This document shows, piece after piece, positions 1 through 64,000 of a stretch of 64,000 nt of DNA. The translations under genes were made by a program, and so were the position numbers. The notes below the pieces were generated by a model. The model saw only the letters and a program-made list of their open reading frames with translations, had not been told where the DNA came from and did not search any database. Positions within the stretch are counted from its first letter, which is position 1. Every line of letters begins with the position of its first letter. This DNA is from Clostridia bacterium (GTDB taxonomy: Bacteria > Bacillota > Clostridia > Oscillospirales > Acutalibacteraceae). The DNA is taken from positions 1 through 64,000 of the forward strand of contig JAFTUG010000016.1 in assembly GCA_017466365.1 (NCBI GenBank), given 5' to 3'.

Positions 1-63
1 ATAAAATTTGTGTAAAACCGAGAAAGCGAAAAATCGTAATTTTTTTGTGTAACATTTTGTGAT

Positions 64-136
64 TTTCGTCATTTATATATGAGGGCAAAAATTACAGGGG
101 TTTATACCCTTTAATTTACTTTCATCAATGACGAAA
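64..136 (+). other. structured leader upstream of surface-protein gene
   Basis: Positions 64-73 and 127-136 form a perfect 10-bp inverted repeat. The enclosed segment carries a smaller hairpin (97-101 with 106-110). It lies about 115 bases before the start codon at 250, so it could be part of the 5' untranslated RNA. I recognise no riboswitch family. The left edge of the window prevents checking for a promoter further upstream. Confidence 0.3.
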
Positions 137-249
137 GAGGGAGATTACAATGGGCTGATTATTTGACAATCAAAATAATCGAGGTGATAACAAAAATTTT
201 TAGGTTATTCAATCAAAAAATTAATCAATATAAAACGGAGGCAAACAAA

Positions 250-1785
250 ATGAAAATTAAAAAGTTTATATCTGTCATTCTTGCAATTATTATGAGCTTT
301 GGTATATGTGCCTTTGCATCTGCACAGGAAATCTCGGAAGGTTATACTCCGATTTATACCGCAGAGGATTTAAACAACATCCGCAATGACCTTGACGGTA
401 AATATATCCTTATGAATGATATCGATCTTTCCGTTTATGAAAACTGGGAGCCGATAGGCACATCCGATGAACCGTTTACGGGTGAATTTGATGGTGACGG
501 ATATAATATTTCTCACCTTACCATTAATGATACGCAGACAGAGGATATGGTATACTATTACGCTTTGTTCGGCTATGTTAAGAATTCAAAATTCAATAGC
601 ATTACTTTGACCGAATGTAATATTTTGGCAAAGCACAGAGGTGAAACAAGGGGATACGGCGTTATTGGTGCAATTGTAGGGTATTGCTACGGCACGGAAA
701 TATCAGGCTGTACGGTATTCGGCAAAGTGACTGCAGACGGTTTTGGGGAATGCTTTGCAGGAGGGCTTACAGGAAGATGTAAGGCAAGCAAAATATCATG
801 CTGCAGCAACTATGCCGAAGTAACGGTTGAGAATTTTAAATATGCCAAAGAAGTGTTTGCGGGCGGAATAATTGCCGATTTAACATTTTCTTCAATAATT
901 TCCGAGAGCAGTAACCACGGAAAGGTTTCTCTTGTCGGAGAATGGGAAAATAAGTATTGTTACATGGAAATCGGAGGTTTATGCGGAAACTGCGATGATA
1001 TTATGGTTTCAACCAATTCAGTTATCGACTGCTATAACACGGGAGAGGTCTCAACGGATTTCACAAGTGACCGCATACGCATAGGAGGAGTTTGCGGAGA
1101 GTCCTATGAAACACAGTGTGTATATAATGTCGGAGAAATAGTTGTTCCTGATGGATTTAAGGGGCTTGCGGGTGCCGTGTCGGGAAATATTTTCCACACT
1201 TCGTTAGCAATTGGTATGCCCCACTATATGACAAATGCTTATTATATCAATGAGGATATGATACCTTCATATGATTGGGAGAATTTACCTGAAAACTTTA
1301 ATGAGGAACCCTTTGTTAATGTAAAATTACTTACCGAGCAAGAATTCAAAAATCAGGAATCATTTGCAGGTTTTGATTTTGAAAGCATATGGAAAATGGA
1401 AGAGGGCGGATATCCCGTTCTCAAAAATCAGCCGAAGGTAACTGTTAAGGAAAACATTACCCTTAAAGCGGGTCAGTCATATTTGCTTGCGCTTGGGAAA
1501 AAATATCACACTTCAAATGCTGATGTTGCAATAACCGGTATCAACGGTGAAATTATTGCGGTTGCATCGGGTACAGCTGTGATAACAGTTGAGTATTCCG
1601 ATAAGTATGAAAGAGAAATTACAGTAACTGTCATTGATACCGAAGAAAACAACACACCGATTCAGTCCGAAAAGCCTGACATCTTGGATTTTTTCAGTAA
1701 CCTTTGGATTGTTAAGACGGTTAAACAGATAGTCATGTTTGTAATCGGCATGATAAACAGTATCTGCACATTTATCGGATTTTGA
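250..1785 (+). CDS. secreted GLUG-repeat / Ig-like surface protein
   Basis: Predicted exported protein of 511 residues. The open frame extends upstream to 163, but the ATG at 250 has a GGAG ribosome site at 237-240 and starts a clear signal peptide (two Lys, hydrophobic core, Ala-Ser-Ala cleavage region). Residues about 30-400 contain Gly-rich repeats with alternating Cys of the GLUG type found in bacterial surface and adhesin-like proteins (for example GAIVGYC, GGLTGRC, GGLCGNC, GGVCGES). Residues about 405-475 look like a bacterial Ig-like (Big_2) domain. The last about 30 residues are strongly hydrophobic and end without a basic stop-transfer tail, so this is not an LPXTG anchor. No enzyme motif is seen. 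An adhesin or cell-envelope role is an inference. Confidence 0.7.
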   Translation: MKIKKFISVILAIIMSFGICAFASAQEISEGYTPIYTAEDLNNIRNDLDGKYILMNDIDLSVYENWEPIGTSDEPFTGEFDGDGYNISHLTINDTQTEDMVYYYALFGYVKNSKFNSITLTECNILAKHRGETRGYGVIGAIVGYCYGTEISGCTVFGKVTADGFGECFAGGLTGRCKASKISCCSNYAEVTVENFKYAKEVFAGGIIADLTFSSIISESSNHGKVSLVGEWENKYCYMEIGGLCGNCDDIMVSTNSVIDCYNTGEVSTDFTSDRIRIGGVCGESYETQCVYNVGEIVVPDGFKGLAGAVSGNIFHTSLAIGMPHYMTNAYYINEDMIPSYDWENLPENFNEEPFVNVKLLTEQEFKNQESFAGFDFESIWKMEEGGYPVLKNQPKVTVKENITLKAGQSYLLALGKKYHTSNADVAITGINGEIIAVASGTAVITVEYSDKYEREITVTVIDTEENNTPIQSEKPDILDFFSNLWIVKTVKQIVMFVIGMINSICTFIGF

Positions 1786-1932
1786 TTAAAGCCGTAAATG
1801 AGAGTTTATTAGTCAGTGCGGATTTTGGTGGAATTATCACTGGTGAATCTGTTGGAGAGGCAAGAGCAGTGGTTTGTTCTTATTTTCTTTTTTGGATTTT
1901 TGTGGTATTAAGAGAATAGTTAAAATATAATT

Positions 1933-1966
1933 ACCAACGGCGGCTGCGATTGCAGCCGCCGTTGGT
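1933..1966. terminator. strong hairpin, likely terminator
   Basis: Perfect 15-bp GC-rich inverted repeat (1933-1947 with 1952-1966) with a 4-base loop. It lies between the stop of the surface-protein gene and the stop of the minus-strand phosphatase gene, so it can end transcription from either side. The flanks are AT-rich but there is no long T run. Confidence 0.7.
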
Positions 1967-1983
1967 ATGTTTATTGTGTAAAA

Positions 1984-2793
1984 TTATTCCGCTGTTTTAA
2001 TTCCGTAGAAGTGGATAACGTTCATATCCTCTTCCATGTCAAGTCCGTGTGAGCCGCAGCCGCCGTCGATTTCATGGCAGCCGTGGTCAGGACAGAAGCC
2101 GTAGAAAACATTCTTATCGGCAAGTCTTGTGTGGATTTTGTCAACCATTTCGGAATAAAAGGCAATGTTCTTATCGAGTCGGGCGAGTGCCTCTTCGGAC
2201 TCGGGACCGAATTTATGCATTGTTCCGTCATAATCGCCGTTATAGATAACAACAAGGTCATATTTATCCTCGTCAATGATTTCGAGAGCCTTTTGGTTGA
2301 CCTCTTCGGGTGTGTCATAGATGAAATAATCCATTTCACGCTCAAGGAAAATTACGGAAATACTGTCGTTCGTTGTTGAAACAATTGCTGCCTTTTTGCC
2401 TGCCTTTATGTATCGGTCAAAGAGGGTTTCGGTTGTGAGAACGGGCTTTTCGTATCTCTTTATTCCGTGAACATCGGGCATTACTCCCGTGTACATCGAA
2501 GCAAAGCAGACGGGAGTTACGCTCGGCATAACCGAAAGCATGGGCATTGCAAGGTCGGAGCGAACCATTGCAGGTGCAAATTTTTCCGTATATTTCTGCC
2601 ATACCCAGAGTGCAACGGCATCGGGATTGTAGATGATAACACGGTCAACAGGCTTATCACCGAGCTTTTTTTCTGCAAGGGCGGTAATTGCCGCATTGGG
2701 TTTTTCGGTTGAATCATAAGCTTCACCGCCGATGAGCGAAACCGCAGAAGCGTGAAGCGAAGATATGCAGATTGAACTGTTTAAATCAGCCAT
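1984..2793 (-). CDS. alkaline-phosphatase-superfamily hydrolase (nucleotide pyrophosphatase-like)
   Basis: A 269-residue protein of the alkaline phosphatase / phosphodiesterase superfamily. The nucleophile region reads SVTPVCFASMYTGVMPDVHG, the usual Thr/Ser followed by a TG-x-x-P-x-x-HG pattern. Metal ligands are suggested by NGDYDGTMHKFGP (D-x-x-x-H) and PDHGCHEIDGGCGSHG (D-H...H). It is shorter than most family members, lacks a signal peptide and is probably cytosolic. The substrate cannot be read from the sequence; phosphodiesters or sugar-phosphate esters are the family norm. It follows the lipase-like gene on the same strand with a gap of only 12 bases, so the two are likely co-transcribed. 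Confidence 0.7.
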   Translation of the reverse strand: MADLNSSICISSLHASAVSLIGGEAYDSTEKPNAAITALAEKKLGDKPVDRVIIYNPDAVALWVWQKYTEKFAPAMVRSDLAMPMLSVMPSVTPVCFASMYTGVMPDVHGIKRYEKPVLTTETLFDRYIKAGKKAAIVSTTNDSISVIFLEREMDYFIYDTPEEVNQKALEIIDEDKYDLVVIYNGDYDGTMHKFGPESEEALARLDKNIAFYSEMVDKIHTRLADKNVFYGFCPDHGCHEIDGGCGSHGLDMEEDMNVIHFYGIKTAE

Positions 2794-2805
2794 GGTTTAC
2801 CCCCC

Positions 2806-4713
2806 TTAAAAAACGGAAAGTGATGTTGTGATGCAATAGATAATGGTGTAGAACATTGAGAGAAGCTCTTTAAGACCGAGCTTTTTAAGGATTGCGTCAA
2901 ACTCACCGAAAAGAACATCGTCAAACGGTGTTTTTGCTTCTGCACTCACATAGCCCTCCTGCTTTTCGGCAGCCTTGCCGTTATCGAGAGTGAAGGTCTG
3001 TGTTCTGTAACCGACGGGAGTTATGTTATCCATTGTGTAATAAACGGTTATGTTCACTGCACTTGCGGATTTTTTGGGAATATCGCCCGTGAACGGAATT
3101 TCAAGGGTATCGCCGGGGTTGAGGCTGTTGAATGCGGGGATATCAAACTTAAGCTTTGCACCGTCGCAGTAAACAGCAAGAATGTTTACCTTGCCGCTGT
3201 TGCATACGTTGGTAACGATAAGCTTTTCTGCTTCGCCGTTGAGAACTCCCTCGTCACAGCCGTCAAACACAGCGTGAACGGTGTGCGAGGCGTTGCTTGA
3301 ATATTTGAACTGGGGATAGCTTTCGTTTGAATAAACATCGGTTATGTTATCGGTCAGCAGCTGGGTCATCATAAGAATTCTTGTGTAGTTATCCTTATAT
3401 GTCATGCCGTGGAAAAGTCCGTCAACAAACCATGTGTTATCAGGAAGATATGCGGTTGAAGCATCAAGCTCCATATTGGGAGAAATCTTGTTTTTGCCGC
3501 CGCAGGAATTTTTCTGAACATAGCCGTCGGCAAATCTCATGCCGTAGGGTGCGCAGGTTGCGCCCGTTGAAGCATTGGTGGTGATAATGCCGTCGGAATT
3601 TTCGTTCATGCCCGTAACGATTCTTTCGCCCGTGCCTGCAATGATCGAAATATTCATGCCGTTTTCAATGCATTCGGTGAGCTTTTTGCCTACGGAAGGC
3701 AGAATTTCATAGTGGAAACGGTCGCTTATTGCGATGAGTCTTGCGCTTTCTTCAGGGTCAAGAAGCTGCTTTTTTGCATCTTCGTATTTATGAGCGGGAA
3801 TGAAATCCCAGAGGCTTCCCCAATATCCGAGAGTGGGGATAAGCTTGGGGAAAAGCGTATTGAGAAGATTATCTATAAAACCGAGCTGATTTGCTTTCAC
3901 AAGCCAGTTATAGTTTTCTTCGGTCATTGTTCCGTTTTCAACAAAACGTACAAGGCATTCCTCATCAAATTCGATGTTTGCCGTCATGGCATCATATGCA
4001 ATGCCTGCGCCGCCGATTGCGGGAACGGTTAAAACGGCATTGTCAACATCGCCCTTATAACCGTAAAGAGTGAGATATGTTGCCGTAACCTGACCGCCGT
4101 GGCTGACTGCGAAAAGATTAACCTTATCCTTGCCGCTGTGCTTCTTAACGGACTGAATAAAATCATCGAGCAGACCTGCACAGTATTCTGCGCCCATTCT
4201 GAAATCGGTGCTGAAATTATAGATGTTTTCGTGGCCGATATACTGTGCGATTTCGTCGGATATCTCTATTTCCTGCCTGTATTTTCCGTCGGGATAACGT
4301 TCTATGAGAACAGCGTTGTTTTTATCGGCAGCCTCGGTATAGTCCTGATGAAGCTCGTATGCGCTTGTGCCGTCGGGATTGCAGCGGAGCTTTTCAAAAA
4401 GAGCCGTCATTTCTTCCGCGAGAACATCGGCAATATAATCTGCGTTGCCGACGGTCAATGCGCCGAGACCCATGCCAAGCTCTGCTATTCTTGCGAAAAC
4501 ACGCTCAAGCACATGATCCCAGTTGAGACCCCATACGGCTTCGCCTGTTTCAAGGCTGTCGCCGTAATAGAGATTGGTTGAGCTGTAGCCCGGAACGATG
4601 ATTACGGGATAATCCGATATTTCGCCCTTAACCTCACCCGAAGCAAAAGCCATTACTGCACATGACGAAATAATCATTGCAAGGGAAAGAACTACGCACA
4701 AAAACTTTTTCAT
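2806..4713 (-). CDS. secreted LCAT-like lipase / alpha-beta hydrolase
   Basis: Exported alpha/beta hydrolase of 635 residues. The frame is open to 4755, but the ATG at 4713 begins a typical signal peptide and is preceded by AAGGAAAGG. Motifs: an oxyanion-type segment near the mature N-terminus (PVIIVPGYSSTNLYYGD), a nucleophile elbow VNLFAVSHGGQ, and a His-containing C-terminal segment (WFVDGLFHGMTY) matching the lecithin:cholesterol acyltransferase / PGAP1-like layout. After about residue 470 comes a beta-rich accessory region. The last about 20 residues are hydrophobic with no basic tail, like the end of the surface protein at 250. The likely role is hydrolysis of lipids or esters outside the cell; the substrate is unknown. 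The catalytic Asp was not assigned. Confidence 0.7.
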   Translation of the reverse strand: MKKFLCVVLSLAMIISSCAVMAFASGEVKGEISDYPVIIVPGYSSTNLYYGDSLETGEAVWGLNWDHVLERVFARIAELGMGLGALTVGNADYIADVLAEEMTALFEKLRCNPDGTSAYELHQDYTEAADKNNAVLIERYPDGKYRQEIEISDEIAQYIGHENIYNFSTDFRMGAEYCAGLLDDFIQSVKKHSGKDKVNLFAVSHGGQVTATYLTLYGYKGDVDNAVLTVPAIGGAGIAYDAMTANIEFDEECLVRFVENGTMTEENYNWLVKANQLGFIDNLLNTLFPKLIPTLGYWGSLWDFIPAHKYEDAKKQLLDPEESARLIAISDRFHYEILPSVGKKLTECIENGMNISIIAGTGERIVTGMNENSDGIITTNASTGATCAPYGMRFADGYVQKNSCGGKNKISPNMELDASTAYLPDNTWFVDGLFHGMTYKDNYTRILMMTQLLTDNITDVYSNESYPQFKYSSNASHTVHAVFDGCDEGVLNGEAEKLIVTNVCNSGKVNILAVYCDGAKLKFDIPAFNSLNPGDTLEIPFTGDIPKKSASAVNITVYYTMDNITPVGYRTQTFTLDNGKAAEKQEGYVSAEAKTPFDDVLFGEFDAILKKLGLKELLSMFYTIIYCITTSLSVF

Positions 4714-4825
4714 TATATCCAACCTTTCCTTGGTTTTATAATTTGATATTAACACACTTACAGTATATTTGTAAATATAAAAATGCGTCGCAGAACGTTA
4801 ATTCCGAATTGTAAAAACGTGGTTT

Positions 4826-7800
4826 TTACTCTTTATCCATATATTCCAGCACGCGCTGAATGAGTCCGAGGCGGTTTTCACCTTTGAGAAGGCGCACGGA
4901 TATATGAGGCTTGCCTCCGCCTGCACTCACAACGAATCTGCCTTTGAAATGGGCAGAGGTGCGTGCGATAAGCTCCATATCAAGCGAATTGATTTTGAAA
5001 ACAATCTTATCACCCTGCATGGTGATTTCATAAATATCGTGCGAAGCTGCTTTGCCTCGGAGAAGCGCAATTCTGATAAGACCCTCAACGCACGGCGGCG
5101 GGTCTCCGAAACGGTCAACAAGTTCGTCGATAACATCGGAGGCATCATCGTCGTTACGGATATCGGCAATTCTGCGGTAAATCTGAAGCCTCTGCGGCAC
5201 ACTTTCGATGTAGTTATCGGGAATATGAGCATCAATCGGAAGGTCAATAACGCAGTCCTTTTCGGGAATATCGGATTTTTCGCCCTTTTCCTCGCTGATA
5301 GCCTGCTCAAGAAGCTTAACATACATCTCATAGCCGACGGTTTCCATGTGACCGTGCTGATTTGCACCGAGAACATTGCCGGCGCCTCGCAGCTCAAGGT
5401 CACGCATGGCTATATGGAAGCCCGAACCGAATTCGGTGAATTCTCTTATCGAATCAAGACGGCGTGTTGCGATTTCGCTCAATTGCTTGCCTCTTGTGAA
5501 GGTGAAATATGCGCTTGCACGGCGTGATGACCTGCCGACTCTGCCCCTTATCTGGTGAAGCTGGGCAAGACCCATTCTGTCCGCATTTTCGATGATAAGG
5601 GTGTTCGCATTCGGAACATCAACGCCCGTTTCGATAATCGTTGTACAAACAAGAATATCAATTTCGCCTTCTAAAAGCCTTCTCCATACCTCGCTCAATT
5701 CGTCCTCGCTCATTTTGCCGTGACCTATGCCGACATTGGCATCGGGGAGCATTGCTTTGATTTCCGCCGCTTTTTTCTCGATATCCTCAACTCGATTGTA
5801 GAGATAGTAAACCTGACCGCCTCTGCGAAGTTCCTGCTCCATCGCCTGAACAAGAACGGGCATGTTATGCTCGATAACATAGGTCTGAACGGGGAGTCTG
5901 TCCTGCGGTGCTTCTTCAAGCACGGACATATCACGTATTCCCGTCATCGCCATGTTGAGGGTTCTCGGAATGGGTGTTGCTGTTAATGTGAGAACATCAA
6001 CGGTGGGGAAATTCTGCTTTAGTTTTTCTTTTTGAGCAACGCCGAAGCGCTGTTCTTCGTCAACAATAATCAGCCCGAGGTCACGGAACTGAACGTCTTT
6101 TGATATTATTCTGTGAGTGCCGACAACAACGTCAACCGAGCCTCTGCGGAGTCCGTTGAGCGTTTTCTCCGTTTCTTTTTTTGTGCAGAAACGTGAAAGC
6201 ATGCCCGCTTCAATCGGAAAGCCTTCAAAGCGTTTGAGGATTGTCTGATAATGCTGAAGTGCAAGAATCGTTGTGGGAACAAGGATTGCACATTGCTTGC
6301 CGTCTGCTATGCACTTAAAAACGGCTCGGAGTGCAACCTCGGTTTTGCCGAAGCCGACGTCACCGCAGAGAAGTCTGTCCATGGGATAGGGCTTTTCCAT
6401 ATCCTTTTTTATTTCGTGAATGCAGCGGAGCTGGTCATCTGTTTCAACAAATTCAAAACGGCGTTCAAAGTCGTTCTGCATATCTATATCCTGCGAAAAG
6501 GCATGACCCTTCATTTTTATGCGCTTTGAATAAAGCTCGATAAGCTCCTTCGCCATGTCCTTGACTGCGCTCTTGACCCTCGAACGGGTCTTCTGCCAAT
6601 CCTTGCCGCCGAGCTTATTAAGCTTTAGCGGCTTATCATCGTTTTTCGGTCCTATATATTTTGAAACCTGATCAAGCTGGGTAACGGGAACATAAAGATT
6701 ATCGCCCTTGTCATAGCGGATTTTGATATAATCCTTTGTTGTGCCCGAAGCTTCGAGGGTCTGTATTCCCTCGAAAATGCCTATACCGTGAGCCGAGTGA
6801 ACAACATATTCGCCTCTGTGAAGCTCATCGAGATTATTAAAGGCATTTTTGCCCCTCTTCGTTGCAGCAACACGGTTTTTGGTTACTGTTCTTGCTCTGT
6901 AGGTTATAAGGGTGAATTTTGCGTTGGGATATTCAAAGCCTGCGGAAAATCCTCCGGGCAAAACGCAGACGGTTTTTTCGGGGAATTCGGCAGGGGGTAC
7001 GGGGCAGAAAAGTGCGGGAATTCCTTCGTTTTCAAGGTCGTCTGCAAGAGTTTTTGCCGCTTTATCCGTGCCTGCAAGCACAGCGCAGGAATGACCGAGT
7101 CTCTGTCTTACGGCATTGAGGTCGTCAACAACCGCAGATAGAGTGCCGTTCCACGGGCTTATCTGTTTTGCGGTAAAGGTGATAAGCTCTTTTACGGGGG
7201 TGTCAAAGCTGCCTCGGGGAAGATTGTCAAGATAAACCGCACCCATATCCTCGTAATATGAGAATAAATCATGTAGCCTTATTCCGTAGCAGTCAAGACC
7301 TTTGCAGAGAACGCCGTCCTGAAAGAGACCCTTAACGGTTTCCAAAAGAAGCTGCGATGCGCTGCTGAACTTATCCTTTACAGCAAAGCTTTCGCAGACA
7401 AAAAGCATGGCGTTTTCGGAATATGTGAATATGCTGCAGCAATCGGGATAAATAAGCGGTAAATATTTATCGAGAGAAGAAAGACGGATTCCGTCATTCA
7501 TTTTTGTGATATCGTCATTGAGATTTTTGAGAGCTTCGCCCTTGATTTTGTTTTCTGCAATATGCTTTTCAATAAGAGCCGTAAGCATCTCGGGTGTGCA
7601 GAGAATTTCACGGGCGGGAGTTATGCGGATTTCGTCGGCAGAGTCCGTTCTGCGCTGCGTTTCGGGGTCGAAAAACGAAATGCTGTCAACGGTGTCGCCC
7701 CAGAATTCGATTCGGCAGGGCTGCTTTGAGTCGGGCGGAAAGAAGTCGAGAATACCGCCTCTTAACGCAAACTGACCCGCACCGTCAACCTGTTCGCTAC

Positions 7801-8284
7801 GTGTATAGCCGCATCTCATAAGGCTTAAAATAAGCTCTTCGGAGTCATAATCCTCGCCTGCTTCTATTGAAAAGCTGCTGTTCATAAGCATGGCGGGAGG
7901 AACGGTAAGCTGCATTGAAGCCTCCGCCGAAAGAACAACAACGTCGTAATCGCCCGAAAGCATCTTATCAAGCACTTTCAGGCGGGCGTGTTCATATTCT
8001 CTTGAAACTGTTTCGAGTGTACGGAATGAAAAATCTCTTGCAGGGTAGTGCAGAGCATTCACTCCGAAGCCCTCCAAATCCTGCCGCATACGGGTTGCCG
8101 TTGCTTCGTCGGGAACAATAACGATTGCCTTCTGCATAAGACACATGCACATTGAAGCGATAACGTGCGCCTTGTGTATGTGCGAAAGCCCCGTAACTCC
8201 GCAGGGGAGACGGGTTTTCCTGATTGCATTGGCAAGCGACATAAATTCGGGAACGGTTTTTGCGAGTTGTGAATAACAATTCAT
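4826..8284 (-). CDS. mfd: transcription-repair coupling factor
   Basis: Mfd, an ATP-dependent translocase that removes RNA polymerase stalled at lesions and recruits UvrA. At 1152 residues it is full length for the family. In order: UvrB-like N-terminal modules, a CarD-like RNA polymerase interaction domain (GEYVVHSAHGIGIFEGIQTL), the SF2 helicase core with Walker A GDVGFGKTEVA, a DEEQRFG box and ATPIPRTLNMA, then RIGR-type motifs (QIRGRVGRSS) and the C-terminal TRCF domain. The ATG at 8284 follows AAAGGC. A sigma-A promoter sits at 8317-8346. A weak AT-rich hairpin (4811-4829) overlaps the stop codon. Confidence 0.97.
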   Translation of the reverse strand: MNCYSQLAKTVPEFMSLANAIRKTRLPCGVTGLSHIHKAHVIASMCMCLMQKAIVIVPDEATATRMRQDLEGFGVNALHYPARDFSFRTLETVSREYEHARLKVLDKMLSGDYDVVVLSAEASMQLTVPPAMLMNSSFSIEAGEDYDSEELILSLMRCGYTRSEQVDGAGQFALRGGILDFFPPDSKQPCRIEFWGDTVDSISFFDPETQRRTDSADEIRITPAREILCTPEMLTALIEKHIAENKIKGEALKNLNDDITKMNDGIRLSSLDKYLPLIYPDCCSIFTYSENAMLFVCESFAVKDKFSSASQLLLETVKGLFQDGVLCKGLDCYGIRLHDLFSYYEDMGAVYLDNLPRGSFDTPVKELITFTAKQISPWNGTLSAVVDDLNAVRQRLGHSCAVLAGTDKAAKTLADDLENEGIPALFCPVPPAEFPEKTVCVLPGGFSAGFEYPNAKFTLITYRARTVTKNRVAATKRGKNAFNNLDELHRGEYVVHSAHGIGIFEGIQTLEASGTTKDYIKIRYDKGDNLYVPVTQLDQVSKYIGPKNDDKPLKLNKLGGKDWQKTRSRVKSAVKDMAKELIELYSKRIKMKGHAFSQDIDMQNDFERRFEFVETDDQLRCIHEIKKDMEKPYPMDRLLCGDVGFGKTEVALRAVFKCIADGKQCAILVPTTILALQHYQTILKRFEGFPIEAGMLSRFCTKKETEKTLNGLRRGSVDVVVGTHRIISKDVQFRDLGLIIVDEEQRFGVAQKEKLKQNFPTVDVLTLTATPIPRTLNMAMTGIRDMSVLEEAPQDRLPVQTYVIEHNMPVLVQAMEQELRRGGQVYYLYNRVEDIEKKAAEIKAMLPDANVGIGHGKMSEDELSEVWRRLLEGEIDILVCTTIIETGVDVPNANTLIIENADRMGLAQLHQIRGRVGRSSRRASAYFTFTRGKQLSEIATRRLDSIREFTEFGSGFHIAMRDLELRGAGNVLGANQHGHMETVGYEMYVKLLEQAISEEKGEKSDIPEKDCVIDLPIDAHIPDNYIESVPQRLQIYRRIADIRNDDDASDVIDELVDRFGDPPPCVEGLIRIALLRGKAASHDIYEITMQGDKIVFKINSLDMELIARTSAHFKGRFVVSAGGGKPHISVRLLKGENRLGLIQRVLEYMDKE

Positions 8285-8316
8285 GTTCTTATGCCTTTAC
8301 ATATTTATTTGTATAT

Positions 8317-8346
8317 ATAATACCACTTTGTTTTCGGTGCAGTCAA
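8317..8346 (-). promoter_or_regulatory. sigma-A promoter of mfd
   Basis: On the minus strand, -35 TTGACT (8341-8346) and -10 TATTAT (8317-8322) with an 18-base spacer, about 33 bases before the mfd start codon. Confidence 0.65.
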
Positions 8347-8353
8347 TATAATC

Positions 8354-8381
8354 TTGCTTTTATTTTTATAAATGATATAAT
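8354..8381 (+). promoter_or_regulatory. sigma-A promoter of the secreted-protein gene at 8392
   Basis: -35 TTGCTT (8354-8359), 16-base spacer, -10 TATAAT (8376-8381). If this is the true promoter, transcription would start only a few bases before the ATG, giving an almost leaderless mRNA. A second TATAAT at 8347-8352 with a poorer -35 would leave a normal leader. Confidence 0.45.
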
Positions 8382-8391
8382 TGAAGCGGTG

Positions 8392-9363
8392 ATGATTATG
8401 TTTGCAAAAATTTTATCTTTAATTTTTATGCTTTATCTTGCAATTTCTTCTGCTTTCGGCATCCCTTTGAGCGGGTATGAATCAAAGCAGCTTTTCCGTG
8501 ACCCCGAATTTGAAAAAGGTTTTTCGGTTGTTTCTCAGCAGACCGAAAACGGTGCGGGGGTAACACTCGGTGATTTTGTTTATAACGAAAACAGCACACC
8601 CGATTGGATGATTGCTCAATGGAATTCGGGAAAATGTCTGTGGGCAGACCGTGTTGAAAGCGATAAATACACAATAACCGATGGCTTATCCAAGACCGTT
8701 AAATATAATCCTGCGGAAAAATCGGTTTTGATGCGTCTTAATGCGGCGAACATTTATAACGGTGAAGCGGCGGGAGATGGCGCATGGCCTCATCTTCTGC
8801 TTGAACAGTCGCCGATTTGCGATTATGCGTCACTTTCCGATAAAGAAAAATCCTTCTATAACTGCTCTGCGGACAGAATAGTGGCATCGCTCGACATAAA
8901 GCTTTCCGATTTTGTTGATACAACAAATAAGGACGGCATTAACGCCGCCCAGTTTCTTGCGTATTTCTATATGAAAGGCACGGAAAAACATGAGTTTATA
9001 TGGTTCGGGCTCAATCTGTTTGATGACAGAGGATATCAGGACACCTATTGGGCGCTCGATAAAGCGAGCAATTGCATGATTTACAGCCTTTCAACAAAGG
9101 ATACCTACGGATTTAAAAGCCGTTCGCTTTTCAGAAACGGGAAGCCGTATGTTTCCGATGAATGGGTGCATGTTGAAATTGACCTTACCGAGCATATTAA
9201 CGATGCGGTAAAGCGCGCAAATGAGGATAATATTTTCGGCAGAAAAATTTCAAAAGAGGAATTTTATTTCGGCGGAACAAACATAGGCTTTGAAATCCAC
9301 GGAAACTATGACTGTACGGTGGAAATCAAAAACTTCAATCTGACCGCTTATAACAAATTATAA
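8392..9363 (+). CDS. exported protein of unknown family
   Basis: Hypothetical exported protein of 323 residues. The ATG at 8392 (or the in-frame ATG at 8398) starts a hydrophobic signal segment ending near SSAFG. The remainder looks beta-rich with many aromatic residues (for example EFIWFGLNLFDDRG, DEWVHVEIDLTEHIN, VEIKNFNLTAYNKL at the end), compatible with a concanavalin-like or carbohydrate-binding sandwich, but I do not recognise the family and see no catalytic motif. It is divergent from mfd and convergent with the HAD gene, whose stop codon region it overlaps by six bases. Confidence 0.5.
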   Translation: MIMFAKILSLIFMLYLAISSAFGIPLSGYESKQLFRDPEFEKGFSVVSQQTENGAGVTLGDFVYNENSTPDWMIAQWNSGKCLWADRVESDKYTITDGLSKTVKYNPAEKSVLMRLNAANIYNGEAAGDGAWPHLLLEQSPICDYASLSDKEKSFYNCSADRIVASLDIKLSDFVDTTNKDGINAAQFLAYFYMKGTEKHEFIWFGLNLFDDRGYQDTYWALDKASNCMIYSLSTKDTYGFKSRSLFRNGKPYVSDEWVHVEIDLTEHINDAVKRANEDNIFGRKISKEEFYFGGTNIGFEIHGNYDCTVEIKNFNLTAYNKL

Positions 9364-9963
9364 TATGCCTTTATCGGTCATATCCTTTTTCAAAATTTCG
9401 ATATCGCCGTGATAATAGCAATGTCCGTCCATGCCCGTTGCTCTTGCACCGTCGATATTCGCCTGAACATCATCAATGAAGAAGCATTCCTCGGGCTTTA
9501 ATGAGAATTTCTCATAAAGTGCGAGGTATATTTCTTTTTCGGGCTTAAGAAGTTTGTAGTCGGCAGAAATAAGAACGCCGTCAAAGAGAGAGAGCGCGGG
9601 AATATCTTTTCTGCGTTCGTGGAAATCCGATGAAGCGTTTGAAAGAAGATAAATCCCGAAGCCCTTTTCCTTCAGGCTTTCAATAAAAGGAATCATTTTG
9701 GGAAAAGACGGCATATAGGGATAGAAATTATCCACCATTTCGCAAACCTTATCAAAAACCCTTGCAGGGATTGCGTTGCGTTTTTGAAGCATGATTTCCT
9801 CGGGGGTTATGATGCCCCTGTCTTTATCCGCCCAGAGCTGATTTCTGAATATTTCACGCAGAAGAATGTCGGCGGTTTCTTTATCAAACATCCCGTAAAG
9901 AGTTTTTTCGGGATTATAGTCAATGAGCACTCCGCCCATGTCAAAGATTATGTTTTTAATCAT
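9358..9963 (-). CDS. HAD-superfamily phosphatase (HAD-IA type)
   Basis: HAD hydrolase of 201 residues. Motif I is IIFDMGGVLIDY (the Asp nucleophile position is DxGGV, as in YihX/YfnB-like members), motif II is YLLSNAS, and the motif III/IV region carries KPEKEIY and FIDDVQANIDGA. The start is the ATG at 9963, which has GGAGTTACT immediately before it; the frame remains open a further 12 codons but without a ribosome site. A small cytosolic sugar-phosphate or nucleotide phosphatase is likely; the substrate is unknown. Confidence 0.8.
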   Translation of the reverse strand: MIKNIIFDMGGVLIDYNPEKTLYGMFDKETADILLREIFRNQLWADKDRGIITPEEIMLQKRNAIPARVFDKVCEMVDNFYPYMPSFPKMIPFIESLKEKGFGIYLLSNASSDFHERRKDIPALSLFDGVLISADYKLLKPEKEIYLALYEKFSLKPEECFFIDDVQANIDGARATGMDGHCYYHGDIEILKKDMTDKGIL

Positions 9964-9977
9964 AGTAACTCCATTTA

Positions 9978-10009
9978 AAAACCGCCCTGCGTTATGCAAG
10001 GCGGCTTTT
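9978..10009 (-). terminator. terminator after the Cys/Asp-rich zinc-ribbon gene
   Basis: Stem of CCGCC and GGCGG arms extended by A/T pairs with one mismatch, loop GTTA, and T-rich sequence on the minus-strand exit side, between the stop at 10021 and the HAD start at 9963. Confidence 0.55.
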
Positions 10010-10020
10010 TGATGTTTAAA

Positions 10021-10440
10021 TTATTCGCAGTCGTCGCAATCGCATTCTACATCAAACTCAAGGAGTTCGTTGCAGTTGGGGCAAGTGATACTGCCTTCTT
10101 CAAGGATTTCTCTGTCAACGCAGATAACCTCGCCGCAGCTGGGGCATTCTACATCGTAGTATTCTTCTTCGTCATCATAGCAGTCGTCGCAATCGCAGTC
10201 ACAATCGCAATCGTCAAGCTCTTCATAAACGAAGCTTTCAAGCTCATCGAGATCCTCGTCAACAGCGTCAAGCTGCTCGGAGATAAGATCCATGCCGTCC
10301 TCAAGATCGCTTACGGTAAGAGCGAGTTCGTCGAGAACGTCCATCATTGCATTGATAATTTTTGTTTCGGGCTTGTTTTCATCAAGTGCAAGACCCTCTG
10401 CAAGACCCTTAAGATATGCAACCTTTTCTGTTACGGTCAT
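10021..10440 (-). CDS. Cys/Asp-rich zinc-ribbon protein (CD1247-like)
   Basis: A 139-residue acidic protein. The N-terminal about 75 residues are helical (KVAYLKGLAEGLALDENKP and following), resembling the CD1247 N-terminal domain of Clostridia. A run of alternating Cys and Asp (CDCDCDCDDC) follows, then a zinc ribbon (CPSCGEVICVD ... CPNCNELLEF) and a terminal CDCDDCE. The ATG at 10440 has GGAGG eight bases upstream; an ATG at 10455 overlaps that site and is rejected. It lies just downstream of efp on the same strand. Metal binding is likely from the Cys content; the function is unknown. Confidence 0.75.
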   Translation of the reverse strand: MTVTEKVAYLKGLAEGLALDENKPETKIINAMMDVLDELALTVSDLEDGMDLISEQLDAVDEDLDELESFVYEELDDCDCDCDCDDCYDDEEEYYDVECPSCGEVICVDREILEEGSITCPNCNELLEFDVECDCDDCE

Positions 10441-10471
10441 TTCTTTGTCCTCCAATTAAATAATATATTGA

Positions 10472-11029
10472 TTAGCCTCTGCTGAGATATTCGCCTGTAC
10501 GGGTGTCAACAACAATCATTTCGCCCTCGTCGATGAAGAGGGGAACCTTAACCTCTGCACCGGTTTCAAGAGTAGCGGGCTTTGTTGCGTTTGTAGCTGT
10601 GTTGCCTGCGAAGCCGGGATCGGTCTTTGTTACCTGAAGAGTAACTGTTGTGGGGGGTTCAACACCGAAAACGCTGCCCTTGTATGAAAGAACACGGCAG
10701 GTTTCGTTTTCCTTAACAAATTTGAAGTTTTCGGGAAGTGTGTCTGCACCGATGGGAACCATGTCATATGTTTCGGGGTCCATGAAGTAGTAAAGACCGC
10801 CGTCTTCGTATGAATATTCCATTTCCTTGCGCTCAATGTAAGCGGTGGGGAACTTGTCGGTGGGGTTGAATGTACGTTCAACAACAGCACCGCCGATAAC
10901 GTTTCTGATCTTTGTTCTTACGAAAGCAGCGCCTTTACCGGGCTTAACATGCTGGAATTCGATAATCTGATAAACCTGGCCTTCCATTTCGAAGGTTACG
11001 CCGTTTCTGAAATCGCCTGCTGATACCAT
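10472..11029 (-). CDS. efp: translation elongation factor P
   Basis: EF-P, 185 residues, the full family length. It enters the ribosomal E site and promotes peptide bond formation at polyproline stretches. The three beta domains are visible: the N-terminal KOW-like domain with the loop KPGKGAAF (modified-Lys position in GKG), the middle OB domain (VLSYKGSVFGVEPPTTVTLQV) and the C-terminal OB domain with the family signature around GAEVKVPLFIDEGEMIVVDT. The start is ATG with AAGGAGAAATATTTTT before it. A consensus promoter lies at 11072-11100. The decarboxylase biotin carrier at 33512, which is rich in Ala-Pro, is the sort of protein that may need it. Confidence 0.96.
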   Translation of the reverse strand: MVSAGDFRNGVTFEMEGQVYQIIEFQHVKPGKGAAFVRTKIRNVIGGAVVERTFNPTDKFPTAYIERKEMEYSYEDGGLYYFMDPETYDMVPIGADTLPENFKFVKENETCRVLSYKGSVFGVEPPTTVTLQVTKTDPGFAGNTATNATKPATLETGAEVKVPLFIDEGEMIVVDTRTGEYLSRG

Positions 11030-11071
11030 AAAAATATTTCTCCTTATATATGTTTATATGTTTTCACAGCT

Positions 11072-11100
11072 ATTTTATACTATTCACTATGATTTTTCAA
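11072..11100 (-). promoter_or_regulatory. sigma-A promoter of efp
   Basis: Minus strand: -35 TTGAAA (11095-11100), 17-base spacer, -10 TAAAAT (11072-11077), about 43 bases before the efp ATG. It indicates that efp is transcribed separately from the M24 peptidase upstream. Confidence 0.6.
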
Positions 11101-11127
11101 GTCTTTTTTTAAAAGAAAAGCCTATCA

Positions 11128-12192
11128 TTAAAGAATTATAAGTGATTTTTGTGTTTTTGTAAGGTTTTCAAAGCCGTTTTCGGTGATATATGCCATGTCT
11201 TCTATGCGTACACCGAATTCATCGGGGAGATATATTCCCGGCTCAACCGTCACAACATCGCCGATTTCAAGTGTATGCTTGCTTTTCGGTGAAAGTCTCG
11301 GTGACTCGTGGATTTGCAGCCCCACTCCGTGACCCGTGCCGTGACCGAAAAATTTACCGTAGCCCGCATTTTCTATTATATCCCTTGCGGCTTTATCGGC
11401 ATCAAATCCCGAAATGCCTGCATTGAGAACTTTAAGGCTGTTTTTCTGTGCCTTTAAAACGGTTTCATAAATCTCTGCCTGCTTTGAGGAGATTTCACCT
11501 ACGGCAACCGTGCGAGTCATGTCGCTGTGGTATCCGTTAACAACCGCACCGTAGTCCATGGTTATAAAATCGCCTTTTGCAATCTTTTTGCTGCTCGGCA
11601 CTCCGTGGGGGAGAGAGGTGTTTTTGCCGCTGACGGCTATTGTGTCAAACGAAATTGCTTCTGCACCGTTTTTCAGCATGAAAAAGTCAAGCTCAAGAGC
11701 GATTTCACGCTCCGTAACGCCCTCTTTTATAAAGCCGAGAATATGGTCAAATGCTTTTTCGGCAATCGCCTGCGCAGCAAGAATTTTATGCTTTTCTTCC
11801 TCGCTCTTTCTGCGGCGAAGAGAGGTGAGAAGCTCGTCTGCTTTTTCTGCTTTGAATTCACAGGAAACATTTTTGCAGAGCACCAAAAAATCCGCAACGC
11901 TTATGCCTTCCGCTTCGGTGAAAACGGTTTTAACACCGAGCTTTTTCGCATATTCGCCGAGCTGTTTGTGAAAAGAAGTCATGAGCACAACTTCGCATGA
12001 ATCAACGCTTTTCTGTACCGCTTCAATGTAGCGGCTGTCAACGAAAAACAAAGCTTCGTTTCCCGTTATGAGAACTCTGCCCTCCGAGTGAGGAAACCCC
12101 GTGACATATCTCATGTTTTCCTCGGAGGTTATCAGAAAAGCCTCGCCTTTGCCGAGTGCGGATTTGAGATTTAAAATTGATGATACACTCAT
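11128..12192 (-). CDS. M24 family aminopeptidase P-like peptidase
   Basis: Xaa-Pro aminopeptidase / Xaa-Pro dipeptidase family protein, 354 residues. N-terminal creatinase-like domain (about 1-130), C-terminal pita-bread domain with dinuclear metal ligands in order: D in MDYGAVVNGYHSDMTRT (two Asp), H in FGHGTGHGVGL, E in HESPRLS and TVEPGIYLPDEFGVRIED (two Glu). All five expected ligands can be found. It probably removes N-terminal residues before proline in peptides in the cytosol. The start ATG overlaps the stop of the metallophosphoesterase gene (ATGA, 12189-12192), indicating translational coupling. Confidence 0.92.
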   Translation of the reverse strand: MSVSSILNLKSALGKGEAFLITSEENMRYVTGFPHSEGRVLITGNEALFFVDSRYIEAVQKSVDSCEVVLMTSFHKQLGEYAKKLGVKTVFTEAEGISVADFLVLCKNVSCEFKAEKADELLTSLRRRKSEEEKHKILAAQAIAEKAFDHILGFIKEGVTEREIALELDFFMLKNGAEAISFDTIAVSGKNTSLPHGVPSSKKIAKGDFITMDYGAVVNGYHSDMTRTVAVGEISSKQAEIYETVLKAQKNSLKVLNAGISGFDADKAARDIIENAGYGKFFGHGTGHGVGLQIHESPRLSPKSKHTLEIGDVVTVEPGIYLPDEFGVRIEDMAYITENGFENLTKTQKSLIIL

Positions 12193-12881
12193 TTCTGAAC
12201 CTCACCCGTTATTGCATTGATAACATTCTGGAAAACCGCAACGTGAGAGTTTGAAATGTACTTATCAAGGTGCATTGAACCGAAGAACCAACGTCTGAAA
12301 ACGCAGGCTTCCGAAAGCTCCTCAAGATAGGTATTAAGACCCGTAACGCTTGCGGTTTCGCTGTCTTTAAGCTTTAAAAATCCCTTGATTTTAACGGGAG
12401 GCTCATGGGTTATGATGTAGTCAACACGGCAGTTAAGCTTTTCGAGATTTGCCGCACCTTCAAGAAGCTCCTCGCGGCTCGGGAATTCATATTTCGACCA
12501 TGCGTTTTCTTCAAAACGGATATCGATATCGGGGCTTTCGCCGCCGCCCATCGTGAAGAATGTCATATTGTCGATTTTGAAAATCTGACCTCTCATAAGA
12601 TGGTAAAGATTTCCTCCGAGATGGTGAACCTTTCCGCCGTTCCATTCCGAAACGGGGAGAGAATTGAGAATTTCAAAATTTTCGTGGGTTCCGTCAATGA
12701 AGCAAACATTGAATTTTTTGCCTGCAAGCTTTTTGAGGATTTTCTGCTCGATTTTGCTGTTATCCCATACAAAGCCGAAATCGCCGCATACAATAAGAGT
12801 ATCGCCTTTTTTGAGCTGTTTTATTGCAGGAGAGTCAAATCTGGAAATATCGCCGTGCATATCTCCGGTTACATATACCAT
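12189..12881 (-). CDS. calcineurin-like metallophosphoesterase
   Basis: A 230-residue metallophosphoesterase. Motifs: D-x-H as TGDMHGD at the N-terminus, GD as VCGDFGF, GNH-equivalent IDGTHENFE, and ITHEPP followed later by FRRWFFGSMHLD. The ATG at 12881 has AAGGAG eight bases upstream; a GTG at 12890 overlaps that site and is less likely. It is coupled to the M24 peptidase gene by a 4-base overlap. The substrate is unknown; members act on phosphomonoesters or cyclic nucleotides. Confidence 0.85.
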   Translation of the reverse strand: MVYVTGDMHGDISRFDSPAIKQLKKGDTLIVCGDFGFVWDNSKIEQKILKKLAGKKFNVCFIDGTHENFEILNSLPVSEWNGGKVHHLGGNLYHLMRGQIFKIDNMTFFTMGGGESPDIDIRFEENAWSKYEFPSREELLEGAANLEKLNCRVDYIITHEPPVKIKGFLKLKDSETASVTGLNTYLEELSEACVFRRWFFGSMHLDKYISNSHVAVFQNVINAITGEVQK

Positions 12882-12980
12882 TCTCCACACTCCTTATTAT
12901 CATAGTCCTAATTAATATACTCTAATAATGTGAAAAAATCAAGGCTTTGAAATAACCAAATATTTTAAAGTATATATTTA

Positions 12981-13009
12981 TTTACAAAGCGTTAAATTTG
13001 TGATATACT
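12981..13009 (+). promoter_or_regulatory. sigma-A promoter of the D,D-carboxypeptidase gene
   Basis: -35 TTTACA (12981-12986), 17-base spacer, -10 TATACT (13004-13009), 37 bases before the ATG at 13046. Confidence 0.65.
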
Positions 13010-13045
13010 GTTTTCTATCGAATTTTTTTGAAACGGTGTTGTGAA

Positions 13046-14410
13046 ATGAAAAAGATATTAAGTATATTATTAGCGGCAGTTCTTTTTGTAAGCACATTCT
13101 GCATGACAAATGCAAGTGCGGCTTATGACGACGTTATGGAAGAAATGAAGCTTTATTCGGACTGCCTTCTGCTTGTAAGCACGGATAACGGCGAGGTTAT
13201 CTTCTCCAAAAATGCCAACAAGCAGACCGCCCCCGCAAGCCTTACGAAGATTGTTACGGCGATAGTCGTGCTTGAGAATTGTTCGGACCTTACGGCAACG
13301 GTAACAGTTCCCGAGTCCTGCATCAGAGAGCTTGACGGAACGGGAAGCTCGCTTGGCGGCATTATGGCAGGCGAGCAGATGACGGTTTATAACCTTCTTT
13401 GCTGCCTTATGCTTGTCAGTGCCAATGAATCTGCAACAACTCTTGCAGACTATGTTTCGGGCGGTGACAGAGCAAAGTTTATCTCCATGATGAACGAGGT
13501 TGCCGAAAGACTCGGCTGCACAAACAGCCATTTTGAAAATCCTCACGGTCTTGACCATGAAAACCAGTATGTTACCGCAACGGATATGGCAAAGTTCATC
13601 ACTCACGCAATGTCTTTTCTGGCATTTGAAGAAATCGTTGCAAGAAAGAGCTATGTTCTTCCCGAAACAAACCTTCAGCAGTCAAGAACAATCCATTCCT
13701 CAAACTATATGCTCAACAGCGCATATAAGGATTACTATTGCAAATATGTAAAGGGCGGCAAAACCGGCTCAACCTCCAATGCAGGCAGATGCTTTGTTGC
13801 ATATGCGGCAAAGGACGGCTACAACTATGTTGCGGTTGCTCTCAATTCAACCTTCAGCGATGTTGATAACGACGGCGTAAATGAAAACGGCTCATTTCTT
13901 GACTGCAAGGAAATGCTTGAATGGACCTTCTCGAATATTGAGCTTGTCGCAATTGCGGACACAACAAGAGTTGTCGGCGAAATACCCGTAAAATATGCAA
14001 AATCCGTTGATTACATAACACTTTCGCCTGCCGAAACGGTTTACAGCCTTGTTCCCAAGGGGACGGATTCGGGCAGCCTTCTTGTTGAGCTTGTGGATGC
14101 ACCCGAAGCGGTTAATGCACCCGTTAAAAAAGGCGAGGTTATCTGCAAGGGCAGAGTAATGTATGCAGGCGAGGTTATAAAGGAAATTGACCTTGTTTCC
14201 AATATCGATGCAAAAATCGGAATTTTCGCTTTCATAGGAAGCACGGCAAAATCCGTTCTTTCCTCATGGCTGTTCCGCATTGCGGCGGCGGTAATAATTA
14301 TCATTTTGATTATTCTCCTTTTTAAACGCCGCAAGAAGGAAAAGGCGAGACCCGTTAACAATAAGGATTACAGAATTCTCAACTATAACGATTTTATGAA
14401 GTTAAGATAA
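13046..14410 (+). CDS. D-alanyl-D-alanine carboxypeptidase (DacF/PBP5 class)
   Basis: Exported low-molecular-weight penicillin-binding protein, 454 residues, trimming the terminal D-Ala of peptidoglycan stem peptides. Signal peptide at the N-terminus (MKKILSILLAAVLFV). The catalytic triad motifs of the S11 family are present: S-x-x-K as ASLTKIV, S-x-N as SANES, and K-T-G as GGKTGSTSN. A C-terminal beta domain is followed by one transmembrane helix (AAAVIIIILIILLF) and a basic cytosolic tail. The ATG at 13046 is chosen over TTG at 13028, which would place six extra residues before the signal peptide. The acetyltransferase gene follows after 10 bases. DacF-type enzymes serve vegetative wall or spore cortex. 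Confidence 0.92.
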   Translation: MKKILSILLAAVLFVSTFCMTNASAAYDDVMEEMKLYSDCLLLVSTDNGEVIFSKNANKQTAPASLTKIVTAIVVLENCSDLTATVTVPESCIRELDGTGSSLGGIMAGEQMTVYNLLCCLMLVSANESATTLADYVSGGDRAKFISMMNEVAERLGCTNSHFENPHGLDHENQYVTATDMAKFITHAMSFLAFEEIVARKSYVLPETNLQQSRTIHSSNYMLNSAYKDYYCKYVKGGKTGSTSNAGRCFVAYAAKDGYNYVAVALNSTFSDVDNDGVNENGSFLDCKEMLEWTFSNIELVAIADTTRVVGEIPVKYAKSVDYITLSPAETVYSLVPKGTDSGSLLVELVDAPEAVNAPVKKGEVICKGRVMYAGEVIKEIDLVSNIDAKIGIFAFIGSTAKSVLSSWLFRIAAAVIIIILIILLFKRRKKEKARPVNNKDYRILNYNDFMKLR

Positions 14411-14420
14411 GGAAAGAGAT

Positions 14421-15587
14421 ATGAACAATATTTATAAAGGCAGATGCCCCGAAAAATACACAAAAGAGCTTATAGAAATGCTCGATACGGTTTTCTTTAC
14501 CGATGACCCTAACAATCAGAAGTTTATTACCCTTCTGCCGAAGCTCTATAAAGATAAATATTCACCTGCATATAACAATGTTGTTGTTATGGAGGGTGAG
14601 GAGATAAAGGGCGCTGTAGGCTGTTATCCTCTCAACGCTGTTGCAGCAGGAAGAAAGCTTAAGATTCTCGGCATAGGCAATGTTGCAGTAACAACGGATT
14701 GCCGAGGCAAGGGCTATATGAAAGATACAATGCAAATGGCTCTCAATATAATGAGTGAAGAGAAATTTGACTATTCTCTCCTCGGCGGTCAGAGACAGAG
14801 ATACGGCTTCTTCGGATATGAACCCATAGGTCTTGAATACCGTTTTCTTATCGATAATGGCAACATAAGAAGAATTCTCGGAAAGCTTGAAAAATCGGGA
14901 TTTACTGCCCGTGAAATCACCGAAAAGGATGCAGACATAATCAAAAAAATCAAGGTGCTCCACGAAGAATTACCTTTCTTTGTTGAAAGAAAAGAAGAGG
15001 ATTATATTGATATTCTTCACTCATGGAACAATATTCCATATGCAGCGTTCGAGGGTGATGAATTCAAGGGATATTTTACTCTCGAAAAGCACGGTGGCAA
15101 GTATCTTCACGAAATCAGAGCAGTTGACATAAATGATATGCTGAAGCTTATCATGTGTGCTATGGAAACGGGAAATCTTGAAGGCGTTGCAATAAACCTT
15201 CCCGCATTCGATACAGAGTATTGCGATTTCATGGCAAAAAACTGCGGAGGCTATTCAATCGGTACTCCCGAAATGATTAATATTTTCAATTTCCGCAACT
15301 TTATCGATGCGTTCCTTGCACTTAAGGCGCAGAGAATGAACCTTGCATCGGGCACTCTAAAAATCCTTATCCACGGCATGAACGGCGATGAATTCCTTGC
15401 CGTTACCGTTGACGGAAATAATGTGACTGTTGCCCAAGCGGACGGGAATGCGGATATTGAGCTTGACCACAATCAGGCGATAGTATTTATAAGCGGTCTT
15501 TATTCAAAGGAAAGGCTCGGACTTCCCGATTTTGCACAGGGCTGGTTCCCGCTTGATTTCTTCTCTTATTCGCTCGATAATGTGTGA
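14421..15587 (+). CDS. Eis-like GNAT N-acetyltransferase
   Basis: Cytosolic acetyltransferase, 388 residues. Residues 1-130 form a GNAT fold with the acetyl-CoA loop CRGKGYMKDTM and the YSLLGGQRQRYGFFGYEP segment typical of the Eis / COG4552 group; a second degenerate GNAT-like region follows, and residues about 290-388 resemble the sterol-carrier-like C-terminal domain of Eis (LKILIHGMNGDEFLAVTVDG). Eis proteins acetylate amines such as aminoglycosides or peptides; the natural substrate here is unknown. It is transcribed with the upstream carboxypeptidase gene (gap 10 bases). Confidence 0.8.
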   Translation: MNNIYKGRCPEKYTKELIEMLDTVFFTDDPNNQKFITLLPKLYKDKYSPAYNNVVVMEGEEIKGAVGCYPLNAVAAGRKLKILGIGNVAVTTDCRGKGYMKDTMQMALNIMSEEKFDYSLLGGQRQRYGFFGYEPIGLEYRFLIDNGNIRRILGKLEKSGFTAREITEKDADIIKKIKVLHEELPFFVERKEEDYIDILHSWNNIPYAAFEGDEFKGYFTLEKHGGKYLHEIRAVDINDMLKLIMCAMETGNLEGVAINLPAFDTEYCDFMAKNCGGYSIGTPEMINIFNFRNFIDAFLALKAQRMNLASGTLKILIHGMNGDEFLAVTVDGNNVTVAQADGNADIELDHNQAIVFISGLYSKERLGLPDFAQGWFPLDFFSYSLDNV

Positions 15588-15608
15588 CAAAATTGTGCTA
15601 ATTTTTTC

Positions 15609-15637
15609 TTGACTAATTTATAAATAAGATATATAGT
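15609..15637 (+). promoter_or_regulatory. sigma-A promoter of the epimerase gene
   Basis: -35 TTGACT (15609-15614), 17-base spacer, -10 TATAGT (15632-15637), followed by AAGGAGGA at 15653-15660 as a near-perfect ribosome site for the ATG at 15669. Confidence 0.7.
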
Positions 15638-15668
15638 ATATATATAATAATTAAGGAGGAAATATCCA

Positions 15669-16688
15669 ATGAAAGTGTTTATGATTGGCGGCACAGGTCT
15701 TCTCGGCTGCGAAGCAGCAAGAATCTTCCTCGAAAGAGGCCATCAGGTAAAGAGCGTTGCTCTTCCCCCTCTTCCCGAAGGTGCACCCATTCCCGAGGAA
15801 ATGGAAATTGAGCTTTGCAACATCTATGAAAAGACAGATGAAGAAATCAAGGCTATAATGGCAGGCTGCGACTGCTTCGTATTTGCAGCAGGTATTGACG
15901 AAAGAGTTGAATTCCCCGCACCCGTTTATGATGCATATTATAAGTATAACATAGCTCCTCTTAAGAGAATTCTTCCCCTTTGTAAGGAAATCGGCATGAA
16001 GAATGCTGTTATCCTCGGTTCATACTTTGCATATCTTGCAAAGGAAAGACCCGACATGAAGCTCACAGAGAAGCATCCTTATATCAGAAGCCGTATTGAC
16101 CAGGAAGAAGTTGCTTTCTCATTTGCAGATGAAAACTTCGACGTTGCAGTTCTTGAGCTTCCCTATATCTTCGGCACACAGCCCGGCAGAAAGCCCGTTT
16201 GGGTTATCCTCATTGAGCAGATCAAGATGATGGATAAGCTTCCCTGCACAATGTATCCCGGCGGCGGCACAGCAATGCTTACCGTTCGTCAGGTTGGTGA
16301 GGTTATCGTTGGTGCAGCAGAAAAGTCAAAGGGTGCAAAGGCATGGCCTATCTCCATGTATAACCAGACATGGAAGGAATTCCTCAAGATTGTTTATGCA
16401 GCAAGAGGCATGGGCGAAAACAGAAAGATTATCAGCGTTCCGCCTTGGATGATGAGAATGGGTCTCGGCAAGGTTAAGAAGGAATATGCCGCAAAGGGCA
16501 TCGAAAGCGGTATTGATGTTGACGGTCTTGCAGATATCATGGATATCAATCTTTTCATCGACAGAAAGTACTCACTTGAACTCGGTGCAACAGAAGACGA
16601 TATCAAGGCAGCTATCACAGATTCAATCAAGGTAAGCCAGGCTTCCTATGACGGAAAGGTTAAGCTCCTTGAAATGAAGGGCGAATAA
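15669..16688 (+). CDS. NAD-dependent epimerase/dehydratase (extended SDR)
   Basis: Short-chain dehydrogenase superfamily protein of 339 residues with the Rossmann fingerprint MIGGTGLLGCEAARIF at the very N-terminus, FVFAAGIDERVEF, and a downstream substrate domain. The classical Y-x-x-x-K is not clear; YFAYLAKERP (Y...K) is the nearest candidate. It probably acts on nucleotide or free sugars in the cytosol. It has its own promoter and a strong terminator behind it, and precedes the GNAT/oxidoreductase fusion and sugar transporter genes, suggesting a shared sugar-metabolic role. Confidence 0.78.
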   Translation: MKVFMIGGTGLLGCEAARIFLERGHQVKSVALPPLPEGAPIPEEMEIELCNIYEKTDEEIKAIMAGCDCFVFAAGIDERVEFPAPVYDAYYKYNIAPLKRILPLCKEIGMKNAVILGSYFAYLAKERPDMKLTEKHPYIRSRIDQEEVAFSFADENFDVAVLELPYIFGTQPGRKPVWVILIEQIKMMDKLPCTMYPGGGTAMLTVRQVGEVIVGAAEKSKGAKAWPISMYNQTWKEFLKIVYAARGMGENRKIISVPPWMMRMGLGKVKKEYAAKGIESGIDVDGLADIMDINLFIDRKYSLELGATEDDIKAAITDSIKVSQASYDGKVKLLEMKGE

Positions 16689-16695
16689 TAAATTC

Positions 16696-16723
16696 AAAAG
16701 GGGCTGTAAAAACAGCCCCTTTT
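16696..16723 (+). terminator. rho-independent terminator
   Basis: Perfect 12-bp stem (16696-16707 with 16712-16723), AAAA loop, followed by further T residues, 8 bases after the epimerase stop codon. Confidence 0.85.
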
Positions 16724-16754
16724 TTGAGTAAAGGCTAAACAAAGGTGATAAATT

Positions 16755-18581
16755 ATGGCACAGCTTAAAATGTACTGGCTCAAGGGTACTCCCGTTGCGG
16801 ATTTAACCCTGCCCGAGGGCTATTCAATCGTAAATTATAAAGATGCATCCGACAAAATGCCGTGGGTTGAGTGCTGCAAAAACGGTCTTGAGGCAGACGA
16901 TGCCGATGAAAGCCGTTTTGATGACCGCATTACCAACCATGACGATATAAACATGGAAACCGACGTTTTCTTCATTGATTATGAAGGCGAGCATATAGGT
17001 ACCGCAACCGCCGTTTTCCATCCCGAGGATAACTGCGGCGAGCTTCACATGGTCGGAATCAGAACCGAATTCAGAGGCAAGGGTCTCGGAAAATATCTCA
17101 ACAATGCCTGCGTTAAAAAGCTTGCTGCGCAGGATGTTGACTATATTTATCTTACAACCGACGAATGGCGCATGGGCGCTGTAAAGAGCTATCTTACCGC
17201 AGGCTTTGTTCCCGTTGAATATGACGAGGGAATGAAGCAGCGCTGGGAGTGGATGCTTGCAGAGCTTGGCGTTGACTCGGTTGACATGGTGAATGAGGAT
17301 TGCTCATTCTGCAGAAAGCTCGAAAAAGCAAAAACCATCAAGGTCGGCGTTCTCGGTGTCGGCAGAGGCAGAAGCATGATTGAGTATTGCCGCGGTGTAA
17401 AGGGCGCAAAGACCGTTGCAATCTGCGATAATTATATTCCCATGCTTGACCTTGCAAAGAAGGATTACGAGGGCGAAGGAGTTACCTTTTATGATAACTA
17501 CGATGAGTTCCTGACTCATGCGGATATGGACGTTGTTGTGCTTGCAAACTATGCAACGGAGCATGCACCCTTTGCGGTCAAGGCTCTCGATAAGGGCTTC
17601 AACGTTATCAGCGAGGTTCTTCCCGTTCAGACAATGAAGGAAGCGGTTGAGCTTGTTGAGGCGGTTGAAAGAAGCGGCAAGAAGTATTTCTTTGCCGAAA
17701 ACTGCTGCTATATGCCCGCTCCCAAAAAGATGAAAGAGCTTTATGAGGAAGGCGCACTCGGTAAGTTTGAATACGGCGAAGGCGAATATATGCACAATCT
17801 CGAAGCAGACTGGCATATGCATACCCAGGGCAGACCTGACCATTGGCGAACCCTCATGCACGCTTTCTATTACTGCACTCATTCAATCGGTCCGCTTATT
17901 CATATCACGGGCTTAAGACCCGTCAAGGTCAGCGGATTTGAGGTCGCTTATAACGACAGAATGTACCGCATGGGAGCAAAGGCTGCACCCATCGGTCTTG
18001 AAATAATCACTCTTGAAAACGGCGCAGTTCTTAAGAGTGTTCACGGTATCGGCTGTGCAGGTCATTCCATCTGGTTCTCCATCAACGGTTCAAAGGGCAG
18101 AATGGAAACCGCCCGTGAAGATGCCGAAGCAGGCGACGTTCAGACTCTCTATGTCAACTGCGACGAAAATGAGGGTGATAACAACTCAAAGCCTTGTGTA
18201 AAATCAACCGGTGACAGTCTTTCAAAGCTCGCGGAAAGCTCTGGTCACGGCGGTGCAGACTATTATTTCATGCACAACGTTATCGAAGCACTCCGTGGAA
18301 ACGAAGCAGACACCATTGACGTTTATGAAGGACTTGATATGTTCCTTCCCGGTATGTTTGCTTATTTCTCGGCTCTTGAAGGCGGTATTCCCATGGAAAT
18401 CCCCAATCTCCGCAATCCCGAAGAAAGGGAAAAGTGGAGAAACGATACTCGCTGCACCGACCCCAAGGTTGCAGGTGATATGTTTATTCCCGGTTATTCA
18501 AAGGGTAACCCCGATATCCCCGAAGAAACATATCTCAGACATCAGGCTAAGTTCCGTGAAGAGATGTCAAAGAAACAATAA
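16755..18581 (+). CDS. GNAT acetyltransferase fused to a Gfo/Idh/MocA oxidoreductase
   Basis: A 608-residue two-domain protein. Residues 1-about 185 form a GNAT domain (HMVGIRTEFRGKGLGKYL is the acetyl-CoA motif; YIYLTTDEWRMGAVKSYLTAGF is the C-terminal half). Residues about 195-608 form a complete Gfo/Idh/MocA oxidoreductase: a Rossmann motif VGVLGVGRGRSM, the conserved SEVLPVQTMKEA (EKP-equivalent), and AENCCYMPAPKKMKELYEEG with a Trp-rich HWR segment. The second half is clearly similar to the free-standing oxidoreductase at 54095. There is no stop or frameshift between the halves, so this is a true fusion. It likely oxidises a sugar or amino-sugar; a coupled N-acetylation is an inference. 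The transporter gene follows after 24 bases. Confidence 0.85.
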   Translation: MAQLKMYWLKGTPVADLTLPEGYSIVNYKDASDKMPWVECCKNGLEADDADESRFDDRITNHDDINMETDVFFIDYEGEHIGTATAVFHPEDNCGELHMVGIRTEFRGKGLGKYLNNACVKKLAAQDVDYIYLTTDEWRMGAVKSYLTAGFVPVEYDEGMKQRWEWMLAELGVDSVDMVNEDCSFCRKLEKAKTIKVGVLGVGRGRSMIEYCRGVKGAKTVAICDNYIPMLDLAKKDYEGEGVTFYDNYDEFLTHADMDVVVLANYATEHAPFAVKALDKGFNVISEVLPVQTMKEAVELVEAVERSGKKYFFAENCCYMPAPKKMKELYEEGALGKFEYGEGEYMHNLEADWHMHTQGRPDHWRTLMHAFYYCTHSIGPLIHITGLRPVKVSGFEVAYNDRMYRMGAKAAPIGLEIITLENGAVLKSVHGIGCAGHSIWFSINGSKGRMETAREDAEAGDVQTLYVNCDENEGDNNSKPCVKSTGDSLSKLAESSGHGGADYYFMHNVIEALRGNEADTIDVYEGLDMFLPGMFAYFSALEGGIPMEIPNLRNPEEREKWRNDTRCTDPKVAGDMFIPGYSKGNPDIPEETYLRHQAKFREEMSKKQ

Positions 18582-18605
18582 TTTCATAACGAAAGGAAGA
18601 TATAC

Positions 18606-20108
18606 ATGGAAGACAAAAAATACGTCAGCAAAAAAGAGCTGTGGATGTATGCTCTCGGCGCAGGCGGTCAGGGCATGATTTATGCCACCATGTCGGGCAA
18701 AATCAGCGACTACTATGTCAATGTTCTTCAGCTGCCTCTTATGTTTGTTCTTTTGCTTATGCTTCTTGCAAGAGTATGGGACGCAATCAACGATCCCATG
18801 ATGGGTATGATTGTTGACAGAAAGTCTCTTAAGAACGGAAGAATGAAACCCTATATCATCATCGCAACCCCGATTATTTCCGTTCTTACCATTCTCATGT
18901 TCCTCAGCCCGAACCTCGAACCCGTTCCCCTTATGATTTTCACCGCAATCGTTTATGTTCTCTGGGGTATGTCTTATACGCTGGCTGACGTTCCTTTCTG
19001 GACTCTCCCCAATGTTCTTACTCCGAACTCAAAGGAACGCAGTGATGTTATCTCGTTCACAAAGATTATCAACAGTATCGGTTCGGCAATCCCCGAGGTG
19101 TTCTTCTTCATTATTCCTCTTGTTGTCGGATTGTTCATCAACGAGGACACAAACCCCATTGCATTCGGCAAAATGAAGTATCTTATTATCGCAATCGCAA
19201 CTGTTGCAATCGGCGGTGTTATGTATGTCAACAGCTATTTCCACATCAAGGAAAGAGTTGTTCTTCCCGATAAGAAAAAGGTTCCCGGTCAGCCCGGCAG
19301 CCTTTCAAGAATTTTCAAGTGCAAGCCCCTCATGCTTGTTGTAATCATGGGTATTCTTTCAAGCGGCAGATATCTTGTTCAGGCTGCTGCAATCCATGTT
19401 GCTCGTTATTCTTTCTACATCGGACCTGAAATCACCGACGCAATGTCACTTGCAGAAAAAACAAAGGCATATGAAACAAGCGTTTCGGCTGTAAATACAC
19501 TTTTCCTTATCTGCACGGTTGTCGGTATGTTCGGCACAACTCTTCTCATGCCCAAGCTCATGAAGAAGTTTGACTACAAGAAAATTGTTATCACAACCTG
19601 TCTTGCAGGCTTTGCCGCAAGTGTTATAACAACCGTTATCGGTTATGTGACCGACCTTTCAAGCCTCTATATTCTCGCTCCGTTTATCATTGTTCAGTCT
19701 ATTCCTCTCGGCGTTATCAATGTTATCTCCTATGCGATGATTTGTGATAGCCTTGACTATATGGAGCTTACAACGGGCGTCAGAGAAAACGGTCTCGGTT
19801 CTGCTTGCCAGGGCTTTATCAACAAAATCGGCAACGCATTCGCAACCTGCGGAATTATCGTTCTCTATATGGTTATCGGCATGAATCCTCAGGATATGCT
19901 TTCAACAGAAACACTCAAATTTGCATTTGACATTGATTTCGGTCAGAGATTTGCAATGTTCTCTCTTGTATCACTTATTCCCGGTATCAGCATGCTTCTT
20001 TGCTCTCTTCCCATGTTCTTCTATAAGATTTCGGGCAAGAATAAAGAGAAGATGCTTGCAGACCTTAAAGCAAAGAGAGAAGCCGAAGGCTTTGCAATTT
20101 CAGAATAA
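18606..20108 (+). CDS. GPH-family sugar:cation symporter (MFS)
   Basis: Integral membrane protein of 500 residues with about 12 hydrophobic segments, of the glycoside-pentoside-hexuronide family. Typical signs are the early WDAINDPMMGMIVDR motif and DVPFWTLPNVLTPNSKERSD after helix 4, both GPH hallmarks. It imports oligosaccharides, glycosides or uronates with Na+ or H+. It sits 24 bases behind the GNAT/oxidoreductase fusion and 14 bases before typA, so it is probably in one transcript with the fusion and could supply its substrate. The sodium gradient from the decarboxylase at 32322-35843 is a possible driving force. Confidence 0.88.
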   Translation: MEDKKYVSKKELWMYALGAGGQGMIYATMSGKISDYYVNVLQLPLMFVLLLMLLARVWDAINDPMMGMIVDRKSLKNGRMKPYIIIATPIISVLTILMFLSPNLEPVPLMIFTAIVYVLWGMSYTLADVPFWTLPNVLTPNSKERSDVISFTKIINSIGSAIPEVFFFIIPLVVGLFINEDTNPIAFGKMKYLIIAIATVAIGGVMYVNSYFHIKERVVLPDKKKVPGQPGSLSRIFKCKPLMLVVIMGILSSGRYLVQAAAIHVARYSFYIGPEITDAMSLAEKTKAYETSVSAVNTLFLICTVVGMFGTTLLMPKLMKKFDYKKIVITTCLAGFAASVITTVIGYVTDLSSLYILAPFIIVQSIPLGVINVISYAMICDSLDYMELTTGVRENGLGSACQGFINKIGNAFATCGIIVLYMVIGMNPQDMLSTETLKFAFDIDFGQRFAMFSLVSLIPGISMLLCSLPMFFYKISGKNKEKMLADLKAKREAEGFAISE

Positions 20109-20122
20109 TTTTAAGAAAACAG

Positions 20123-21952
20123 GTGAACCCCTTGTCCAACAAAAAAGATTTGAGAAATATTGCTATCATTGCTCACGTTGACCACGGCAAAACAACCCTT
20201 GTTGACGAAATGCTCAAGCAGAGCGGAACTTTCCGTGATAATGAGCAGGTTGCCGACAGAGTCATGGACTCCAACGACCTTGAGCGTGAAAGAGGAATAA
20301 CAATCCTTTCAAAGAATACCTCCGTTCACTACAGAGGAACAAAAATCAACGTTGTCGATACTCCGGGTCATGCCGATTTCGGCGGCGAGGTTGAACGCAT
20401 ACTTATGATGGTTGACGGCGTTCTTCTGCTTGTTGATGCCTTTGAGGGATGTATGCCTCAGACGAGATTCGTTCTCAAAAAGGCACTCAACCTCAAGAAG
20501 AAGGTTCTTGTTGTTATCAATAAAATTGACCGTCCCAATGCACGCCCCTATGAGGTTGTTGACGAGGTGCTTGACCTCTTTATCGACCTGGGTGCAGATG
20601 AGGATCAACTTGAATTCCCCGTTGTCTATGCAAGTGCAAGAGACGGATATTCGAGCCTTGATCCCAATTGCAGAGAAGGTGATATGCAGCCTCTTTTCGA
20701 TGCGATTCTTGAAAATATTGATGCTCCCGAAGGAAATCCCGATGAGCCTTTGCAGGTTCTTTTCTCCAGCCTTGACTATGACGATTATGTGGGCAGAATA
20801 GGTGTAGGCAGAGTTGAAAGGGGCAAAATAAAGAAAAATCAGCAGATTACCCTCTGCAAAACCGACGGCACAACCCAGATTGTTAAGGTTTCAAGGCTTT
20901 ATCAGTTTGAAGGTCTTGCAAGAGTTGAGTGCGAAGAAGCCGAAGCAGGCGATATCATCTGCGTTTCGGGTATTGAGGGCATCAATATCGGTGAAACGGC
21001 ATGTGACCCCGAAAACGTTGAGGCTCTTCCTTTCATAAAGATAGATGAGCCTACCATTTCGATGAACTTTATCGTTAATGACAGCCCGTTTGCAGGCAAA
21101 GAAGGCAAATTTGTTACTTCCCGAAACATCCGTGACCGCCTTTTCAAAGAGGTTGAAACGAATGTCAGCATGAGAGTTGAAGAAACCGAAACAACCGACA
21201 CCTTCAAGGTTTCGGGCAGAGGCGAGCTTCATCTTTCAATCCTCATTGAAACAATGCGCCGTCAGGGCTATGAATTCCAGGTTTCAAGACCCAAGGTTAT
21301 CTTTAAGGAAATCGACGGTCAGCTCATGGAGCCTATGGAATTGCTTATCGTCGAAGTCCCCGAGCAGTATGTTGGCGCAGTTATTGAAAAACTCGGCTCG
21401 CGCAAGGGTGAGCTTGAAAATATGGGCGCCCGTGAAGGCGGCTCAACCCATCTTGAATTTAAAATTCCGTCAAGAGGTCTTATCGGCTACCGTGCCGAAT
21501 TCCTCACCGATACAAACGGCAACGGAATTATGAATCAGCTTTTCGACGGCTATGCACCCTATAAGGGAGATATCCAGACCCGTGAAAGAGGCTCGATTGT
21601 TGTTCACGAAACGGGCATGAGCACAGCCTACGGACTTTTCAACACGCAGGACAGAGGCAGACTCTTTATCCCTGCAGGCGTTGAGGTTTATGAAGGCATG
21701 ATAGTCGGCGAATGCGCCAAGAATGAAGATATAGTTTGCAACGTTTGCAAAACGAAGCATCTTACAAATACCCGTGCATCCGGCTCGGATGATGCTCTGC
21801 GCCTTGTGCCGCACAGCGTATTGAGCCTTGAGCAGTGCATGGAATTCATAAAGGATGATGAGCTTCTTGAGGTAACTCCCGATTCGCTCCGCCTTCGCAA
21901 GAGAATTCTTTCAAAAGAGCTTCGCATGAAGCAGCAATTCAAGAAAAAATAA
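20123..21952 (+). CDS. typA: translational GTPase TypA/BipA
   Basis: Ribosome-associated GTPase of the EF-G superfamily, about 609 residues, full length. G1 AHVDHGKTTL, G2 RGITI, G3 DTPGHADF, G4 NKIDRP, then domain II beta barrel, domains III and V and the TypA-specific C-terminal domain (YGLFNTQDRGRLFIPAGVEV). It supports 50S assembly and stress or cold adaptation. The first possible start is GTG at 20123; TTG at 20132 is better spaced from AGGTGA at 20121-20126 and may be the real start. There is no promoter in the 14-base gap, so it is either read through from the symporter or served by an upstream promoter I cannot see. Confidence 0.95.
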   Translation: MNPLSNKKDLRNIAIIAHVDHGKTTLVDEMLKQSGTFRDNEQVADRVMDSNDLERERGITILSKNTSVHYRGTKINVVDTPGHADFGGEVERILMMVDGVLLLVDAFEGCMPQTRFVLKKALNLKKKVLVVINKIDRPNARPYEVVDEVLDLFIDLGADEDQLEFPVVYASARDGYSSLDPNCREGDMQPLFDAILENIDAPEGNPDEPLQVLFSSLDYDDYVGRIGVGRVERGKIKKNQQITLCKTDGTTQIVKVSRLYQFEGLARVECEEAEAGDIICVSGIEGINIGETACDPENVEALPFIKIDEPTISMNFIVNDSPFAGKEGKFVTSRNIRDRLFKEVETNVSMRVEETETTDTFKVSGRGELHLSILIETMRRQGYEFQVSRPKVIFKEIDGQLMEPMELLIVEVPEQYVGAVIEKLGSRKGELENMGAREGGSTHLEFKIPSRGLIGYRAEFLTDTNGNGIMNQLFDGYAPYKGDIQTRERGSIVVHETGMSTAYGLFNTQDRGRLFIPAGVEVYEGMIVGECAKNEDIVCNVCKTKHLTNTRASGSDDALRLVPHSVLSLEQCMEFIKDDELLEVTPDSLRLRKRILSKELRMKQQFKKK

Positions 21953-21961
21953 GGAGCTTAA

Positions 21962-22870
21962 ATGAACTCCACAACAAAAACGGCTGTCACTCTCGGCAGC
22001 TTTGACGGACTCCACAAAGGACATACAGCGGTTATTTCCTGTGCTTTTGAGATGCAGAAAAAGCACGGGTTTTTGCCCCTTGTTCTTTTGTTTGACAGGC
22101 ATCCCATGCTGACTATTGCGGGAAAATCGCCCGATATGATTTTGCAGCCCGAGCTGCGCGATGAGTTAATTGCCCGTCTCGGAGCAGGCAAAAGAATAGT
22201 TTCTTTCAGAGAAGTCAAGGATATGTCATGCCGTGAATTCTTTGAAAAAATCCTGATTGAAAAGCTCAATGCAGGCGGCGTTTGCTGCGGCTGGAATTAC
22301 CGCTTCGGCAAAAATAACGAGGGCGGAATCGAAGAACTCAAAGCTCTCTGCTCGGAGCACGGAGTTGAGCTTAAAGTGACACCGCCCGTTGACTTCGGCG
22401 GCAAGCCTGTCAGCTCAACCCGAATAAGGCAGGCGGTTGAAAGCGGAGATATTTCCCTTGCCAACTCAATGCTCGGCAGGGAATTCCGCTATAAGCTTAC
22501 CGTTGTTGACGGTCAGCACAGAGGCAGGCTTATCGGTGCTCCAACGATTAACCAGCGGTTTGACAGCGGATTTGTGAAGCCGAAAAAGGGCGTTTATGCT
22601 TCTGTTACGGTTGTTGACGGCAAGGAATTTCCTTCGGTTACAAACATCGGTCTGCGTCCTTCATTTGAAAACGAGGATTTTCGCAGCGAAACCTGCATTT
22701 TAGGCTTCAGCGGTAATCTTTACGGTCAGGAAATTGAAGTAAGATTGCTTCAATATCTGCGTGACGAAACAAAATTTGACTCGATGAACGAGCTTTCGGA
22801 ACAAATCGGAAGGGATGCGGAAAAATCCGCAGAATTTTTTGAGAAGAGAGGCGGAAACGGCAATGTATGA
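21962..22870 (+). CDS. ribF: bifunctional riboflavin kinase / FAD synthetase
   Basis: RibF, 302 residues, makes FMN and then FAD from riboflavin and ATP. The N-terminal adenylyltransferase has LGSFDGLHKGH (the family's G-x-F-D-G-x-H-x-GH), WNYRFGKNNEG and SSTRIRQAV; the C-terminal kinase domain shows GAPTINQRF and KKGVYASVT (PTAN-equivalent reads PTIN) and RPSFE. It follows typA after 9 bases and overlaps the glycosylase gene by 8 bases. The flavoprotein at 26393 is one user of its product. Confidence 0.95.
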   Translation: MNSTTKTAVTLGSFDGLHKGHTAVISCAFEMQKKHGFLPLVLLFDRHPMLTIAGKSPDMILQPELRDELIARLGAGKRIVSFREVKDMSCREFFEKILIEKLNAGGVCCGWNYRFGKNNEGGIEELKALCSEHGVELKVTPPVDFGGKPVSSTRIRQAVESGDISLANSMLGREFRYKLTVVDGQHRGRLIGAPTINQRFDSGFVKPKKGVYASVTVVDGKEFPSVTNIGLRPSFENEDFRSETCILGFSGNLYGQEIEVRLLQYLRDETKFDSMNELSEQIGRDAEKSAEFFEKRGGNGNV

Positions 22871-23435
22871 AACATGGGAACAGCTTAAGGCTGAATGCAT
22901 GGAGTGCAGAAAATGCGCACTTTGCGAAACGAGAACAAACCTTGTTTTCGGTGTCGGCAACGAAAATGCCGAAGTTATGTTCATCGGAGAAGGGCCGGGT
23001 GAAAACGAGGATTTGCAGGGAGAGCCGTTTGTCGGCAGAGGCGGAAAGCTGCTTGATAAGTATCTTGAAGCGATTAACCTTGACCGCAAAAAGAATATCT
23101 ATATTGCCAATATGGTAAAATGCCGTCCCCCGAAAAACCGTGACCCTCTTCCCGAGGAGCAGGAGCATTGCATAGGCTGGCTGCGTGAGCAAACAAGGCT
23201 TATCCGCCCCAAAATCATAGTATGCCTCGGCAGGATTTCGGCGCAGAGACTTATTTCAAAGGATTTCAAGGTTACAAAACAGCACGGTGATTTCATCGAA
23301 AAGGGCGGAATTCTTTTTATGGGCACATTTCACCCCGCCGCACTTCTTCGCAATCCCAATCAGAAGCCCGATGCGCTTGAGGATTTTCTTGCGCTCGAGA
23401 AAAAAATCAAAGAGGTCTGCGACCATACATATTAA
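22863..23435 (+). CDS. uracil-DNA glycosylase, family 4 (4Fe-4S)
   Basis: A 190-residue base-excision repair enzyme removing uracil from DNA. Four cluster cysteines are recognisable (C-x-x-C in CRKC near the N-terminus and C-x16-C from VKCRPPKNR to EEQEHC), with catalytic motif A GEGPGENEDLQGEPF and motif B TFHPAALLRNP. The ATG at 22863 overlaps the end of ribF; the frame is open upstream to 22815 but that part lies within the ribF coding sequence and has no ribosome site. The length fits the compact family 4 enzymes. Fe-S supply would come from the Suf-like pair at 27571-29220. Confidence 0.93.
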   Translation: MYETWEQLKAECMECRKCALCETRTNLVFGVGNENAEVMFIGEGPGENEDLQGEPFVGRGGKLLDKYLEAINLDRKKNIYIANMVKCRPPKNRDPLPEEQEHCIGWLREQTRLIRPKIIVCLGRISAQRLISKDFKVTKQHGDFIEKGGILFMGTFHPAALLRNPNQKPDALEDFLALEKKIKEVCDHTY

Positions 23436-23501
23436 AATTAAGAATTTTGTCGTTTTTAGTAACTTTTTACTAAATTATTTTTCAATGTGTGAAAAAAGTT
23501 G

Positions 23502-23530
23502 TTGACAAAATTCAAAAATTGGCTTATTAT
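23502..23530 (+). promoter_or_regulatory. sigma-A promoter of the sigma-factor gene
   Basis: Near-perfect: -35 TTGACA (23502-23507), 17-base spacer, -10 TATTAT (23525-23530), 33 bases before the GTG start at 23564. Confidence 0.8.
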
Positions 23531-23563
23531 ATAGCATACAAGGATTTTGAGAGGTAGTTTATA

Positions 23564-24157
23564 GTGCGAAAACAGAAAAAATCTTTGGCTTATGAAGAGC
23601 TTGCCGTGCTTGCCGCTAACGGTGACGATGAGTCCATGGCTCTTCTGATTTCCGCAATAACCCCCATTGCAACTGCAAAGGGCTATGCACATGCAAATTC
23701 CAGAGTTGCAGGTGATGACCTCACTCAAGAAGGTATGCTCGGATTCCTTGAGGCAGTCAGAAGCTTCAACCCCGAAAAGGGCAGCTTCAAGGCATATGCC
23801 GAAACCTGCATAAATAACAGAATTCTTTCTGCTGTTCGTGCAAGCTATAACAATAAAAATGCCGCTCTTTCAAAGGCGCTCCCCCTTGAAGAGGGTGCGG
23901 ATGAAATAAGCGGCGATGAGTCTGATCCTGTGAAGATTGTTTCTTCAATGGACGGATTTGAATATATCACAGGTCTTATCAAAAGCAGTCTTTCTGATTT
24001 GGAAAGGCAGGTCATTATTCTTCGTTTTTTCGGTTTCAGCTATGCGGAAATTTCCGCAAAGCTTGCTTGCAGCGAAAAAGCTGTTGACAATGCTTTGCAG
24101 AGAAGCAGAAAAAAGATACAGGAAAAACTCAATAAAGATGATAACACTCCGGAATGA
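23564..24157 (+). CDS. sigma-70 family RNA polymerase sigma factor (SigH-like)
   Basis: A 197-residue sigma factor. Region 2 carries AGDDLTQEGMLGFLEAVRSFNPEKGSFKAYA (positions about 48-78, split here), the core-binding and -10 recognition part typical of sporulation/SigH-type factors; region 4 is the helix-turn-helix LSDLERQVIILRFFGFSYAE and following. It lacks region 1.1 and region 3, so it is an alternative factor. GTG start with GAGAGGTAG upstream. It could be the SigH equivalent that opens sporulation, but no clear proof of orthology is visible. A hairpin (24143-24162) overlaps its stop codon. Confidence 0.82.
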   Translation: MRKQKKSLAYEELAVLAANGDDESMALLISAITPIATAKGYAHANSRVAGDDLTQEGMLGFLEAVRSFNPEKGSFKAYAETCINNRILSAVRASYNNKNAALSKALPLEEGADEISGDESDPVKIVSSMDGFEYITGLIKSSLSDLERQVIILRFFGFSYAEISAKLACSEKAVDNALQRSRKKIQEKLNKDDNTPE

Positions 24158-24162
24158 GTGTT
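24143..24162 (+). terminator. hairpin over the sigma-factor stop codon
   Basis: AACACTC (24143-24149) pairs with GAGTGTT (24156-24162) around a 6-base loop. The following sequence is A-rich rather than T-rich, so it may be an attenuator or processing signal ahead of the tRNA-like element rather than a strong terminator. Confidence 0.35.
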
Positions 24163-24169
24163 AAAATAT

Positions 24170-24233
24170 GCCCCCGTAGCTTAAAGCAGAGCGTTGTTCA
24201 ACAAAGGTGACGGTGCGATTCCGTCCAAGGGCG
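24170..24233 (+). ncRNA. tRNA-like element without an anticodon arm
   Basis: The segment folds on the tRNA plan: a 7-position acceptor stem (24170-24176 with 24226-24232; five pairs, two C-A mismatches), T and A at the U8 and A9 positions (24177-24178), a 4-bp D stem (24179-24182 with 24189-24192), and a perfect 5-bp T stem (24209-24213 with 24221-24225) with the 7-base loop TGCGATT. Where the 17-nt anticodon arm should be there is only an 11-nt mini-hairpin (24194-24204), so there is no anticodon. There is no encoded CCA. It lies 32 bases upstream of the zinc-ribbon gene, in its presumed leader. It could be a decayed tRNA or a tRNA-mimicking regulatory leader. Confidence 0.5.
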
Positions 24234-24265
24234 AAAAATATACTTTTCAAGCGAGGTTAAAAACA

Positions 24266-24544
24266 ATGTACGAAGACAAAACTCTCATCTGTAAGGAATG
24301 CGGCAATGAATTCACTTTCACAGCCGGCGAACAGGAATTCTATGCTGAAAAAGGCTTTGTAAACGAGCCCCAGCGCTGCAAGGCTTGCCGTGACGCACGC
24401 AAGAACGCAGTTCGTGGTGAGCGTGAATGGTTTGAAGCAACATGTGATTCCTGCGGTGGAGTTGCAAAAGTTCCCTTTAAGCCGCGTGAGGACAGACCTG
24501 TTTTCTGCAGCGAGTGCTTTGCAAAGAAGCAGGAACAGGCATAA
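24266..24544 (+). CDS. small double zinc-ribbon protein
   Basis: A 92-residue protein with two Cys4 modules: CKECGNEFTFTAGEQEFY then CKACRDARK in the first half, and CDSCGG then CSEC in the second. This matches the small zinc-ribbon family common in Clostridia with no established function; nucleic-acid binding is plausible from the fold. The ATG at 24266 is preceded by GAGG (24253-24256). The frame is open upstream to 24194, but that would be translation through the tRNA-like element and is not favoured. Confidence 0.8.
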   Translation: MYEDKTLICKECGNEFTFTAGEQEFYAEKGFVNEPQRCKACRDARKNAVRGEREWFEATCDSCGGVAKVPFKPREDRPVFCSECFAKKQEQA

Positions 24545-24570
24545 TTTAATTAGAACTTAATTAAATGCCA

Positions 24571-24596
24571 AAGCCCGTCTCGAAAGAGGCGGGCTT
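24571..24596. terminator. bidirectional terminator
   Basis: 11-bp stem (24571-24581 with 24586-24596) with one G-T pair and a GAAA tetraloop, between the convergent zinc-ribbon and acyl-CoA ligase genes; A/T tracts on both sides. Confidence 0.85.
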
Positions 24597-24603
24597 AAAA
24601 TTT

Positions 24604-26247
24604 TTACTGATATTTTCTTACGATTTTAAGAGTGGTTGTTTTGGGGAATTCATCATCACGGGTGCGGACCTTATTTATTCTCTTGAAGAGAGGCATTTTG
24701 CTGTTGAATTCGTTAACATCGTTCTTGATTTTGTCCTTGGCATCGGGATAATCTTCTGTGTTAAGGAAGAATTCAGCATAAATTCTTTTATCTTCTTCAT
24801 AAACGAGAACTTCTTTTATGTAAGGGATTGCCGCCATAAGCTTTTCTTCAAGCTCTTCGGGAGAAACGTTTTTGCCGTTTGAAAGGCAGATAAGGTTTTT
24901 CTTTCTGCCAACCATGAAGAGGAAGCCGTCCTTGTCAATTCTGCCGTAGTCACCGGTTTTGAACCATTCGCCGTCAAAGGCTGCAGCTGTTGCTTCGGGG
25001 TCGCCGTAATAACCAACCATAACGTTGGTGCCCTTTACATAAATTTCGCCAACGCCCTCTTCATCGGGTTCGTGAATTTTAATTTCACAGCAGTCAAGCG
25101 GAGTGCCTACGCTGCCGAATTTGAATTTTCCGGGATGGTTGCAGGTGATAACGGGGGAGCATTCTGTCAGACCGTAGCCGTTAAAAACATCTATTCCCAA
25201 ATCGTAAAGACCCTTTTCGTATTTGGGGTCAAGATATGCACCGCCGCAGATAACCATATCAAGGTTACCGCCGAGGTTATCAATAACCATTTTGAATATT
25301 TTACGACGGATATCAATGCCGAATTTCATAAGGAAATTGCTGATTTTGAGACCTTTTTTGAGAAGCTCCTCCTTGCCCATTTTTCTTGCGGTTTTCCATA
25401 TCTTATCGTATATTGTTTCAACAACAAGGGGAACACCTGTGAAGTTATAGGGCTTGATGTTTACGATATCCTTCTGAATATCCTTAAGGCTGTCGCAAAG
25501 ATATCCCCACTCAACAACTATATAGGTTGCATAAAGTGCGCTTACCCATGAAAGAGTGTGGTGAAGGGGAAGAAAAGCGATTGCGTGTCTGCCTGTGAGA
25601 ACACGGCATGATGCAGAGCAGTTGCTGGCTACGTTTTTGTGAGTGAGCATAACGCCCTTGCTCTTTCCGGTTGTTCCCGAGGTATAGCAGATGCATGCAA
25701 GGTCATCGGGTTTGATTTCAACCTTATCAAAGGAATCATCGCCGTTTGCAATGAGCTTTGCGCCTTCTGCGTAGTATTCTTCAAAGTTATCCATGCAGAA
25801 GTATTCTTTAATCTGAATTTCGGGGTTCTTTTTGAGGCTTTCTGCAAGCTCTGCGAATTTGTGAGAATAAACCAGAGCTTCACAGCCGCAGCGAACAAGC
25901 TGATCCTCAAGGTCATCAAGCGAAAGCTTTGCGTCCATGGGAACGGAAACATTTCCGCCAACGAGAGTTGCGTAATAAGCAAATACCCATTCGATAACGT
26001 TTTCGGAAATAAGTGCAATTTTCTTGCCGTTTTTCAGTCCTTTTGAGAAGAAGTATGTTCCGAGGCTGCTGATTAATTTCCAGGACTGATTGTAATTGAT
26101 TTCCTGCATATTCTTGTTCTTATCAAGGAACATGAATTGCTTTTTATCACCGCCTGCTGCGGTGCCTTTAACAATAATTTCTCTTATTGTCTGATATTCG
26201 GGGATAACAACCTTAACTTGATTCTTGTGTGCTTTGTTTTTCATCAT
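24604..26247 (-). CDS. AMP-dependent acyl-CoA synthetase/ligase
   Basis: Adenylate-forming enzyme of 547 residues, most like long-chain fatty-acid CoA ligases. Core motifs: CYTSGTTGKSKGVMLTHKN (AMP-binding P-loop), FNGYGLTECSPV, WFKTGDYGRID, and GRKKNLICLSNGKNVSPEEL (hinge and C-terminal subdomain), with a C-terminal Lys in TTLKIVRKY. It activates a carboxylate to acyl-AMP and then a CoA thioester, in the cytosol or at the inner membrane face. Start MMKNKAHKN. A single-gene unit flanked by terminators. Chain length cannot be told from sequence. Confidence 0.9.
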   Translation of the reverse strand: MMKNKAHKNQVKVVIPEYQTIREIIVKGTAAGGDKKQFMFLDKNKNMQEINYNQSWKLISSLGTYFFSKGLKNGKKIALISENVIEWVFAYYATLVGGNVSVPMDAKLSLDDLEDQLVRCGCEALVYSHKFAELAESLKKNPEIQIKEYFCMDNFEEYYAEGAKLIANGDDSFDKVEIKPDDLACICYTSGTTGKSKGVMLTHKNVASNCSASCRVLTGRHAIAFLPLHHTLSWVSALYATYIVVEWGYLCDSLKDIQKDIVNIKPYNFTGVPLVVETIYDKIWKTARKMGKEELLKKGLKISNFLMKFGIDIRRKIFKMVIDNLGGNLDMVICGGAYLDPKYEKGLYDLGIDVFNGYGLTECSPVITCNHPGKFKFGSVGTPLDCCEIKIHEPDEEGVGEIYVKGTNVMVGYYGDPEATAAAFDGEWFKTGDYGRIDKDGFLFMVGRKKNLICLSNGKNVSPEELEEKLMAAIPYIKEVLVYEEDKRIYAEFFLNTEDYPDAKDKIKNDVNEFNSKMPLFKRINKVRTRDDEFPKTTTLKIVRKYQ

Positions 26248-26351
26248 TCTTTGTTGCCCTTCTCAAAAATAGCCATTTACGGCGCTCAGCTTTTAAAGTA
26301 TAGACTATAATTATTAAAAAATCATTAATATTTTATCATAAAAACAAAAAT

Positions 26352-26381
26352 AGTGTTGCAAATCCATAAATTTGCAACACT
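26352..26381 (-). terminator. terminator of the suf-fprA operon
   Basis: Perfect 12-bp stem (26352-26363 with 26370-26381), followed on the minus strand by a T-rich stretch, 11 bases after the flavodiiron stop codon. Confidence 0.85.
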
Positions 26382-26392
26382 TTCAGCGTTTA

Positions 26393-27547
26393 TTATTTGC
26401 AAAGCTCCTCTGCGAGTGCTTCGATTTCTGCGATATTTGCATCGTTCATTGCAGATTTAATGTGAACGCCTGCTTCGGTATAGTTGAGGTTTTTGCAGCT
26501 TTCAAGCGCTCTTCTCATAAACTTTTCAGCCATGAGTGCCCATGTGCCGTTTTCGATAAATCCGACGGTTTTGTTCCGGAAAAATCTTTCGGAAAGATGC
26601 TTTAAGAATTCGTGCATAAAGGGGAACATCTCGCCGTTGTAGGTTGTGGTTGCAAGAACGATTTTTCCGTAACGGAAAGCGTCCTCAACAGCCTCTGCCA
26701 TGTCGCAGCGTGCAAGGTCATTAACAACCACCTTGGGGCATCCCTTTTCACGAAGCTTTTCCGCAAGAAGCTCAACCGCCTTCTTGGTGTTGCCGTAAAC
26801 GGAGGTATAAGCGATAACAACGCCCTCTGTTTCAACTCCGTAGGATGACCAGATATCGTAGAGATTGATGTAGTAACCGAGATTTTCGGTAAGCACGGGA
26901 CCGTGGAGGGGGCAGATTTTTTCAATGTCAAGGTTTGCAGCCTTTTTGAGAAGCGCCTGTACCTGCGCACCGTATTTTCCGACTATTCCGAAGTAATAGC
27001 GGCGTGCCTCACATGCCCAGTCCTCATCGGCATCCCATGCTCCGAATTTTCCGAAGCCGTCAGCCGAGAAAAGAACCTTATCCTTGCTGTCATATGTTAC
27101 GATAACTTCAGGCCAATGCACCATGGGTGCGGTAACGAATGTAAGCTCACGGTCGCCGAGCGAAAGAGTTGAGCCGTCTCCGACAACAAGCTGTCTGTCG
27201 GAAAAATCCGAGCCGTAGAACTGCTTCATCATAACAAAAGCCTTTGCCGAAGCAACAACAACAGCTTCAGGATAAGTCTGCATAAAAAGATTGATATTTG
27301 CGGAATGGTCAGGCTCCATGTGCTGAACAATAAGATAATCGGGCTTTCTTTCACCGAGAACGGCTTTGATGTTTCCGAGCCATTCTTCGCCGAAAGAAGC
27401 ATCAACCGTATCCATGATTGCAATTTTATCTCCAATTACGGCATATGAGTTATAAGCCATGCCGTTTTCAACAACATACTGACCTTCAAATAAGTCAATA
27501 TTGCGGTCATTTACGCCTATATACTTAATTGTATCTGTAATAATCAT
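26393..27547 (-). CDS. A-type flavoprotein / flavodiiron protein (FprA)
   Basis: Flavodiiron oxygen or NO reductase of 384 residues, protecting anaerobes by four-electron reduction of O2 to water. The N-terminal metallo-beta-lactamase-like domain has the diiron ligands HMEPDH (76-81), a His in APMVHWPEV, an Asp in FSADGFG and a His in CPLHGPV. The C-terminal flavodoxin domain binds FMN at AYTSVYGNTKKAVE (about 250). It ends 23 bases behind the SufB-like gene, so it shares the Suf transcript: Fe-S assembly and O2 defence are co-expressed. Confidence 0.95.
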   Translation of the reverse strand: MIITDTIKYIGVNDRNIDLFEGQYVVENGMAYNSYAVIGDKIAIMDTVDASFGEEWLGNIKAVLGERKPDYLIVQHMEPDHSANINLFMQTYPEAVVVASAKAFVMMKQFYGSDFSDRQLVVGDGSTLSLGDRELTFVTAPMVHWPEVIVTYDSKDKVLFSADGFGKFGAWDADEDWACEARRYYFGIVGKYGAQVQALLKKAANLDIEKICPLHGPVLTENLGYYINLYDIWSSYGVETEGVVIAYTSVYGNTKKAVELLAEKLREKGCPKVVVNDLARCDMAEAVEDAFRYGKIVLATTTYNGEMFPFMHEFLKHLSERFFRNKTVGFIENGTWALMAEKFMRRALESCKNLNYTEAGVHIKSAMNDANIAEIEALAEELCK

Positions 27548-27570
27548 AATATTCTCCTATTTCTATTCTC

Positions 27571-28488
27571 CTATTTCAAAAAGCCCTGAATTATAACTTC
27601 TTCGGCTTCTTCTTCGTTCATGCCGAAGGTCATTAGCTTTATAAGCTGGTCATTATTAATTCTGCCGATTGCCGCCTCGTGAACAATCTGTGCATCGGCT
27701 GAATTTGCGGTGATTGCGGGAATGGAGCTTACCGTTGCGTTATCCATGATGATGGAGTCGCACTGAACATGAGCTCTGCACTTTGCATTGCCGATTGCGT
27801 TGGGGTGGAAAATCTGCTTCGAGTTATCCTTTGCAACGGAGCGTGAAATAATCTGCGATGAAGCATCCTCTCCGTCAAGGTAAACATCCATATCCGAGCG
27901 TGCATACTGGTTTCCGTGGGTGAGAAGGCGCTCCGTCATAATGAGCTTTGCGCCAGCCTTGAGGTGAGCCTTTGTATCTCTTACGGTGGAATCAACTCCC
28001 TTTATCTGCACCATTTCCATTTCACAAACGGAGTTTTCATCCTGCTCAACAACGGTAACGGGATTAAGAATTCTTTCACCCTTGCCGTCGCCCTCGCCGT
28101 AATGCTTTTCAACATATTTCACCTTTGCATTTTTGCCGATGTGGAAAGAGTGAATACCGTCGTGCTGTGATTTTTCGTCGCCGCTGTTATGAATTCCGCA
28201 GCCTGCAACGATAAGAATATCAGCATCGTCGCCGATATAAAAATCGTTATATACAAGGTCGTCAACGCCTGTTTCCGTGATTATAACGGGAATGTGAACA
28301 CTCTCATTCTTTGTTCCGGGTTTAACGATTATATCAATGCCGGGCTTGTCCGTTTTTGTAACGATTTCAATGTTTGCGGTGGAGCGTCTTGAAAGACCTT
28401 CGCCGTTTTTTCTTATATTATATGCGCCTGCAGGAATATCGTGGAGGTCGGCAATGGATTCAAGCAATCCCAAATCTCTTTTTTCCAT
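27571..28488 (-). CDS. SufB/SufD-like scaffold of a minimal Suf (SMS) system
   Basis: A 305-residue SufBD-core protein, much shorter than SufB (about 470) because it lacks the N-terminal region. The right-handed beta-helix is visible (VTVVEQDENSVCEMEMVQIKG and later HVQCDSIIMDNATVSSIP) as is the C-terminal H-E-A-A-I-G-R-I-N-N-D-Q-L segment characteristic of SufB/D. It pairs with the ATPase gene just upstream. Two-gene systems of this sort (SUF-like minimal, SMS) assemble Fe-S clusters in anaerobes without SufS, SufU or SufD next to them; none of those is near here. Confidence 0.88.
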   Translation of the reverse strand: MEKRDLGLLESIADLHDIPAGAYNIRKNGEGLSRRSTANIEIVTKTDKPGIDIIVKPGTKNESVHIPVIITETGVDDLVYNDFYIGDDADILIVAGCGIHNSGDEKSQHDGIHSFHIGKNAKVKYVEKHYGEGDGKGERILNPVTVVEQDENSVCEMEMVQIKGVDSTVRDTKAHLKAGAKLIMTERLLTHGNQYARSDMDVYLDGEDASSQIISRSVAKDNSKQIFHPNAIGNAKCRAHVQCDSIIMDNATVSSIPAITANSADAQIVHEAAIGRINNDQLIKLMTFGMNEEEAEEVIIQGFLK

Positions 28489-28491
28489 CGA

Positions 28492-29220
28492 TTAATTCTC
28501 CTTTCCTCTGAAGCTGCAGTTTTCGCTGAATTCGCCCATAAGCTGCGGGAAAATTTCGTCCTTTGTGCCTGTGTTTCTGACCTTGCCGTCGGCAATAACA
28601 ATCATCTTATCGGCGAGCTGCATAATTCTTTCCTGATGAGAAATTATTATAACGCTTCTATGGCTGCCCTTGCTCATTGCCTTGAAGGATTCAACAAGCA
28701 TTGAGAAGCTCCAGAGGTCAATGCCTGCCTCGGGCTCGTCAAAAATAGCAAGGTCAAGCTTTCTTGCCATGAGGGTTGCAATTTCGATTCTCTTTGCCTC
28801 ACCGCCGGAAAGAGAGTAGTCCATTTCTCTGTTGAGATAGTCTTTTGAGCAAAGACCCACGCTTGTGAGATAACCGCAGCATTCATCAACGGGTAATTCA
28901 CTGCCTGCTGCAAGTGAGAGAAGGCGGCGCACAGTGAGACCCTTGAATCTCGGTGGCTGCTGAAAGGCATAGCCTATGCCGAGCTTTGCTCTTTCGGTAA
29001 CGGACATATCGGTGATATCGATATCGTTATAATAAATCTTACCGTTTGTGGGCTTTTCAATTCCCATGATAAGACGGGCGAGGGTTGATTTTCCGCCGCC
29101 GTTGGGTCCCGTGATAACGGTGAAGGCACCGTCGGGAATTTCAATGTTGATATTATCTATAATTTCAAGGTTTTTGCCGTCAACATCTACCTTGAAGGAA
29201 ACATTTTCAAGCTTTAACAT
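28492..29220 (-). CDS. SufC-like ABC ATPase
   Basis: Cytosolic ABC-type ATPase of 242 residues. Walker A GPNGGGKSTLARL, Q-loop YAFQQPPRF, signature LSGGEAKRIEIA, Walker B LAIFDEPEAGIDL and a switch His in IISHQERI. The length and the SufC-type DEPEAGID motif identify the Suf ATPase rather than a transporter ATPase; no membrane partner is present. Only three bases separate it from the SufB-like gene. Promoter at 29252-29280. Confidence 0.93.
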   Translation of the reverse strand: MLKLENVSFKVDVDGKNLEIIDNINIEIPDGAFTVITGPNGGGKSTLARLIMGIEKPTNGKIYYNDIDITDMSVTERAKLGIGYAFQQPPRFKGLTVRRLLSLAAGSELPVDECCGYLTSVGLCSKDYLNREMDYSLSGGEAKRIEIATLMARKLDLAIFDEPEAGIDLWSFSMLVESFKAMSKGSHRSVIIISHQERIMQLADKMIVIADGKVRNTGTKDEIFPQLMGEFSENCSFRGKEN

Positions 29221-29251
29221 ACATCTTTCTCCGTTTATTAATTATCAGTTT

Positions 29252-29280
29252 ATTATATAACAAAACATATGCATTATCAA
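29252..29280 (-). promoter_or_regulatory. sigma-A promoter of the suf-fprA operon
   Basis: Minus strand: -35 TTGATA (29275-29280), 17-base spacer, -10 TATAAT (29252-29257), 31 bases before the SufC start. Confidence 0.75.
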
Positions 29281-29295
29281 TATCTGAAGTGAATT

Positions 29296-30831
29296 TTATC
29301 TGCGCCAAAATCTTCTGTCAAGGCTTCTGAACTGAACTGCCTGTGCAATGTGGGAAACCTTTATCGTTTCGCTGCCGTCGAGATCTGCCGAGGTTCTTGC
29401 AACACGCAGAATTTTGTCATAGGCTCTTGCAGAGAAATCGAGTCTGTCAAACACATTTTCAAGAAAAGCCATTGCCGAAGGCTCGGCAACGCAAAATCTT
29501 TTTGTTTGTTCAGGAGTCATTTTTGCATTGCAGGAAACACCCGAACCTGCAAGACGCTCCTGTTGGATTTTTCTTGCGGCGTTGACCCTCTTCTTTATAT
29601 CCGCCGAGCATTCCGAGGGCACCTTGCTTGAAAGGCTGTCAAAATCAACGGGAGGAACTTCAATATGAATATCCATTCTGTCAAGAAGCGGACCCGACAC
29701 CTTTGCGAGATAACGTTTTGCCGCAATGTCGGGGCAGGTGCATTCCTTTTTGGGATGTCCTTTGAATCCGCAGGGGCAAGGATTCATGGCACATACCACC
29801 ATGGTTGAGCAGGGATATGTGAGTGAAGCGTTCGCTCTTGAAATAGTAACCTTGCCGTCCTCTATCGGCTGGCGCAGAACCTCCATAGCCGTTCTCGAAA
29901 ATTCGGGAAGCTCATCAAGAAAAAGAACTCCGTTGTGTGAAAGTGAAATTTCACCGGGTCTCGGAATTACTCCGCCGCCCGAAAGACCTGCGGGGGATAC
30001 CGTGTGGTGAGGCGCTCTGAACGGTCTTTCACGGATAAGAGAAACACCTTCGGGCATTGCTCCCGCTATGGAATAAAGCTCCGTGGTTTCAAGGCTTTCT
30101 TCAAAAGTCATGTCAGGAAGAATAGACGGCAGCCTTTTTGCAAGCATGCTCTTGCCTGAACCCGGAGGGCCTACCATAATGATATTATGCCCTCCTGCGG
30201 CTGCAATTTCCATGGCATATCTGGCTTCCTGCTGACCCATAACGTCCCTGAAATCGGGAGCGAACAGACCGAATGCGTTTTCGTTTTTGCTCAATTCCTC
30301 ATATTTAACGGGAGTGAGAATTTCCTCGCCCGTCAGATGCTTGACTGCCTGATTTACGTTTTCAACCGCATAAATTTCAATACCGCTGACCACCGAGCAT
30401 TCAAGCGCATTTTCAGCAGGCACAAAAACCCGTTTTATGCCGCTCTTTTTGGCTCTTATAACCATGGAAAGCGCACCGTTGATATGCCGCACAAGACCGT
30501 CGAGCGATAATTCGCCGATGAAAGCGCAGTCATCGATTTTGCAGTTGAGTTGGTCGCCTGCTTTGAGAATGGCGATGAATAACGGCAAATCGTAAACGGG
30601 GCCTTCTTTTCTTATATCGGCAGGAGAAAGGTTGATTGTGACACGGCTTTGCGGAAAAGAATATCCGCAGTTTTTGACAGCCGAACGAACTCTGTTGCGT
30701 GATTCGTTTACGGAAGCATCGGGCAGACCGACTATATCAATCCTCGGCAAGCCCTGACCGAAGTCAACTTCGACTCCGACCATGTAGCTTTCAATTCCGA
30801 AAAGCCCCATGCTGTTTATTCTTGCAAACAT
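29296..30831 (-). CDS. YifB/ComM-family Mg-chelatase-like AAA+ ATPase
   Basis: A 511-residue AAA+ protein. The N-terminal ChlI-fold (Lon protease-like) domain is followed by Walker A VGPPGSGKSMLAKR, Walker B GVLFLDELPEF, sensor and arginine-finger region (RQPIEDGKVTISRA), and a zinc-like Cys cluster (CAMNPCPCGFKG ... CTCPD). ComM members are hexameric helicases promoting branch migration during transformation. The ATG at 30831 follows AAGGGGTGA; the open frame upstream to 30918 lacks a ribosome site and crosses the promoter. A lone gene here. Confidence 0.92.
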   Translation of the reverse strand: MFARINSMGLFGIESYMVGVEVDFGQGLPRIDIVGLPDASVNESRNRVRSAVKNCGYSFPQSRVTINLSPADIRKEGPVYDLPLFIAILKAGDQLNCKIDDCAFIGELSLDGLVRHINGALSMVIRAKKSGIKRVFVPAENALECSVVSGIEIYAVENVNQAVKHLTGEEILTPVKYEELSKNENAFGLFAPDFRDVMGQQEARYAMEIAAAGGHNIIMVGPPGSGKSMLAKRLPSILPDMTFEESLETTELYSIAGAMPEGVSLIRERPFRAPHHTVSPAGLSGGGVIPRPGEISLSHNGVLFLDELPEFSRTAMEVLRQPIEDGKVTISRANASLTYPCSTMVVCAMNPCPCGFKGHPKKECTCPDIAAKRYLAKVSGPLLDRMDIHIEVPPVDFDSLSSKVPSECSADIKKRVNAARKIQQERLAGSGVSCNAKMTPEQTKRFCVAEPSAMAFLENVFDRLDFSARAYDKILRVARTSADLDGSETIKVSHIAQAVQFRSLDRRFWRR

Positions 30832-30859
30832 CAAATCACCCCTTATTATCCAATATAAT

Positions 30860-30888
30860 ATAATAGCATATTGAATCGGAAAAGACAA
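30860..30888 (-). promoter_or_regulatory. sigma-A promoter of the YifB-like gene
   Basis: Minus strand: -35 TTGTCT (30883-30888), 17-base spacer, -10 TATTAT (30860-30865). Confidence 0.65.
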
Positions 30889-30958
30889 GTGAGAAAAGAG
30901 GGATAAAAAATAGACCAAAATCTGTTTTTCTGCGTCTTATATTTGTAATGAAAAAATG

Positions 30959-30987
30959 TTGATTTTATTCCGAAAGAGAACTATAAT
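30959..30987 (+). promoter_or_regulatory. sigma-A promoter of the esterase-like gene
   Basis: -35 TTGATT (30959-30964), 17-base spacer, -10 TATAAT (30982-30987), 21 bases before the ATG at 31009. Confidence 0.7.
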
Positions 30988-31008
30988 TAAGAAAAAGGGG
31001 ATGTTTTT

Positions 31009-32073
31009 ATGGAATACCGTGTTTATTTAACCCGAAAATGCTGCTGTTTAAATGATTTTTTAAAGTATAAATACAAGATGAATTCCGAATACGGGATAAT
31101 GATAATACGCTTCACGGATAAAGATATTTCTGATGTAGTTGAGATTTTTAAACATTCGTTCAAAGAGGAATATATAACGAATATCAACGGAAAAAAGGTT
31201 TATATTTCTGCCGCAGGAAAAAATAATGTTCACTATGTTGTTACCGATGACGGGATTGAGGTGTTTTCAGTGAATCCGTACTATAGCTATAAATTTGTTG
31301 ATTCAATTTACAAAAGCGATTACAGGATGATTTCAGAAGCCGCTAAAGCGGAGAAAAAGGTGAAGAAAGCCAAAGCGGATAATCCCGATTTGAAGCATAT
31401 TGAATTTTTAACGCCTTCAAGATTTAAAAAGTTTATTTATACTCATCCTGATGCGAATGTATCTTATCGAATCAAAAGGGCAAAGAAGGATAATCAGCCG
31501 CTTGTGATATATTTTCACGGCGGAGGTCTGGGCGGCAACAATAACAGGCGGCAGTTTATGGGCTTCAATTCCGTGGGTATTAAGCTCCTTAAGAAGGACT
31601 GCAATATTCTTGTGCCCCAGCTTCCGAACGGTCTGAAGTCGATTGATGCATATATTCATATTATAAAAGAATTGGCGCAGGAGGCTGCATGCAGAACAAA
31701 AGCCGATAAAAACAGAATTTATGTTTTCGGAGGTTCTCTCGGCGGTCATCAGTCATGGTCGATGGCGTGGCTTTATCCCGATTTTATCGCCTGCGCAATG
31801 CCGCTTATGGGGAATAATTACAATACAAATAAAATGGACGGCACAGAAGATTTCGGCAGAATAAAGGATGTTCCGCTGTGGGTCGGTCATTCGTCCGATG
31901 ATAAGGTTGTTCCGATAGAAAATGACGATTACTGTGTTGAAATGCTCCGAAAAATCGGCGGTAATGTTAAATATACAAGATGGGAAAAATACGGTCATAA
32001 ATTTTGCCTGAAGTTCTACAAAAACGAAAAATGGGTTGACTGGATGTTTGAGCAGAGTCTTGAAAACAGATAA
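31009..32073 (+). CDS. alpha/beta hydrolase with an extra N-terminal domain
   Basis: A 354-residue cytosolic esterase or peptidase of the prolyl oligopeptidase / PHB-depolymerase-like group. Residues about 140-354 are the hydrolase: oxyanion motif YFHGGGLGGNN, nucleophile elbow VFGGSLGGHQSW (G-x-S-x-G), Asp in VGHSSDDKVVP, and His in KYGHKFCL. Residues 1-about 130 are a separate domain of no recognised family, rich in Lys and aromatic residues. No signal peptide. Single gene with its own promoter and terminator. Substrate unknown. Confidence 0.82.
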   Translation: MEYRVYLTRKCCCLNDFLKYKYKMNSEYGIMIIRFTDKDISDVVEIFKHSFKEEYITNINGKKVYISAAGKNNVHYVVTDDGIEVFSVNPYYSYKFVDSIYKSDYRMISEAAKAEKKVKKAKADNPDLKHIEFLTPSRFKKFIYTHPDANVSYRIKRAKKDNQPLVIYFHGGGLGGNNNRRQFMGFNSVGIKLLKKDCNILVPQLPNGLKSIDAYIHIIKELAQEAACRTKADKNRIYVFGGSLGGHQSWSMAWLYPDFIACAMPLMGNNYNTNKMDGTEDFGRIKDVPLWVGHSSDDKVVPIENDDYCVEMLRKIGGNVKYTRWEKYGHKFCLKFYKNEKWVDWMFEQSLENR

Positions 32074-32078
32074 AAAAG

Positions 32079-32112
32079 AGGCTGTTAAAAAACGTAAGTT
32101 TTTTAACAGCCT
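32079..32112 (+). terminator. rho-independent terminator
   Basis: 15-bp stem (32079-32093 with 32098-32112), GTAA loop, followed by TTTTT, six bases after the esterase stop codon. Confidence 0.85.
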
Positions 32113-32134
32113 TTTTAAGGGGATAGTAAAAAAG

Positions 32135-32320
32135 ATGCAGAACGGACAAATTGAGCAATAACAAGGCTTCAGCCTTGTTATTGCTTGCCCGAAGGCGTAC
32201 AAAAGTACGTCAAGTGGCGAAGTTTGTTCGTGCATAAAACATTGTTTTTCTTCATTTTTAACTTTTGAGTAATTTTTTAGGGTTCTGCAGGATATTAATT
32301 CCTGTAGAACCCCTTGTAAT
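32135..32320. repeat. intergenic repeat, long copy with inserted hairpin
   Basis: Shares nearly identical blocks with 53909-54045: ATGCAGAACGGACAAA, then the segment from AAGTACGTCAA through GAAGTTTGTTCG and CATAAAACATTG, and the terminal hairpin 32280-32292 with 32300-32312. This copy has about 50 extra bases (about 32149-32198) made mostly of a perfect 14-bp hairpin (32155-32168 with 32171-32184). The last hairpin can serve as terminator of the decarboxylase operon. Confidence 0.75.
32280..32312. terminator. terminator hairpin of the decarboxylase operon
   Basis: 13-bp stem (32280-32292 with 32300-32312, one G-T pair), 7-base AT loop, T-rich exit on the minus strand, 10 bases after the OadB stop codon. 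It forms the end of the repeat described at 32135. Confidence 0.75.
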
Positions 32321-32321
32321 T

Positions 32322-33500
32322 TTATTTACCGAACATCATAAGCAGGAAGCCTGCCGCAACGGCTGAACCGATAACGCCCGCAACATTCGGACCCATGGCG
32401 TGCATGAGAAGGAAGTTTGTGGGGTTATATTTTCTGCCTTCAACCTGTGAAACACGGGCTGCCATTGGAACTGCGGAAACGCCTGCAGAACCGATGAGGG
32501 GATTGATTTTGCCGCCTGTAACAACATAGAGCAGCTTTCCGAAAAGGAGACCTCCGATTGTTGAGAAGCAGAAAGCAATAAGTCCGAGAATAACAATCTT
32601 GATAGTGTCGAGCTTAAGGAATTCCGTGCCGTTTGTTGTTGCACCGACCGTAACACCGAGCATAATGGTAACGATGTTGGTGAGTGCGTTTTGTGCGGTT
32701 TCGCTGAGTCTGTCCGTAACGCCGCATTCCTTAAGAAGATTACCGAACATGAGCATACCGATGAGCGGCGCGGCATCGGGAATAAGAAGCGAAACAACAA
32801 CGAAAACGATTACGGGGAAAATAATCTTTTCTGCTTTGCTTACGGTGCGGAGCTGTTTCATCTCAACCTTTCTTTCCTTCTCTGTTGTGAGAAGCTTCAT
32901 AAGAGGAGGCTGAATGAGCGGAATAAGAGCCATATAGGAATATGCCGCAAGAGCAATGGGTCCGAGAAGATGACCTGCAAGCTTTGATGCAACAAGAATT
33001 GCCGTAGGGCCGTCTGCACCGCCGATGATTGCGATTGATGCTGCCTCCGCAGGTGTGAAGCCGAGGAGAATTGCAATAACAAACGCAATATAGATACCAA
33101 GCTGTGCAGCTGCACCGAGAAGAAGGCTTACGGGATTTGCAAGCAGAGGACCGAAGTCTGTCATTGCGCCGATTCCGAGGAAGATGAGGCAGGGGAAGAT
33201 AGAACTCTTTACACCTGCGTAAATCAATCTCAAAACGCCCGAGTCATACCAATGTGCGCCTTCAACAATGTTGGATGTATCCATAAGTCCCGTGGGGTCA
33301 TCCATAAGACCTGCGCCGGGCATATTTGCAAGAAGAATGCCGAATGCAATGGGAACGAGCAGCAGCGGCTCAAACTTCTTTACGATAGCAAGATAAAGGA
33401 AAACCACGGAAACAAGAATCATAACCGCATTCTGCCATTGAAGCAGGGCAAGACCCGAGCTTTCCCATATTCCTTTTAAGATTTCAGTGATGAATTCCAT
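32322..33500 (-). CDS. sodium-pumping decarboxylase beta subunit
   Basis: OadB/GcdB/MmdB family, 392 residues with about 10 hydrophobic segments. It is the membrane subunit that decarboxylates carboxybiotin and exports Na+. The family's key sodium-site motif is present as [21 protein letters not shown], shown here split as [11 protein letters not shown] and [10 protein letters not shown] (the Asp is essential in characterised OadB). The second conserved region [16 protein letters not shown] near the C-terminus and the [15 protein letters not shown] segment are also typical. Last gene of the alpha-gamma-carrier-beta operon (11-base gap). The 76-residue protein at 37391 carries a copy of the sodium-site motif. 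Confidence 0.93.
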
Positions 33501-33511
33501 GTGTTGACTCC

Positions 33512-33946
33512 TTAAGAGATAACAGCAAGAACAGCATCGGTTTCAACGGTTGAACCCTTTGAAACAAGAACCTGTGCAACTGTGCCTGCGCAGGGAGCAA
33601 CGATTTCGTTTTCCATCTTCATAGCTTCAAGAATGATGATAACATCGCCTGCTGCAACTGTTGAGCCTGCGGGCTTGTTAACTGCAAGGATTGTGCCGGG
33701 CATGGGAGCTGTGATGTTTGTACCGCCTGCAACGGGAGCTGCGGGAGCAGGAGCTGCTGCGGGAGCGGGTGCAGCGGCAGGAGCAGGAGCTGCTGCAGGT
33801 GCAGGTGCTGCAACGGGAGCAGGAGCTGCAACAGGTGCAGCAGGAGCTGCAGCAACGGGTGCATCGGATACATTCATAATAACTGCCTGGGTTTCTTCAA
33901 CCTCTACTTCATATGCTTTACCGTTAAGATTTACAACGTATTTCAT
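33512..33946 (-). CDS. biotin carboxyl carrier protein of the decarboxylase
   Basis: A 144-residue biotinyl carrier. The C-terminal half is a biotinyl domain with [10 protein letters not shown]; Lys 110 is the biotin site. Residues about 28-72 form an Ala/Pro linker made of near-identical short repeats, a flexible arm carrying biotin from the alpha subunit to the membrane. The N-terminal about 25 residues resemble the swinging-arm head found in such proteins. In many bacteria this domain is fused to the alpha subunit; here it is separate. Five bases downstream of the OadG-like gene. The polyproline-like linker may depend on EF-P. Confidence 0.93.
33735..33865. repeat. Ala-Pro coding tandem repeat
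   Basis: Imperfect tandem GCAGGAGCAGGAGCTGCTGC-type repetition inside the biotin carrier gene. It is protein-level linker repetition rather than a mobile element, and a spot where length variation by slippage would be expected. Confidence 0.6.
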
Positions 33947-33951
33947 AATAA

Positions 33952-34452
33952 TTATTCCTCCACTTTTCTGATTGATTTGAAGCTGAGTCTGTTAAGCGGA
34001 ATTCCGCTTTCTTTGCTTACGATTGCCATTATTGTTGCCGCTGTGCGTTCGTCAACATCAACAAGCTCGGTGATGCCTCTGATTGACTTAAAAGCAAGTC
34101 TTTCAAGAGGAATGCCGCTCTGATTGCTTACGAGAGCCATAACAACTGCTGCTGTGGGCTCGTCAACATCAATGAGCCGGATTGAACCTGCGGGAGCATA
34201 TGCAACGGGAGCTGCTGCAGGAGCAGCGGCAGGTGCGGGAGCTGAAACGGGTACGGGGATTACGGAAGCATTCGCTGCTTCTTCGTTTCCGCCTGTGAGT
34301 TTACTTTCGATTGATCTCATTATCTTTGAAAGACCAAGAATGAGAACGGTGATCAATGCAAGCTCGGCAATAACAACTGCAATACCTGCAACGGCAACGA
34401 GCAATGTTTCGGGCATGGTTAATGTGATTTTATCTGCAAACATATTCGTCAC
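33952..34452 (-). CDS. OadG-like decarboxylase gamma subunit with duplicated C-terminal module
   Basis: A 166-residue membrane protein. One transmembrane helix near the N-terminus ([18 protein letters not shown]), an Ala/Pro-rich linker (about 63-88), then two copies of a 36-residue module: residues 94-129 ([10 protein letters not shown] ... FKSIRGITE) and 131-166 ([10 protein letters not shown] ... FKSIRKVEE). OadG normally anchors the alpha subunit to the beta subunit and contains one C-terminal zinc-binding tail, so the doubled module is unusual. It sits between the alpha and biotin carrier genes with gaps of 2 and 5 bases. Confidence 0.8.
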
Positions 34453-34454
34453 CC

Positions 34455-35843
34455 TCAGTCAATTCTTGTGATTGTGTATGAGAATGTGTTCTTTCTGTCA
34501 GCTTCGCGCTTCTCAAAGAAAGCTTCAGCCTGGGTGGGGAATGCGATATATGAAAGAACATCCTCTTCGCATGTTGCCTTGTCACCGAGATAAGCCTTTG
34601 CTTCTTCCATTCCGGGAGCAAGGGTATCTGCAAATCTGCCTGTGAAGGGCTTTTCTTCGCCGAGAACAAGCTTCTGAAGCTCTTCGCTTACCTTACCGGG
34701 TGCCTTGCCGTATTCGCCCTTGATATAGCTCTTGACTTCCTTTGAAATATTCTTGTATCTTTCGCCTGCAAGAACGTTGGCCGTTGCCTGAACACCGACC
34801 ATCTGGCTCATGGGAGTTACGAGGGGAGGATAGCCGAGGTCCTCACGAACTCTGGGAGTTTCAAGAAGAACTTCATCGAGCTTGTCGAGCTTGTTCTGTG
34901 CGGTAAGCTGTGCAACAAGGTTTGAGAGCATGCCGCCGGGAATCTGATAAATGAGAGCATCTGTCTGTGTGCCCATAACAACGGGATTGAGAAGTCCGCT
35001 TTCGAGTGCCTTTGCACGAATGGGCTTGAAGAAATCGTTGATTTCCTTGCATACGTTTTCGTCAACGTCAACCTCGTAGCCGTACTGCTTAAGTGTATAA
35101 ACAAGAGTTTCGGTTGCAGGCTGTGAAGTACCGCCTGAGAAGCATGAAATAGCGGAGTCGATAACATCTGCACCTGCTTCAACGCACTTGAGAAGTGTCA
35201 TAAAACCGAGACCTGTTGTTGAGTGAGTGTGAACAACGATGGGTACTTTAACGTTTGCCTTAAGAGCCTTAACAAGGTCATAGCCTTCCTTCGGGCTCAT
35301 AATGCCTGCCATATCCTTGATGCAGATTGACTGAACGCCGAGTGATTCAATCTGCTTTGCAAGCTTAACATAGCTTTCAAGGTTATGAATGGGGCTGATT
35401 GTGTAGCAGATTGTGCCTGATGCATGAGCACCGCACTTAAGAGTTTCGTCAACTGCTACTTCGATATTGCGAACGTCGTTGAGAGCATCGAAAATTCTGA
35501 TAATATCAATGCCGTTTTCAACGCTCTTTCTGATGAAAGCACGAACAACGTCATCGGGATAGTGCTTATAACCGAGAAGGTTCTGACCTCTCAAAAGCAT
35601 CTGGAGCTTTGTGTTGGGGCAAGCCTTCTTGATGTTGCGGAGTCTATCCCAGGGGTCTTCGTTGAGGTAGCGAAGGCATGAATCGAAGGTTGCTCCGCCC
35701 CAGCATTCGAGTGAATAGTAGCCTGCCTTGTCGAGTTTTTCAAGAATGGGCTTGAAATCCGAGAAAGGCATTCTTGTTGCGATAAGAGACTGGTTAGCAT
35801 CTCTGAGCACGGTTTCGGTGAAATTAACTTTCATAAAACTCAT
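34455..35843 (-). CDS. decarboxylase alpha subunit (carboxyltransferase)
   Basis: Oxaloacetate decarboxylase alpha / pyruvate carboxylase subunit B type carboxyltransferase, 462 residues. It transfers CO2 from the substrate to biotin. TIM-barrel HMGL-like motifs: ETVLRDANQSLIATRM at the start (metal Asp), CIKDMAGI with the Lys that becomes carboxylated, and VHTHSTTGLG (metal His). It ends without a biotinyl domain, which is supplied by the separate carrier gene. Start is ATG at 35843 or 35834; AAAGGA is 2 or 11 bases from them, so neither is ideal. Only 37 bases separate it from glyS with no terminator or promoter visible. Confidence 0.92.
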   Translation of the reverse strand: MSFMKVNFTETVLRDANQSLIATRMPFSDFKPILEKLDKAGYYSLECWGGATFDSCLRYLNEDPWDRLRNIKKACPNTKLQMLLRGQNLLGYKHYPDDVVRAFIRKSVENGIDIIRIFDALNDVRNIEVAVDETLKCGAHASGTICYTISPIHNLESYVKLAKQIESLGVQSICIKDMAGIMSPKEGYDLVKALKANVKVPIVVHTHSTTGLGFMTLLKCVEAGADVIDSAISCFSGGTSQPATETLVYTLKQYGYEVDVDENVCKEINDFFKPIRAKALESGLLNPVVMGTQTDALIYQIPGGMLSNLVAQLTAQNKLDKLDEVLLETPRVREDLGYPPLVTPMSQMVGVQATANVLAGERYKNISKEVKSYIKGEYGKAPGKVSEELQKLVLGEEKPFTGRFADTLAPGMEEAKAYLGDKATCEEDVLSYIAFPTQAEAFFEKREADRKNTFSYTITRID

Positions 35844-35880
35844 GTTCCTTTCTGTATGATTGAATTATTTATAAACCTGA

Positions 35881-37263
35881 TTAGAAGCCGATGCGTGAAG
35901 CAATATAATCTTCAAGCGCATCAATTGAAATTCTCTCCTGCTGCATTGTGTCACGGTCACGAACCGTTACGCAGTTATCTTCGAGTGAATCAAAGTCGAA
36001 GGTGATGCAGATGGGAGTGCCGATTTCATCCTCACGGCGGTATCTCTTGCCGATTGAGCCTGTTTCGTCAAAGTCAACCATGAACTTCTTCTGGAGCTTT
36101 TCATAAACCTTGAGAGCATCGGGTGAAAGCTTCTTTGAAAGAGGAAGAACCGCTGCTTTATAAGGAGCAACTGCGGGGCTTAAGTGAAGAACAACTCTTG
36201 TATCGTTCTTTTCTGCATCAATAACCTCTTCGTCATATGCTTCGCAGAGAAGAGCAAGAACTGTTCTGTCAAGACCGTAGGTTGATTCGATGATGAAGGG
36301 GATATATCTTTCGTTGGTTTCGGGATCGAGATAGTCCATCTTCGCACCGCTGTATTCCTGATGTCTTGTAAGGTCGAAGTTTGTTCTGTTGTGTGTGCCG
36401 TTAACTTCGCCCCAGCCGAAGGGGAAGAGGAATTCGATATCGCACGCAGCCTTTGCATAGTGAGCAAGCTTTTCGTGGTCATGGAAACGGAGATGCTCGG
36501 GATTAATGCCGAGATCCTGATAATACTTCATGCCGTATTCCTTGAAGTAATCGTAAAGCTCGCTGTCTGTGCCTTCCTTGCAGAAGGTCTGGAACTCCAT
36601 CTGCTCGAATTCGATTGTTCTGAATGTGAAGTTACCGGGTGTGATTTCGTTTCTGAAAGCCTTACCTATCTGACCGATGCTGAAGGGAAGCTTTGCTCTC
36701 ATTGTTCTCTGAACGTTGAGATAGTTAACATATTCACCCTGTGCATTTTCGGGTCGGAGATAGATAACGCTCTTGCTGTCGTTTGTAACGCCTCTGAAGG
36801 TCTGGAACATCAGGTTAAATTCTCTGATGTCTGTGAAGTTGTGCTTGCCGCAGTGGGGGCAGGGGATTGAATGAGCCTTTATATACTCAAACATTTCCTC
36901 TTTTGTCATGCCGTCTGCATGAGCATCGGGATTGAAGTCGTCAATGAGGTTATCCGCTCTGTGACGCATTTTGCATTCCTTGCAGTCAAGAAGAGGGTCG
37001 GAGAAGCTGCCTACATGTCCGCTTGCTTCCCATACTCTGGGATGCATGAGGATATCAGCATCAACCTCATAGCTGTTCTTTCTTTCCTGAATGAATCTTT
37101 TGCGCCATGTGTCTTTAACGTTGTTTTTCATTCTTGCGCCGAGGGGACCGTAGTCCCAGGTGTTTGCAAGACCGCCGTAAATTTCGCTGCCTGCAAAAAT
37201 GAAGCCTCTGCCTTTGCAAAGGGCAACGATTTTTTCCATGGTTTTTTCGGTATTTTTCATCAT
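35881..37263 (-). CDS. glyS: glycyl-tRNA synthetase (dimeric type)
   Basis: Class II synthetase of the single-chain alpha2 type, 460 residues. Motif 1 around RVWEASGHVGSFSDPL, motif 2 FRNEITPGNFTFRTIEFEQMEF (shown split: FRNEITPGNF, RTIEFEQMEF), motif 3 ESTYGLDRTVLAL; C-terminal anticodon-binding domain (LHLSPAVAPYKAAVLPL). It charges tRNA-Gly. The ATG at 37263 has GGGAG eight bases upstream; the more upstream ATG at 37281 lacks a ribosome site. There is no T-box leader. It is immediately followed by the decarboxylase operon. Confidence 0.95.
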   Translation of the reverse strand: MMKNTEKTMEKIVALCKGRGFIFAGSEIYGGLANTWDYGPLGARMKNNVKDTWRKRFIQERKNSYEVDADILMHPRVWEASGHVGSFSDPLLDCKECKMRHRADNLIDDFNPDAHADGMTKEEMFEYIKAHSIPCPHCGKHNFTDIREFNLMFQTFRGVTNDSKSVIYLRPENAQGEYVNYLNVQRTMRAKLPFSIGQIGKAFRNEITPGNFTFRTIEFEQMEFQTFCKEGTDSELYDYFKEYGMKYYQDLGINPEHLRFHDHEKLAHYAKAACDIEFLFPFGWGEVNGTHNRTNFDLTRHQEYSGAKMDYLDPETNERYIPFIIESTYGLDRTVLALLCEAYDEEVIDAEKNDTRVVLHLSPAVAPYKAAVLPLSKKLSPDALKVYEKLQKKFMVDFDETGSIGKRYRREDEIGTPICITFDFDSLEDNCVTVRDRDTMQQERISIDALEDYIASRIGF

Positions 37264-37301
37264 ATCCAAAACTCCCGCCATTATAATATTTTTACCCTAT
37301 T

Positions 37302-37330
37302 ATGATACCCAAAATACATTTTAAAGTCAA
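37302..37330 (-). promoter_or_regulatory. sigma-A promoter of glyS
   Basis: Minus strand: -35 TTGACT (37325-37330), 17-base spacer, -10 TATCAT (37302-37307), leaving a leader of roughly 30 bases, too short for a T-box. Confidence 0.7.
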
Positions 37331-37343
37331 TATTTACCGCAAC

Positions 37344-37372
37344 AAAAAAGACCGTAAAAAACGGTCTTTTTT
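37344..37372 (-). terminator. terminator of the PH-protein cluster
   Basis: 12-bp stem (37344-37355 with 37361-37372) whose A/T ends give a T run on the exit side, between the small OadB-motif gene (stop at 37391) and the glyS promoter. Confidence 0.85.
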
Positions 37373-37390
37373 AGTAAAATCTACTATTTA

Positions 37391-37621
37391 TTATTTTTTT
37401 CTTCTTTTTATTAAAATTACCGATACAATAATAAGAGATATTATTGCAACTGCAAGAGCGATAAAAAGAAATGTCGGATTGGGTTCTGCAACAAAAATTG
37501 CAGTCGGTCCGTCCGCACCGCCTATGATGGCGATATCGCTTTGCGCTGCATATGCAGATATTGAAAATGCGAATATCATCAAACAAGAGATAACCGATAA
37601 AACCGTGTTTTTAATTTTCAT
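37391..37621 (-). CDS. tiny exported membrane protein with the OadB sodium-site motif
   Basis: A 76-residue protein: an N-terminal signal peptide (ending about Ala-Tyr-Ala), then [17 protein letters not shown], then one transmembrane helix (FIALAVAIISLIIVSVILI) and a basic tail RRKK. The middle segment is almost identical to the sodium-site loop of the OadB protein at 32322 ([17 protein letters not shown]), including the functional Asp, but nothing else of OadB is present. The ATG at 37621 has AAAGGA eight bases before it and overlaps the preceding gene by 11 bases, so it is translated from the PH-cluster mRNA. Function unknown. Confidence 0.7.
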   Translation of the reverse strand: MKIKNTVLSVISCLMIFAFSISAYAAQSDIAIIGGADGPTAIFVAEPNPTFLFIALAVAIISLIIVSVILIKRRKK

Positions 37622-38267
37622 TTTTATTTTCCTTTGCAATTATTTTATAGTTAAGCTTATCGCTGAAATCGGAAAGCATGATTTTTGACGAACCCTTTAC
37701 TGTAATCTCCCTTTCCTTTGTTACGATATGTACCTTGGGATTTGAGTTTTTTGAGTGAAAGCCCGTTTCATTAATTTCGATTATATCATCAATACTGATA
37801 TCAATTTTTTCGGTATCAAAAACTCCGCACGGAATCGTGCCGAAAACTCTGTCGTCGGTTACTGTCAGAACGCATTTTCTTTCCTGAATGAATGATGAAA
37901 TGCCGCTGAAAACCGAAAGAGCACCGACAACTGTAAAGAGCAGAACGGAATATACGGAAGAGGCTCGGAAAAAGTGCGGTGAATCGGCAATTGCAACAAT
38001 GCTTATGATTATCATGGCAATTCCTACGCCGATTTTCAGAAGCGTCGGCAATATGAGATAATCCTTAAAGTCGTATTTTTCGGGACTGTTTTCAATGTTT
38101 CTGACATATTCCTCCGCTTTTTCAAGCTCTTCGGTGTTGATTTCATCATCGGTTTCGGTTTGAACGGATGAAAAGGGTGTCTTGGCAGCTTTGCTTATGT
38201 ACGCACCGCATTCGGCACATATTTCTTCACTCTTTTTAACTCTTGCACCGCAGTTGAAGCACTTCAT
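37611..38267 (-). CDS. zinc-ribbon, two-TM, PH-like domain membrane protein
   Basis: A 218-residue protein. N-terminal zinc ribbon (MKCFNCGARVKKSEE ... CAECGAY), a polar region, two transmembrane helices (LLKIGVGIAMIIISIVAIA and the VLLFTVVGALSVFSGI region), then a PH-like beta domain (CVLTVTDDRVFG ... IDISIDDIIEINETG ... REITVKGSS). It shares its architecture with the proteins encoded at 38264-38733 and 38807-39274. ATG with AAAGGGG upstream; the start overlaps the stop of the frameshifted gene (ATGA). Possibly a membrane-associated sensor; function not known. Confidence 0.7.
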   Translation of the reverse strand: MKCFNCGARVKKSEEICAECGAYISKAAKTPFSSVQTETDDEINTEELEKAEEYVRNIENSPEKYDFKDYLILPTLLKIGVGIAMIIISIVAIADSPHFFRASSVYSVLLFTVVGALSVFSGISSFIQERKCVLTVTDDRVFGTIPCGVFDTEKIDISIDDIIEINETGFHSKNSNPKVHIVTKEREITVKGSSKIMLSDFSDKLNYKIIAKENKNEN

Positions 38268-38733
38268 TTTTGTTCCCCTTTGTTTATTTTGCTTTTTGAG
38301 TATTTAATAAGAAAATCCAAATCATTCTTTTTAAGACAAAAAAGAGCAAGATTTTTTGAATTTGTTTTTATAAAAGCCACGGGCGGAATTTTACTTAAAG
38401 GCATAATCAAATCTTGGATTTTTACTATGTCTTTATAGTAAACAGTAAAATATTTTGCTCTGCCGGGAAAGGTTGGCTTGATACCGTAAATGCCGTTTTC
38501 GTTAACCGAAACAAAGCATTTTTTTGAGTTATAAATCCCGAAACCGTAATAATCAGCAGTAAAACAAAAATGACGGCAGATGATATAAATTCGGCAGAAA
38601 CTGAATTGAAATCAACCTGAAGCAAGCAATAAATGAAAATCAAAATTGCTGCAGTAATCAAAATAATTCGTTTTCCGTTGAGTGCGGAATGGCAGTCAAA
38701 GGATTTTATGCTTTTTCCGAGTTCGTTTTTCAT
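38264..38733 (-). pseudogene. two-TM PH-like membrane protein, interrupted by a frameshift
   Basis: The first frame (from the ATG at 38733, GGGAGG seven bases upstream) encodes two transmembrane helices and then runs into an unrelated tail ending at 38425. From the A7 run at 38519-38525 the other frame continues without a stop as a PH-like domain (KCFVSVNENGIYGI ... KYFTVYYKDIVKIQD ... NLALFCLKKND) to a TGA at 38264-38266 that overlaps the next gene's ATG. The joined product would be about 157 residues, matching its neighbours. The run reads A_AAA_AAT in the first frame, a -1 slippery pattern; a one-base indel (biological or assembly) is the simpler explanation. Confidence 0.7.
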
Positions 38734-38752
38734 TTCCATTCCTCCCGAATCA

Positions 38753-38781
38753 ATGTTATCATTATATTATTCCGTTGTCAA
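38753..38781 (-). promoter_or_regulatory. internal sigma-A promoter of the PH cluster
   Basis: Minus strand: -35 TTGACA (38776-38781), 17-base spacer, -10 TAACAT (38753-38758), directly upstream of the frameshifted gene. Confidence 0.6.
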
Positions 38782-38787
38782 TAAAAA

Positions 38788-38805
38788 AGACCGCATAAGC
38801 GGTCT
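38788..38805 (-). terminator. terminator after the first PH-like gene
   Basis: Seven-bp stem AGACCGC/GCGGTCT (38788-38794 with 38799-38805) followed by TTTTTTAT on the minus strand, next to the stop codon at 38807. Confidence 0.75.
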
Positions 38806-38806
38806 G

Positions 38807-39274
38807 TCAGGCAGATATTCGGCTGCGGATTGCCTCCGTCAGCATTTTTTTGCTTTTCCTCGGCACGGGGAAATATAATGTTTTTTCTTTTGTTTTCAAA
38901 GCAATCAGCGGAAGAATTTTTATATGTTTTACACTTGTGATATCGGAATAAGGAACAAACATGCTCTTATTCTTAAACCGCGGAAGAGGCATGTTGTTTC
39001 CTTCAATGCCGTCGGAATAAATATAAAAGCATCTGTCATAATACCGTATATACTGAAGTGTTCCGAAAATAACCGATAAAAGCGCCAAAACAAACGTGGC
39101 GGCAGGAACAATGTATTCGGACGAGGTAAAAGTGTATATGTATAATCCGCCGAAAACCGACAGCATACCGAAACCGAGAGATAAAAAAAGAATGTCAAGT
39201 CCGACCGAGCGGCATTCAACGGATTTTTCCGCAACGGAGCTGTTCCTGATTGATGTTTCTTTTTCGGAAATCAA
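38807..39274 (-). CDS. two-TM PH-like domain membrane protein
   Basis: About 155 residues starting at TTG 39274, which has AAAGGGCGG seven bases upstream. The frame is open to 39427, but the longer version would cross a 24-base palindrome, the promoter and part of the divergent gene. Two transmembrane helices (LDILFLSLGFGMLSVFGGLY and the ATFVLALLSVIFGTLQY region) precede a PH-like domain (CFYIYSDGIEGNNMPL ... FVPYSDITSVKHIKIL ... EKTLYFPVPRK). First gene of the cluster controlled from 39298-39352. Function unknown. Confidence 0.65.
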   Translation of the reverse strand: MISEKETSIRNSSVAEKSVECRSVGLDILFLSLGFGMLSVFGGLYIYTFTSSEYIVPAATFVLALLSVIFGTLQYIRYYDRCFYIYSDGIEGNNMPLPRFKNKSMFVPYSDITSVKHIKILPLIALKTKEKTLYFPVPRKSKKMLTEAIRSRISA

Positions 39275-39297
39275 TGCTTTACCGCCCTTTCTGCAGC

Positions 39298-39321
39298 TTT
39301 TGCACTTATATAAGTGCAAAA
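39298..39321. promoter_or_regulatory. perfect 24-base palindromic operator
   Basis: TGCACTTATATAAGTGCA (39301-39318) flanked by TTT and AAA gives a perfect 24-base palindrome. It covers the -35 of the rightward promoter (TTGCAC) and lies at the expected transcription start of the leftward one. The XRE gene at 39393 is the obvious binding candidate. Confidence 0.7.
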
Positions 39322-39352
39322 ATATCATATCACCAACATAAAATAAAGTCAA
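39300..39352. promoter_or_regulatory. overlapping divergent sigma-A promoters
   Basis: Leftward: -35 TTGACT (39347-39352), 17-base spacer, -10 TATGAT (39324-39329). Rightward: -35 TTGCAC (39300-39305), 17-base spacer, -10 TATCAT (39323-39328). The two -10 elements are the same bases read on opposite strands, so polymerase can only use one at a time, and the palindrome at 39298-39321 can block both. Confidence 0.65.
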
Positions 39353-39392
39353 GAAAATTTGCTCCTGTTTGGGTGCAAGATGAGGTGATTGA

Positions 39393-39617
39393 TTGAATAA
39401 AGCATACGAAAAGCAGGTGGGCTTCAAAATCAGGGAAATAAGAGAAAAGGCAGGTCTTACCCAAGAACAGCTTTCTGCACGGCTTCAGGTGAGCGGGTGT
39501 GATATAACAAGAAGCGCGCTGGCAAAAATTGAGGTTGGACAGAGACATATTTATCCCGATGAGCTTAAGCTTATCAAGGAAATACTCGGTGCGGATTATA
39601 ATGACCTTCTGCCGTGA
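39393..39617 (+). CDS. XRE-family transcriptional regulator
   Basis: A 74-residue DNA-binding protein consisting of a single HTH_3 domain: GFKIREIREKAGLTQEQLSA (helices 1-2), SGCDITRSALAKIEVGQRHI (recognition helix) and YPDELKLIKEILGADYNDLL. TTG start with GAGGTGA just upstream. Divergent from the PH-protein cluster and preceded by a perfect palindrome and overlapping promoters, so it most likely represses its own gene and the cluster. No sensor domain is fused. Confidence 0.88.
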   Translation: MNKAYEKQVGFKIREIREKAGLTQEQLSARLQVSGCDITRSALAKIEVGQRHIYPDELKLIKEILGADYNDLLP

Positions 39618-39625
39618 ATTTTTGC

Positions 39626-39653
39626 TTGATAATTTTCACCGATGTGATATACT
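39626..39653 (+). promoter_or_regulatory. sigma-A promoter of the PHP gene
   Basis: -35 TTGATA (39626-39631), 16-base spacer, -10 TATACT (39648-39653), with GGAGG at 39676-39680 before the ATG at 39687. Confidence 0.6.
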
Positions 39654-39686
39654 TTAAAATGGAAATAAATTATTCGGAGGTAAATC

Positions 39687-40979
39687 ATGGCTGATTATAA
39701 AATTATAAATCCGTATGCGGAAGTAAATGATTTGATAAAGAACAGCGATAATCACTACAAAACAAATTTGCATACCCATTCAACCTACAGCGATGCAAAC
39801 TACACCATGACCGAAATGATAGAGGGCTTTTACGATAACGATTTTGATATTCTCGCCTTTGCGGAGCACGGAATTTTCGGCAAGGAATGGGATAAAGAGC
39901 CTTCAAAAATTCCGCTTTTTACCTTCCAGTATCTTTGGCACGGCAAGAGAAGCCACCCCACAACAGAGCAGTATAAGGCTTTCCTTAACGGTACATACAG
40001 AACTCCCGCAAACACAAGAACAAAAAAGAGGGGACTCATGTGCGTTCCCGATGCAATTGAAATGAATATGTTTACATTGGTAAAGAATCATGTAAACGGT
40101 TATTTCACGAATGATGCGTATGAAGGCGTATACGGCAAGGAAAACGATTTTGAAACTCCGATAAAGCTTGTTGAAGAAAGCGGCGGTGTTTCACATATAA
40201 ATCACCCCACCGACTGGCTTCAGGCTTATAAAGACCCCTCGGTTGCAAAGGTTCCCGAAAACATTGCATTCTTTGCAGACCTTTTAAGACGTTATAAATC
40301 CTGCCTCGGCATTGAGGTTCTCAATATGTATGACCGACCCAACAGAAGCGACAGAATTCTCTGGGATGAGCTTCTCAAAACCCTCATTCCGGAGGGCGAA
40401 AGAACGGTCTGGGGCTTCGGAAACAGCGATGCGCACAGAGTATGCGAAATTGACACCGCATTCATGGATTTCATTCTTCCCGAATATTCGCTTGAAAATC
40501 TCCGCAAGGCTATGGAAAACGGCAATTTCTTTGCGGTTGCACGTTATGCGAAGAACGAACTCGGCGAGGATTTCAAGGGCGAGGGAGCAGTTCCCGTTGT
40601 TACGGAAATTACGGTTGACGATGATGCGGATACCATAACAATCAAGGGCAAAAACTGCAATGCAATCGAATGGATCGCCGACGGCGAAATCATTGAAAGC
40701 GTAACATCTGAAGCCGACGGAGAGCTTGTTTCAACGGTTAAACTCCGTGAAAAGAGCGACAAAATAAGCTGTTATGTCAGAGCACAGCTTAAAGGCAGAG
40801 GCGGAATATGCATGACCCAGCCGTTTATCTGCGACGACGGAAATATGGCTCGCTTCATAAAGCCTGCACCTGTTCCGAAAAAGCTCACAAAGGCACAGCA
40901 GATAAAGAAAAAATTCGCAGATACCCGTCCCGGCGTTATCCTTTTCAGAATGATTATGGGTGATAAGACCAATGTTTAA
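39687..40979 (+). CDS. PHP-domain metal-dependent phosphoesterase
   Basis: A 430-residue protein. The PHP fold shows its metal ligands in order: TNLHTHSTYSDANYTMTEMI (H-x-H and D), FAEHGIFGK (E-H), SHINHPTDW (H), and GFGNSDAHRV (D-x-H). Residues about 300-395 are a beta-rich domain (VTEITVDDDADTITIKGK), and the C-terminus is basic. Cytosolic by lack of signal. PHP proteins hydrolyse phosphoesters such as histidinol phosphate or nucleotides; the substrate here is not evident. Confidence 0.85.
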   Translation: MADYKIINPYAEVNDLIKNSDNHYKTNLHTHSTYSDANYTMTEMIEGFYDNDFDILAFAEHGIFGKEWDKEPSKIPLFTFQYLWHGKRSHPTTEQYKAFLNGTYRTPANTRTKKRGLMCVPDAIEMNMFTLVKNHVNGYFTNDAYEGVYGKENDFETPIKLVEESGGVSHINHPTDWLQAYKDPSVAKVPENIAFFADLLRRYKSCLGIEVLNMYDRPNRSDRILWDELLKTLIPEGERTVWGFGNSDAHRVCEIDTAFMDFILPEYSLENLRKAMENGNFFAVARYAKNELGEDFKGEGAVPVVTEITVDDDADTITIKGKNCNAIEWIADGEIIESVTSEADGELVSTVKLREKSDKISCYVRAQLKGRGGICMTQPFICDDGNMARFIKPAPVPKKLTKAQQIKKKFADTRPGVILFRMIMGDKTNV

Positions 40980-41162
40980 TTCGGAATTATCAATAAATCG
41001 GATATAGTAAAATTTTATATATCATAACCCCTTTTTTTTCTCATTTTTGTAACACCTGAAAAAATCGTGGAATGAGTCGAAAAAATTTAAAAAAAATCTA
41101 TACAAATCAAAAAAAATGTGATAAATTATTAGTGTTTTAAATAGCAAAGGAGTGTGTCTCAC

Positions 41163-41846
41163 ATGAAAAAGGTTTATGAAGGCAAAACAAAAGACGTCTA
41201 TGAGCTTGATAACGGCAACGTAATGCTCAAGTTCAAGGACGACTGCACAGGCAAAGACGGCGTTTTCGATCCCGGTGAAAATACGGTTGGTCTTACAATT
41301 GAAGGCATCGGCAAGGCAAATCTCCAGACTTCAATCCACTATTTCGAGCTTCTCAAGGCTGCAGGTATCAAGACCCACTATGTAAGTGCAAATATTGATG
41401 ATGCAACCATGGAAGTTCTTCCCGGTAAAGTTTTCGGTCACGGCCTTGAAGTTATCTGCCGCCTTGTTGCAACAGGCAGCTTCATCAGAAGATACGGCGA
41501 ATATATTGCAGACGGCACAGTTCTTGAAGGCGGTTATGTTGAATGCACATTCAAGAATGACGCACTCGGCGATCCCCTCGTAACAGGCGAAGGTCTTGCA
41601 GCTCTCGGCGTTATGAGCCCCGAAATGTTTGAAAGCATGAAGGCACAGACTCTTGCAATCACAAAGATTGTTGCTGATGACCTCAAGTCAATCGGTCTCG
41701 ACCTTTGGGATATCAAGTTTGAGTTCGGTTATAACAATGACGAAGTTATTCTTATCGACGAAATTGCTTCGGGCAACATGCGTGTTTATAAGGACGGCAA
41801 GATTGTTGATCCCGTTGAACTCACAAAACTCATTCTTAACAGATAA
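41163..41846 (+). CDS. purC: phosphoribosylaminoimidazole-succinocarboxamide synthase
   Basis: SAICAR synthetase, 227 residues, the normal bacterial length; condenses CAIR with aspartate in purine synthesis. Signatures: [12 protein letters not shown] at the N-terminus, [16 protein letters not shown], and the C-terminal [26 protein letters not shown] (split here: [26 protein letters not shown]). The ATG at 41163 is preceded by AAAGGAG (10 bases); GTG at 41154 overlaps that site. It stands alone here, away from other pur genes, behind an A/T-rich 170-base gap. Confidence 0.95.
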
Positions 41847-41860
41847 ATATATGCATTATA

Positions 41861-41888
41861 AAAACCCTCCGGAATTCCGGAGGGTTTT
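41861..41888. terminator. bidirectional terminator
   Basis: Perfect 28-base palindrome (AAAACCCTCCGG and its mirror around AATT) between the convergent purC and alpha-mannosidase genes. Confidence 0.85.
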
Positions 41889-41904
41889 CTGCATATATGT
41901 CGGA

Positions 41905-44900
41905 TTATTTAACCTTAACTTTGTAGCACTTGATTTCAAAGGGCTTGATTTCAAAGCTCATGGTCTTGCCGTCTGCGATATCAGCCGCAACATCTTCTCT
42001 TTCAAGAAGGTTACATTCGGTAACGCCTGCGATTTCAGCGAAGAAATCAACCTTAACAGCTGCTCTTCTGCCTGCCTTTTCAACAAAACGGACAATGTAA
42101 GCATCTTCATCTTCGCACTTCTTGACTGCTTCAAGAGTAACGTTCTTTCCGTCAACGGAGATGAATGAACCGCAGTCAGCACCCTTTGCGTCCTCTGAAA
42201 GCTCAACGGGAAGCATAGGATTATTGAGTTCAAGACCTCTTACAAGAGTCTCTGCATCCTTCCAGCTTCCTGCATGGGGATAGAGAGAATATGTGAAGTA
42301 GTGGTCGCCTCTGTCTGATTTGGGGTCAGGATTCATGGGAGCCTTGAGAAGAGTAATAATCATTCTCTGCTCGTTTACTTCATAGCCGTACTTGCAGTCA
42401 TTGAGAATTGAAAGACCGTAGTCATCCTCGGACATATCGATGAAGTTATGAGCCGAAACTTCAAACTTTGCCTTGTCATAGGGATTATGACGGTAGTTTG
42501 AGCTTTCAATAGTTGCATAAGCGATATCTCTTGTGAATTTCTGTGCCTTGATATCAACGTCGAAGCCAACCTTGAGGAGCTTCTCCTGCTCATGCCAGCT
42601 GATGAATGTATCAAAATCAATTCTGTCAAGCTCATTATAGAGAATGATATTCTGCTTGAGAGTTGATTTCATTATGTTCTTTGCGATTGTTACGCAGGTG
42701 AAAACATCGCCCGAAACAACGGATTCAACCTTGCCTGCCTCGGTTTCAAATTCACGGTCTGTGTAAGTTGCAACGATATCCCATGCATCGTATTTGCCGG
42801 GAAGGTCCTCATAAATGCGGAATACGTTACCCTTGCCTTCAAGAACTTCTCTGTTATTCTTCTTGTCGAAGATTGAAACAAGCTCTGCTGCTGCATCAAA
42901 CTTAAGGCTGAAGTTTGCGTTTTCAATGTCTGCGCTTTCGACTGCCTTTGCTTCTGCAACTGCAGCATCCTTTGTGTAATATACTTTATAGCCTACTGCG
43001 GGAACATCCTTTGCAACGAAAACAAGAACCTTTGTGCCGTCAAGCTTTGTGTATGCCTGAACGGGAACCTTGTTGCCGTCTGCATCAAAGATTTCAACAT
43101 CCTTATAGGGAAGCTCAACCTTTGAGGTTGCGGGAGTGCCGAGTGAATTGAAGAGTGCGAAGGGCTTACCGTATTTTGCGCCTGCGCCGATGTTGCCTGC
43201 GATAGCGTTGAGAGCGCCGTCACGTACTTCTTCACCGATTGCGATGATATCCTTATAGATATTGCAAAGGTCGCCGAATACCTCGGTGATATGTGAGCCG
43301 GGAAGTGAATCGTGGAACTGGTTTGTGAGAATCATCTGCCAGCCTTCGTTGAGCTTTTCAAGAGGATACTCATAGCCGTACTTCATAGCGATTGATGCGA
43401 AGATTTCTGCCTGACGGTAGAGATTTTCACTGTATCTGTTGAGCTTCTTGAGGAGAGCCTTTGTGGTATGAACGCCTCTGTGCTCTTCAAGATAGAGCTC
43501 GTCTTTCCATGTGGGGATGTTTGTATCGGTTGCGTTAGCCTTCATTCTTGCAAGTGAATCTTCAATCTTGCTGGGCTTTGTTTCGGGAAGACCGGGGAAG
43601 CTCTTATAACGCTTTGCATATTCGAGCATTTCGGTGTCAACACCGCCGCCGCCGTCGCCCCAGCCGTAGCAGTACATGGATTCGCCGATTGTTGCCTTGT
43701 CTGTGTACTTCTTCCAGTTCATCTTGAGGGAGTCTGCCTCAACAGTACCGATGAAGTGAGTGGGAGGAACGATTGAGAATACCTTTGAGCCGTCGGGACC
43801 TTCCCACCAGAAGGTGCTGTACTGCCAGGGGTTGGTATCGTTCCAGATACCCATCTTATGAGTTACGAAATACTCAACGCCTGCCTTCTTGAGAATCTGA
43901 GGCATAGCATAACCGTTGCCGAATACGTCGGGTACCCAGCAGGTTTTGGGAGTGATGCCGAATGTCTTTTCAGCGTATCTTACGCCGTGAAGAAGCTGAC
44001 GGACAAAGGATTCGCCCGAAACGAGGTTACAGTCGGGTTCAACCCACATTGCGCCGATATATTCCCATCTGCCTTCTTCGATGCGCTTCTTGACCTGATT
44101 GAAGAGATTGGGATATCTCTTTTCCATTTCGATATATGTGGGAGCTGTGCTCTGTGAGAAGATGAAGTCGGGATACTGCTCCATAAGACGAAGCATTGTT
44201 GCATGAGTTCTGCCGAGCTTACGGACATATTCTTTGTATGCCCACATGAAAACGATATCAAGGTGGGAGTTACCTACGAGTGAAAGCATGCCTTCGGTCT
44301 TGTAGTTGGGGTTGTTATATACTCTTTCCTTAAGAACCTTCTGTGCTTCAAGAAGACCTGCCTTGAATTCGTCGCCGTCAACGTCAAAGTTAACGTGAGT
44401 GAAAGCTTCCTTGAGAGCCGAACGGATAAGCTCTGCAAGACCTGTGTCAAGAACAGGCATGAAGAGAGCATTGAAAACAGCCTTGAAATCCCAGTAAACT
44501 TCTTCGATTACGGGGTCAACAACGCCGATGAATGAGCATGAAAGAGTCTTTACTGTTGATTCGTTTGAGTGCCATACATAGTATGATTCGATATCAACAT
44601 CGTAATGCTTGCCTGCTTCTGCTTCGTTTGAAAGAAGCACGCTGTTACGGAAGGGGTCAAGACCCTGATAGGGCTCGCCGTTGAGTGAAAGAAGGGAGTC
44701 ACCGCCGAAATAAACGTTGAGAGTAACCTTCTTGCCTGCGAATCTTTCAGGCATATCAAAGGAGTTCTTGAAGAATGCGCTCCATCCGTTGTTACCCCAC
44801 TTATCGCCTACGTTGAGTTCCTTCCATTCATCATAAAGATATTCGTAATCGCCGATTTCCTTGTAGATGCATTCCTTCATCTTCCATGCGGGGAGGGATT

Positions 44901-45069
44901 CGATATCGGTATAAATTCTCTTTTTGAGAGTTTTGAGCTTAACGTTTACAACATCGTCAAACGAAAAGATACCTCTCTGCTTGCCTTTGGTAGCGTCGCG
45001 CCAGTCGTCAACATGAGCATCCATTGCGTCGAGAGCTGCGACAGCGTCGAAATTTTTGATTTCTGCCAA
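41905..45069 (-). CDS. alpha-mannosidase, glycoside hydrolase family 38
   Basis: GH38 alpha-mannosidase of 1054 residues, class II-like, cytosolic (no signal peptide). The catalytic zinc site and nucleophile are visible: GNSHLDIVFMW (H and D), WVEPDCNLVSGESFVRQL (Asp nucleophile), CWVPDVFGNGYAMPQ, and HDSLPGSHITEV. N-terminal jelly-roll and C-terminal beta domains complete the family layout. It removes terminal alpha-mannose from imported glycans. TTG start with AAAGGA upstream. Its promoter (45314-45342) lies beyond a hairpin-rich element that therefore forms its about 240-base leader. Confidence 0.93.
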   Translation of the reverse strand: MAEIKNFDAVAALDAMDAHVDDWRDATKGKQRGIFSFDDVVNVKLKTLKKRIYTDIESLPAWKMKECIYKEIGDYEYLYDEWKELNVGDKWGNNGWSAFFKNSFDMPERFAGKKVTLNVYFGGDSLLSLNGEPYQGLDPFRNSVLLSNEAEAGKHYDVDIESYYVWHSNESTVKTLSCSFIGVVDPVIEEVYWDFKAVFNALFMPVLDTGLAELIRSALKEAFTHVNFDVDGDEFKAGLLEAQKVLKERVYNNPNYKTEGMLSLVGNSHLDIVFMWAYKEYVRKLGRTHATMLRLMEQYPDFIFSQSTAPTYIEMEKRYPNLFNQVKKRIEEGRWEYIGAMWVEPDCNLVSGESFVRQLLHGVRYAEKTFGITPKTCWVPDVFGNGYAMPQILKKAGVEYFVTHKMGIWNDTNPWQYSTFWWEGPDGSKVFSIVPPTHFIGTVEADSLKMNWKKYTDKATIGESMYCYGWGDGGGGVDTEMLEYAKRYKSFPGLPETKPSKIEDSLARMKANATDTNIPTWKDELYLEEHRGVHTTKALLKKLNRYSENLYRQAEIFASIAMKYGYEYPLEKLNEGWQMILTNQFHDSLPGSHITEVFGDLCNIYKDIIAIGEEVRDGALNAIAGNIGAGAKYGKPFALFNSLGTPATSKVELPYKDVEIFDADGNKVPVQAYTKLDGTKVLVFVAKDVPAVGYKVYYTKDAAVAEAKAVESADIENANFSLKFDAAAELVSIFDKKNNREVLEGKGNVFRIYEDLPGKYDAWDIVATYTDREFETEAGKVESVVSGDVFTCVTIAKNIMKSTLKQNIILYNELDRIDFDTFISWHEQEKLLKVGFDVDIKAQKFTRDIAYATIESSNYRHNPYDKAKFEVSAHNFIDMSEDDYGLSILNDCKYGYEVNEQRMIITLLKAPMNPDPKSDRGDHYFTYSLYPHAGSWKDAETLVRGLELNNPMLPVELSEDAKGADCGSFISVDGKNVTLEAVKKCEDEDAYIVRFVEKAGRRAAVKVDFFAEIAGVTECNLLEREDVAADIADGKTMSFEIKPFEIKCYKVKVK

Positions 45070-45112
45070 CTTGCATCGTCCTTTCTATCATACATTAAAA
45101 ATAAAATTAATT

Positions 45113-45300
45113 AAAATGAATTGCCTTACGGCATGAATTGATTACATCATGAATTGCAATTTAAATTGCATGATTTGCACTCCGTGCATTAAGGACAGGC
45201 TCTGCCTGTGACCGATTTGAATTAAATGTAAAAGCAATTCAAATCATGGAGTAAAGCGAGAAATCATGACAATTTATTGTCAATTCATGGCGAAGCCAAT
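45113..45300. repeat. hairpin-array element (MITE-like) in the mannosidase leader
   Basis: Seven short inverted repeats in 180 bases: 45122-45133, 45155-45170, 45176-45188, 45195-45209, 45214-45245 (10-bp arms), 45267-45282 and 45288-45298. The spacers repeat ATGAATTG and ATGATTT, and the two ends are imperfect inverted copies of each other. No open frame. It lies in the 368-base gap between the divergent mannosidase and HAD genes. It looks like a non-autonomous palindromic repeat of the genome; it is not similar to the repeat at 32135 and 53909. Confidence 0.65.
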
Positions 45301-45313
45301 TTATTCATAATAC

Positions 45314-45342
45314 AGTATATCACCAAATATTGCACATTTCAA
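45314..45342 (-). promoter_or_regulatory. sigma-A promoter of the GH38 gene
   Basis: Minus strand: -35 TTGAAA (45337-45342), 17-base spacer, -10 TATACT (45314-45319), about 245 bases before the start codon. Confidence 0.6.
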
Positions 45343-45375
45343 TACAAATAATTTTTAAAATATTTTATTTAATGA

Positions 45376-45404
45376 TTTACTTCTTTAAGTTAATGTGATA
45401 GAAT
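45376..45404 (+). promoter_or_regulatory. sigma-A promoter of the HAD-mannosidase operon
   Basis: -35 TTTACT (45376-45381), 17-base spacer, -10 TAGAAT (45399-45404), 33 bases before the ATG at 45438. Confidence 0.6.
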
Positions 45405-45437
45405 AAGCTGAAAATCTATGTTTGAAAGGAAATAACC

Positions 45438-46433
45438 ATGCTTCTTGACAAAAAAATCATTATCCCCGACCTCGGACCTGTCGGACCCGAGAGCGGTTTT
45501 CATCTCCTTGAAACAACGGAAGACGGCAAGTTTGTAACCGGCAAAAACGGCGTTGACTGCATTGTTGCAACAGGCGATAAGAAGGTTGAGTTTGTTTCAT
45601 TCGGAACTCACACTCTTGCAGGCGTTAAATCCGCTATCGCTTACCCCGTTTATTATCCCGTTTATCCCGTTAAAACAGAATATCCCCTCAACGCTGTTCT
45701 TATGGATCTTGACGGCACAACTGTAAGAAGCGAGGATTTCTGGATCTGGATTATCCAGATGAGCACCGCAAGTATGCTCGGCAATCCCAAGTTTGAGCTT
45801 GAAGATGCCGACCTTCCCTTCGTTTCGGGTCACAGCGTTTCCGAGCATCTTCAGTATTGTATCGATAAATACTGCCCCGGTGAATCCCTCGAAAAGGCTC
45901 GTGACTTCTATTTTGAACATACTCACAGAGAAATGGAAGAAATCATGGCAGGCAGAGGTAAAGACGGCGCATTCACTCCCACAGAGGGCGTTAAGGATTT
46001 CCTTCTTGAGCTCAAGGATATGGGCGTTAAAATCGGTCTTGTTACTTCGGGTCTTTATGAAAAGGCATGGCCTGAAATCCTCTCCGCATTCCGTACCCTC
46101 GGAATGGGCGATCCCAAGGATTTCTACGATGCAATCATTTCCGCAGGTTTCCCCCTTCGCAAGGGCAGTGTAGGCACTCTCGGCGAGCTTTCGCCCAAGC
46201 CCCATCCCTGGCTTTACTCCGAAACTTCAATCGTAGGTCTCGGCGAAGCTTTTGCTGACAGAAACAGAGTTGTCGGCATTGAGGACAGCGGCGCAGGTGC
46301 ATGCTCGGTTCGCCTTGCAGGCTACACAACAATCGGTATCGCAGGCGGTAACATCGAATCAAGCGGCACAAAGGCTGTTTGCTCGCATTTCTGCAACAAC
46401 TTTGCCGAAATTATGAAAATAATCAAAGGATAA
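45438..46433 (+). CDS. HAD-superfamily phosphatase with an N-terminal extension
   Basis: A 331-residue HAD-IA protein. Residues about 85-331 contain NAVLMDLDGTTVRSEDF (Asp nucleophile and acid), VTSGLYEKAW (motif II), KPHPWLYS (Lys) and VVGIEDSGAGACSVRLAG (motif IV). Residues 1-80 are an extra beta-rich segment (GFHLLETTEDGKFVTGKNG) of no family I know. It is followed after 12 bases by the second GH38 gene, so a role in dephosphorylating a mannose-derived sugar phosphate is plausible, though unproven. Confidence 0.82.
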   Translation: MLLDKKIIIPDLGPVGPESGFHLLETTEDGKFVTGKNGVDCIVATGDKKVEFVSFGTHTLAGVKSAIAYPVYYPVYPVKTEYPLNAVLMDLDGTTVRSEDFWIWIIQMSTASMLGNPKFELEDADLPFVSGHSVSEHLQYCIDKYCPGESLEKARDFYFEHTHREMEEIMAGRGKDGAFTPTEGVKDFLLELKDMGVKIGLVTSGLYEKAWPEILSAFRTLGMGDPKDFYDAIISAGFPLRKGSVGTLGELSPKPHPWLYSETSIVGLGEAFADRNRVVGIEDSGAGACSVRLAGYTTIGIAGGNIESSGTKAVCSHFCNNFAEIMKIIKG

Positions 46434-46445
46434 GGAGATAAAGAT

Positions 46446-49298
46446 ATGGATAACAACAAGCTTCAGTGTCATTTTATATCTAACACTCACTGGGACAGAG
46501 AATGGCGTTTCTCCGCACGCAGAACACAGCATATGCTCGGCTACATGGTAGACATGCTTCTCGATATTCTCGACAAGAATCCCGACTATAAGCATTTCCA
46601 TTTTGACTCGCAGACAATGCCCATTCAGGATTACCTTGAAGTATATCCCGAAAAGAAAGAAAAGCTTAAGAAATATATCTCCGAGGGCAGAATTGCCGTC
46701 GGTCCCTGGTTCTGCCTTCCCGATGAATTCACAGTCGGCAGTGAGGCACTCGTCCGTAACCTTCTTCTCGGTCATAAGCAGGCAAAGGAAATGGGCGGTG
46801 TAAGCAAAACAGGTTATTCACCCTTCGGCTGGGGTCAGATTTCACAGCTTCCGCAGCTTTATTCGGGATTCGGCATAAACTTCGCTTCTTTCTACAGAGG
46901 TATTAACACATACAAGGCACCCCGTTCGGAATTCTTCTGGGAAAGCCCAGACGGTTCAAGAATCTGGGCATCACGTCTCGGCAAGAGACCCCGTTACAAC
47001 ATCTGGTATGTTGTTCAGAGACCCGTTTATTTTAACCAGACAAACGAAAACAACCGTGACATGGTATGGAATGATAACAACGGCGTTTTCAAGCTCATCG
47101 ACCGTGATTGGAAGCTCGACTATCAGTACACCCATCCGTTCTATGAGTACCATAAAGAAAATATTCAGGCAAGAGCAGAGCAGGCTGTTAAAGAACAGGA
47201 TAACGACTGGACAACAAGCCACCGTTTCTGGTCCGCAGGCCATGATTCATCCTGCCCCGATGCAAGAGAAGTTCAGCTTATAAAGGATCTCAACGATGCA
47301 CTTCCCGATGCAGATGTTTTCCACAGCACTCTCAGAGAAATGGAACAGAGCATCATTGATAACTTCGACCCCAATTCACCCGTTCTCAAGGGCGAAATGC
47401 GCGACCCCTATACCAAGGGCAGCGTAAGCATTCTCTGCGGTTGGATTCTTTCCGCAAGAACATATATCAAGCAGGAAAACTTCGACACCGAAAGAAGACT
47501 CATAAACTACGCCGAGCCTTTCGCAGTTTTCGCATCACTTTCGGGCGCACCCTATCCTCAAAATTTCATTGACCTTTCATATAACTATCTTCTTCAGAAC
47601 CACGGCCATGACAGCATCGGTTCATGCGGCAGAGACGTTGTTTATGAAGATGTTATGTCACGCTACAGACAGTCAAGAGAGCTTTCAAGCTGCATTTTTG
47701 AGCGTGCATTCATGGATATCGCAGGCGATATCGACCTCAAGTCATTCAGCCGTGACGATGCTGCGGTTGTAGTATTCAACCCTGCACCCTTCAAGAGAAG
47801 CGAAACAGTAAATCTCCGCGTTGAAATTCCCGCAGAATGGAAGGCAGATTCATTCGAGCTTCTTGACGAAGAAGGCAATGCAATCAAGTATCAGGTTATT
47901 TCCACAAACAAGAATAACGCTCAGATTATTCAGAATCCCAACGATACCGCGAACGTTCTTCACACAGAGCAGTATCTCATTTCTGCTTATGTTTCCGATA
48001 TCCCCGCCATGGGTTATAAGACATATAAGCTTCGTCCTCTCTATAATGTAAGAGCAACAACTCCCGTTACTCTTCTTATGACAAATCAGGCTATGGAGAA
48101 CGAATATCTTCGCGTTACCTTCAACAGCAACGGTACTTATAATGTTGTTGACAAGGAAACAGGCAAGGTTTACGAAAACCTCGGCTACTTCAAAGACGGC
48201 GGCGAAATCGGCAATCCCTGGGAACACTTTGTGCCCGAATTCAACGAGATTTTCACAACTCTCAATGAAAAGGCAACAATCACCCTCCTTCGTGACGGCG
48301 AATTTGAAACCGCATATAAGATTTCAATGCGCTGGATGCTTCCCGAAAAGCGTTCCGCAGACGAAAAATCAAGAAGTGAACACAAGCTTCCCGTTGATAT
48401 CGACAGCGTTGTTACTCTCCGCAAGGGTGCAAGATTCGTTGAAATCGAAACAACAATCAACAACCGCTGCGAAGACCACTATCTCCAGGTTGGTTTCCCG
48501 ACCAACATCAAATCGGAATTCTCATATGCACAGGGTCAGTTCGACGTTCTCAAGCGTCCCATTGCAAAGCCCGATTACTCACTCTATGACGAAATTCCCA
48601 TGACAGAGCATCCCATGAACTCATTCGTTGACCTCACAGACGGCAAGGTCGGCGCAGCTCTTCTCAACACAGGTCTTAAGGCATACGAAGCTGCAGATGA
48701 TGAGTGCAACACTCTCTATCTTTCGCTCATTCGTGCATATCCTCTGCGCATCTGCGTAACTGCTGATATGCAGAACTACAGCGACTGGGATAAGGGTTCA
48801 CAGTGCATCGGCGTTAACACATTCCGCTATGCATTCATGCCTCATAAGGGCGACTGGGAAGAGGGCAATGTATGGCAGGAGAGCGAACGCTTCAACCTCT
48901 ATCTCACAGCAGGTCAGCTTGCTCCCACAGCTCACGGCAAGAATCCTCTTACTCATTCCTTCATTGAGCTTAAGGATGAAAACCTCAACATCAGCGCAAT
49001 CAAGAAGAGTGAAGACGGCGAAGGCTATGTTATCCGTCTCTTCAATCCCTCGGATAAGACAATCAAGAACTCAATCCGTCTCAACGGCGGCATTGCACCC
49101 ATCGAAAAGGTACAGTCACCCGTTGAAAGACAGGTTGCTGAATTCGAGCTTCCCGCATATTCGGGCAAGAAGTGGAGCGAGGTTAAGCTCGTAACTCTTG
49201 AAGAGCTTGACAGCGCACCCCTTACAATGGATGCTGACGGCTTCGTTGATTTTGAAATCACGGGTAAGAAGATTCTTACAATTAAGTTCATAGGATAA
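46446..49298 (+). CDS. alpha-mannosidase / mannosylglycerate hydrolase-like GH38
   Basis: A second GH38 enzyme, 950 residues, only distantly similar to the one at 41905 and closer to the MngB type. N-terminal zinc motif ISNTHWDREWRFSARR, then FDSQTMPIQDYL, VGPWFCLPDEFTVGSEALVRN (split: VGPWFCLPDEF, TVGSEALVRN; Asp nucleophile), and YNYLLQNHGHDSIGSCGRD. No signal peptide, so it acts on imported oligosaccharides. In one operon with the HAD gene and terminated at 49307-49346. Confidence 0.92.
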   Translation: MDNNKLQCHFISNTHWDREWRFSARRTQHMLGYMVDMLLDILDKNPDYKHFHFDSQTMPIQDYLEVYPEKKEKLKKYISEGRIAVGPWFCLPDEFTVGSEALVRNLLLGHKQAKEMGGVSKTGYSPFGWGQISQLPQLYSGFGINFASFYRGINTYKAPRSEFFWESPDGSRIWASRLGKRPRYNIWYVVQRPVYFNQTNENNRDMVWNDNNGVFKLIDRDWKLDYQYTHPFYEYHKENIQARAEQAVKEQDNDWTTSHRFWSAGHDSSCPDAREVQLIKDLNDALPDADVFHSTLREMEQSIIDNFDPNSPVLKGEMRDPYTKGSVSILCGWILSARTYIKQENFDTERRLINYAEPFAVFASLSGAPYPQNFIDLSYNYLLQNHGHDSIGSCGRDVVYEDVMSRYRQSRELSSCIFERAFMDIAGDIDLKSFSRDDAAVVVFNPAPFKRSETVNLRVEIPAEWKADSFELLDEEGNAIKYQVISTNKNNAQIIQNPNDTANVLHTEQYLISAYVSDIPAMGYKTYKLRPLYNVRATTPVTLLMTNQAMENEYLRVTFNSNGTYNVVDKETGKVYENLGYFKDGGEIGNPWEHFVPEFNEIFTTLNEKATITLLRDGEFETAYKISMRWMLPEKRSADEKSRSEHKLPVDIDSVVTLRKGARFVEIETTINNRCEDHYLQVGFPTNIKSEFSYAQGQFDVLKRPIAKPDYSLYDEIPMTEHPMNSFVDLTDGKVGAALLNTGLKAYEAADDECNTLYLSLIRAYPLRICVTADMQNYSDWDKGSQCIGVNTFRYAFMPHKGDWEEGNVWQESERFNLYLTAGQLAPTAHGKNPLTHSFIELKDENLNISAIKKSEDGEGYVIRLFNPSDKTIKNSIRLNGGIAPIEKVQSPVERQVAEFELPAYSGKKWSEVKLVTLEELDSAPLTMDADGFVDFEITGKKILTIKFIG

Positions 49299-49306
49299 TT
49301 AATGAC

Positions 49307-49346
49307 ACCCCCGCAGAAGATGTGATTTACACATTTCTGCGGGGGT
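49307..49346. terminator. bidirectional terminator
   Basis: 12-bp GC-rich stem (49307-49318 with 49335-49346) with an extended AT loop that can pair further, between convergent GH38 and TVP38 genes. Confidence 0.8.
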
Positions 49347-49350
49347 TAAA

Positions 49351-50052
49351 TTATTTTGCATTTTTAGTTTTCTCAATAAGCTTTTTCGTAATAAGGCTTG
49401 CGATGAGCATAAAAACAATTATAACCGCAACGGGAATTGCTGCAACCCACGGCTTTTCACCGACGTTTTTGAGCGTTATTCCGAAAAGTGTATAAGCAAT
49501 AACAAGCGGAAGGTTCCCGAGATTTGCGCCGACGGTGTAATTCTTAACCGAAATTCCCATTGCACCGAAAAGAAGGCTCGATAAATCGCCCGGCATAATG
49601 CCCGAAAGCTTTATTGCAAAGGTCATCTGCATTTCGTTTGCGCCTGCGAAATCGTCAATTTTCTTTATCGCCTTGAATTTGCCTTTTAGCGTTTCAACCA
49701 TGCCTGTACCCGTGAATCTGCCAAGAAAATAGGGAACAAAAAGGCTGAAAAAAACAGATACAACATTAACAAGCAAGGCGACCCAAAAATTCGGCATTAT
49801 GTATCCGCATATCGAAAAAATAACGGCAGGCGGAAACACAAGAGCAAAGGATTTCACAACCGAAAAAAGTATGATTCCGAAAGCGATTGCTGCAGTGCCG
49901 CCCGTGATTTTCTGACTTAACTCGGGAATATTTGAAACCTTGATATCGTATTTTTGAACCAGAACAATGCAAAGAATAACCATTGCCAGCATAAAAATTC
50001 CTGCCGCTATCTGCAAAGCCTTAATAAGCCTTCCGTAATTCTTGTCAGCCAT
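49351..50052 (-). CDS. TVP38/TMEM64-family (DedA-like) membrane protein
   Basis: Integral membrane protein of 233 residues with about six hydrophobic segments, of the SNARE-associated / VTT-domain family. The family core is visible: VFPPAVIFSICGYIMPNFW, FFSLFVPYFLGRFTG, and the reentrant Gly/Pro motif IKLSGIMPGDLSSLLFGAMG (the P-G-D-L-S stretch). DedA/TVP38 proteins are thought to move lipids across membranes. The ATG at 50052 follows AAGAGG; the frame runs 10 codons further upstream without a ribosome site. Confidence 0.87.
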   Translation of the reverse strand: MADKNYGRLIKALQIAAGIFMLAMVILCIVLVQKYDIKVSNIPELSQKITGGTAAIAFGIILFSVVKSFALVFPPAVIFSICGYIMPNFWVALLVNVVSVFFSLFVPYFLGRFTGTGMVETLKGKFKAIKKIDDFAGANEMQMTFAIKLSGIMPGDLSSLLFGAMGISVKNYTVGANLGNLPLVIAYTLFGITLKNVGEKPWVAAIPVAVIIVFMLIASLITKKLIEKTKNAK

Positions 50053-50158
50053 AATAAACCTCTTTTCGTGTGTCATGTGCAAATTATAATTTATATCGGC
50101 ATGAAAATCAATGATTATATTAATTCTTTGGTGTATTTATTTTTTCGGTATTATGTGG

Positions 50159-50164
50159 TATAAT
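50159..50164 (+). promoter_or_regulatory. extended -10 promoter of the Cof-type phosphatase
   Basis: TGGTATAAT (TG one base before TATAAT) with a weak -35 TTTATT 17 bases upstream; the ATG at 50197 follows about 33 bases later. Confidence 0.5.
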
Positions 50165-50196
50165 CTGTCCGAGATAAAATGCAAGGGATGAGACAC

Positions 50197-50940
50197 ATGA
50201 AAATAATAGCAAGCGACTATGACGGAACTCTGAATCACGGCGGTATAGACGATAAAAAAAGAAATGCCATAAAGGAATGGCGCAAGGCAGGCAACCTTTT
50301 CGGGCTTGTAAGCGGCAGAGGCACGCCGGACCTGTTTTTAATATTGGAAAAGCATAAATTCGAGTGCGATTTTCTTCTTGCGTCAAACGGTGCGGTTATA
50401 TTAAAGCCCGACGGCACGGTTATGGCTGAATCCCGCTGTGACGGCAAATTTGCAAAGCCGCTTCTTGAGTTTATAATGAGTCTCGGATGTTATTGGGCAA
50501 GTGTTCACACTTCGTTTAAATGCGTTATTGATGAACGGGATGACGAGCGCTTTGAGGATGAATTCACCCTTGAAACCTTGCCCGAAATCCCGTATTTCAA
50601 CCAGATAAGCACAATTCTTCCCGATAACGATGAGGCTGCAAGAGTTACCGAAGAGATAAGAAAAAAATTCGGCGAATATCTCAACCCCTTGCAGAACGGA
50701 AGCTGCATAGATATCGTTTCTGCCGATATGAACAAGGCAAGAGGTCTTTATAGGCTGCTTGAACTTGTCGGCGGAAAATATGAAGATATGATAACCGTCG
50801 GCGACAACATAAACGATACCCACATGATAGCCGAATTCCGTTCGTATGCCATGAAAAATGCAGTGCAATCCATAAAGGATATAGCGGATTACGAAACCCC
50901 CGGCATAACCGAGCTTATCGAAAAAGAAATGAACGGATGA
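50197..50940 (+). CDS. Cof-type HAD phosphatase
   Basis: HAD-IIB (Cof-like) hydrolase of 247 residues. Motif I SDYDGTLNHGG, motif II LVSGRGTPDL (S-G-R), a large C2 cap, then MNKARGLYRLLEL and motif IV TVGDNINDTHMI. Such enzymes remove phosphate from sugar phosphates, nucleotides or coenzymes in the cytosol. The ATG at 50197 has AAGGGATGAG upstream and is preferred over ATG at 50179 and 50188. Confidence 0.88.
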   Translation: MKIIASDYDGTLNHGGIDDKKRNAIKEWRKAGNLFGLVSGRGTPDLFLILEKHKFECDFLLASNGAVILKPDGTVMAESRCDGKFAKPLLEFIMSLGCYWASVHTSFKCVIDERDDERFEDEFTLETLPEIPYFNQISTILPDNDEAARVTEEIRKKFGEYLNPLQNGSCIDIVSADMNKARGLYRLLELVGGKYEDMITVGDNINDTHMIAEFRSYAMKNAVQSIKDIADYETPGITELIEKEMNG

Positions 50941-51057
50941 TTGATATAACGGCATAAGCGGCATTTTGCGGAGCAATTAACTTAATTAAAAAGAATTCTG
51001 CTTTTGTTTATATAACCGAACAGGCAGGAAATATATTTATTAACTGAAATTTTTTTA

Positions 51058-51093
51058 AAACCACCTCGAATTTTGCGAAATTCGGGGTGGTTT
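51058..51093. terminator. strong hairpin, terminator-like
   Basis: 16-bp stem with one G-T pair (51058-51073 with 51078-51093) and TGCG loop, in the 213-base gap after the Cof-type gene; only a short T run follows. Confidence 0.7.
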
Positions 51094-51153
51094 CAGTGTT
51101 TATAGATTGAAGAGCTTTTTGATTTGAATTTTTTATAAAAAGGATGTTTAACA

Positions 51154-52224
51154 ATGAGAAATATTAACAAAATGTCGCCCAAAGTTTATTGTCTGCTTAC
51201 GGTGTTTTCGGCGATTACAGCAATGATTATCTATCGATTAACCCTGTTTCGCTGTATGCTTTTTTCTTCTTATAATTCATCAATCACTTTGCTCTGGGCT
51301 ATATGGGGTATATCTATGGCGGTTACGTATCTTCTTACATATAAGCGCAGGCGTAATTATTTTTCGGTGTTTGCAAATACTGTTTTGCCGTTTGGAATTT
51401 ATTCCCTGATGGTGTATGAAAACAGCCATTTGTATTTATGTGCGGCAATTGAAATGGCGATTATTGTTCTTGGCGGAATTTACAGCTTTGCGGTTCTTAT
51501 TAGAAAGATTAATCCTGCCAATCCTGCAGGGACTGCCGTGATTATGAAAAACAGAATATTGAGCTGCATTAACGGAACTAAAGGCATTGCGGCGGTATGC
51601 TTTTCTGTTTTATTTATTTATGTTACCGCTCTTAATGCTTTCGGCATGCCTTCGTTTATACCTGCAGTAAAGCCTACGGAGGAAGTGAACGAAAACAAAG
51701 AAGCGGTTATCGAAGAGTATATGCCTGTGATTTCAAGCATAGATGAGTCGGTTTGGAAAAATCTTTCGTTTGATGACAGACTTGATGTTTTGCAGACAAT
51801 TGCAAACGTTGAGAAAACACAGCTCGGAATCAGCCATGAAGTGAATGTTTGCGCAGCTTCTCTCGGCTGGGGTACATACGGAACTTATGATTATTCAAAG
51901 CATGAGGTCACAATTAATATGCAGATTATTATGGATGATGATTCAACCGAAGCCGTAAAAACCCTCTGCCATGAGCTGCGCCATGCTTTTCAGCATGATG
52001 CCGCAGATGCATATCTTTCTCTTGATGAAAAATATCAGCAGCTTGCTGTTTTTGACGATATGCGAGCTTTTTATGAGAACCTCGATGATTATCAGAATGC
52101 ATCGCGCGACGGATTTGATGCTTATGAGAATCAGACTGTTGAGGTTGACAGCCGCAAATACGAAGAAGAAAGAGCGGAATTCTATTTTGAACAGGCAAAA
52201 ATTTATCTTGCCGATGCAGCATAA
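51154..52224 (+). CDS. membrane-anchored HExxH putative metallopeptidase
   Basis: A 356-residue protein not matching any family I know by name. The N-terminal half has about five hydrophobic segments (residues about 10-165) with basic loops. The C-terminal domain (about 185-356) contains TLCHELRHAFQHDAAD with HELRH at 273-277, the zincin pattern, followed by aspartate/glutamate-rich segments and ERAEFYFEQ that could give the third ligand. The spacing fits a minigluzincin-like fold, which is an inference. First gene of a three-gene unit. A membrane protease or toxin-like role is possible but unsupported. Confidence 0.6.
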   Translation: MRNINKMSPKVYCLLTVFSAITAMIIYRLTLFRCMLFSSYNSSITLLWAIWGISMAVTYLLTYKRRRNYFSVFANTVLPFGIYSLMVYENSHLYLCAAIEMAIIVLGGIYSFAVLIRKINPANPAGTAVIMKNRILSCINGTKGIAAVCFSVLFIYVTALNAFGMPSFIPAVKPTEEVNENKEAVIEEYMPVISSIDESVWKNLSFDDRLDVLQTIANVEKTQLGISHEVNVCAASLGWGTYGTYDYSKHEVTINMQIIMDDDSTEAVKTLCHELRHAFQHDAADAYLSLDEKYQQLAVFDDMRAFYENLDDYQNASRDGFDAYENQTVEVDSRKYEEERAEFYFEQAKIYLADAA

Positions 52225-52268
52225 AGAGCGATTAATTTTGATTTAAAATGAAAAGGAGAAATAAAATT

Positions 52269-52661
52269 ATGAAAACGACTTTTGAAGAATTCTCTGTAAT
52301 GGCGCTTCGTCCTGCGCTTTATAACGGAAAGCACCTGGAAGTTGATGTTGATTTCAGAAAGGCATCGTTTCGCAGAGTTGGCATTGAAGTATCAAAGGCA
52401 ATTAATGCACCGGTCGGCGACACGGTAAAAATCAGCGGAAATATTTTTACCGGCAATTCAGATTTCAACCACATAGGTATTTATATGTACGGAGATGTTC
52501 TTACGGAATTCATCAACAGATACGGAATCAACAGAATTTCGGGTACAGTCAGAATGAAGCTCGAACAAGTTTATGCCGTTTATGAATACAACAACTACGG
52601 AATTGAACCGGTTGAAGAAGAAATCACCGCATATAAGCTCGTTGAAATTATCGGCGATTAA
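52269..52661 (+). CDS. conserved hypothetical small protein
   Basis: A 130-residue protein, predicted beta-rich and soluble, with no recognised domain. The ATG at 52269 has AAAGGAG ten bases upstream; an in-frame ATG at 52248 is too close to the preceding gene's end to be served by that site. It lies 44 bases after the HExxH gene and 44 before the pyrophosphatase fusion, so all three are probably one operon. No signal peptide or membrane segment. Confidence 0.6.
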   Translation: MKTTFEEFSVMALRPALYNGKHLEVDVDFRKASFRRVGIEVSKAINAPVGDTVKISGNIFTGNSDFNHIGIYMYGDVLTEFINRYGINRISGTVRMKLEQVYAVYEYNNYGIEPVEEEITAYKLVEIIGD

Positions 52662-52705
52662 TCGAGGCGGTTGCTTATGGTTTATTGATGTTGAAAGGAT
52701 AGGAG

Positions 52706-53839
52706 ATGAACAAGATGCTTAAAGAGAAAATTCGGATATACATTAAAAACGAGGAAGAAGCCGAGCTTGCTTTAAGGAGATTTATTCAAAGCCATGAAAA
52801 CGTTGAGCTTTTGAGCGAATCAAAATCAGGCAAGCATATCCTTGCCGTATGCGGTGCATCTTATGTGGTTTTTGAGAAATCTCCCGATGATGACGTGCAT
52901 GATACACCGACCTGCAGATATGTAGGTTCAACCTTTATGGGTTCCGAAGAGGAAGAGTGCTTTGCAGATGATTTTATTTGGCATGAACATGGCGGCTGTG
53001 TATCGATTTTGTTTCGTGATATATATGAATACAGCCGCAGATCAAGTGTGAGGGTTGTGTTTGACGAATATGCATATGAATTTTCCGAGCGCAAATTCAG
53101 AACAAAGAATGATAACCCCCGTTTTATTAAAAGGAAAAAACTTGTCCGTTCATATCTCGGAAAAACCGTTGAGATTTTTATGGACAGACCTGTCGGCTAT
53201 GTTCACGAAAAAGAGAAGTATACTCTCACATACCCCATAAATTACGGGTTTATCCCTGATGTTATCGGCGGTGACGGTGAAGAGCTTGATGTTTATCTGC
53301 TCGGTATTGATAAGCCTGTGAGCAGATACACGGCAAAAATAATCGGCATTGTTCACAGAGAAAACGATACCGAAGATAAGCTCATCGCCGCACCTGAAGG
53401 AATGTTTTTTACCAAAGAAGAAATCGCAGGGCAGATTAATTTTCAGGAGAAGCATTATGACTCATTCATCGAAACTGTCGACTCTTTTTTTGAATGCTCT
53501 GTAAAAGACTGCTTTGTTGACAGAAAGCTTCCTGCCGAGCTTGAACACTTCCTGCTTAATAAGCTTCTCTGCCCTTGTGAAGATGATGTTTACAGATTCC
53601 CTTCATGGAAGGAATACGGCAGCCTTGATGAGTTTAAGGCTTACAGGGATATGGAAGAACACGGCGATATAACGATTTACCGCCCTGAATTTGTCTGCAA
53701 TCCACGAACTCTGTTTACCGCATTGTGGAGAAGATATCTCTGCAAAAAACTCAGACTGTCCGATAAAGCAAAAATCAACCTCATATTCTATTTCAGGAAC
53801 GGAAATCTTATAATGAAGGTCGAAAGCATTGAAGAATAA
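52706..53839 (+). CDS. inorganic-pyrophosphatase-like domain with extra N- and C-terminal domains
   Basis: A 377-residue protein. Residues about 150-260 match the compact Firmicutes-type family I pyrophosphatase: GKTVEIFMDRPVGYVH, YPINYGFIPDVIGGDGEELD (the YP-NYGFIP core and D-G-E-E-L-D metal site, where the usual middle Asp is Glu), and GIVHRENDTEDKLIAAP. Residues 1-about 145 and about 270-377 have no counterpart in ordinary pyrophosphatases; the N-terminal part is acidic with several Cys. Whether it still hydrolyses pyrophosphate is open, since key residues are partly conserved. Last gene of the 51154-53839 unit. Confidence 0.65.
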   Translation: MNKMLKEKIRIYIKNEEEAELALRRFIQSHENVELLSESKSGKHILAVCGASYVVFEKSPDDDVHDTPTCRYVGSTFMGSEEEECFADDFIWHEHGGCVSILFRDIYEYSRRSSVRVVFDEYAYEFSERKFRTKNDNPRFIKRKKLVRSYLGKTVEIFMDRPVGYVHEKEKYTLTYPINYGFIPDVIGGDGEELDVYLLGIDKPVSRYTAKIIGIVHRENDTEDKLIAAPEGMFFTKEEIAGQINFQEKHYDSFIETVDSFFECSVKDCFVDRKLPAELEHFLLNKLLCPCEDDVYRFPSWKEYGSLDEFKAYRDMEEHGDITIYRPEFVCNPRTLFTALWRRYLCKKLRLSDKAKINLIFYFRNGNLIMKVESIEE

Positions 53840-53908
53840 GAGCAAGCAGAGGCATCAGCAGTTAGGAGAGCTGTCCCGAGACTAATCAGAAAGGGAATAT
53901 GGAAAAAT

Positions 53909-54045
53909 ATGCAGAACGGACAAAAGTACGTCAAATGGCGAAGTTTGTTCGTAGCATAAAACATTGTTTTTTCTTCATTTCTGACTTTTGAGTAAAATTT
54001 TAGGGTTCTGCAGGATATTAATTCCTGTAGAACCCTTGTTATATA
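53909..54045. repeat. intergenic repeat, short copy
   Basis: Second copy of the element at 32135-32320, lacking its about 50-base hairpin insert, about 21 kb away. It ends in the same 13-bp hairpin (54003-54015 with 54023-54035), which lies between convergent genes and works as a terminator for both. Confidence 0.75.
54003..54035. terminator. bidirectional terminator
   Basis: 13-bp stem (54003-54015 with 54023-54035, one G-T pair), AT loop, between the convergent pyrophosphatase-fusion and oxidoreductase genes. Confidence 0.75.
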
Positions 54046-54094
54046 TTGTTTTATGCGGTCTGTGCTTTTTTACATACCCTTTGAAAATGTTTTG

Positions 54095-55288
54095 TTAAAT
54101 ATCGAACTTATCTGCATCATATTTTGTGCAGGGATAGTTTGCAACGCCGTTTTCATCGGGGAAGGGTGAGAGGTTATCGTTTTCATACAGCTTTCTCTCT
54201 TCCTCGTTTGAGAAATCGGGGATTTTATATTCTGCACCGTTGTGAAGACTGCTTCTCCAGCCGAGAATTGCAACCGCCGACATAGCGCATGAACGGTATG
54301 CATTGAAATAGGGCTGTCTGCCTTCAAGAATGCAGCTTAAGAATTCGTGGGCTACATAGTAGTCGCCGCCCGAATGTCCGCACTGACTTGCCTTATTCTT
54401 ATCGAAGGGATAACCGACGGTTGAAACCTTTTCCTTTTCAGCGCCTTCGGGAATTTCCCAGTCATTGTATACAATGCGGATTTTGCCTTCATCGCCTCTT
54501 ACGGTTTCAGCGCTGCCCTTTGCACATGCGAAGCGGTACCAGTTGCCGTGACCGCCGAATTTTGCCCAACCTGTAATTCTTGCAACTGCACCTCTGCTCA
54601 TTGTGCAGAGCATGATTGATGCAACATCCTTAATGGGTTCGCCTTCACGCTCCTGACGCATTCCGTCGGTGTAAATGCTTCTTGCGTTAACCGAAACGGG
54701 AATATCGTTTGTAACTCTCATAAGAGGAGCGAATGAATGGCTTAAGTAGAAGCCTGAAGGCATAAGTGCACGCCAATGGGTTGTTGTGGGAGTGTAGTGA
54801 ACATATTCCTCGTGGCTCATGGGATGAACATATTCGCCCTCGCAGTAAAGTGCCTCGCCGAGAGAGCCTTCTTTGTAAATTTCTGTAAGCTTGCTGATAA
54901 CTGCAAAGTATGCATAGTTTTCCGCAAGCATATAAATTGCACCGCTCTTTTCGGATGCACGGCAGATTTCAACGCATTCAGCCATGGTAACAGCAGGCAT
55001 TGTTTCGCTTAAAACATGAATTCCTTTTTCAAGAGCCTTTACTGCATATCTTGCGTGCTGATGGAAGAAGTTTGTAAGCACAACCGCATCCATGCCGCTT
55101 TCGATGAATTCGTCAAAATCGGTGAAGAATTTTGTTTCTTCGCAGCAGTATTTCTTGATGTTTTCATAAGTTGATTCGTCATAATCGCAAACTGCGCTTA
55201 TGTATGCTTTTTCGGTAAGAGTGAGACCCTGCGCAATGCCGCAGCCTCTTCTTGCACCGAAAACACCTATCTTCAATTTTTTGTCCAT
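54095..55288 (-). CDS. Gfo/Idh/MocA-family oxidoreductase
   Basis: A 397-residue NAD(P)-dependent sugar oxidoreductase. N-terminal Rossmann domain with KIGVFGARRGCGIAQGLT (G-x-x-x-G-x-x), the HVLSETMPAVTMAECVEI stretch (EKP-equivalent), and a C-terminal substrate domain with MLAENYAYFAVISKLTEIY and HWRALMPSGFYLSHS. It closely parallels the second half of the fusion at 16755. ATG with AAAGGAGG upstream. Followed on the same strand by nothing and preceded by the GH95-like gene, 34 bases away, so the two are an operon for glycoside breakdown. Confidence 0.9.
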   Translation of the reverse strand: MDKKLKIGVFGARRGCGIAQGLTLTEKAYISAVCDYDESTYENIKKYCCEETKFFTDFDEFIESGMDAVVLTNFFHQHARYAVKALEKGIHVLSETMPAVTMAECVEICRASEKSGAIYMLAENYAYFAVISKLTEIYKEGSLGEALYCEGEYVHPMSHEEYVHYTPTTTHWRALMPSGFYLSHSFAPLMRVTNDIPVSVNARSIYTDGMRQEREGEPIKDVASIMLCTMSRGAVARITGWAKFGGHGNWYRFACAKGSAETVRGDEGKIRIVYNDWEIPEGAEKEKVSTVGYPFDKNKASQCGHSGGDYYVAHEFLSCILEGRQPYFNAYRSCAMSAVAILGWRSSLHNGAEYKIPDFSNEEERKLYENDNLSPFPDENGVANYPCTKYDADKFDI

Positions 55289-55322
55289 GATAGTATCCTC
55301 CTTTGGAAATAATACTGTATTT

Positions 55323-57416
55323 TTATATTAAAATATATGTTGCATCTGCCTGCGTTTCAAAAGAAACGGTGCAGCCGTTCCTGATATAAGGAATTTGCTC
55401 TTTATCCGATTCTCTTATAACGCATTTTATATCGGAGCATTCCACGCTGCAAGTTCTGCCCTTGAGACTCTTGATTTTCAATGATGTGACTTTTTCGTTT
55501 TTGTTTTCGGCAGAAACAAGAAAAGCACCGTCGGCCCTCAAGTTTTCAAATGAGGCAGCTGATTTTTTGTCCCAGCAGGGGAAAAGTCTGATAACACCCT
55601 CATGGCTTTGCATGAGCATTTCATTAACGGTTGCGGGAATTGTCGTAAGATGCTCGATTCCGCCGCCGTGATGGCGGAAAAGTCTGTTGGGAAGTCCGAA
55701 TTCCTTGATGTTCTGACGGATACCTTCTATCAAAAAATCAGGGTCAACGCCGATTCTTGCGCCTGCGGGAAGGTATGAGTTTGAACCGTTATCGTCAAGT
55801 CGTCTGTCATTGATGAAATATGTGTTTCTTGCGATTTTCAGCAGCTTTTCACCCGAAGAAAATCCTATCTGGGAAGCGGGATAAATATGCTGAAGTCCTA
55901 CCGTGTTATCATTTCTCCAGCGAATGCCTCTTTTTGAGTAGCGGAAGCATTTTTTGCCGTGCTTGATAAATGTCGGGAAGTCGCTCAAATTATTAATAAT
56001 ATCCTCCCACAAGGGATATTTTTCGGAGTTGAGATTAAGCTCTTTTGCCATATCGTAAATTCCGCTGAAAAGCAGCTTGACAAGACCGAGAGAGTTTATG
56101 GCATTTACGGTATTTATCTGCCCTATATGTGTTAAAGAATTGAATTTTTCGCCGCGGTAATAGGGGATTTCGTGGGCCGCATCATTCTTTATAACGTATC
56201 TGCCTTTTTGCTTAACAAGATGATCTTCCCAGAAAGCGGCTGTGTTGAATACAAAATCATAGTAGTTTTCAATTGCATAATCCTTGTCATAGGTCGAAAA
56301 CCAATGCATTATGGGAATTACGCAGGCATAAGCGGCGTGGCTTTTCTGACCGAGAAAAAGTATGCCGTGCTCCTTGCAATCCGCTTGGCTGTAAACATCA
56401 TATGCTTTCGGTCCGAAGCTTACGGGGAATGCATAGCCTCTGCAGCCGAAAAGCTTTGCCATTCTTTTTGCTTCTTCACGCATATCATTGACGGGTGCCA
56501 TGTATCCGTCAAAAAGCTCGGGATGATTGGAAGAAAATATGCAATAGTAAGGAGCTTCGTAGTTATAATTCATATGATAATCTCCCGCCCAGGGGAAGAA
56601 ATCATCTGTTATGAAATTGCCGAATAATCCGGGAGGAAATTCTTTGTTGCCCATGCATCCTGCAAGGTGATAAAGGCTTGAATTATAGAATTTCTCGATT
56701 TCTTTATCTTCAAGGATTACCTTGGAAGCGGAAAAGAATTTTTTCCATTTTTCTTGTGTTCTTGCCTTGTCACGCTCATAATCGCCCTGCAAGGCAAGCT
56801 CAATACCTTTTTTGGTGTAATCGGCGTCATCAAAGTGAGTAACCGCAGAAATGCAACAGCTGACAGTTTTAAAACCGTCCGATGTTTGTGTATCAAGCTC
56901 CTTGCAGCAGAGAATTACAGCCGATTCACGGTCAACCTCTTTGCCGTCAAATTTGCGCAGATAACATTTTACACCGTTATCCGTAAACTCGGAATTGTTT
57001 GAATTGCAGGTGTCGGGCATTTCAATGCCGATACTCGGGAATTCTTCCGACTCGGGTGCTTTTATTTGAAAATAAATCAGATTTTCGGGAGCAACAAACA
57101 GCTCCATTCCGATTTTTCCGAATTTGCATTCAAGAAGTCCTTTGTCAAAATACTGCTTTATATTATATTCCGACAAATCAACGTTGCCGATTCGAAGACA
57201 GCCAACGGTTTTTATTCCGCCGTCGGTATGTGCACCGGGAGTAAATTTCCAGAAATCGCATTTTGAAATATGAATGAGAAGATCTTTATCATCATTGTCA
57301 AAAACAACTCCGAGATCACCGTTGCCGCACATTGCGCCTGCAGGAATTTTATAAATTGTACCGCTGCCGTTTGTATTTATCGGTTTTGATGTTATTTCGT
57401 TAAAATAAGTGTTCAA
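55323..57416 (-). CDS. GH95-like (alpha/alpha)6-barrel glycoside hydrolase
   Basis: A 697-residue glycosidase of the GH65/GH95 clan type. N-terminal beta domain (about 1-230), then the catalytic barrel with the segment FPWAGDYHMNYNYEAPYY (resembling the WNGDYHTNIN signature of GH95), HPELFDGYM and YFPVSFGPKA-like loops, and EIPYYRGEKFNSLTHIGQIN. Catalytic residues are not assignable with certainty. No signal peptide; intracellular. GH95 enzymes are alpha-L-fucosidases or galactosidases; the linkage specificity here is uncertain. TTG start with GGTTGGTGAT upstream and a promoter at 57440-57468; the Gfo/Idh gene follows. Confidence 0.72.
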   Translation of the reverse strand: MNTYFNEITSKPINTNGSGTIYKIPAGAMCGNGDLGVVFDNDDKDLLIHISKCDFWKFTPGAHTDGGIKTVGCLRIGNVDLSEYNIKQYFDKGLLECKFGKIGMELFVAPENLIYFQIKAPESEEFPSIGIEMPDTCNSNNSEFTDNGVKCYLRKFDGKEVDRESAVILCCKELDTQTSDGFKTVSCCISAVTHFDDADYTKKGIELALQGDYERDKARTQEKWKKFFSASKVILEDKEIEKFYNSSLYHLAGCMGNKEFPPGLFGNFITDDFFPWAGDYHMNYNYEAPYYCIFSSNHPELFDGYMAPVNDMREEAKRMAKLFGCRGYAFPVSFGPKAYDVYSQADCKEHGILFLGQKSHAAYACVIPIMHWFSTYDKDYAIENYYDFVFNTAAFWEDHLVKQKGRYVIKNDAAHEIPYYRGEKFNSLTHIGQINTVNAINSLGLVKLLFSGIYDMAKELNLNSEKYPLWEDIINNLSDFPTFIKHGKKCFRYSKRGIRWRNDNTVGLQHIYPASQIGFSSGEKLLKIARNTYFINDRRLDDNGSNSYLPAGARIGVDPDFLIEGIRQNIKEFGLPNRLFRHHGGGIEHLTTIPATVNEMLMQSHEGVIRLFPCWDKKSAASFENLRADGAFLVSAENKNEKVTSLKIKSLKGRTCSVECSDIKCVIRESDKEQIPYIRNGCTVSFETQADATYILI

Positions 57417-57439
57417 TTGCGCATCACCAACCTTTTGAT

Positions 57440-57468
57440 ATTATAATTGGTTTTTATGCTTAAATCAA
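57440..57468 (-). promoter_or_regulatory. sigma-A promoter of the GH95-Gfo/Idh operon
   Basis: Minus strand: -35 TTGATT (57463-57468), 17-base spacer, -10 TATAAT (57440-57445), 24 bases before the TTG start. The remaining 57469-57769 is AT-rich with no gene or clear RNA element; the spore protein's sigma-G-type promoter should be there, but I could not place it with confidence. Confidence 0.7.
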
Positions 57469-57769
57469 GTGAAATAAACAAAACGGCTGAAAATATTATT
57501 TTCAGTAAAACCATATCAGAATTAATAAGGGCGAAGATATATCAAATTTGTTTTACTTTTTTATAGTGAAATGATCCTTAATTCCCCATATAATGACTAC
57601 ATGACTGATTAAAGGTAGCCGATGTTTCTTTGTTGGTATATGATAAACGTAGGAATCACAAACAATTTCAAAACTTTCAAATTAATCAAAAAATTAACAT
57701 TAATAAACCCTCGAATGCTTGCAACAATAATAAAGCAAACGCAAAAAGAAACAAAGGGGTGTAAACGAA

Positions 57770-58024
57770 ATGTCAAAGAATAATTCAGTTGTTCCTCAGG
57801 CAAGAGCTGCTCTTGACCAGTTCAAGATGGAAGCTGCAAGAGAAGTTGGCGTTAACCTTAAGCAGGGTTATAACGGCGACCTCACTTCCAAGGAAGCAGG
57901 TTCAGTAGGCGGCCAGATGGTCAAGAACATCTGTCCCGTACGAACTGTGAAATTTACCCGCAATTACCGTTGGCTTGATGGTCACAGCAAAGAGATTACA
58001 TACGAAGTGGCTCTTGCGGTGTGA
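57770..58024 (+). CDS. alpha/beta-type small acid-soluble spore protein with an altered C-terminus
   Basis: SASP that coats spore DNA. Residues 1-53 match the family exactly (PQARAALDQFKMEAAREVGV with the GPR protease region, then LKQGYNGDLTSKEAGSVGGQ and MVK). From about residue 54 the expected second DNA-binding helix (normally MVK-K/R-hydrophobic-...-E) is replaced by CPVRTVKFTRNYRWLDGHSK and an Ala-Val end unlike any SASP. The reading frame stays open to TGA at 58022. Ribosome site AAAGGGG. The break near 57930 looks like a DNA junction. DNA binding may be impaired. Confidence 0.8.
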   Translation: MSKNNSVVPQARAALDQFKMEAAREVGVNLKQGYNGDLTSKEAGSVGGQMVKNICPVRTVKFTRNYRWLDGHSKEITYEVALAV

Positions 58025-58066
58025 GGAAGAACACCAAGGGGATTTTGACGATATAATCATTCATAC

Positions 58067-58100
58067 TTGACAGATTAATTGCTATTTGGTATTATAATAC
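58067..58100 (+). promoter_or_regulatory. hipBA promoter with palindromic operator
   Basis: -35 TTGACA (58067-58072), 17-base spacer, -10 TATTAT (58090-58095). GTATTATAATAC (58089-58100), a perfect 12-base palindrome, covers the -10; HipB-type antitoxins typically bind such sites to repress their operon. Confidence 0.65.
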
Positions 58101-58132
58101 TGCAAATATGAATAGTTATATTTGGAGGGATT

Positions 58133-58486
58133 ATGAAGTTTATGCAACTCGAAAGTGAAAAAGCGATTCTGAGGGAATTTGGTAATCGCATAAAACAATA
58201 CAGGATTTCTTTGAATGTTACACAACAGCAACTTGCTCAGAGATGCGGTGTTTCCGTCAGTACTCTTATGCGGATTGAAAACGGAGATGACCCGAAATGG
58301 TCAACGATAATCAAAATTTTATCGGAATTCAATTTGCTCGATAATCTTGATGTTTTAATACCCGAACCTCAACCCGATTACAAAGCGATGTTTGAGGAAA
58401 AGACTGCAAGAAAACGTGCAAGACCCGATAAGAAAAAATCGGGCGATACTTGGGTCTGGGAAGAAGATAAGGAGAATGAAGATTGA
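58133..58486 (+). CDS. HipB-like XRE antitoxin
   Basis: A 117-residue DNA-binding protein. HTH_3 domain at about 10-65 (FGNRIKQYRISLNVTQQQLA, CGVSVSTLMRIENGDDPKWS), and a basic, flexible C-terminal tail (ARKRARPDKKKSGD). It overlaps the kinase gene by 4 bases and is the expected antitoxin and autoregulator. ATG at 58133 with TGGAGGG upstream. The operon promoter and palindrome lie at 58067-58100. Confidence 0.88.
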   Translation: MKFMQLESEKAILREFGNRIKQYRISLNVTQQQLAQRCGVSVSTLMRIENGDDPKWSTIIKILSEFNLLDNLDVLIPEPQPDYKAMFEEKTARKRARPDKKKSGDTWVWEEDKENED

Positions 58487-59772
58487 AAAACATAAATACT
58501 GTCCGTGTGAAATTATGGGGTACTACCGTCGGATATCTTCATCAGGAAGATAACGGACTTGTCGGATTTCAATATGATGACGATTTTCTGAAAAGCAATA
58601 TTGAAATTTCACCCGTTAAAATGCCGTTATCAACGGTCACTTATTCATTTCCTGTTTTGCCCGAACAGACTTTTCACGGCTTGCCTGGAATGGTTGCCGA
58701 TTCGCTTCCCGATAAATTCGGTAACATTGTCATAAAGAACTATCTTGAAAGTCAAGGAAGAACCGAAGACAGTTTGTCGGTTATTGAGAAACTTTGTTAT
58801 ACGGGCAAGCGTGGTATGGGTGCATTGGAATACGAGCCTTCACAAGAAATTGTGTCTGCAAACGAAAAGGTTGACCTCGATGCTCTGACAAAGCTCGCTT
58901 CCGATATTTTGTCCGAAAAAGAGAAGCTTCATATTGAGAAAAACGACAATCTTATGGCACAGTTGATGGAATGCGGTTCATCTGTCGGTGGTGCAAGAGC
59001 AAAAACTCTTATTGCATGGAACCCCGAAACAAACGATATCCGTTCGGGACAAATTCATGCAGGTAAGGGTTATGAATACTGGCTTTTAAAGTTCGACAAT
59101 ATCAAGAACAATAAGGATAGAGATTCAAGACCCGATGACGGTGAATACACAAAAGTTGAATATGCCTATTATATTATGGCTCTTGATGCGGGAATTGAAA
59201 TGAGCGAAAGCAGACTTTACAAAGAAAACGGCAGTGCTCATTTTATGACGAAACGTTTTGACCGCAAGGGTGCAAAAGGTGAAAAACTTCATATGCAGTC
59301 ACTTTGTGCTATGGCTCATATGGATTTCAATTCGCCGAGAGTTTATTCCTATGAAGAAGCTTTTGCAGTAATGAAACAGCTCAGACTTCCGTACAGCGAT
59401 TTTGTTCAGTTGTTCAGAAGAATGGTTTTCAATGAGCTTGCAAAGAACTATGATGACCACACCAAAAACATCTCGTTCCTTATGGATAAAAAGGGCGTAT
59501 GGTCACTGTCGCCTGCGTATGACGTGACATTTTCTTACAGAAAAGACAGCATCTGGGTTAATGCCCATCAGATGCTTATTAACGGAAAATCCGATGACAT
59601 AACAGATGAAGATATGATGAAGGTTGCAGAAAAAGTCGGAATCAAAAAATCCGATGCGATAAAATGCATTGAACAGGTCAAAACTTCCGTTTCAAAGTGG
59701 GAGGATTTTGCACGACAAGCGGATTTATCTCAAAACAATATCAAAAAGATACAGAAAGTTTTAGGTATATAA
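58483..59772 (+). CDS. hipA: HipA-family Ser/Thr kinase toxin
   Basis: Toxin kinase of 429 residues. HipA phosphorylates glutamyl-tRNA synthetase or similar targets and induces dormancy. N-terminal couple-HipA region (VRVKLWGTTVGYLHQED), then the kinase: SSVGGARAKTLIAW (nucleotide loop), TKVEYAYYIMALDAGIEM, the catalytic NYDDHTKNISFLMD (D-H-x-K-N) and LSPAYDVTFSY (metal Asp). All catalytic residues appear intact. The TTG start lies within the end of hipB with AAGGAG upstream. Terminator at 59773-59811. Confidence 0.92.
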   Translation: MKNINTVRVKLWGTTVGYLHQEDNGLVGFQYDDDFLKSNIEISPVKMPLSTVTYSFPVLPEQTFHGLPGMVADSLPDKFGNIVIKNYLESQGRTEDSLSVIEKLCYTGKRGMGALEYEPSQEIVSANEKVDLDALTKLASDILSEKEKLHIEKNDNLMAQLMECGSSVGGARAKTLIAWNPETNDIRSGQIHAGKGYEYWLLKFDNIKNNKDRDSRPDDGEYTKVEYAYYIMALDAGIEMSESRLYKENGSAHFMTKRFDRKGAKGEKLHMQSLCAMAHMDFNSPRVYSYEEAFAVMKQLRLPYSDFVQLFRRMVFNELAKNYDDHTKNISFLMDKKGVWSLSPAYDVTFSYRKDSIWVNAHQMLINGKSDDITDEDMMKVAEKVGIKKSDAIKCIEQVKTSVSKWEDFARQADLSQNNIKKIQKVLGI

Positions 59773-59811
59773 CAAAAACAGCGTACAGAGCAAATCCGTA
59801 CGCTGTTTTTG
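59773..59811. terminator. terminator of hipBA
   Basis: Perfect 14-bp stem (59773-59786 with 59798-59811), 11-base loop, with a T tract built into the 3' arm, two bases after the hipA stop codon. Confidence 0.85.
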
Positions 59812-59938
59812 TTTAGGAATCAAAGTGAAAGATACTTACCTAATAGGAGACCAAAAAAGAAATTCTTAAAGCAAATGGCATAGATCATATTTACCTATAA
59901 CGATAGTGTATTAAATTAAAAGGTTTCATATTGAAATC

Positions 59939-60631
59939 TTAAAAATCATCAGATAGCACATTATCATCACTTGTTTGATTTGTTATTTTTCCAATCAAAA
60001 AAAATGAATGCCATCTTGAAATCGGACGTTCCTTTTTAGGATAGTAAAGCCATTTGTTTTTGTTGGTATTAGCATCATAAAGTAGAATCCCTATGTTTAA
60101 TTCTTTAAAAAAATGCAAATTTTTTTGTAACACATTCGACTTATCAAAAGGAAAGACAACAGCAGAATAATTTGCGAAAGCTTTGTATTGCAATGCTTGA
60201 AAAATTGCCCTTTTCCAGTTTGTTAATTTTAATTCAAAAGCCCAAATATTTACATTAGATGAAATGTCCGGTATACATCTATAGAATTTTTGGTTTATCT
60301 CGTTGACATAACCTTTGTTTATCATTTCTTTCAAATGTCTGTTTAAGGATATTTCAGACATACCAGTTTGTTTTATAAGGTAGTCAAATTTTCTTCCAAC
60401 ATTTATTTTTAATAAAGCCAATATTTGACTACTGTTTTCTATAGAAGACATCTTATTAAATTTATATTCTTCGAGAAGACCATTAGAGTTAACACAAACA
60501 AAGTCAGCAATACCTTGTTGACATGTTACTTCTCTAAAAGAAAAATCAAACTTGGGTAATCTAACAATGGATTCCTCAATTAGGCTTTTTTCAAAAGCGT
60601 TTGCCATATCTTGTTCACTGAAAACAGACAT
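59939..60631 (-). CDS. PD-(D/E)xK-like nuclease candidate with internal winged-helix segment
   Basis: A 230-residue protein. A possible nuclease active site is G-I-A-D43-F-V-C and A-F-E133-L-K135 followed by a Gln-containing helix (IFQALQYKAF), the order and spacing of restriction-endonuclease-like enzymes. Between them, residues about 66-110 look like a winged helix (NVGRKFDYLIKQTGMSEISL and NRHLKEMINKGYVN). No close named family is recognised. It is the last gene of the minus-strand operon, one base after the stop of the upstream gene. A DNA-targeting effector is a reasonable but unproven idea. Confidence 0.55.
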   Translation of the reverse strand: MSVFSEQDMANAFEKSLIEESIVRLPKFDFSFREVTCQQGIADFVCVNSNGLLEEYKFNKMSSIENSSQILALLKINVGRKFDYLIKQTGMSEISLNRHLKEMINKGYVNEINQKFYRCIPDISSNVNIWAFELKLTNWKRAIFQALQYKAFANYSAVVFPFDKSNVLQKNLHFFKELNIGILLYDANTNKNKWLYYPKKERPISRWHSFFLIGKITNQTSDDNVLSDDF

Positions 60632-60632
60632 T

Positions 60633-61811
60633 TTATATTCCTAACTCACTTTCTATTTGTTCTAAAGCTATTTTCCATAGAGATAAATGTGAACCATTAG
60701 ATTTTGAATCCAACATCGGAATAGATCGCTCAATTATAGAATATGATTCCATAGCGCTTATGATTTTATTTTTTAGTAAACTAATTTTGTTTGATATTGA
60801 ACTTTGAGAATCTATTTCAGTTAGAATTCTGGATAATATATGCCAATTATGTAAGCAGCTAATTTCATCTGTCCACGAAGACTCAGAGGACAGAGCGGCA
60901 TTGTATGGAGAATCAACACGAAATGTTTGTTGTAATCCATTACGAGTAAGTGTAATTATTTCAGGAATAAGTAATAATGATCCCATTAATAGATCCGAAG
61001 AATAGCGTTTTCTTGGTCTTCGTCCTCCGGTTGAAGGTCTATAATTTGCTTCACTAAAAGATTTCAAATTTGAATACCACCCAGAAGAAAAAGTTATGTT
61101 GCCAACAACCGATAGAGGTATTGATAATAAATCAGAGTAGCCAAGAATAACATTGTAGAGATTAACTTCGGAAAGAATATAAAGAAAATACATTATATTT
61201 GTAAGTTTATTTGGTGATATTTCGGTTGGCTTTGATGTGTTAGATTCCCTTTCAATTATAATATAAAATCCCTCTGCATCCAAAAGGCTAATAACATTTA
61301 GAAATTCTTCCATTGCGGGTTTGTTATTAAAAGCATTTTCATTTATACAGAGTGAAATTAAAGTTTTTTCAGGATTGTTGCTTACACTTATAGATTCATA
61401 AGCCAACGAAACAGCAATTTGACTCTCTCGTCCATCAAAACTATCGATTGCAATGGTTGGGGATATAATAGATTTTAATCTAAGTGTGCTTTGAAAGTCA
61501 AATACTTTTTGAGTGTAATTATGAATGTTTTGTGGATTTGAAAGTTTAGAGCGAGATAAATCGCTTTGAAAGTATGGATAAAGGGGGAGCTTTCCAGAAT
61601 TAATATCTCCTTGAAAATTACAAACAAAAAATTGTGGATCAAAAAGAATGGTGGCATTGGGGTGATTTGAAGACAACTGTTGTGAATATTCAAATATTTT
61701 TTCTGGAGTTTCAGCTTTTGGACTAAGGATAACTCCGTTGATATCTCCTTCATTTAAGCCTTTATCTATTTTACTTCCTTTTCCATATCCATGTTGTGCA
61801 TATAAACTCAT
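60633..61811 (-). CDS. unrecognised protein, possible TIM-barrel-like fold
   Basis: A 392-residue soluble protein of no family I know. It has alternating hydrophobic strands (GVILSPKAE, ATILFDPQFFVCNF, TIAIDSF, LISLCINENAF, GFYIIIERE, NVILGYSD, ITFSSGWY) spaced by helices, as in an (alpha/beta) barrel, and a Gly/Arg-rich basic stretch TGGRRPRKRYSSD around 262-275 that could touch nucleic acid. No transmembrane segment. ATG with GGGGGAA upstream. It lies between the kinase and nuclease-like genes with gaps of 1-2 bases, so it belongs to the same unit. Confidence 0.5.
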   Translation of the reverse strand: MSLYAQHGYGKGSKIDKGLNEGDINGVILSPKAETPEKIFEYSQQLSSNHPNATILFDPQFFVCNFQGDINSGKLPLYPYFQSDLSRSKLSNPQNIHNYTQKVFDFQSTLRLKSIISPTIAIDSFDGRESQIAVSLAYESISVSNNPEKTLISLCINENAFNNKPAMEEFLNVISLLDAEGFYIIIERESNTSKPTEISPNKLTNIMYFLYILSEVNLYNVILGYSDLLSIPLSVVGNITFSSGWYSNLKSFSEANYRPSTGGRRPRKRYSSDLLMGSLLLIPEIITLTRNGLQQTFRVDSPYNAALSSESSWTDEISCLHNWHILSRILTEIDSQSSISNKISLLKNKIISAMESYSIIERSIPMLDSKSNGSHLSLWKIALEQIESELGI

Positions 61812-61813
61812 TG

Positions 61814-62722
61814 TTATTCCCCCAAATTAGTTTCTAAATTGTTTAATTCATCCAAAAGAATGTCTATTTTTCGGTATCTACAGTTGGGCTGCTTGCTTAA
61901 TAGACGACAAATTATATTGTTAAGGCCTATAGGCATATCTTCATTTAAATTTATAGGCGGGACAATAGGATTACGAATAATATTTGTAAATAATTCATCG
62001 TTAGTCATTCCGATTTCATAAAATGGGTGTTTGGTTGTTGACGCTTGGTACATAACTATACCAAGAGCAAACAAATCAGAGCGAAAATCTATATCTCTCT
62101 TATGTTGGTAATCTAATTGTTCAGGCGAAAGAAAAATTTTTGTTCCTGGAACATCACCATAGCGAGTTAGGGATTTATCTTCCAAATCAAGAGCAAGCCC
62201 CATATCTAATAATACATATGTACCGTCGTTCTTTTTTCTAATAATATTTAAGGGCTTTATGTCTCTGTGTACAATAGAATGGCTCCACAACTCGGAGATG
62301 GCTTTGGCAATGTCTCTGCATAGATTTATACATTCCTTTACAGATAATTTTTCTCTTGAAATTATACTTTGTACACTTTCTCCCTCTATCCAATCTTCTG
62401 AATATACAAGCATTTCTTGGTTGTTGTAGCGAATAGATTGAATTTTAATATCACCTAATTTAACAATAAAAGGAGAGTCAATATTATCCATAATGTTGAC
62501 TTCTCGAATTGCTCGTGCTTGTATTGCGTCTATTATTGCTTCTCTATTTGGATCAATATCTCCACTCGAATCTCCAAGTAAAATGAATTTTAATGCACAT
62601 TTTTTGCCATTGATTTCACAAGGGAAAACTAGTTTTTGTCCACCTTTTAACGGCGCATTTAAAACTTTGCAATTTCCAAACATTGCTTCAATATCGTCTG
62701 AATTTATAAGTGGTATATTCAC
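61814..62722 (-). CDS. soluble Ser/Thr protein kinase
   Basis: Hanks-type kinase of 302 residues from GTG 62722, chosen because GGAGG is six bases upstream; ATG at 62752 has no ribosome site. ATP Lys in KCALKFILLG, catalytic loop HRDIKPLNI, metal motif DMG (instead of DFG), activation end SPEQLDY, and PFYEIG. There is no PASTA or transmembrane segment, so it is not the usual PrkC; the whole protein is the kinase domain. It is the only clear signalling enzyme of the operon and could phosphorylate the neighbouring proteins. Confidence 0.88.
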   Translation of the reverse strand: MNIPLINSDDIEAMFGNCKVLNAPLKGGQKLVFPCEINGKKCALKFILLGDSSGDIDPNREAIIDAIQARAIREVNIMDNIDSPFIVKLGDIKIQSIRYNNQEMLVYSEDWIEGESVQSIISREKLSVKECINLCRDIAKAISELWSHSIVHRDIKPLNIIRKKNDGTYVLLDMGLALDLEDKSLTRYGDVPGTKIFLSPEQLDYQHKRDIDFRSDLFALGIVMYQASTTKHPFYEIGMTNDELFTNIIRNPIVPPINLNEDMPIGLNNIICRLLSKQPNCRYRKIDILLDELNNLETNLGE

Positions 62723-62768
62723 AAGAAACCTCCATAATAATTTAAAGAACAAATTTGTTTTTAAAATT

Positions 62769-63548
62769 TTAATTGTTTTCTAATTCTTTCCATTCAAAAT
62801 TGAATTTGAGTTTATTATTATTTGTTCTAACAATAAACTTTTTCATTATTCGATCGTATTCTTTTGAAATTTCATCTATATCACTAGCCTTTAAAATATT
62901 GGAATCTTTATATATATCAAAACGAATCGAATGTATAAGCTGTAAAATGTTTGTTAGTCGCGACACGTGTATTTTAGAGTATTTTGTTACATCTAATGCT
63001 TTATCGGTAAATACATTTTCAAATACATTTTCCATTCTGCTAAGCTCATGAATGCATTTATTTATATAGTAATGGGTTTCAATGTAATAAAATTTTTGTT
63101 TTTCCAAAAAGATTAAATTGTTTGGTTGCAAGTCACTTTGTTTGTTGGTGTTGTTTATTTTTTCTGAATTATAGTTTTCATAAAAATTGTTCGCGGTCAT
63201 TGCATAATAACATATATTATTGTCAAATGTGTTCACGTATGGTTTTATATTAAACACAGAACTTTTTATTTTGCTTCTTGTAGTCCAATAATCTTTCAAA
63301 TAAACATATAGTGTATATAGTAAAATACCTGTTGCTACAGCAAGCAGAAAACACAAAATATATAACTGTGTTTTTTCTTTTGCTTGGTAAAAATCAAAGA
63401 ATTTATCTACAACTAAAGTTATAATGGTGATATATAACTCAATAACTAATGGTTTTTCGTGTGAATTTTTTTTGCCTAATTCTTTGGTTATATATTCTAC
63501 ATCCTTTTTTAGTCCCATATCCTGCCATTCATTAATGGTGTGTTTCAT
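62769..63548 (-). CDS. two-TM protein with long cytosolic tail
   Basis: A 259-residue protein. Two hydrophobic segments (PLVIELYITIITLVVDKFF and LYILCFLLAVATGILLYTLYVYL, the latter shown only in part) near residues 33-85, followed by a helical, charged tail of about 170 residues (for example KALDVTKYSKIHVSRLTNIL, then LKASDIDEISKEYDRIMKK). ATG at 63548 with AGGGGGC just upstream, three bases after the preceding stop. No family is recognised. A membrane-bound effector or sensor is possible by analogy with other defence operons. Confidence 0.6.
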   Translation of the reverse strand: MKHTINEWQDMGLKKDVEYITKELGKKNSHEKPLVIELYITIITLVVDKFFDFYQAKEKTQLYILCFLLAVATGILLYTLYVYLKDYWTTRSKIKSSVFNIKPYVNTFDNNICYYAMTANNFYENYNSEKINNTNKQSDLQPNNLIFLEKQKFYYIETHYYINKCIHELSRMENVFENVFTDKALDVTKYSKIHVSRLTNILQLIHSIRFDIYKDSNILKASDIDEISKEYDRIMKKFIVRTNNNKLKFNFEWKELENN

Positions 63549-63551
63549 TTG

Positions 63552-64000
63552 TTAGCCCCCTATTAGTTCAGTTATTTTTTTGATTTCATTGTACAAGTTA
63601 ATTAGTTCTTCGTGAGCCTTTTCATTTCGGTTAAATGTGATTAGGTTTTCTTCATCCATTGATGCAGTATCCATCCATGATAGAGTTTCTTCAAAAAGTG
63701 CATCAATATAAAGACTGTTTTCGGTATATTTACCATTGCTTTTTTCATCAGCTATTTTTAAAAAATCAATATTTTTATCTGTTATACTCTTGATAATTCT
63801 ATCAAGTATTTTTGCGGTAAATAATATATTTATGTCGACATAGTTAGAATATGCGATATCAATATTTTTATATGCATCTATGCTTCTTTTTGTTTTATGT
63901 AATTTTTTAAGTGCAGTTTTTGAAACTCCATATTTTTTTGAAAGATATGCTTTTCCTTTAGCGTAATCAGAACGAAAAGTACCTAGAAGTACCCGGTTAT
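63552..64000 (-). CDS. unrecognised protein, partial (N-terminus beyond the window)
   Basis: The frame is open from the right edge to TAA at 63552-63554, giving the C-terminal about 148 residues. The first visible part (AKGKAYLSKKYGVSKTALKKL) resembles a small helix-turn-helix; the rest is helical and acidic, ending TELIGG. It sits three bases before the two-TM gene, so it is the most upstream visible gene of the operon. The promoter and any further genes are outside the window. Confidence 0.6.
   Translation of the reverse strand, partial: NRVLLGTFRSDYAKGKAYLSKKYGVSKTALKKLHKTKRSIDAYKNIDIAYSNYVDINILFTAKILDRIIKSITDKNIDFLKIADEKSNGKYTENSLYIDALFEETLSWMDTASMDEENLITFNRNEKAHEELINLYNEIKKITELIGG

Follow-up and report, generated by a model that had tools for sequence, protein, structure and literature searches.

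A dispersed three-gene module of a Hanks-type kinase, a nuclease-like protein and a barrel-like protein as a candidate mobile defence system

Introduction

At the right edge of the 64,000-nucleotide stretch of Clostridia bacterium DNA analysed here (the window) lies a compact run of minus-strand genes. Do these genes form a defence system, and if so, which of them belong to it? The sequence-only reading had proposed an undescribed defence operon of five genes, in which membrane, kinase and nuclease parts together would follow the logic of abortive infection. Here we follow these genes across other genomes, plasmids and viral contigs and compare the encoded proteins with known systems. Three of the five genes recur elsewhere, and we refer to them as N (nuclease-like), K (kinase) and B (unrecognised, barrel-like).

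Results

The operon comprises five minus-strand open reading frames in positions 59939..64000 and the continuation of the contig. Extending the contig to the right completed the first operon gene (63552..64000), which runs 94 bases beyond the window edge to contig position 64094 and encodes 180 aa. It is followed by the gene for a 259-aa two-TM protein (62769..63548) and then by K (61814..62752; 312 aa, with a TTG start), B (60633..61811; 392 aa) and N (59939..60631; 230 aa). The intergenic gaps, read 5' to 3' along the transcript, are 3, 16, 2 and 1 bases, and GC content is 0.27–0.32 in 1-kb windows inside the operon, against 0.377–0.477 in the first 30 of the 32 two-kb windows of the 64-kb stretch. 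The initial description of five AT-rich minus-strand genes with mostly 1–3 base gaps (three of the four) is borne out by these values, as is the presence of a neighbouring hipBA pair. The hipB-like (58133-58486) and hipA-like (58483-59772) genes lie on the plus strand, convergent with the operon, and we found no reason to count them as part of it. A scan for promoters and terminators yielded nothing decisive, promoter-like sites being no commoner than in shuffled sequences.

The surrounding DNA was compared with that of related genomes in search of an empty site. A gene at 55323-57416 was matched in 15 of 45 genomes of the genus. In six of these 15, the flank beyond that gene was non-syntenic to the contig (at >45% identity) apart from isolated matches, and therefore no insertion site could be defined. 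An MFS neighbour had distant matches only, at 33–40% identity, in five other genomes of the genus.

The first two genes of the operon proved to be private to this lineage. Residues 33–53 and 59–85 of the 259-aa protein are hydrophobic, in keeping with the two-TM assignment made earlier, and the in-window part of the first gene gave a weak PADLOC match to PDC-M38A (6e-5). In 300 genomes of the family searched for each gene, we recovered nothing except the copy in the window itself and a single weak match apiece, in G016 (E 6e-5) and G064 (E 3.5e-4). Both matches contain internal stops and failed closer inspection; the one in G016 overlaps the beginning of a reading frame that resembles RNase J. 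A search of plasmids gave no credible relatives of either gene, and both genes are absent from the DNA fetched around the other 18 loci described below. The proposal that the five-gene order is conserved elsewhere was thus rejected: only N, K and B recur. Since no credible relative of the two-TM protein was found, the membrane part of the suggested abortive-infection logic lies outside the conserved system, and the first two genes are lineage-specific additions.

N, K and B, in contrast to these additions, constitute a well-supported three-gene module. We assembled 19 loci, from ten families of the window's phylum, Gemmiger, a Polaromonas plasmid, a haloarchaeal plasmid and four viral contigs; a twentieth candidate (L029), where a weak B fragment is accompanied by neither K nor N, was dropped. 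K adjoins B in all 17 loci whose contig covers the relevant flank of B; 18 of the 19 loci have N. Gaps between the three genes mostly range from -56 to +27 bases, with one of 166. Protein distances for N, K and B correlate over 15 loci (Spearman 0.50, 0.55 and 0.65), and none of 2000 permutations gave values as high. Distribution is sparse: of 45 genomes of the genus, the window's own is the sole carrier, and the module occurs in 3 of 398 genomes of the family, in 10 of 398 of the phylum and in 2 of 391 of the class. The three genes are genuine, closely linked and inherited together across very distant carriers, and the catalytic residues of both enzymes are retained.

K is a soluble Hanks-type Ser/Thr protein kinase, as had been read from its sequence. 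It scores 102.2 bits against Pfam Pkinase (cut-off 31.7; E 4e-29), and the catalytic K, E, HxD and DxG are kept in 17 of 17 homologues. Its nearest solved relatives are kinases of the StkP/PknB type.

The evidence on N is more mixed. The window copy carries a D..ExK..Q motif (D43, E133-x-K135, Q145), and the D, the ExK and the downstream Q are kept in all 18 homologues. The combination of a conserved D with (D/E)xK that characterises PD-(D/E)xK enzymes was found throughout. An upstream glutamate (E34) is kept in 17 of 18, and Q replaces the first E in L034. Comparisons with PD-(D/E)xK families gave weak, sub-threshold, single-member matches only (HSDR_N 0.08, NucS_C 0.18, Cas4b 0.02), and profiles of N run against PDB sequences returned winged helices or nothing relevant, and no nuclease. 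Between D43 and the ExK, inside the catalytic core, 13 of 18 homologues have an insert of 75–86 aa; the remaining five have 3–9 aa there. In the window copy, weak winged-helix matches fall on residues 70–109 (HTH_24, 0.0015), within a stretch of about residues 70–119 (60275..60424, minus strand). We infer that N probably adopts a PD-(D/E)xK-type nuclease fold and that its insert may be a winged helix. Of the earlier assignment as a putative nuclease with an internal winged helix, the conserved residues stand, the winged-helix matches are weak, and the nuclease family matches stay below threshold.

Searches of Pfam, PADLOC 2023, PHROGs and PDB sequences gave no convincing match for B. Window B had no PADLOC match, and 14 B proteins gave single weak matches only (best 1.8e-4). 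The alternation of hydrophobic strands and helices, read by eye, suggests a TIM-barrel-like protein, which agrees with its original description as an unrecognised, barrel-like protein. Residues D58, P59, P118 and G244 are kept in all 17 full-length homologues, and the conserved signature (Q-x-G, SP, FDPQ, P118, ASG) is of a pocket type. In L026, which lies on a long contig, B is only 147 aa long. Phage records contained no B match; scans of viral sequences found nothing when queried with window B or Polaromonas B. Scans queried with two alignments found four loci, and repeat scans returned only the same two contigs.

We also compared the module with known systems. Its proteins matched no single known or candidate multi-gene system in PADLOC: K matched kinase models only, the best match of N was to a winged helix (0.001), and window B, as noted, had none. 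The top match of K, to PD-T4-6 (2.5e-41), extends across the kinase domain, and the likeness is confined to that domain. PD-T4-6 is a single-gene system, and ordinary kinases are matched by its models too (2e-46 for one control protein). K reached 32.9 bits against the PglW model (cut-off 990) and 70.1 bits against the model for the MADS kinase MAD6 (cut-off 460), so that it is not a full-length member of either family. In PglW of BREX type 2/Pgl and in a subset of DndF, a NERD-REase is fused to Ser/Thr kinase modules, according to PMC12839542, and the module, with its putative nuclease, resembles these defence components, each of which couples a restriction-type nuclease domain to a Ser/Thr kinase. 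The domains of PglW and DndF are, however, fused in one large protein of a multi-gene methylation system, whereas the module has separate small proteins plus B. KKP, described in PMC11341870 as an antiphage kinase-kinase-phosphatase module of prophages, is likewise mobile, prophage-borne, tripartite and kinase-based, but its parts are two kinases plus a PP2C phosphatase; in the window operon there is a single kinase, and PP2C is missing. Among the neighbours inspected, a PP2C-like gene (named by eye) adjoins the module in L033 only. Our search of the literature, with bioRxiv and supplements outside its scope, turned up no account of these genes as a set. The view that kinase, nuclease-like and barrel-like proteins form an undescribed-looking set, conserved elsewhere and on mobile elements, is upheld for these three genes.

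The genomic context of the module is mobile in several cases. Two carriers are plasmids (Polaromonas and haloarchaeal) and four are viral contigs; by eye from translations, the module adjoins an integrase and a relaxase-like gene in L040 and a recombinase in L031. Defence-related neighbours, named from ten proteins picked by eye, occur in five loci: HmaB and HmaC directly upstream in L021 (HmaC ends ~65 bases before N), AbiEi/AbiEii in L028, a type II methylase and restriction enzyme in L031, a type I methylase fragment in L025 and a type IIG-like gene in L008. Hma (type-1 BREX-related, with a DUF499 ATPase, a methylase and a helicase) is a neighbour in L021 only and is non-homologous to N, K and B. 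At 1e-30, 24 PADLOC families were counted in 74 neighbour proteins, compared with 37 in 113 proteins taken from the same genomes as controls; this count shows no PADLOC enrichment next to the module. The control comprised 12 stretches, two of them only 2.2 kb, and beyond the ten proteins picked by eye hits were not assigned to loci; UvrD-type helicases and a type I restriction set are among the control hits listed (25 of 37 families).

Discussion

Presence in distant bacteria, an archaeon, plasmids and viral contigs makes the module look mobile and probably antiviral, and this context likely argues for a role in defence. The defence claim with which we started is supported by mobile carriage and not by the neighbourhood count. 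Our leading interpretation, to which we give somewhat less than an even chance, is that the conserved core is a mobile, phosphorylation-controlled nuclease defence. B would sense an infection-derived product or metabolite and K would become activated; active K would phosphorylate N, B or both, a direction that we infer. N, guided by the winged helix where present, would then cut invading or cellular DNA, ending either the infection or the cell. A broader proposal is possible, if on balance doubtful: the module may represent a new class of mobile immunity, shared by bacteria and haloarchaea, in which a sensor of the undescribed, TIM-barrel-like B family and a free-standing Hanks kinase act together with a nuclease, N, whose catalytic core is interrupted by a DNA-binding winged helix, phosphorylation releases DNA cleavage, and plasmids and prophages use the system against competitors.

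Mobile carriage also suits a different function. Carriage by plasmids, by viral contigs and by an integrative element would fit a maintenance module resembling a toxin-antitoxin system: K or N would act as the toxin, B or a partner would restrain it, and the mobile element would be stabilised with no anti-phage role; the PP2C-like gene beside the module in L033 could fit as well. We regard this as unlikely, given that two of the module's three genes encode enzymes whose active sites are conserved, that it includes no small antitoxin, and that it is also chromosomal, with no evident mobile element in the fetched stretches. The very sparse distribution of the module, together with the presence on plasmids and viral contigs, makes a metabolic or stress-signalling operon unconnected with mobile-element conflict improbable, even though the pattern of B resembles an enzyme-type barrel and the neighbourhood control lacked enrichment.

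N might instead be a nuclease-derived transcription regulator, the module serving as a phosphorylation switch over nearby prophage-lysogeny or defence genes and not as an effector. Kinase-controlled repressors lie upstream of immune operons in CapK/CapS (PMC13373217), and an insert of winged-helix size is present in 13 of 18 N proteins. We dropped CapK/CapS as a direct counterpart, CapK being described in that source as resembling anti-sigma-factor kinases. We consider the regulator quite improbable: the insert is missing from 5 of 18 N proteins, yet D, ExK and Q persist in all 18, and no downstream gene is common to the loci examined. Finally, the tight spacing and uniformly low GC of the operon would accommodate the original view that all five genes work as one unit, the two-TM protein being its membrane effector, but no credible relatives of the extra genes were found and both are missing from the DNA fetched around the other 18 loci, and we judge this very improbable.

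If the favoured reading of the N-K-B core as a nuclease defence is correct, the module would add a sensor family, B, that is absent from the databases searched, and its free-standing kinase controlling a nuclease would be a simpler version of the coupling between nuclease and kinase reported for PglW and some DndF proteins. Carriage by a haloarchaeal plasmid as well as by mobile elements of bacteria suggests that the three genes form a portable cassette. Some N cores have the predicted winged helix and others lack it, with catalytic residues unchanged, and this contrast would provide a natural test of the coupling between targeting and cutting.

The operon at the right edge of the window

The source contig is 444,414 bases long, in an assembly of 2.06 Mb (20 contigs, 79.6% complete), and the window covers its bases 1-64000. 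The right edge of the window holds an operon of five minus-strand genes encoding a 180-aa protein (63552-64094), a two-TM protein of 259 aa (62769-63548), the Hanks-type kinase K (312 aa, 61814-62752), the unrecognised protein B (392 aa, 60633-61811), and the nuclease-like protein N (230 aa, 59939-60631). Reading the contig beyond the window completed the first gene, which runs 94 bases past the edge to 64094. The close spacing and low GC noticed in the sequence-only reading were confirmed, with intergenic gaps of 3, 16, 2 and 1 bases and a GC of 0.27-0.32 inside the operon versus 0.377-0.477 over the first 30 of the window's 32 two-kb segments. An MFS-type transporter gene lies 359 bases upstream on the same strand, and a hipB-like and a hipA-like gene (58133-59772; four-base overlap; HipA_C 1.8e-51) lie downstream in convergent orientation.

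Relatives of protein B

Being unknown to every library, B made the best probe. Fourteen B proteins gave single matches alone in Pfam (0.037 upward) and three single matches in PADLOC (best 1.8e-4); the best match in PDB sequences was 0.19, seven B proteins had no match in PHROGs at 0.1, and the window B had none in NCBIfam. Asp58, Pro59, Pro118, and Gly244 of B are present in 17/17 full-length homologues, and Gln60 in 16. Read by eye, short hydrophobic strands alternate and end in conserved SP, FDPQ, SP/IP, and ASG motifs, a pattern that suggests a TIM barrel.

Single-protein searches with B returned its own genome only among 45 of the genus, three of 398 family genomes (own included), and two plasmids among 72,556 records, one from Natribaculum breve, a haloarchaeon (27% identity over 95%), the other from Polaromonas naphthalenivorans. 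Profile searches placed B in 10 of 398 phylum genomes and 2 of 391 class genomes, each count taking in its own genome. A pattern scan of GTDB contigs added a locus in Candidatus Gemmiger stercoripullorum and two viral-contig scans four more; since the genome sets overlap, these tallies are not additive.

N, K, and B recur together

Nineteen of 20 candidate loci were kept. L029, with a weak B fragment and both K and N missing, was rejected. K adjoins B in all 17 loci with that side of B on the contig, a count that excludes two contigs starting inside B and would become 17/18 with L029 included. N is present in 18/19 loci, the exception being L024, whose contig ends 154 bases after B. Twelve loci have the genes as N-K-B and four as K-B-N (the window, L025, L034, and L035, the last with N on the opposite strand); L005 and L028 show B-N and L024 shows K-B. 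Gaps between the three genes range from -56 to +27 bases (166 in L040), the overlaps being maximum values, since each ORF was extended to its first possible start. At L026 (6966-7409) B is just 147 aa although the contig is long, so this copy may have decayed. Upstream of the full N, L027 also carries a short additional N-like fragment of 86 aa (9869-10129).

Across the 15 loci with all three proteins, pairwise distances correlate (Spearman 0.50 for N-K, 0.55 for N-B, and 0.65 for K-B), and none of 2000 permutations was as high. This fits co-inheritance, but shared divergence of the hosts could also give it.

Conservation of the whole five-gene order elsewhere was not supported. Apart from their own copies, the 180-aa and 259-aa proteins had no credible relatives in 300 family genomes each (one weak match per protein failed on closer look), in plasmids, or in DNA fetched around the module loci, and the 259-aa protein had none among viral contigs. 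A weak PADLOC match of the 180-aa protein (PDC-M38A, 6e-5, part of a 715-position model) was given no weight. Judged by position, both genes are co-transcribed with N, K, and B; they lie outside the conserved system.

Kinase and nuclease-like proteins

The Lys, Glu, HxD, and DxG of a Hanks kinase are present in 17/17 K homologues, with HCD in place of HRD in L035, and the nearest solved structures are StkP/PknB-type kinases. In N, an Asp, ExK, and Gln are found in 18/18 homologues and an upstream Glu in 17/18; the Asp-to-ExK spacing is 75-86 residues in 13/18 and 3-9 in 5/18. In the window N, the insert between Asp and ExK matches winged helices (HTH_24, 0.0015; best profile match in PDB sequences, 0.0018). 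Single members matched HSDR_N (0.08), NucS_C (0.18), and Cas4b (0.02), which are PD-(D/E)xK families, and N profiles found no nuclease match in PDB sequences. At the family level, these matches point weakly to a nuclease fold.

Carriers and neighbourhood

Two plasmids and four viral contigs carry the module. From translations named by eye, L040 is an element with an integrase beside B and a relaxase-like gene, L031 has a recombinase 22 bases after B, and in L035 the module is flanked by repressor-like genes and an integrase-like gene. On the viral contig L033, a PP2C-like phosphatase gene (4990-5733, also named by eye) directly follows B on the opposite strand and is a possible opponent of K.

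PADLOC-named defence genes adjoin five loci: HmaB and HmaC directly upstream of N, by about 65 bases, in L021 (2-5396; the locus starts inside HmaB), AbiEi/AbiEii in L028, a type II methylase and restriction enzyme in L031, a type I restriction methylase fragment in L025 (5244-5900), and a type IIG-like enzyme in L008. In a control, however, 74 neighbour proteins taken from 12 chromosomal loci had matches to 24 PADLOC families at 1e-30 and 113 proteins from other stretches of the same 12 genomes had matches to 37, giving no enrichment by a count that is itself crude, since the control matches listed include UvrD-type helicases and a type I restriction set. A link to defence islands is unproven.

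Discussion

The proposal of an undescribed defence operon holds in part: an undescribed-looking kinase, nuclease-like, and B set recurs elsewhere, whereas the two private genes fall outside it and the island link is unproven. The literature searched contained no description of this gene set, nor did the DefensePredictor text consulted mention it (PMC13092281). Nuclease-kinase coupling in defence is already known. In the text consulted, nuclease and kinase modules are fused in PglW and some DndF proteins, with a suggested backup-effector role (PMC12839542), which makes these fusions our nearest working analogy. KKP, a tripartite module carried by prophages and described as a kinase-phosphatase toxin-antitoxin and antiphage system (PMC11341870), resembles the set in lifestyle and differs from it in parts. 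B and the free-standing architecture, by contrast, matched nothing in the searched libraries.

We are nearly certain that N, K, and B constitute a three-gene module that is both mobile and functional. It probably serves conflict with mobile elements, a confidence lowered by the lack of enrichment in the neighbourhood control. More tentatively, the three proteins could act as a chain in which B would sense, K would phosphorylate, and N would cleave.
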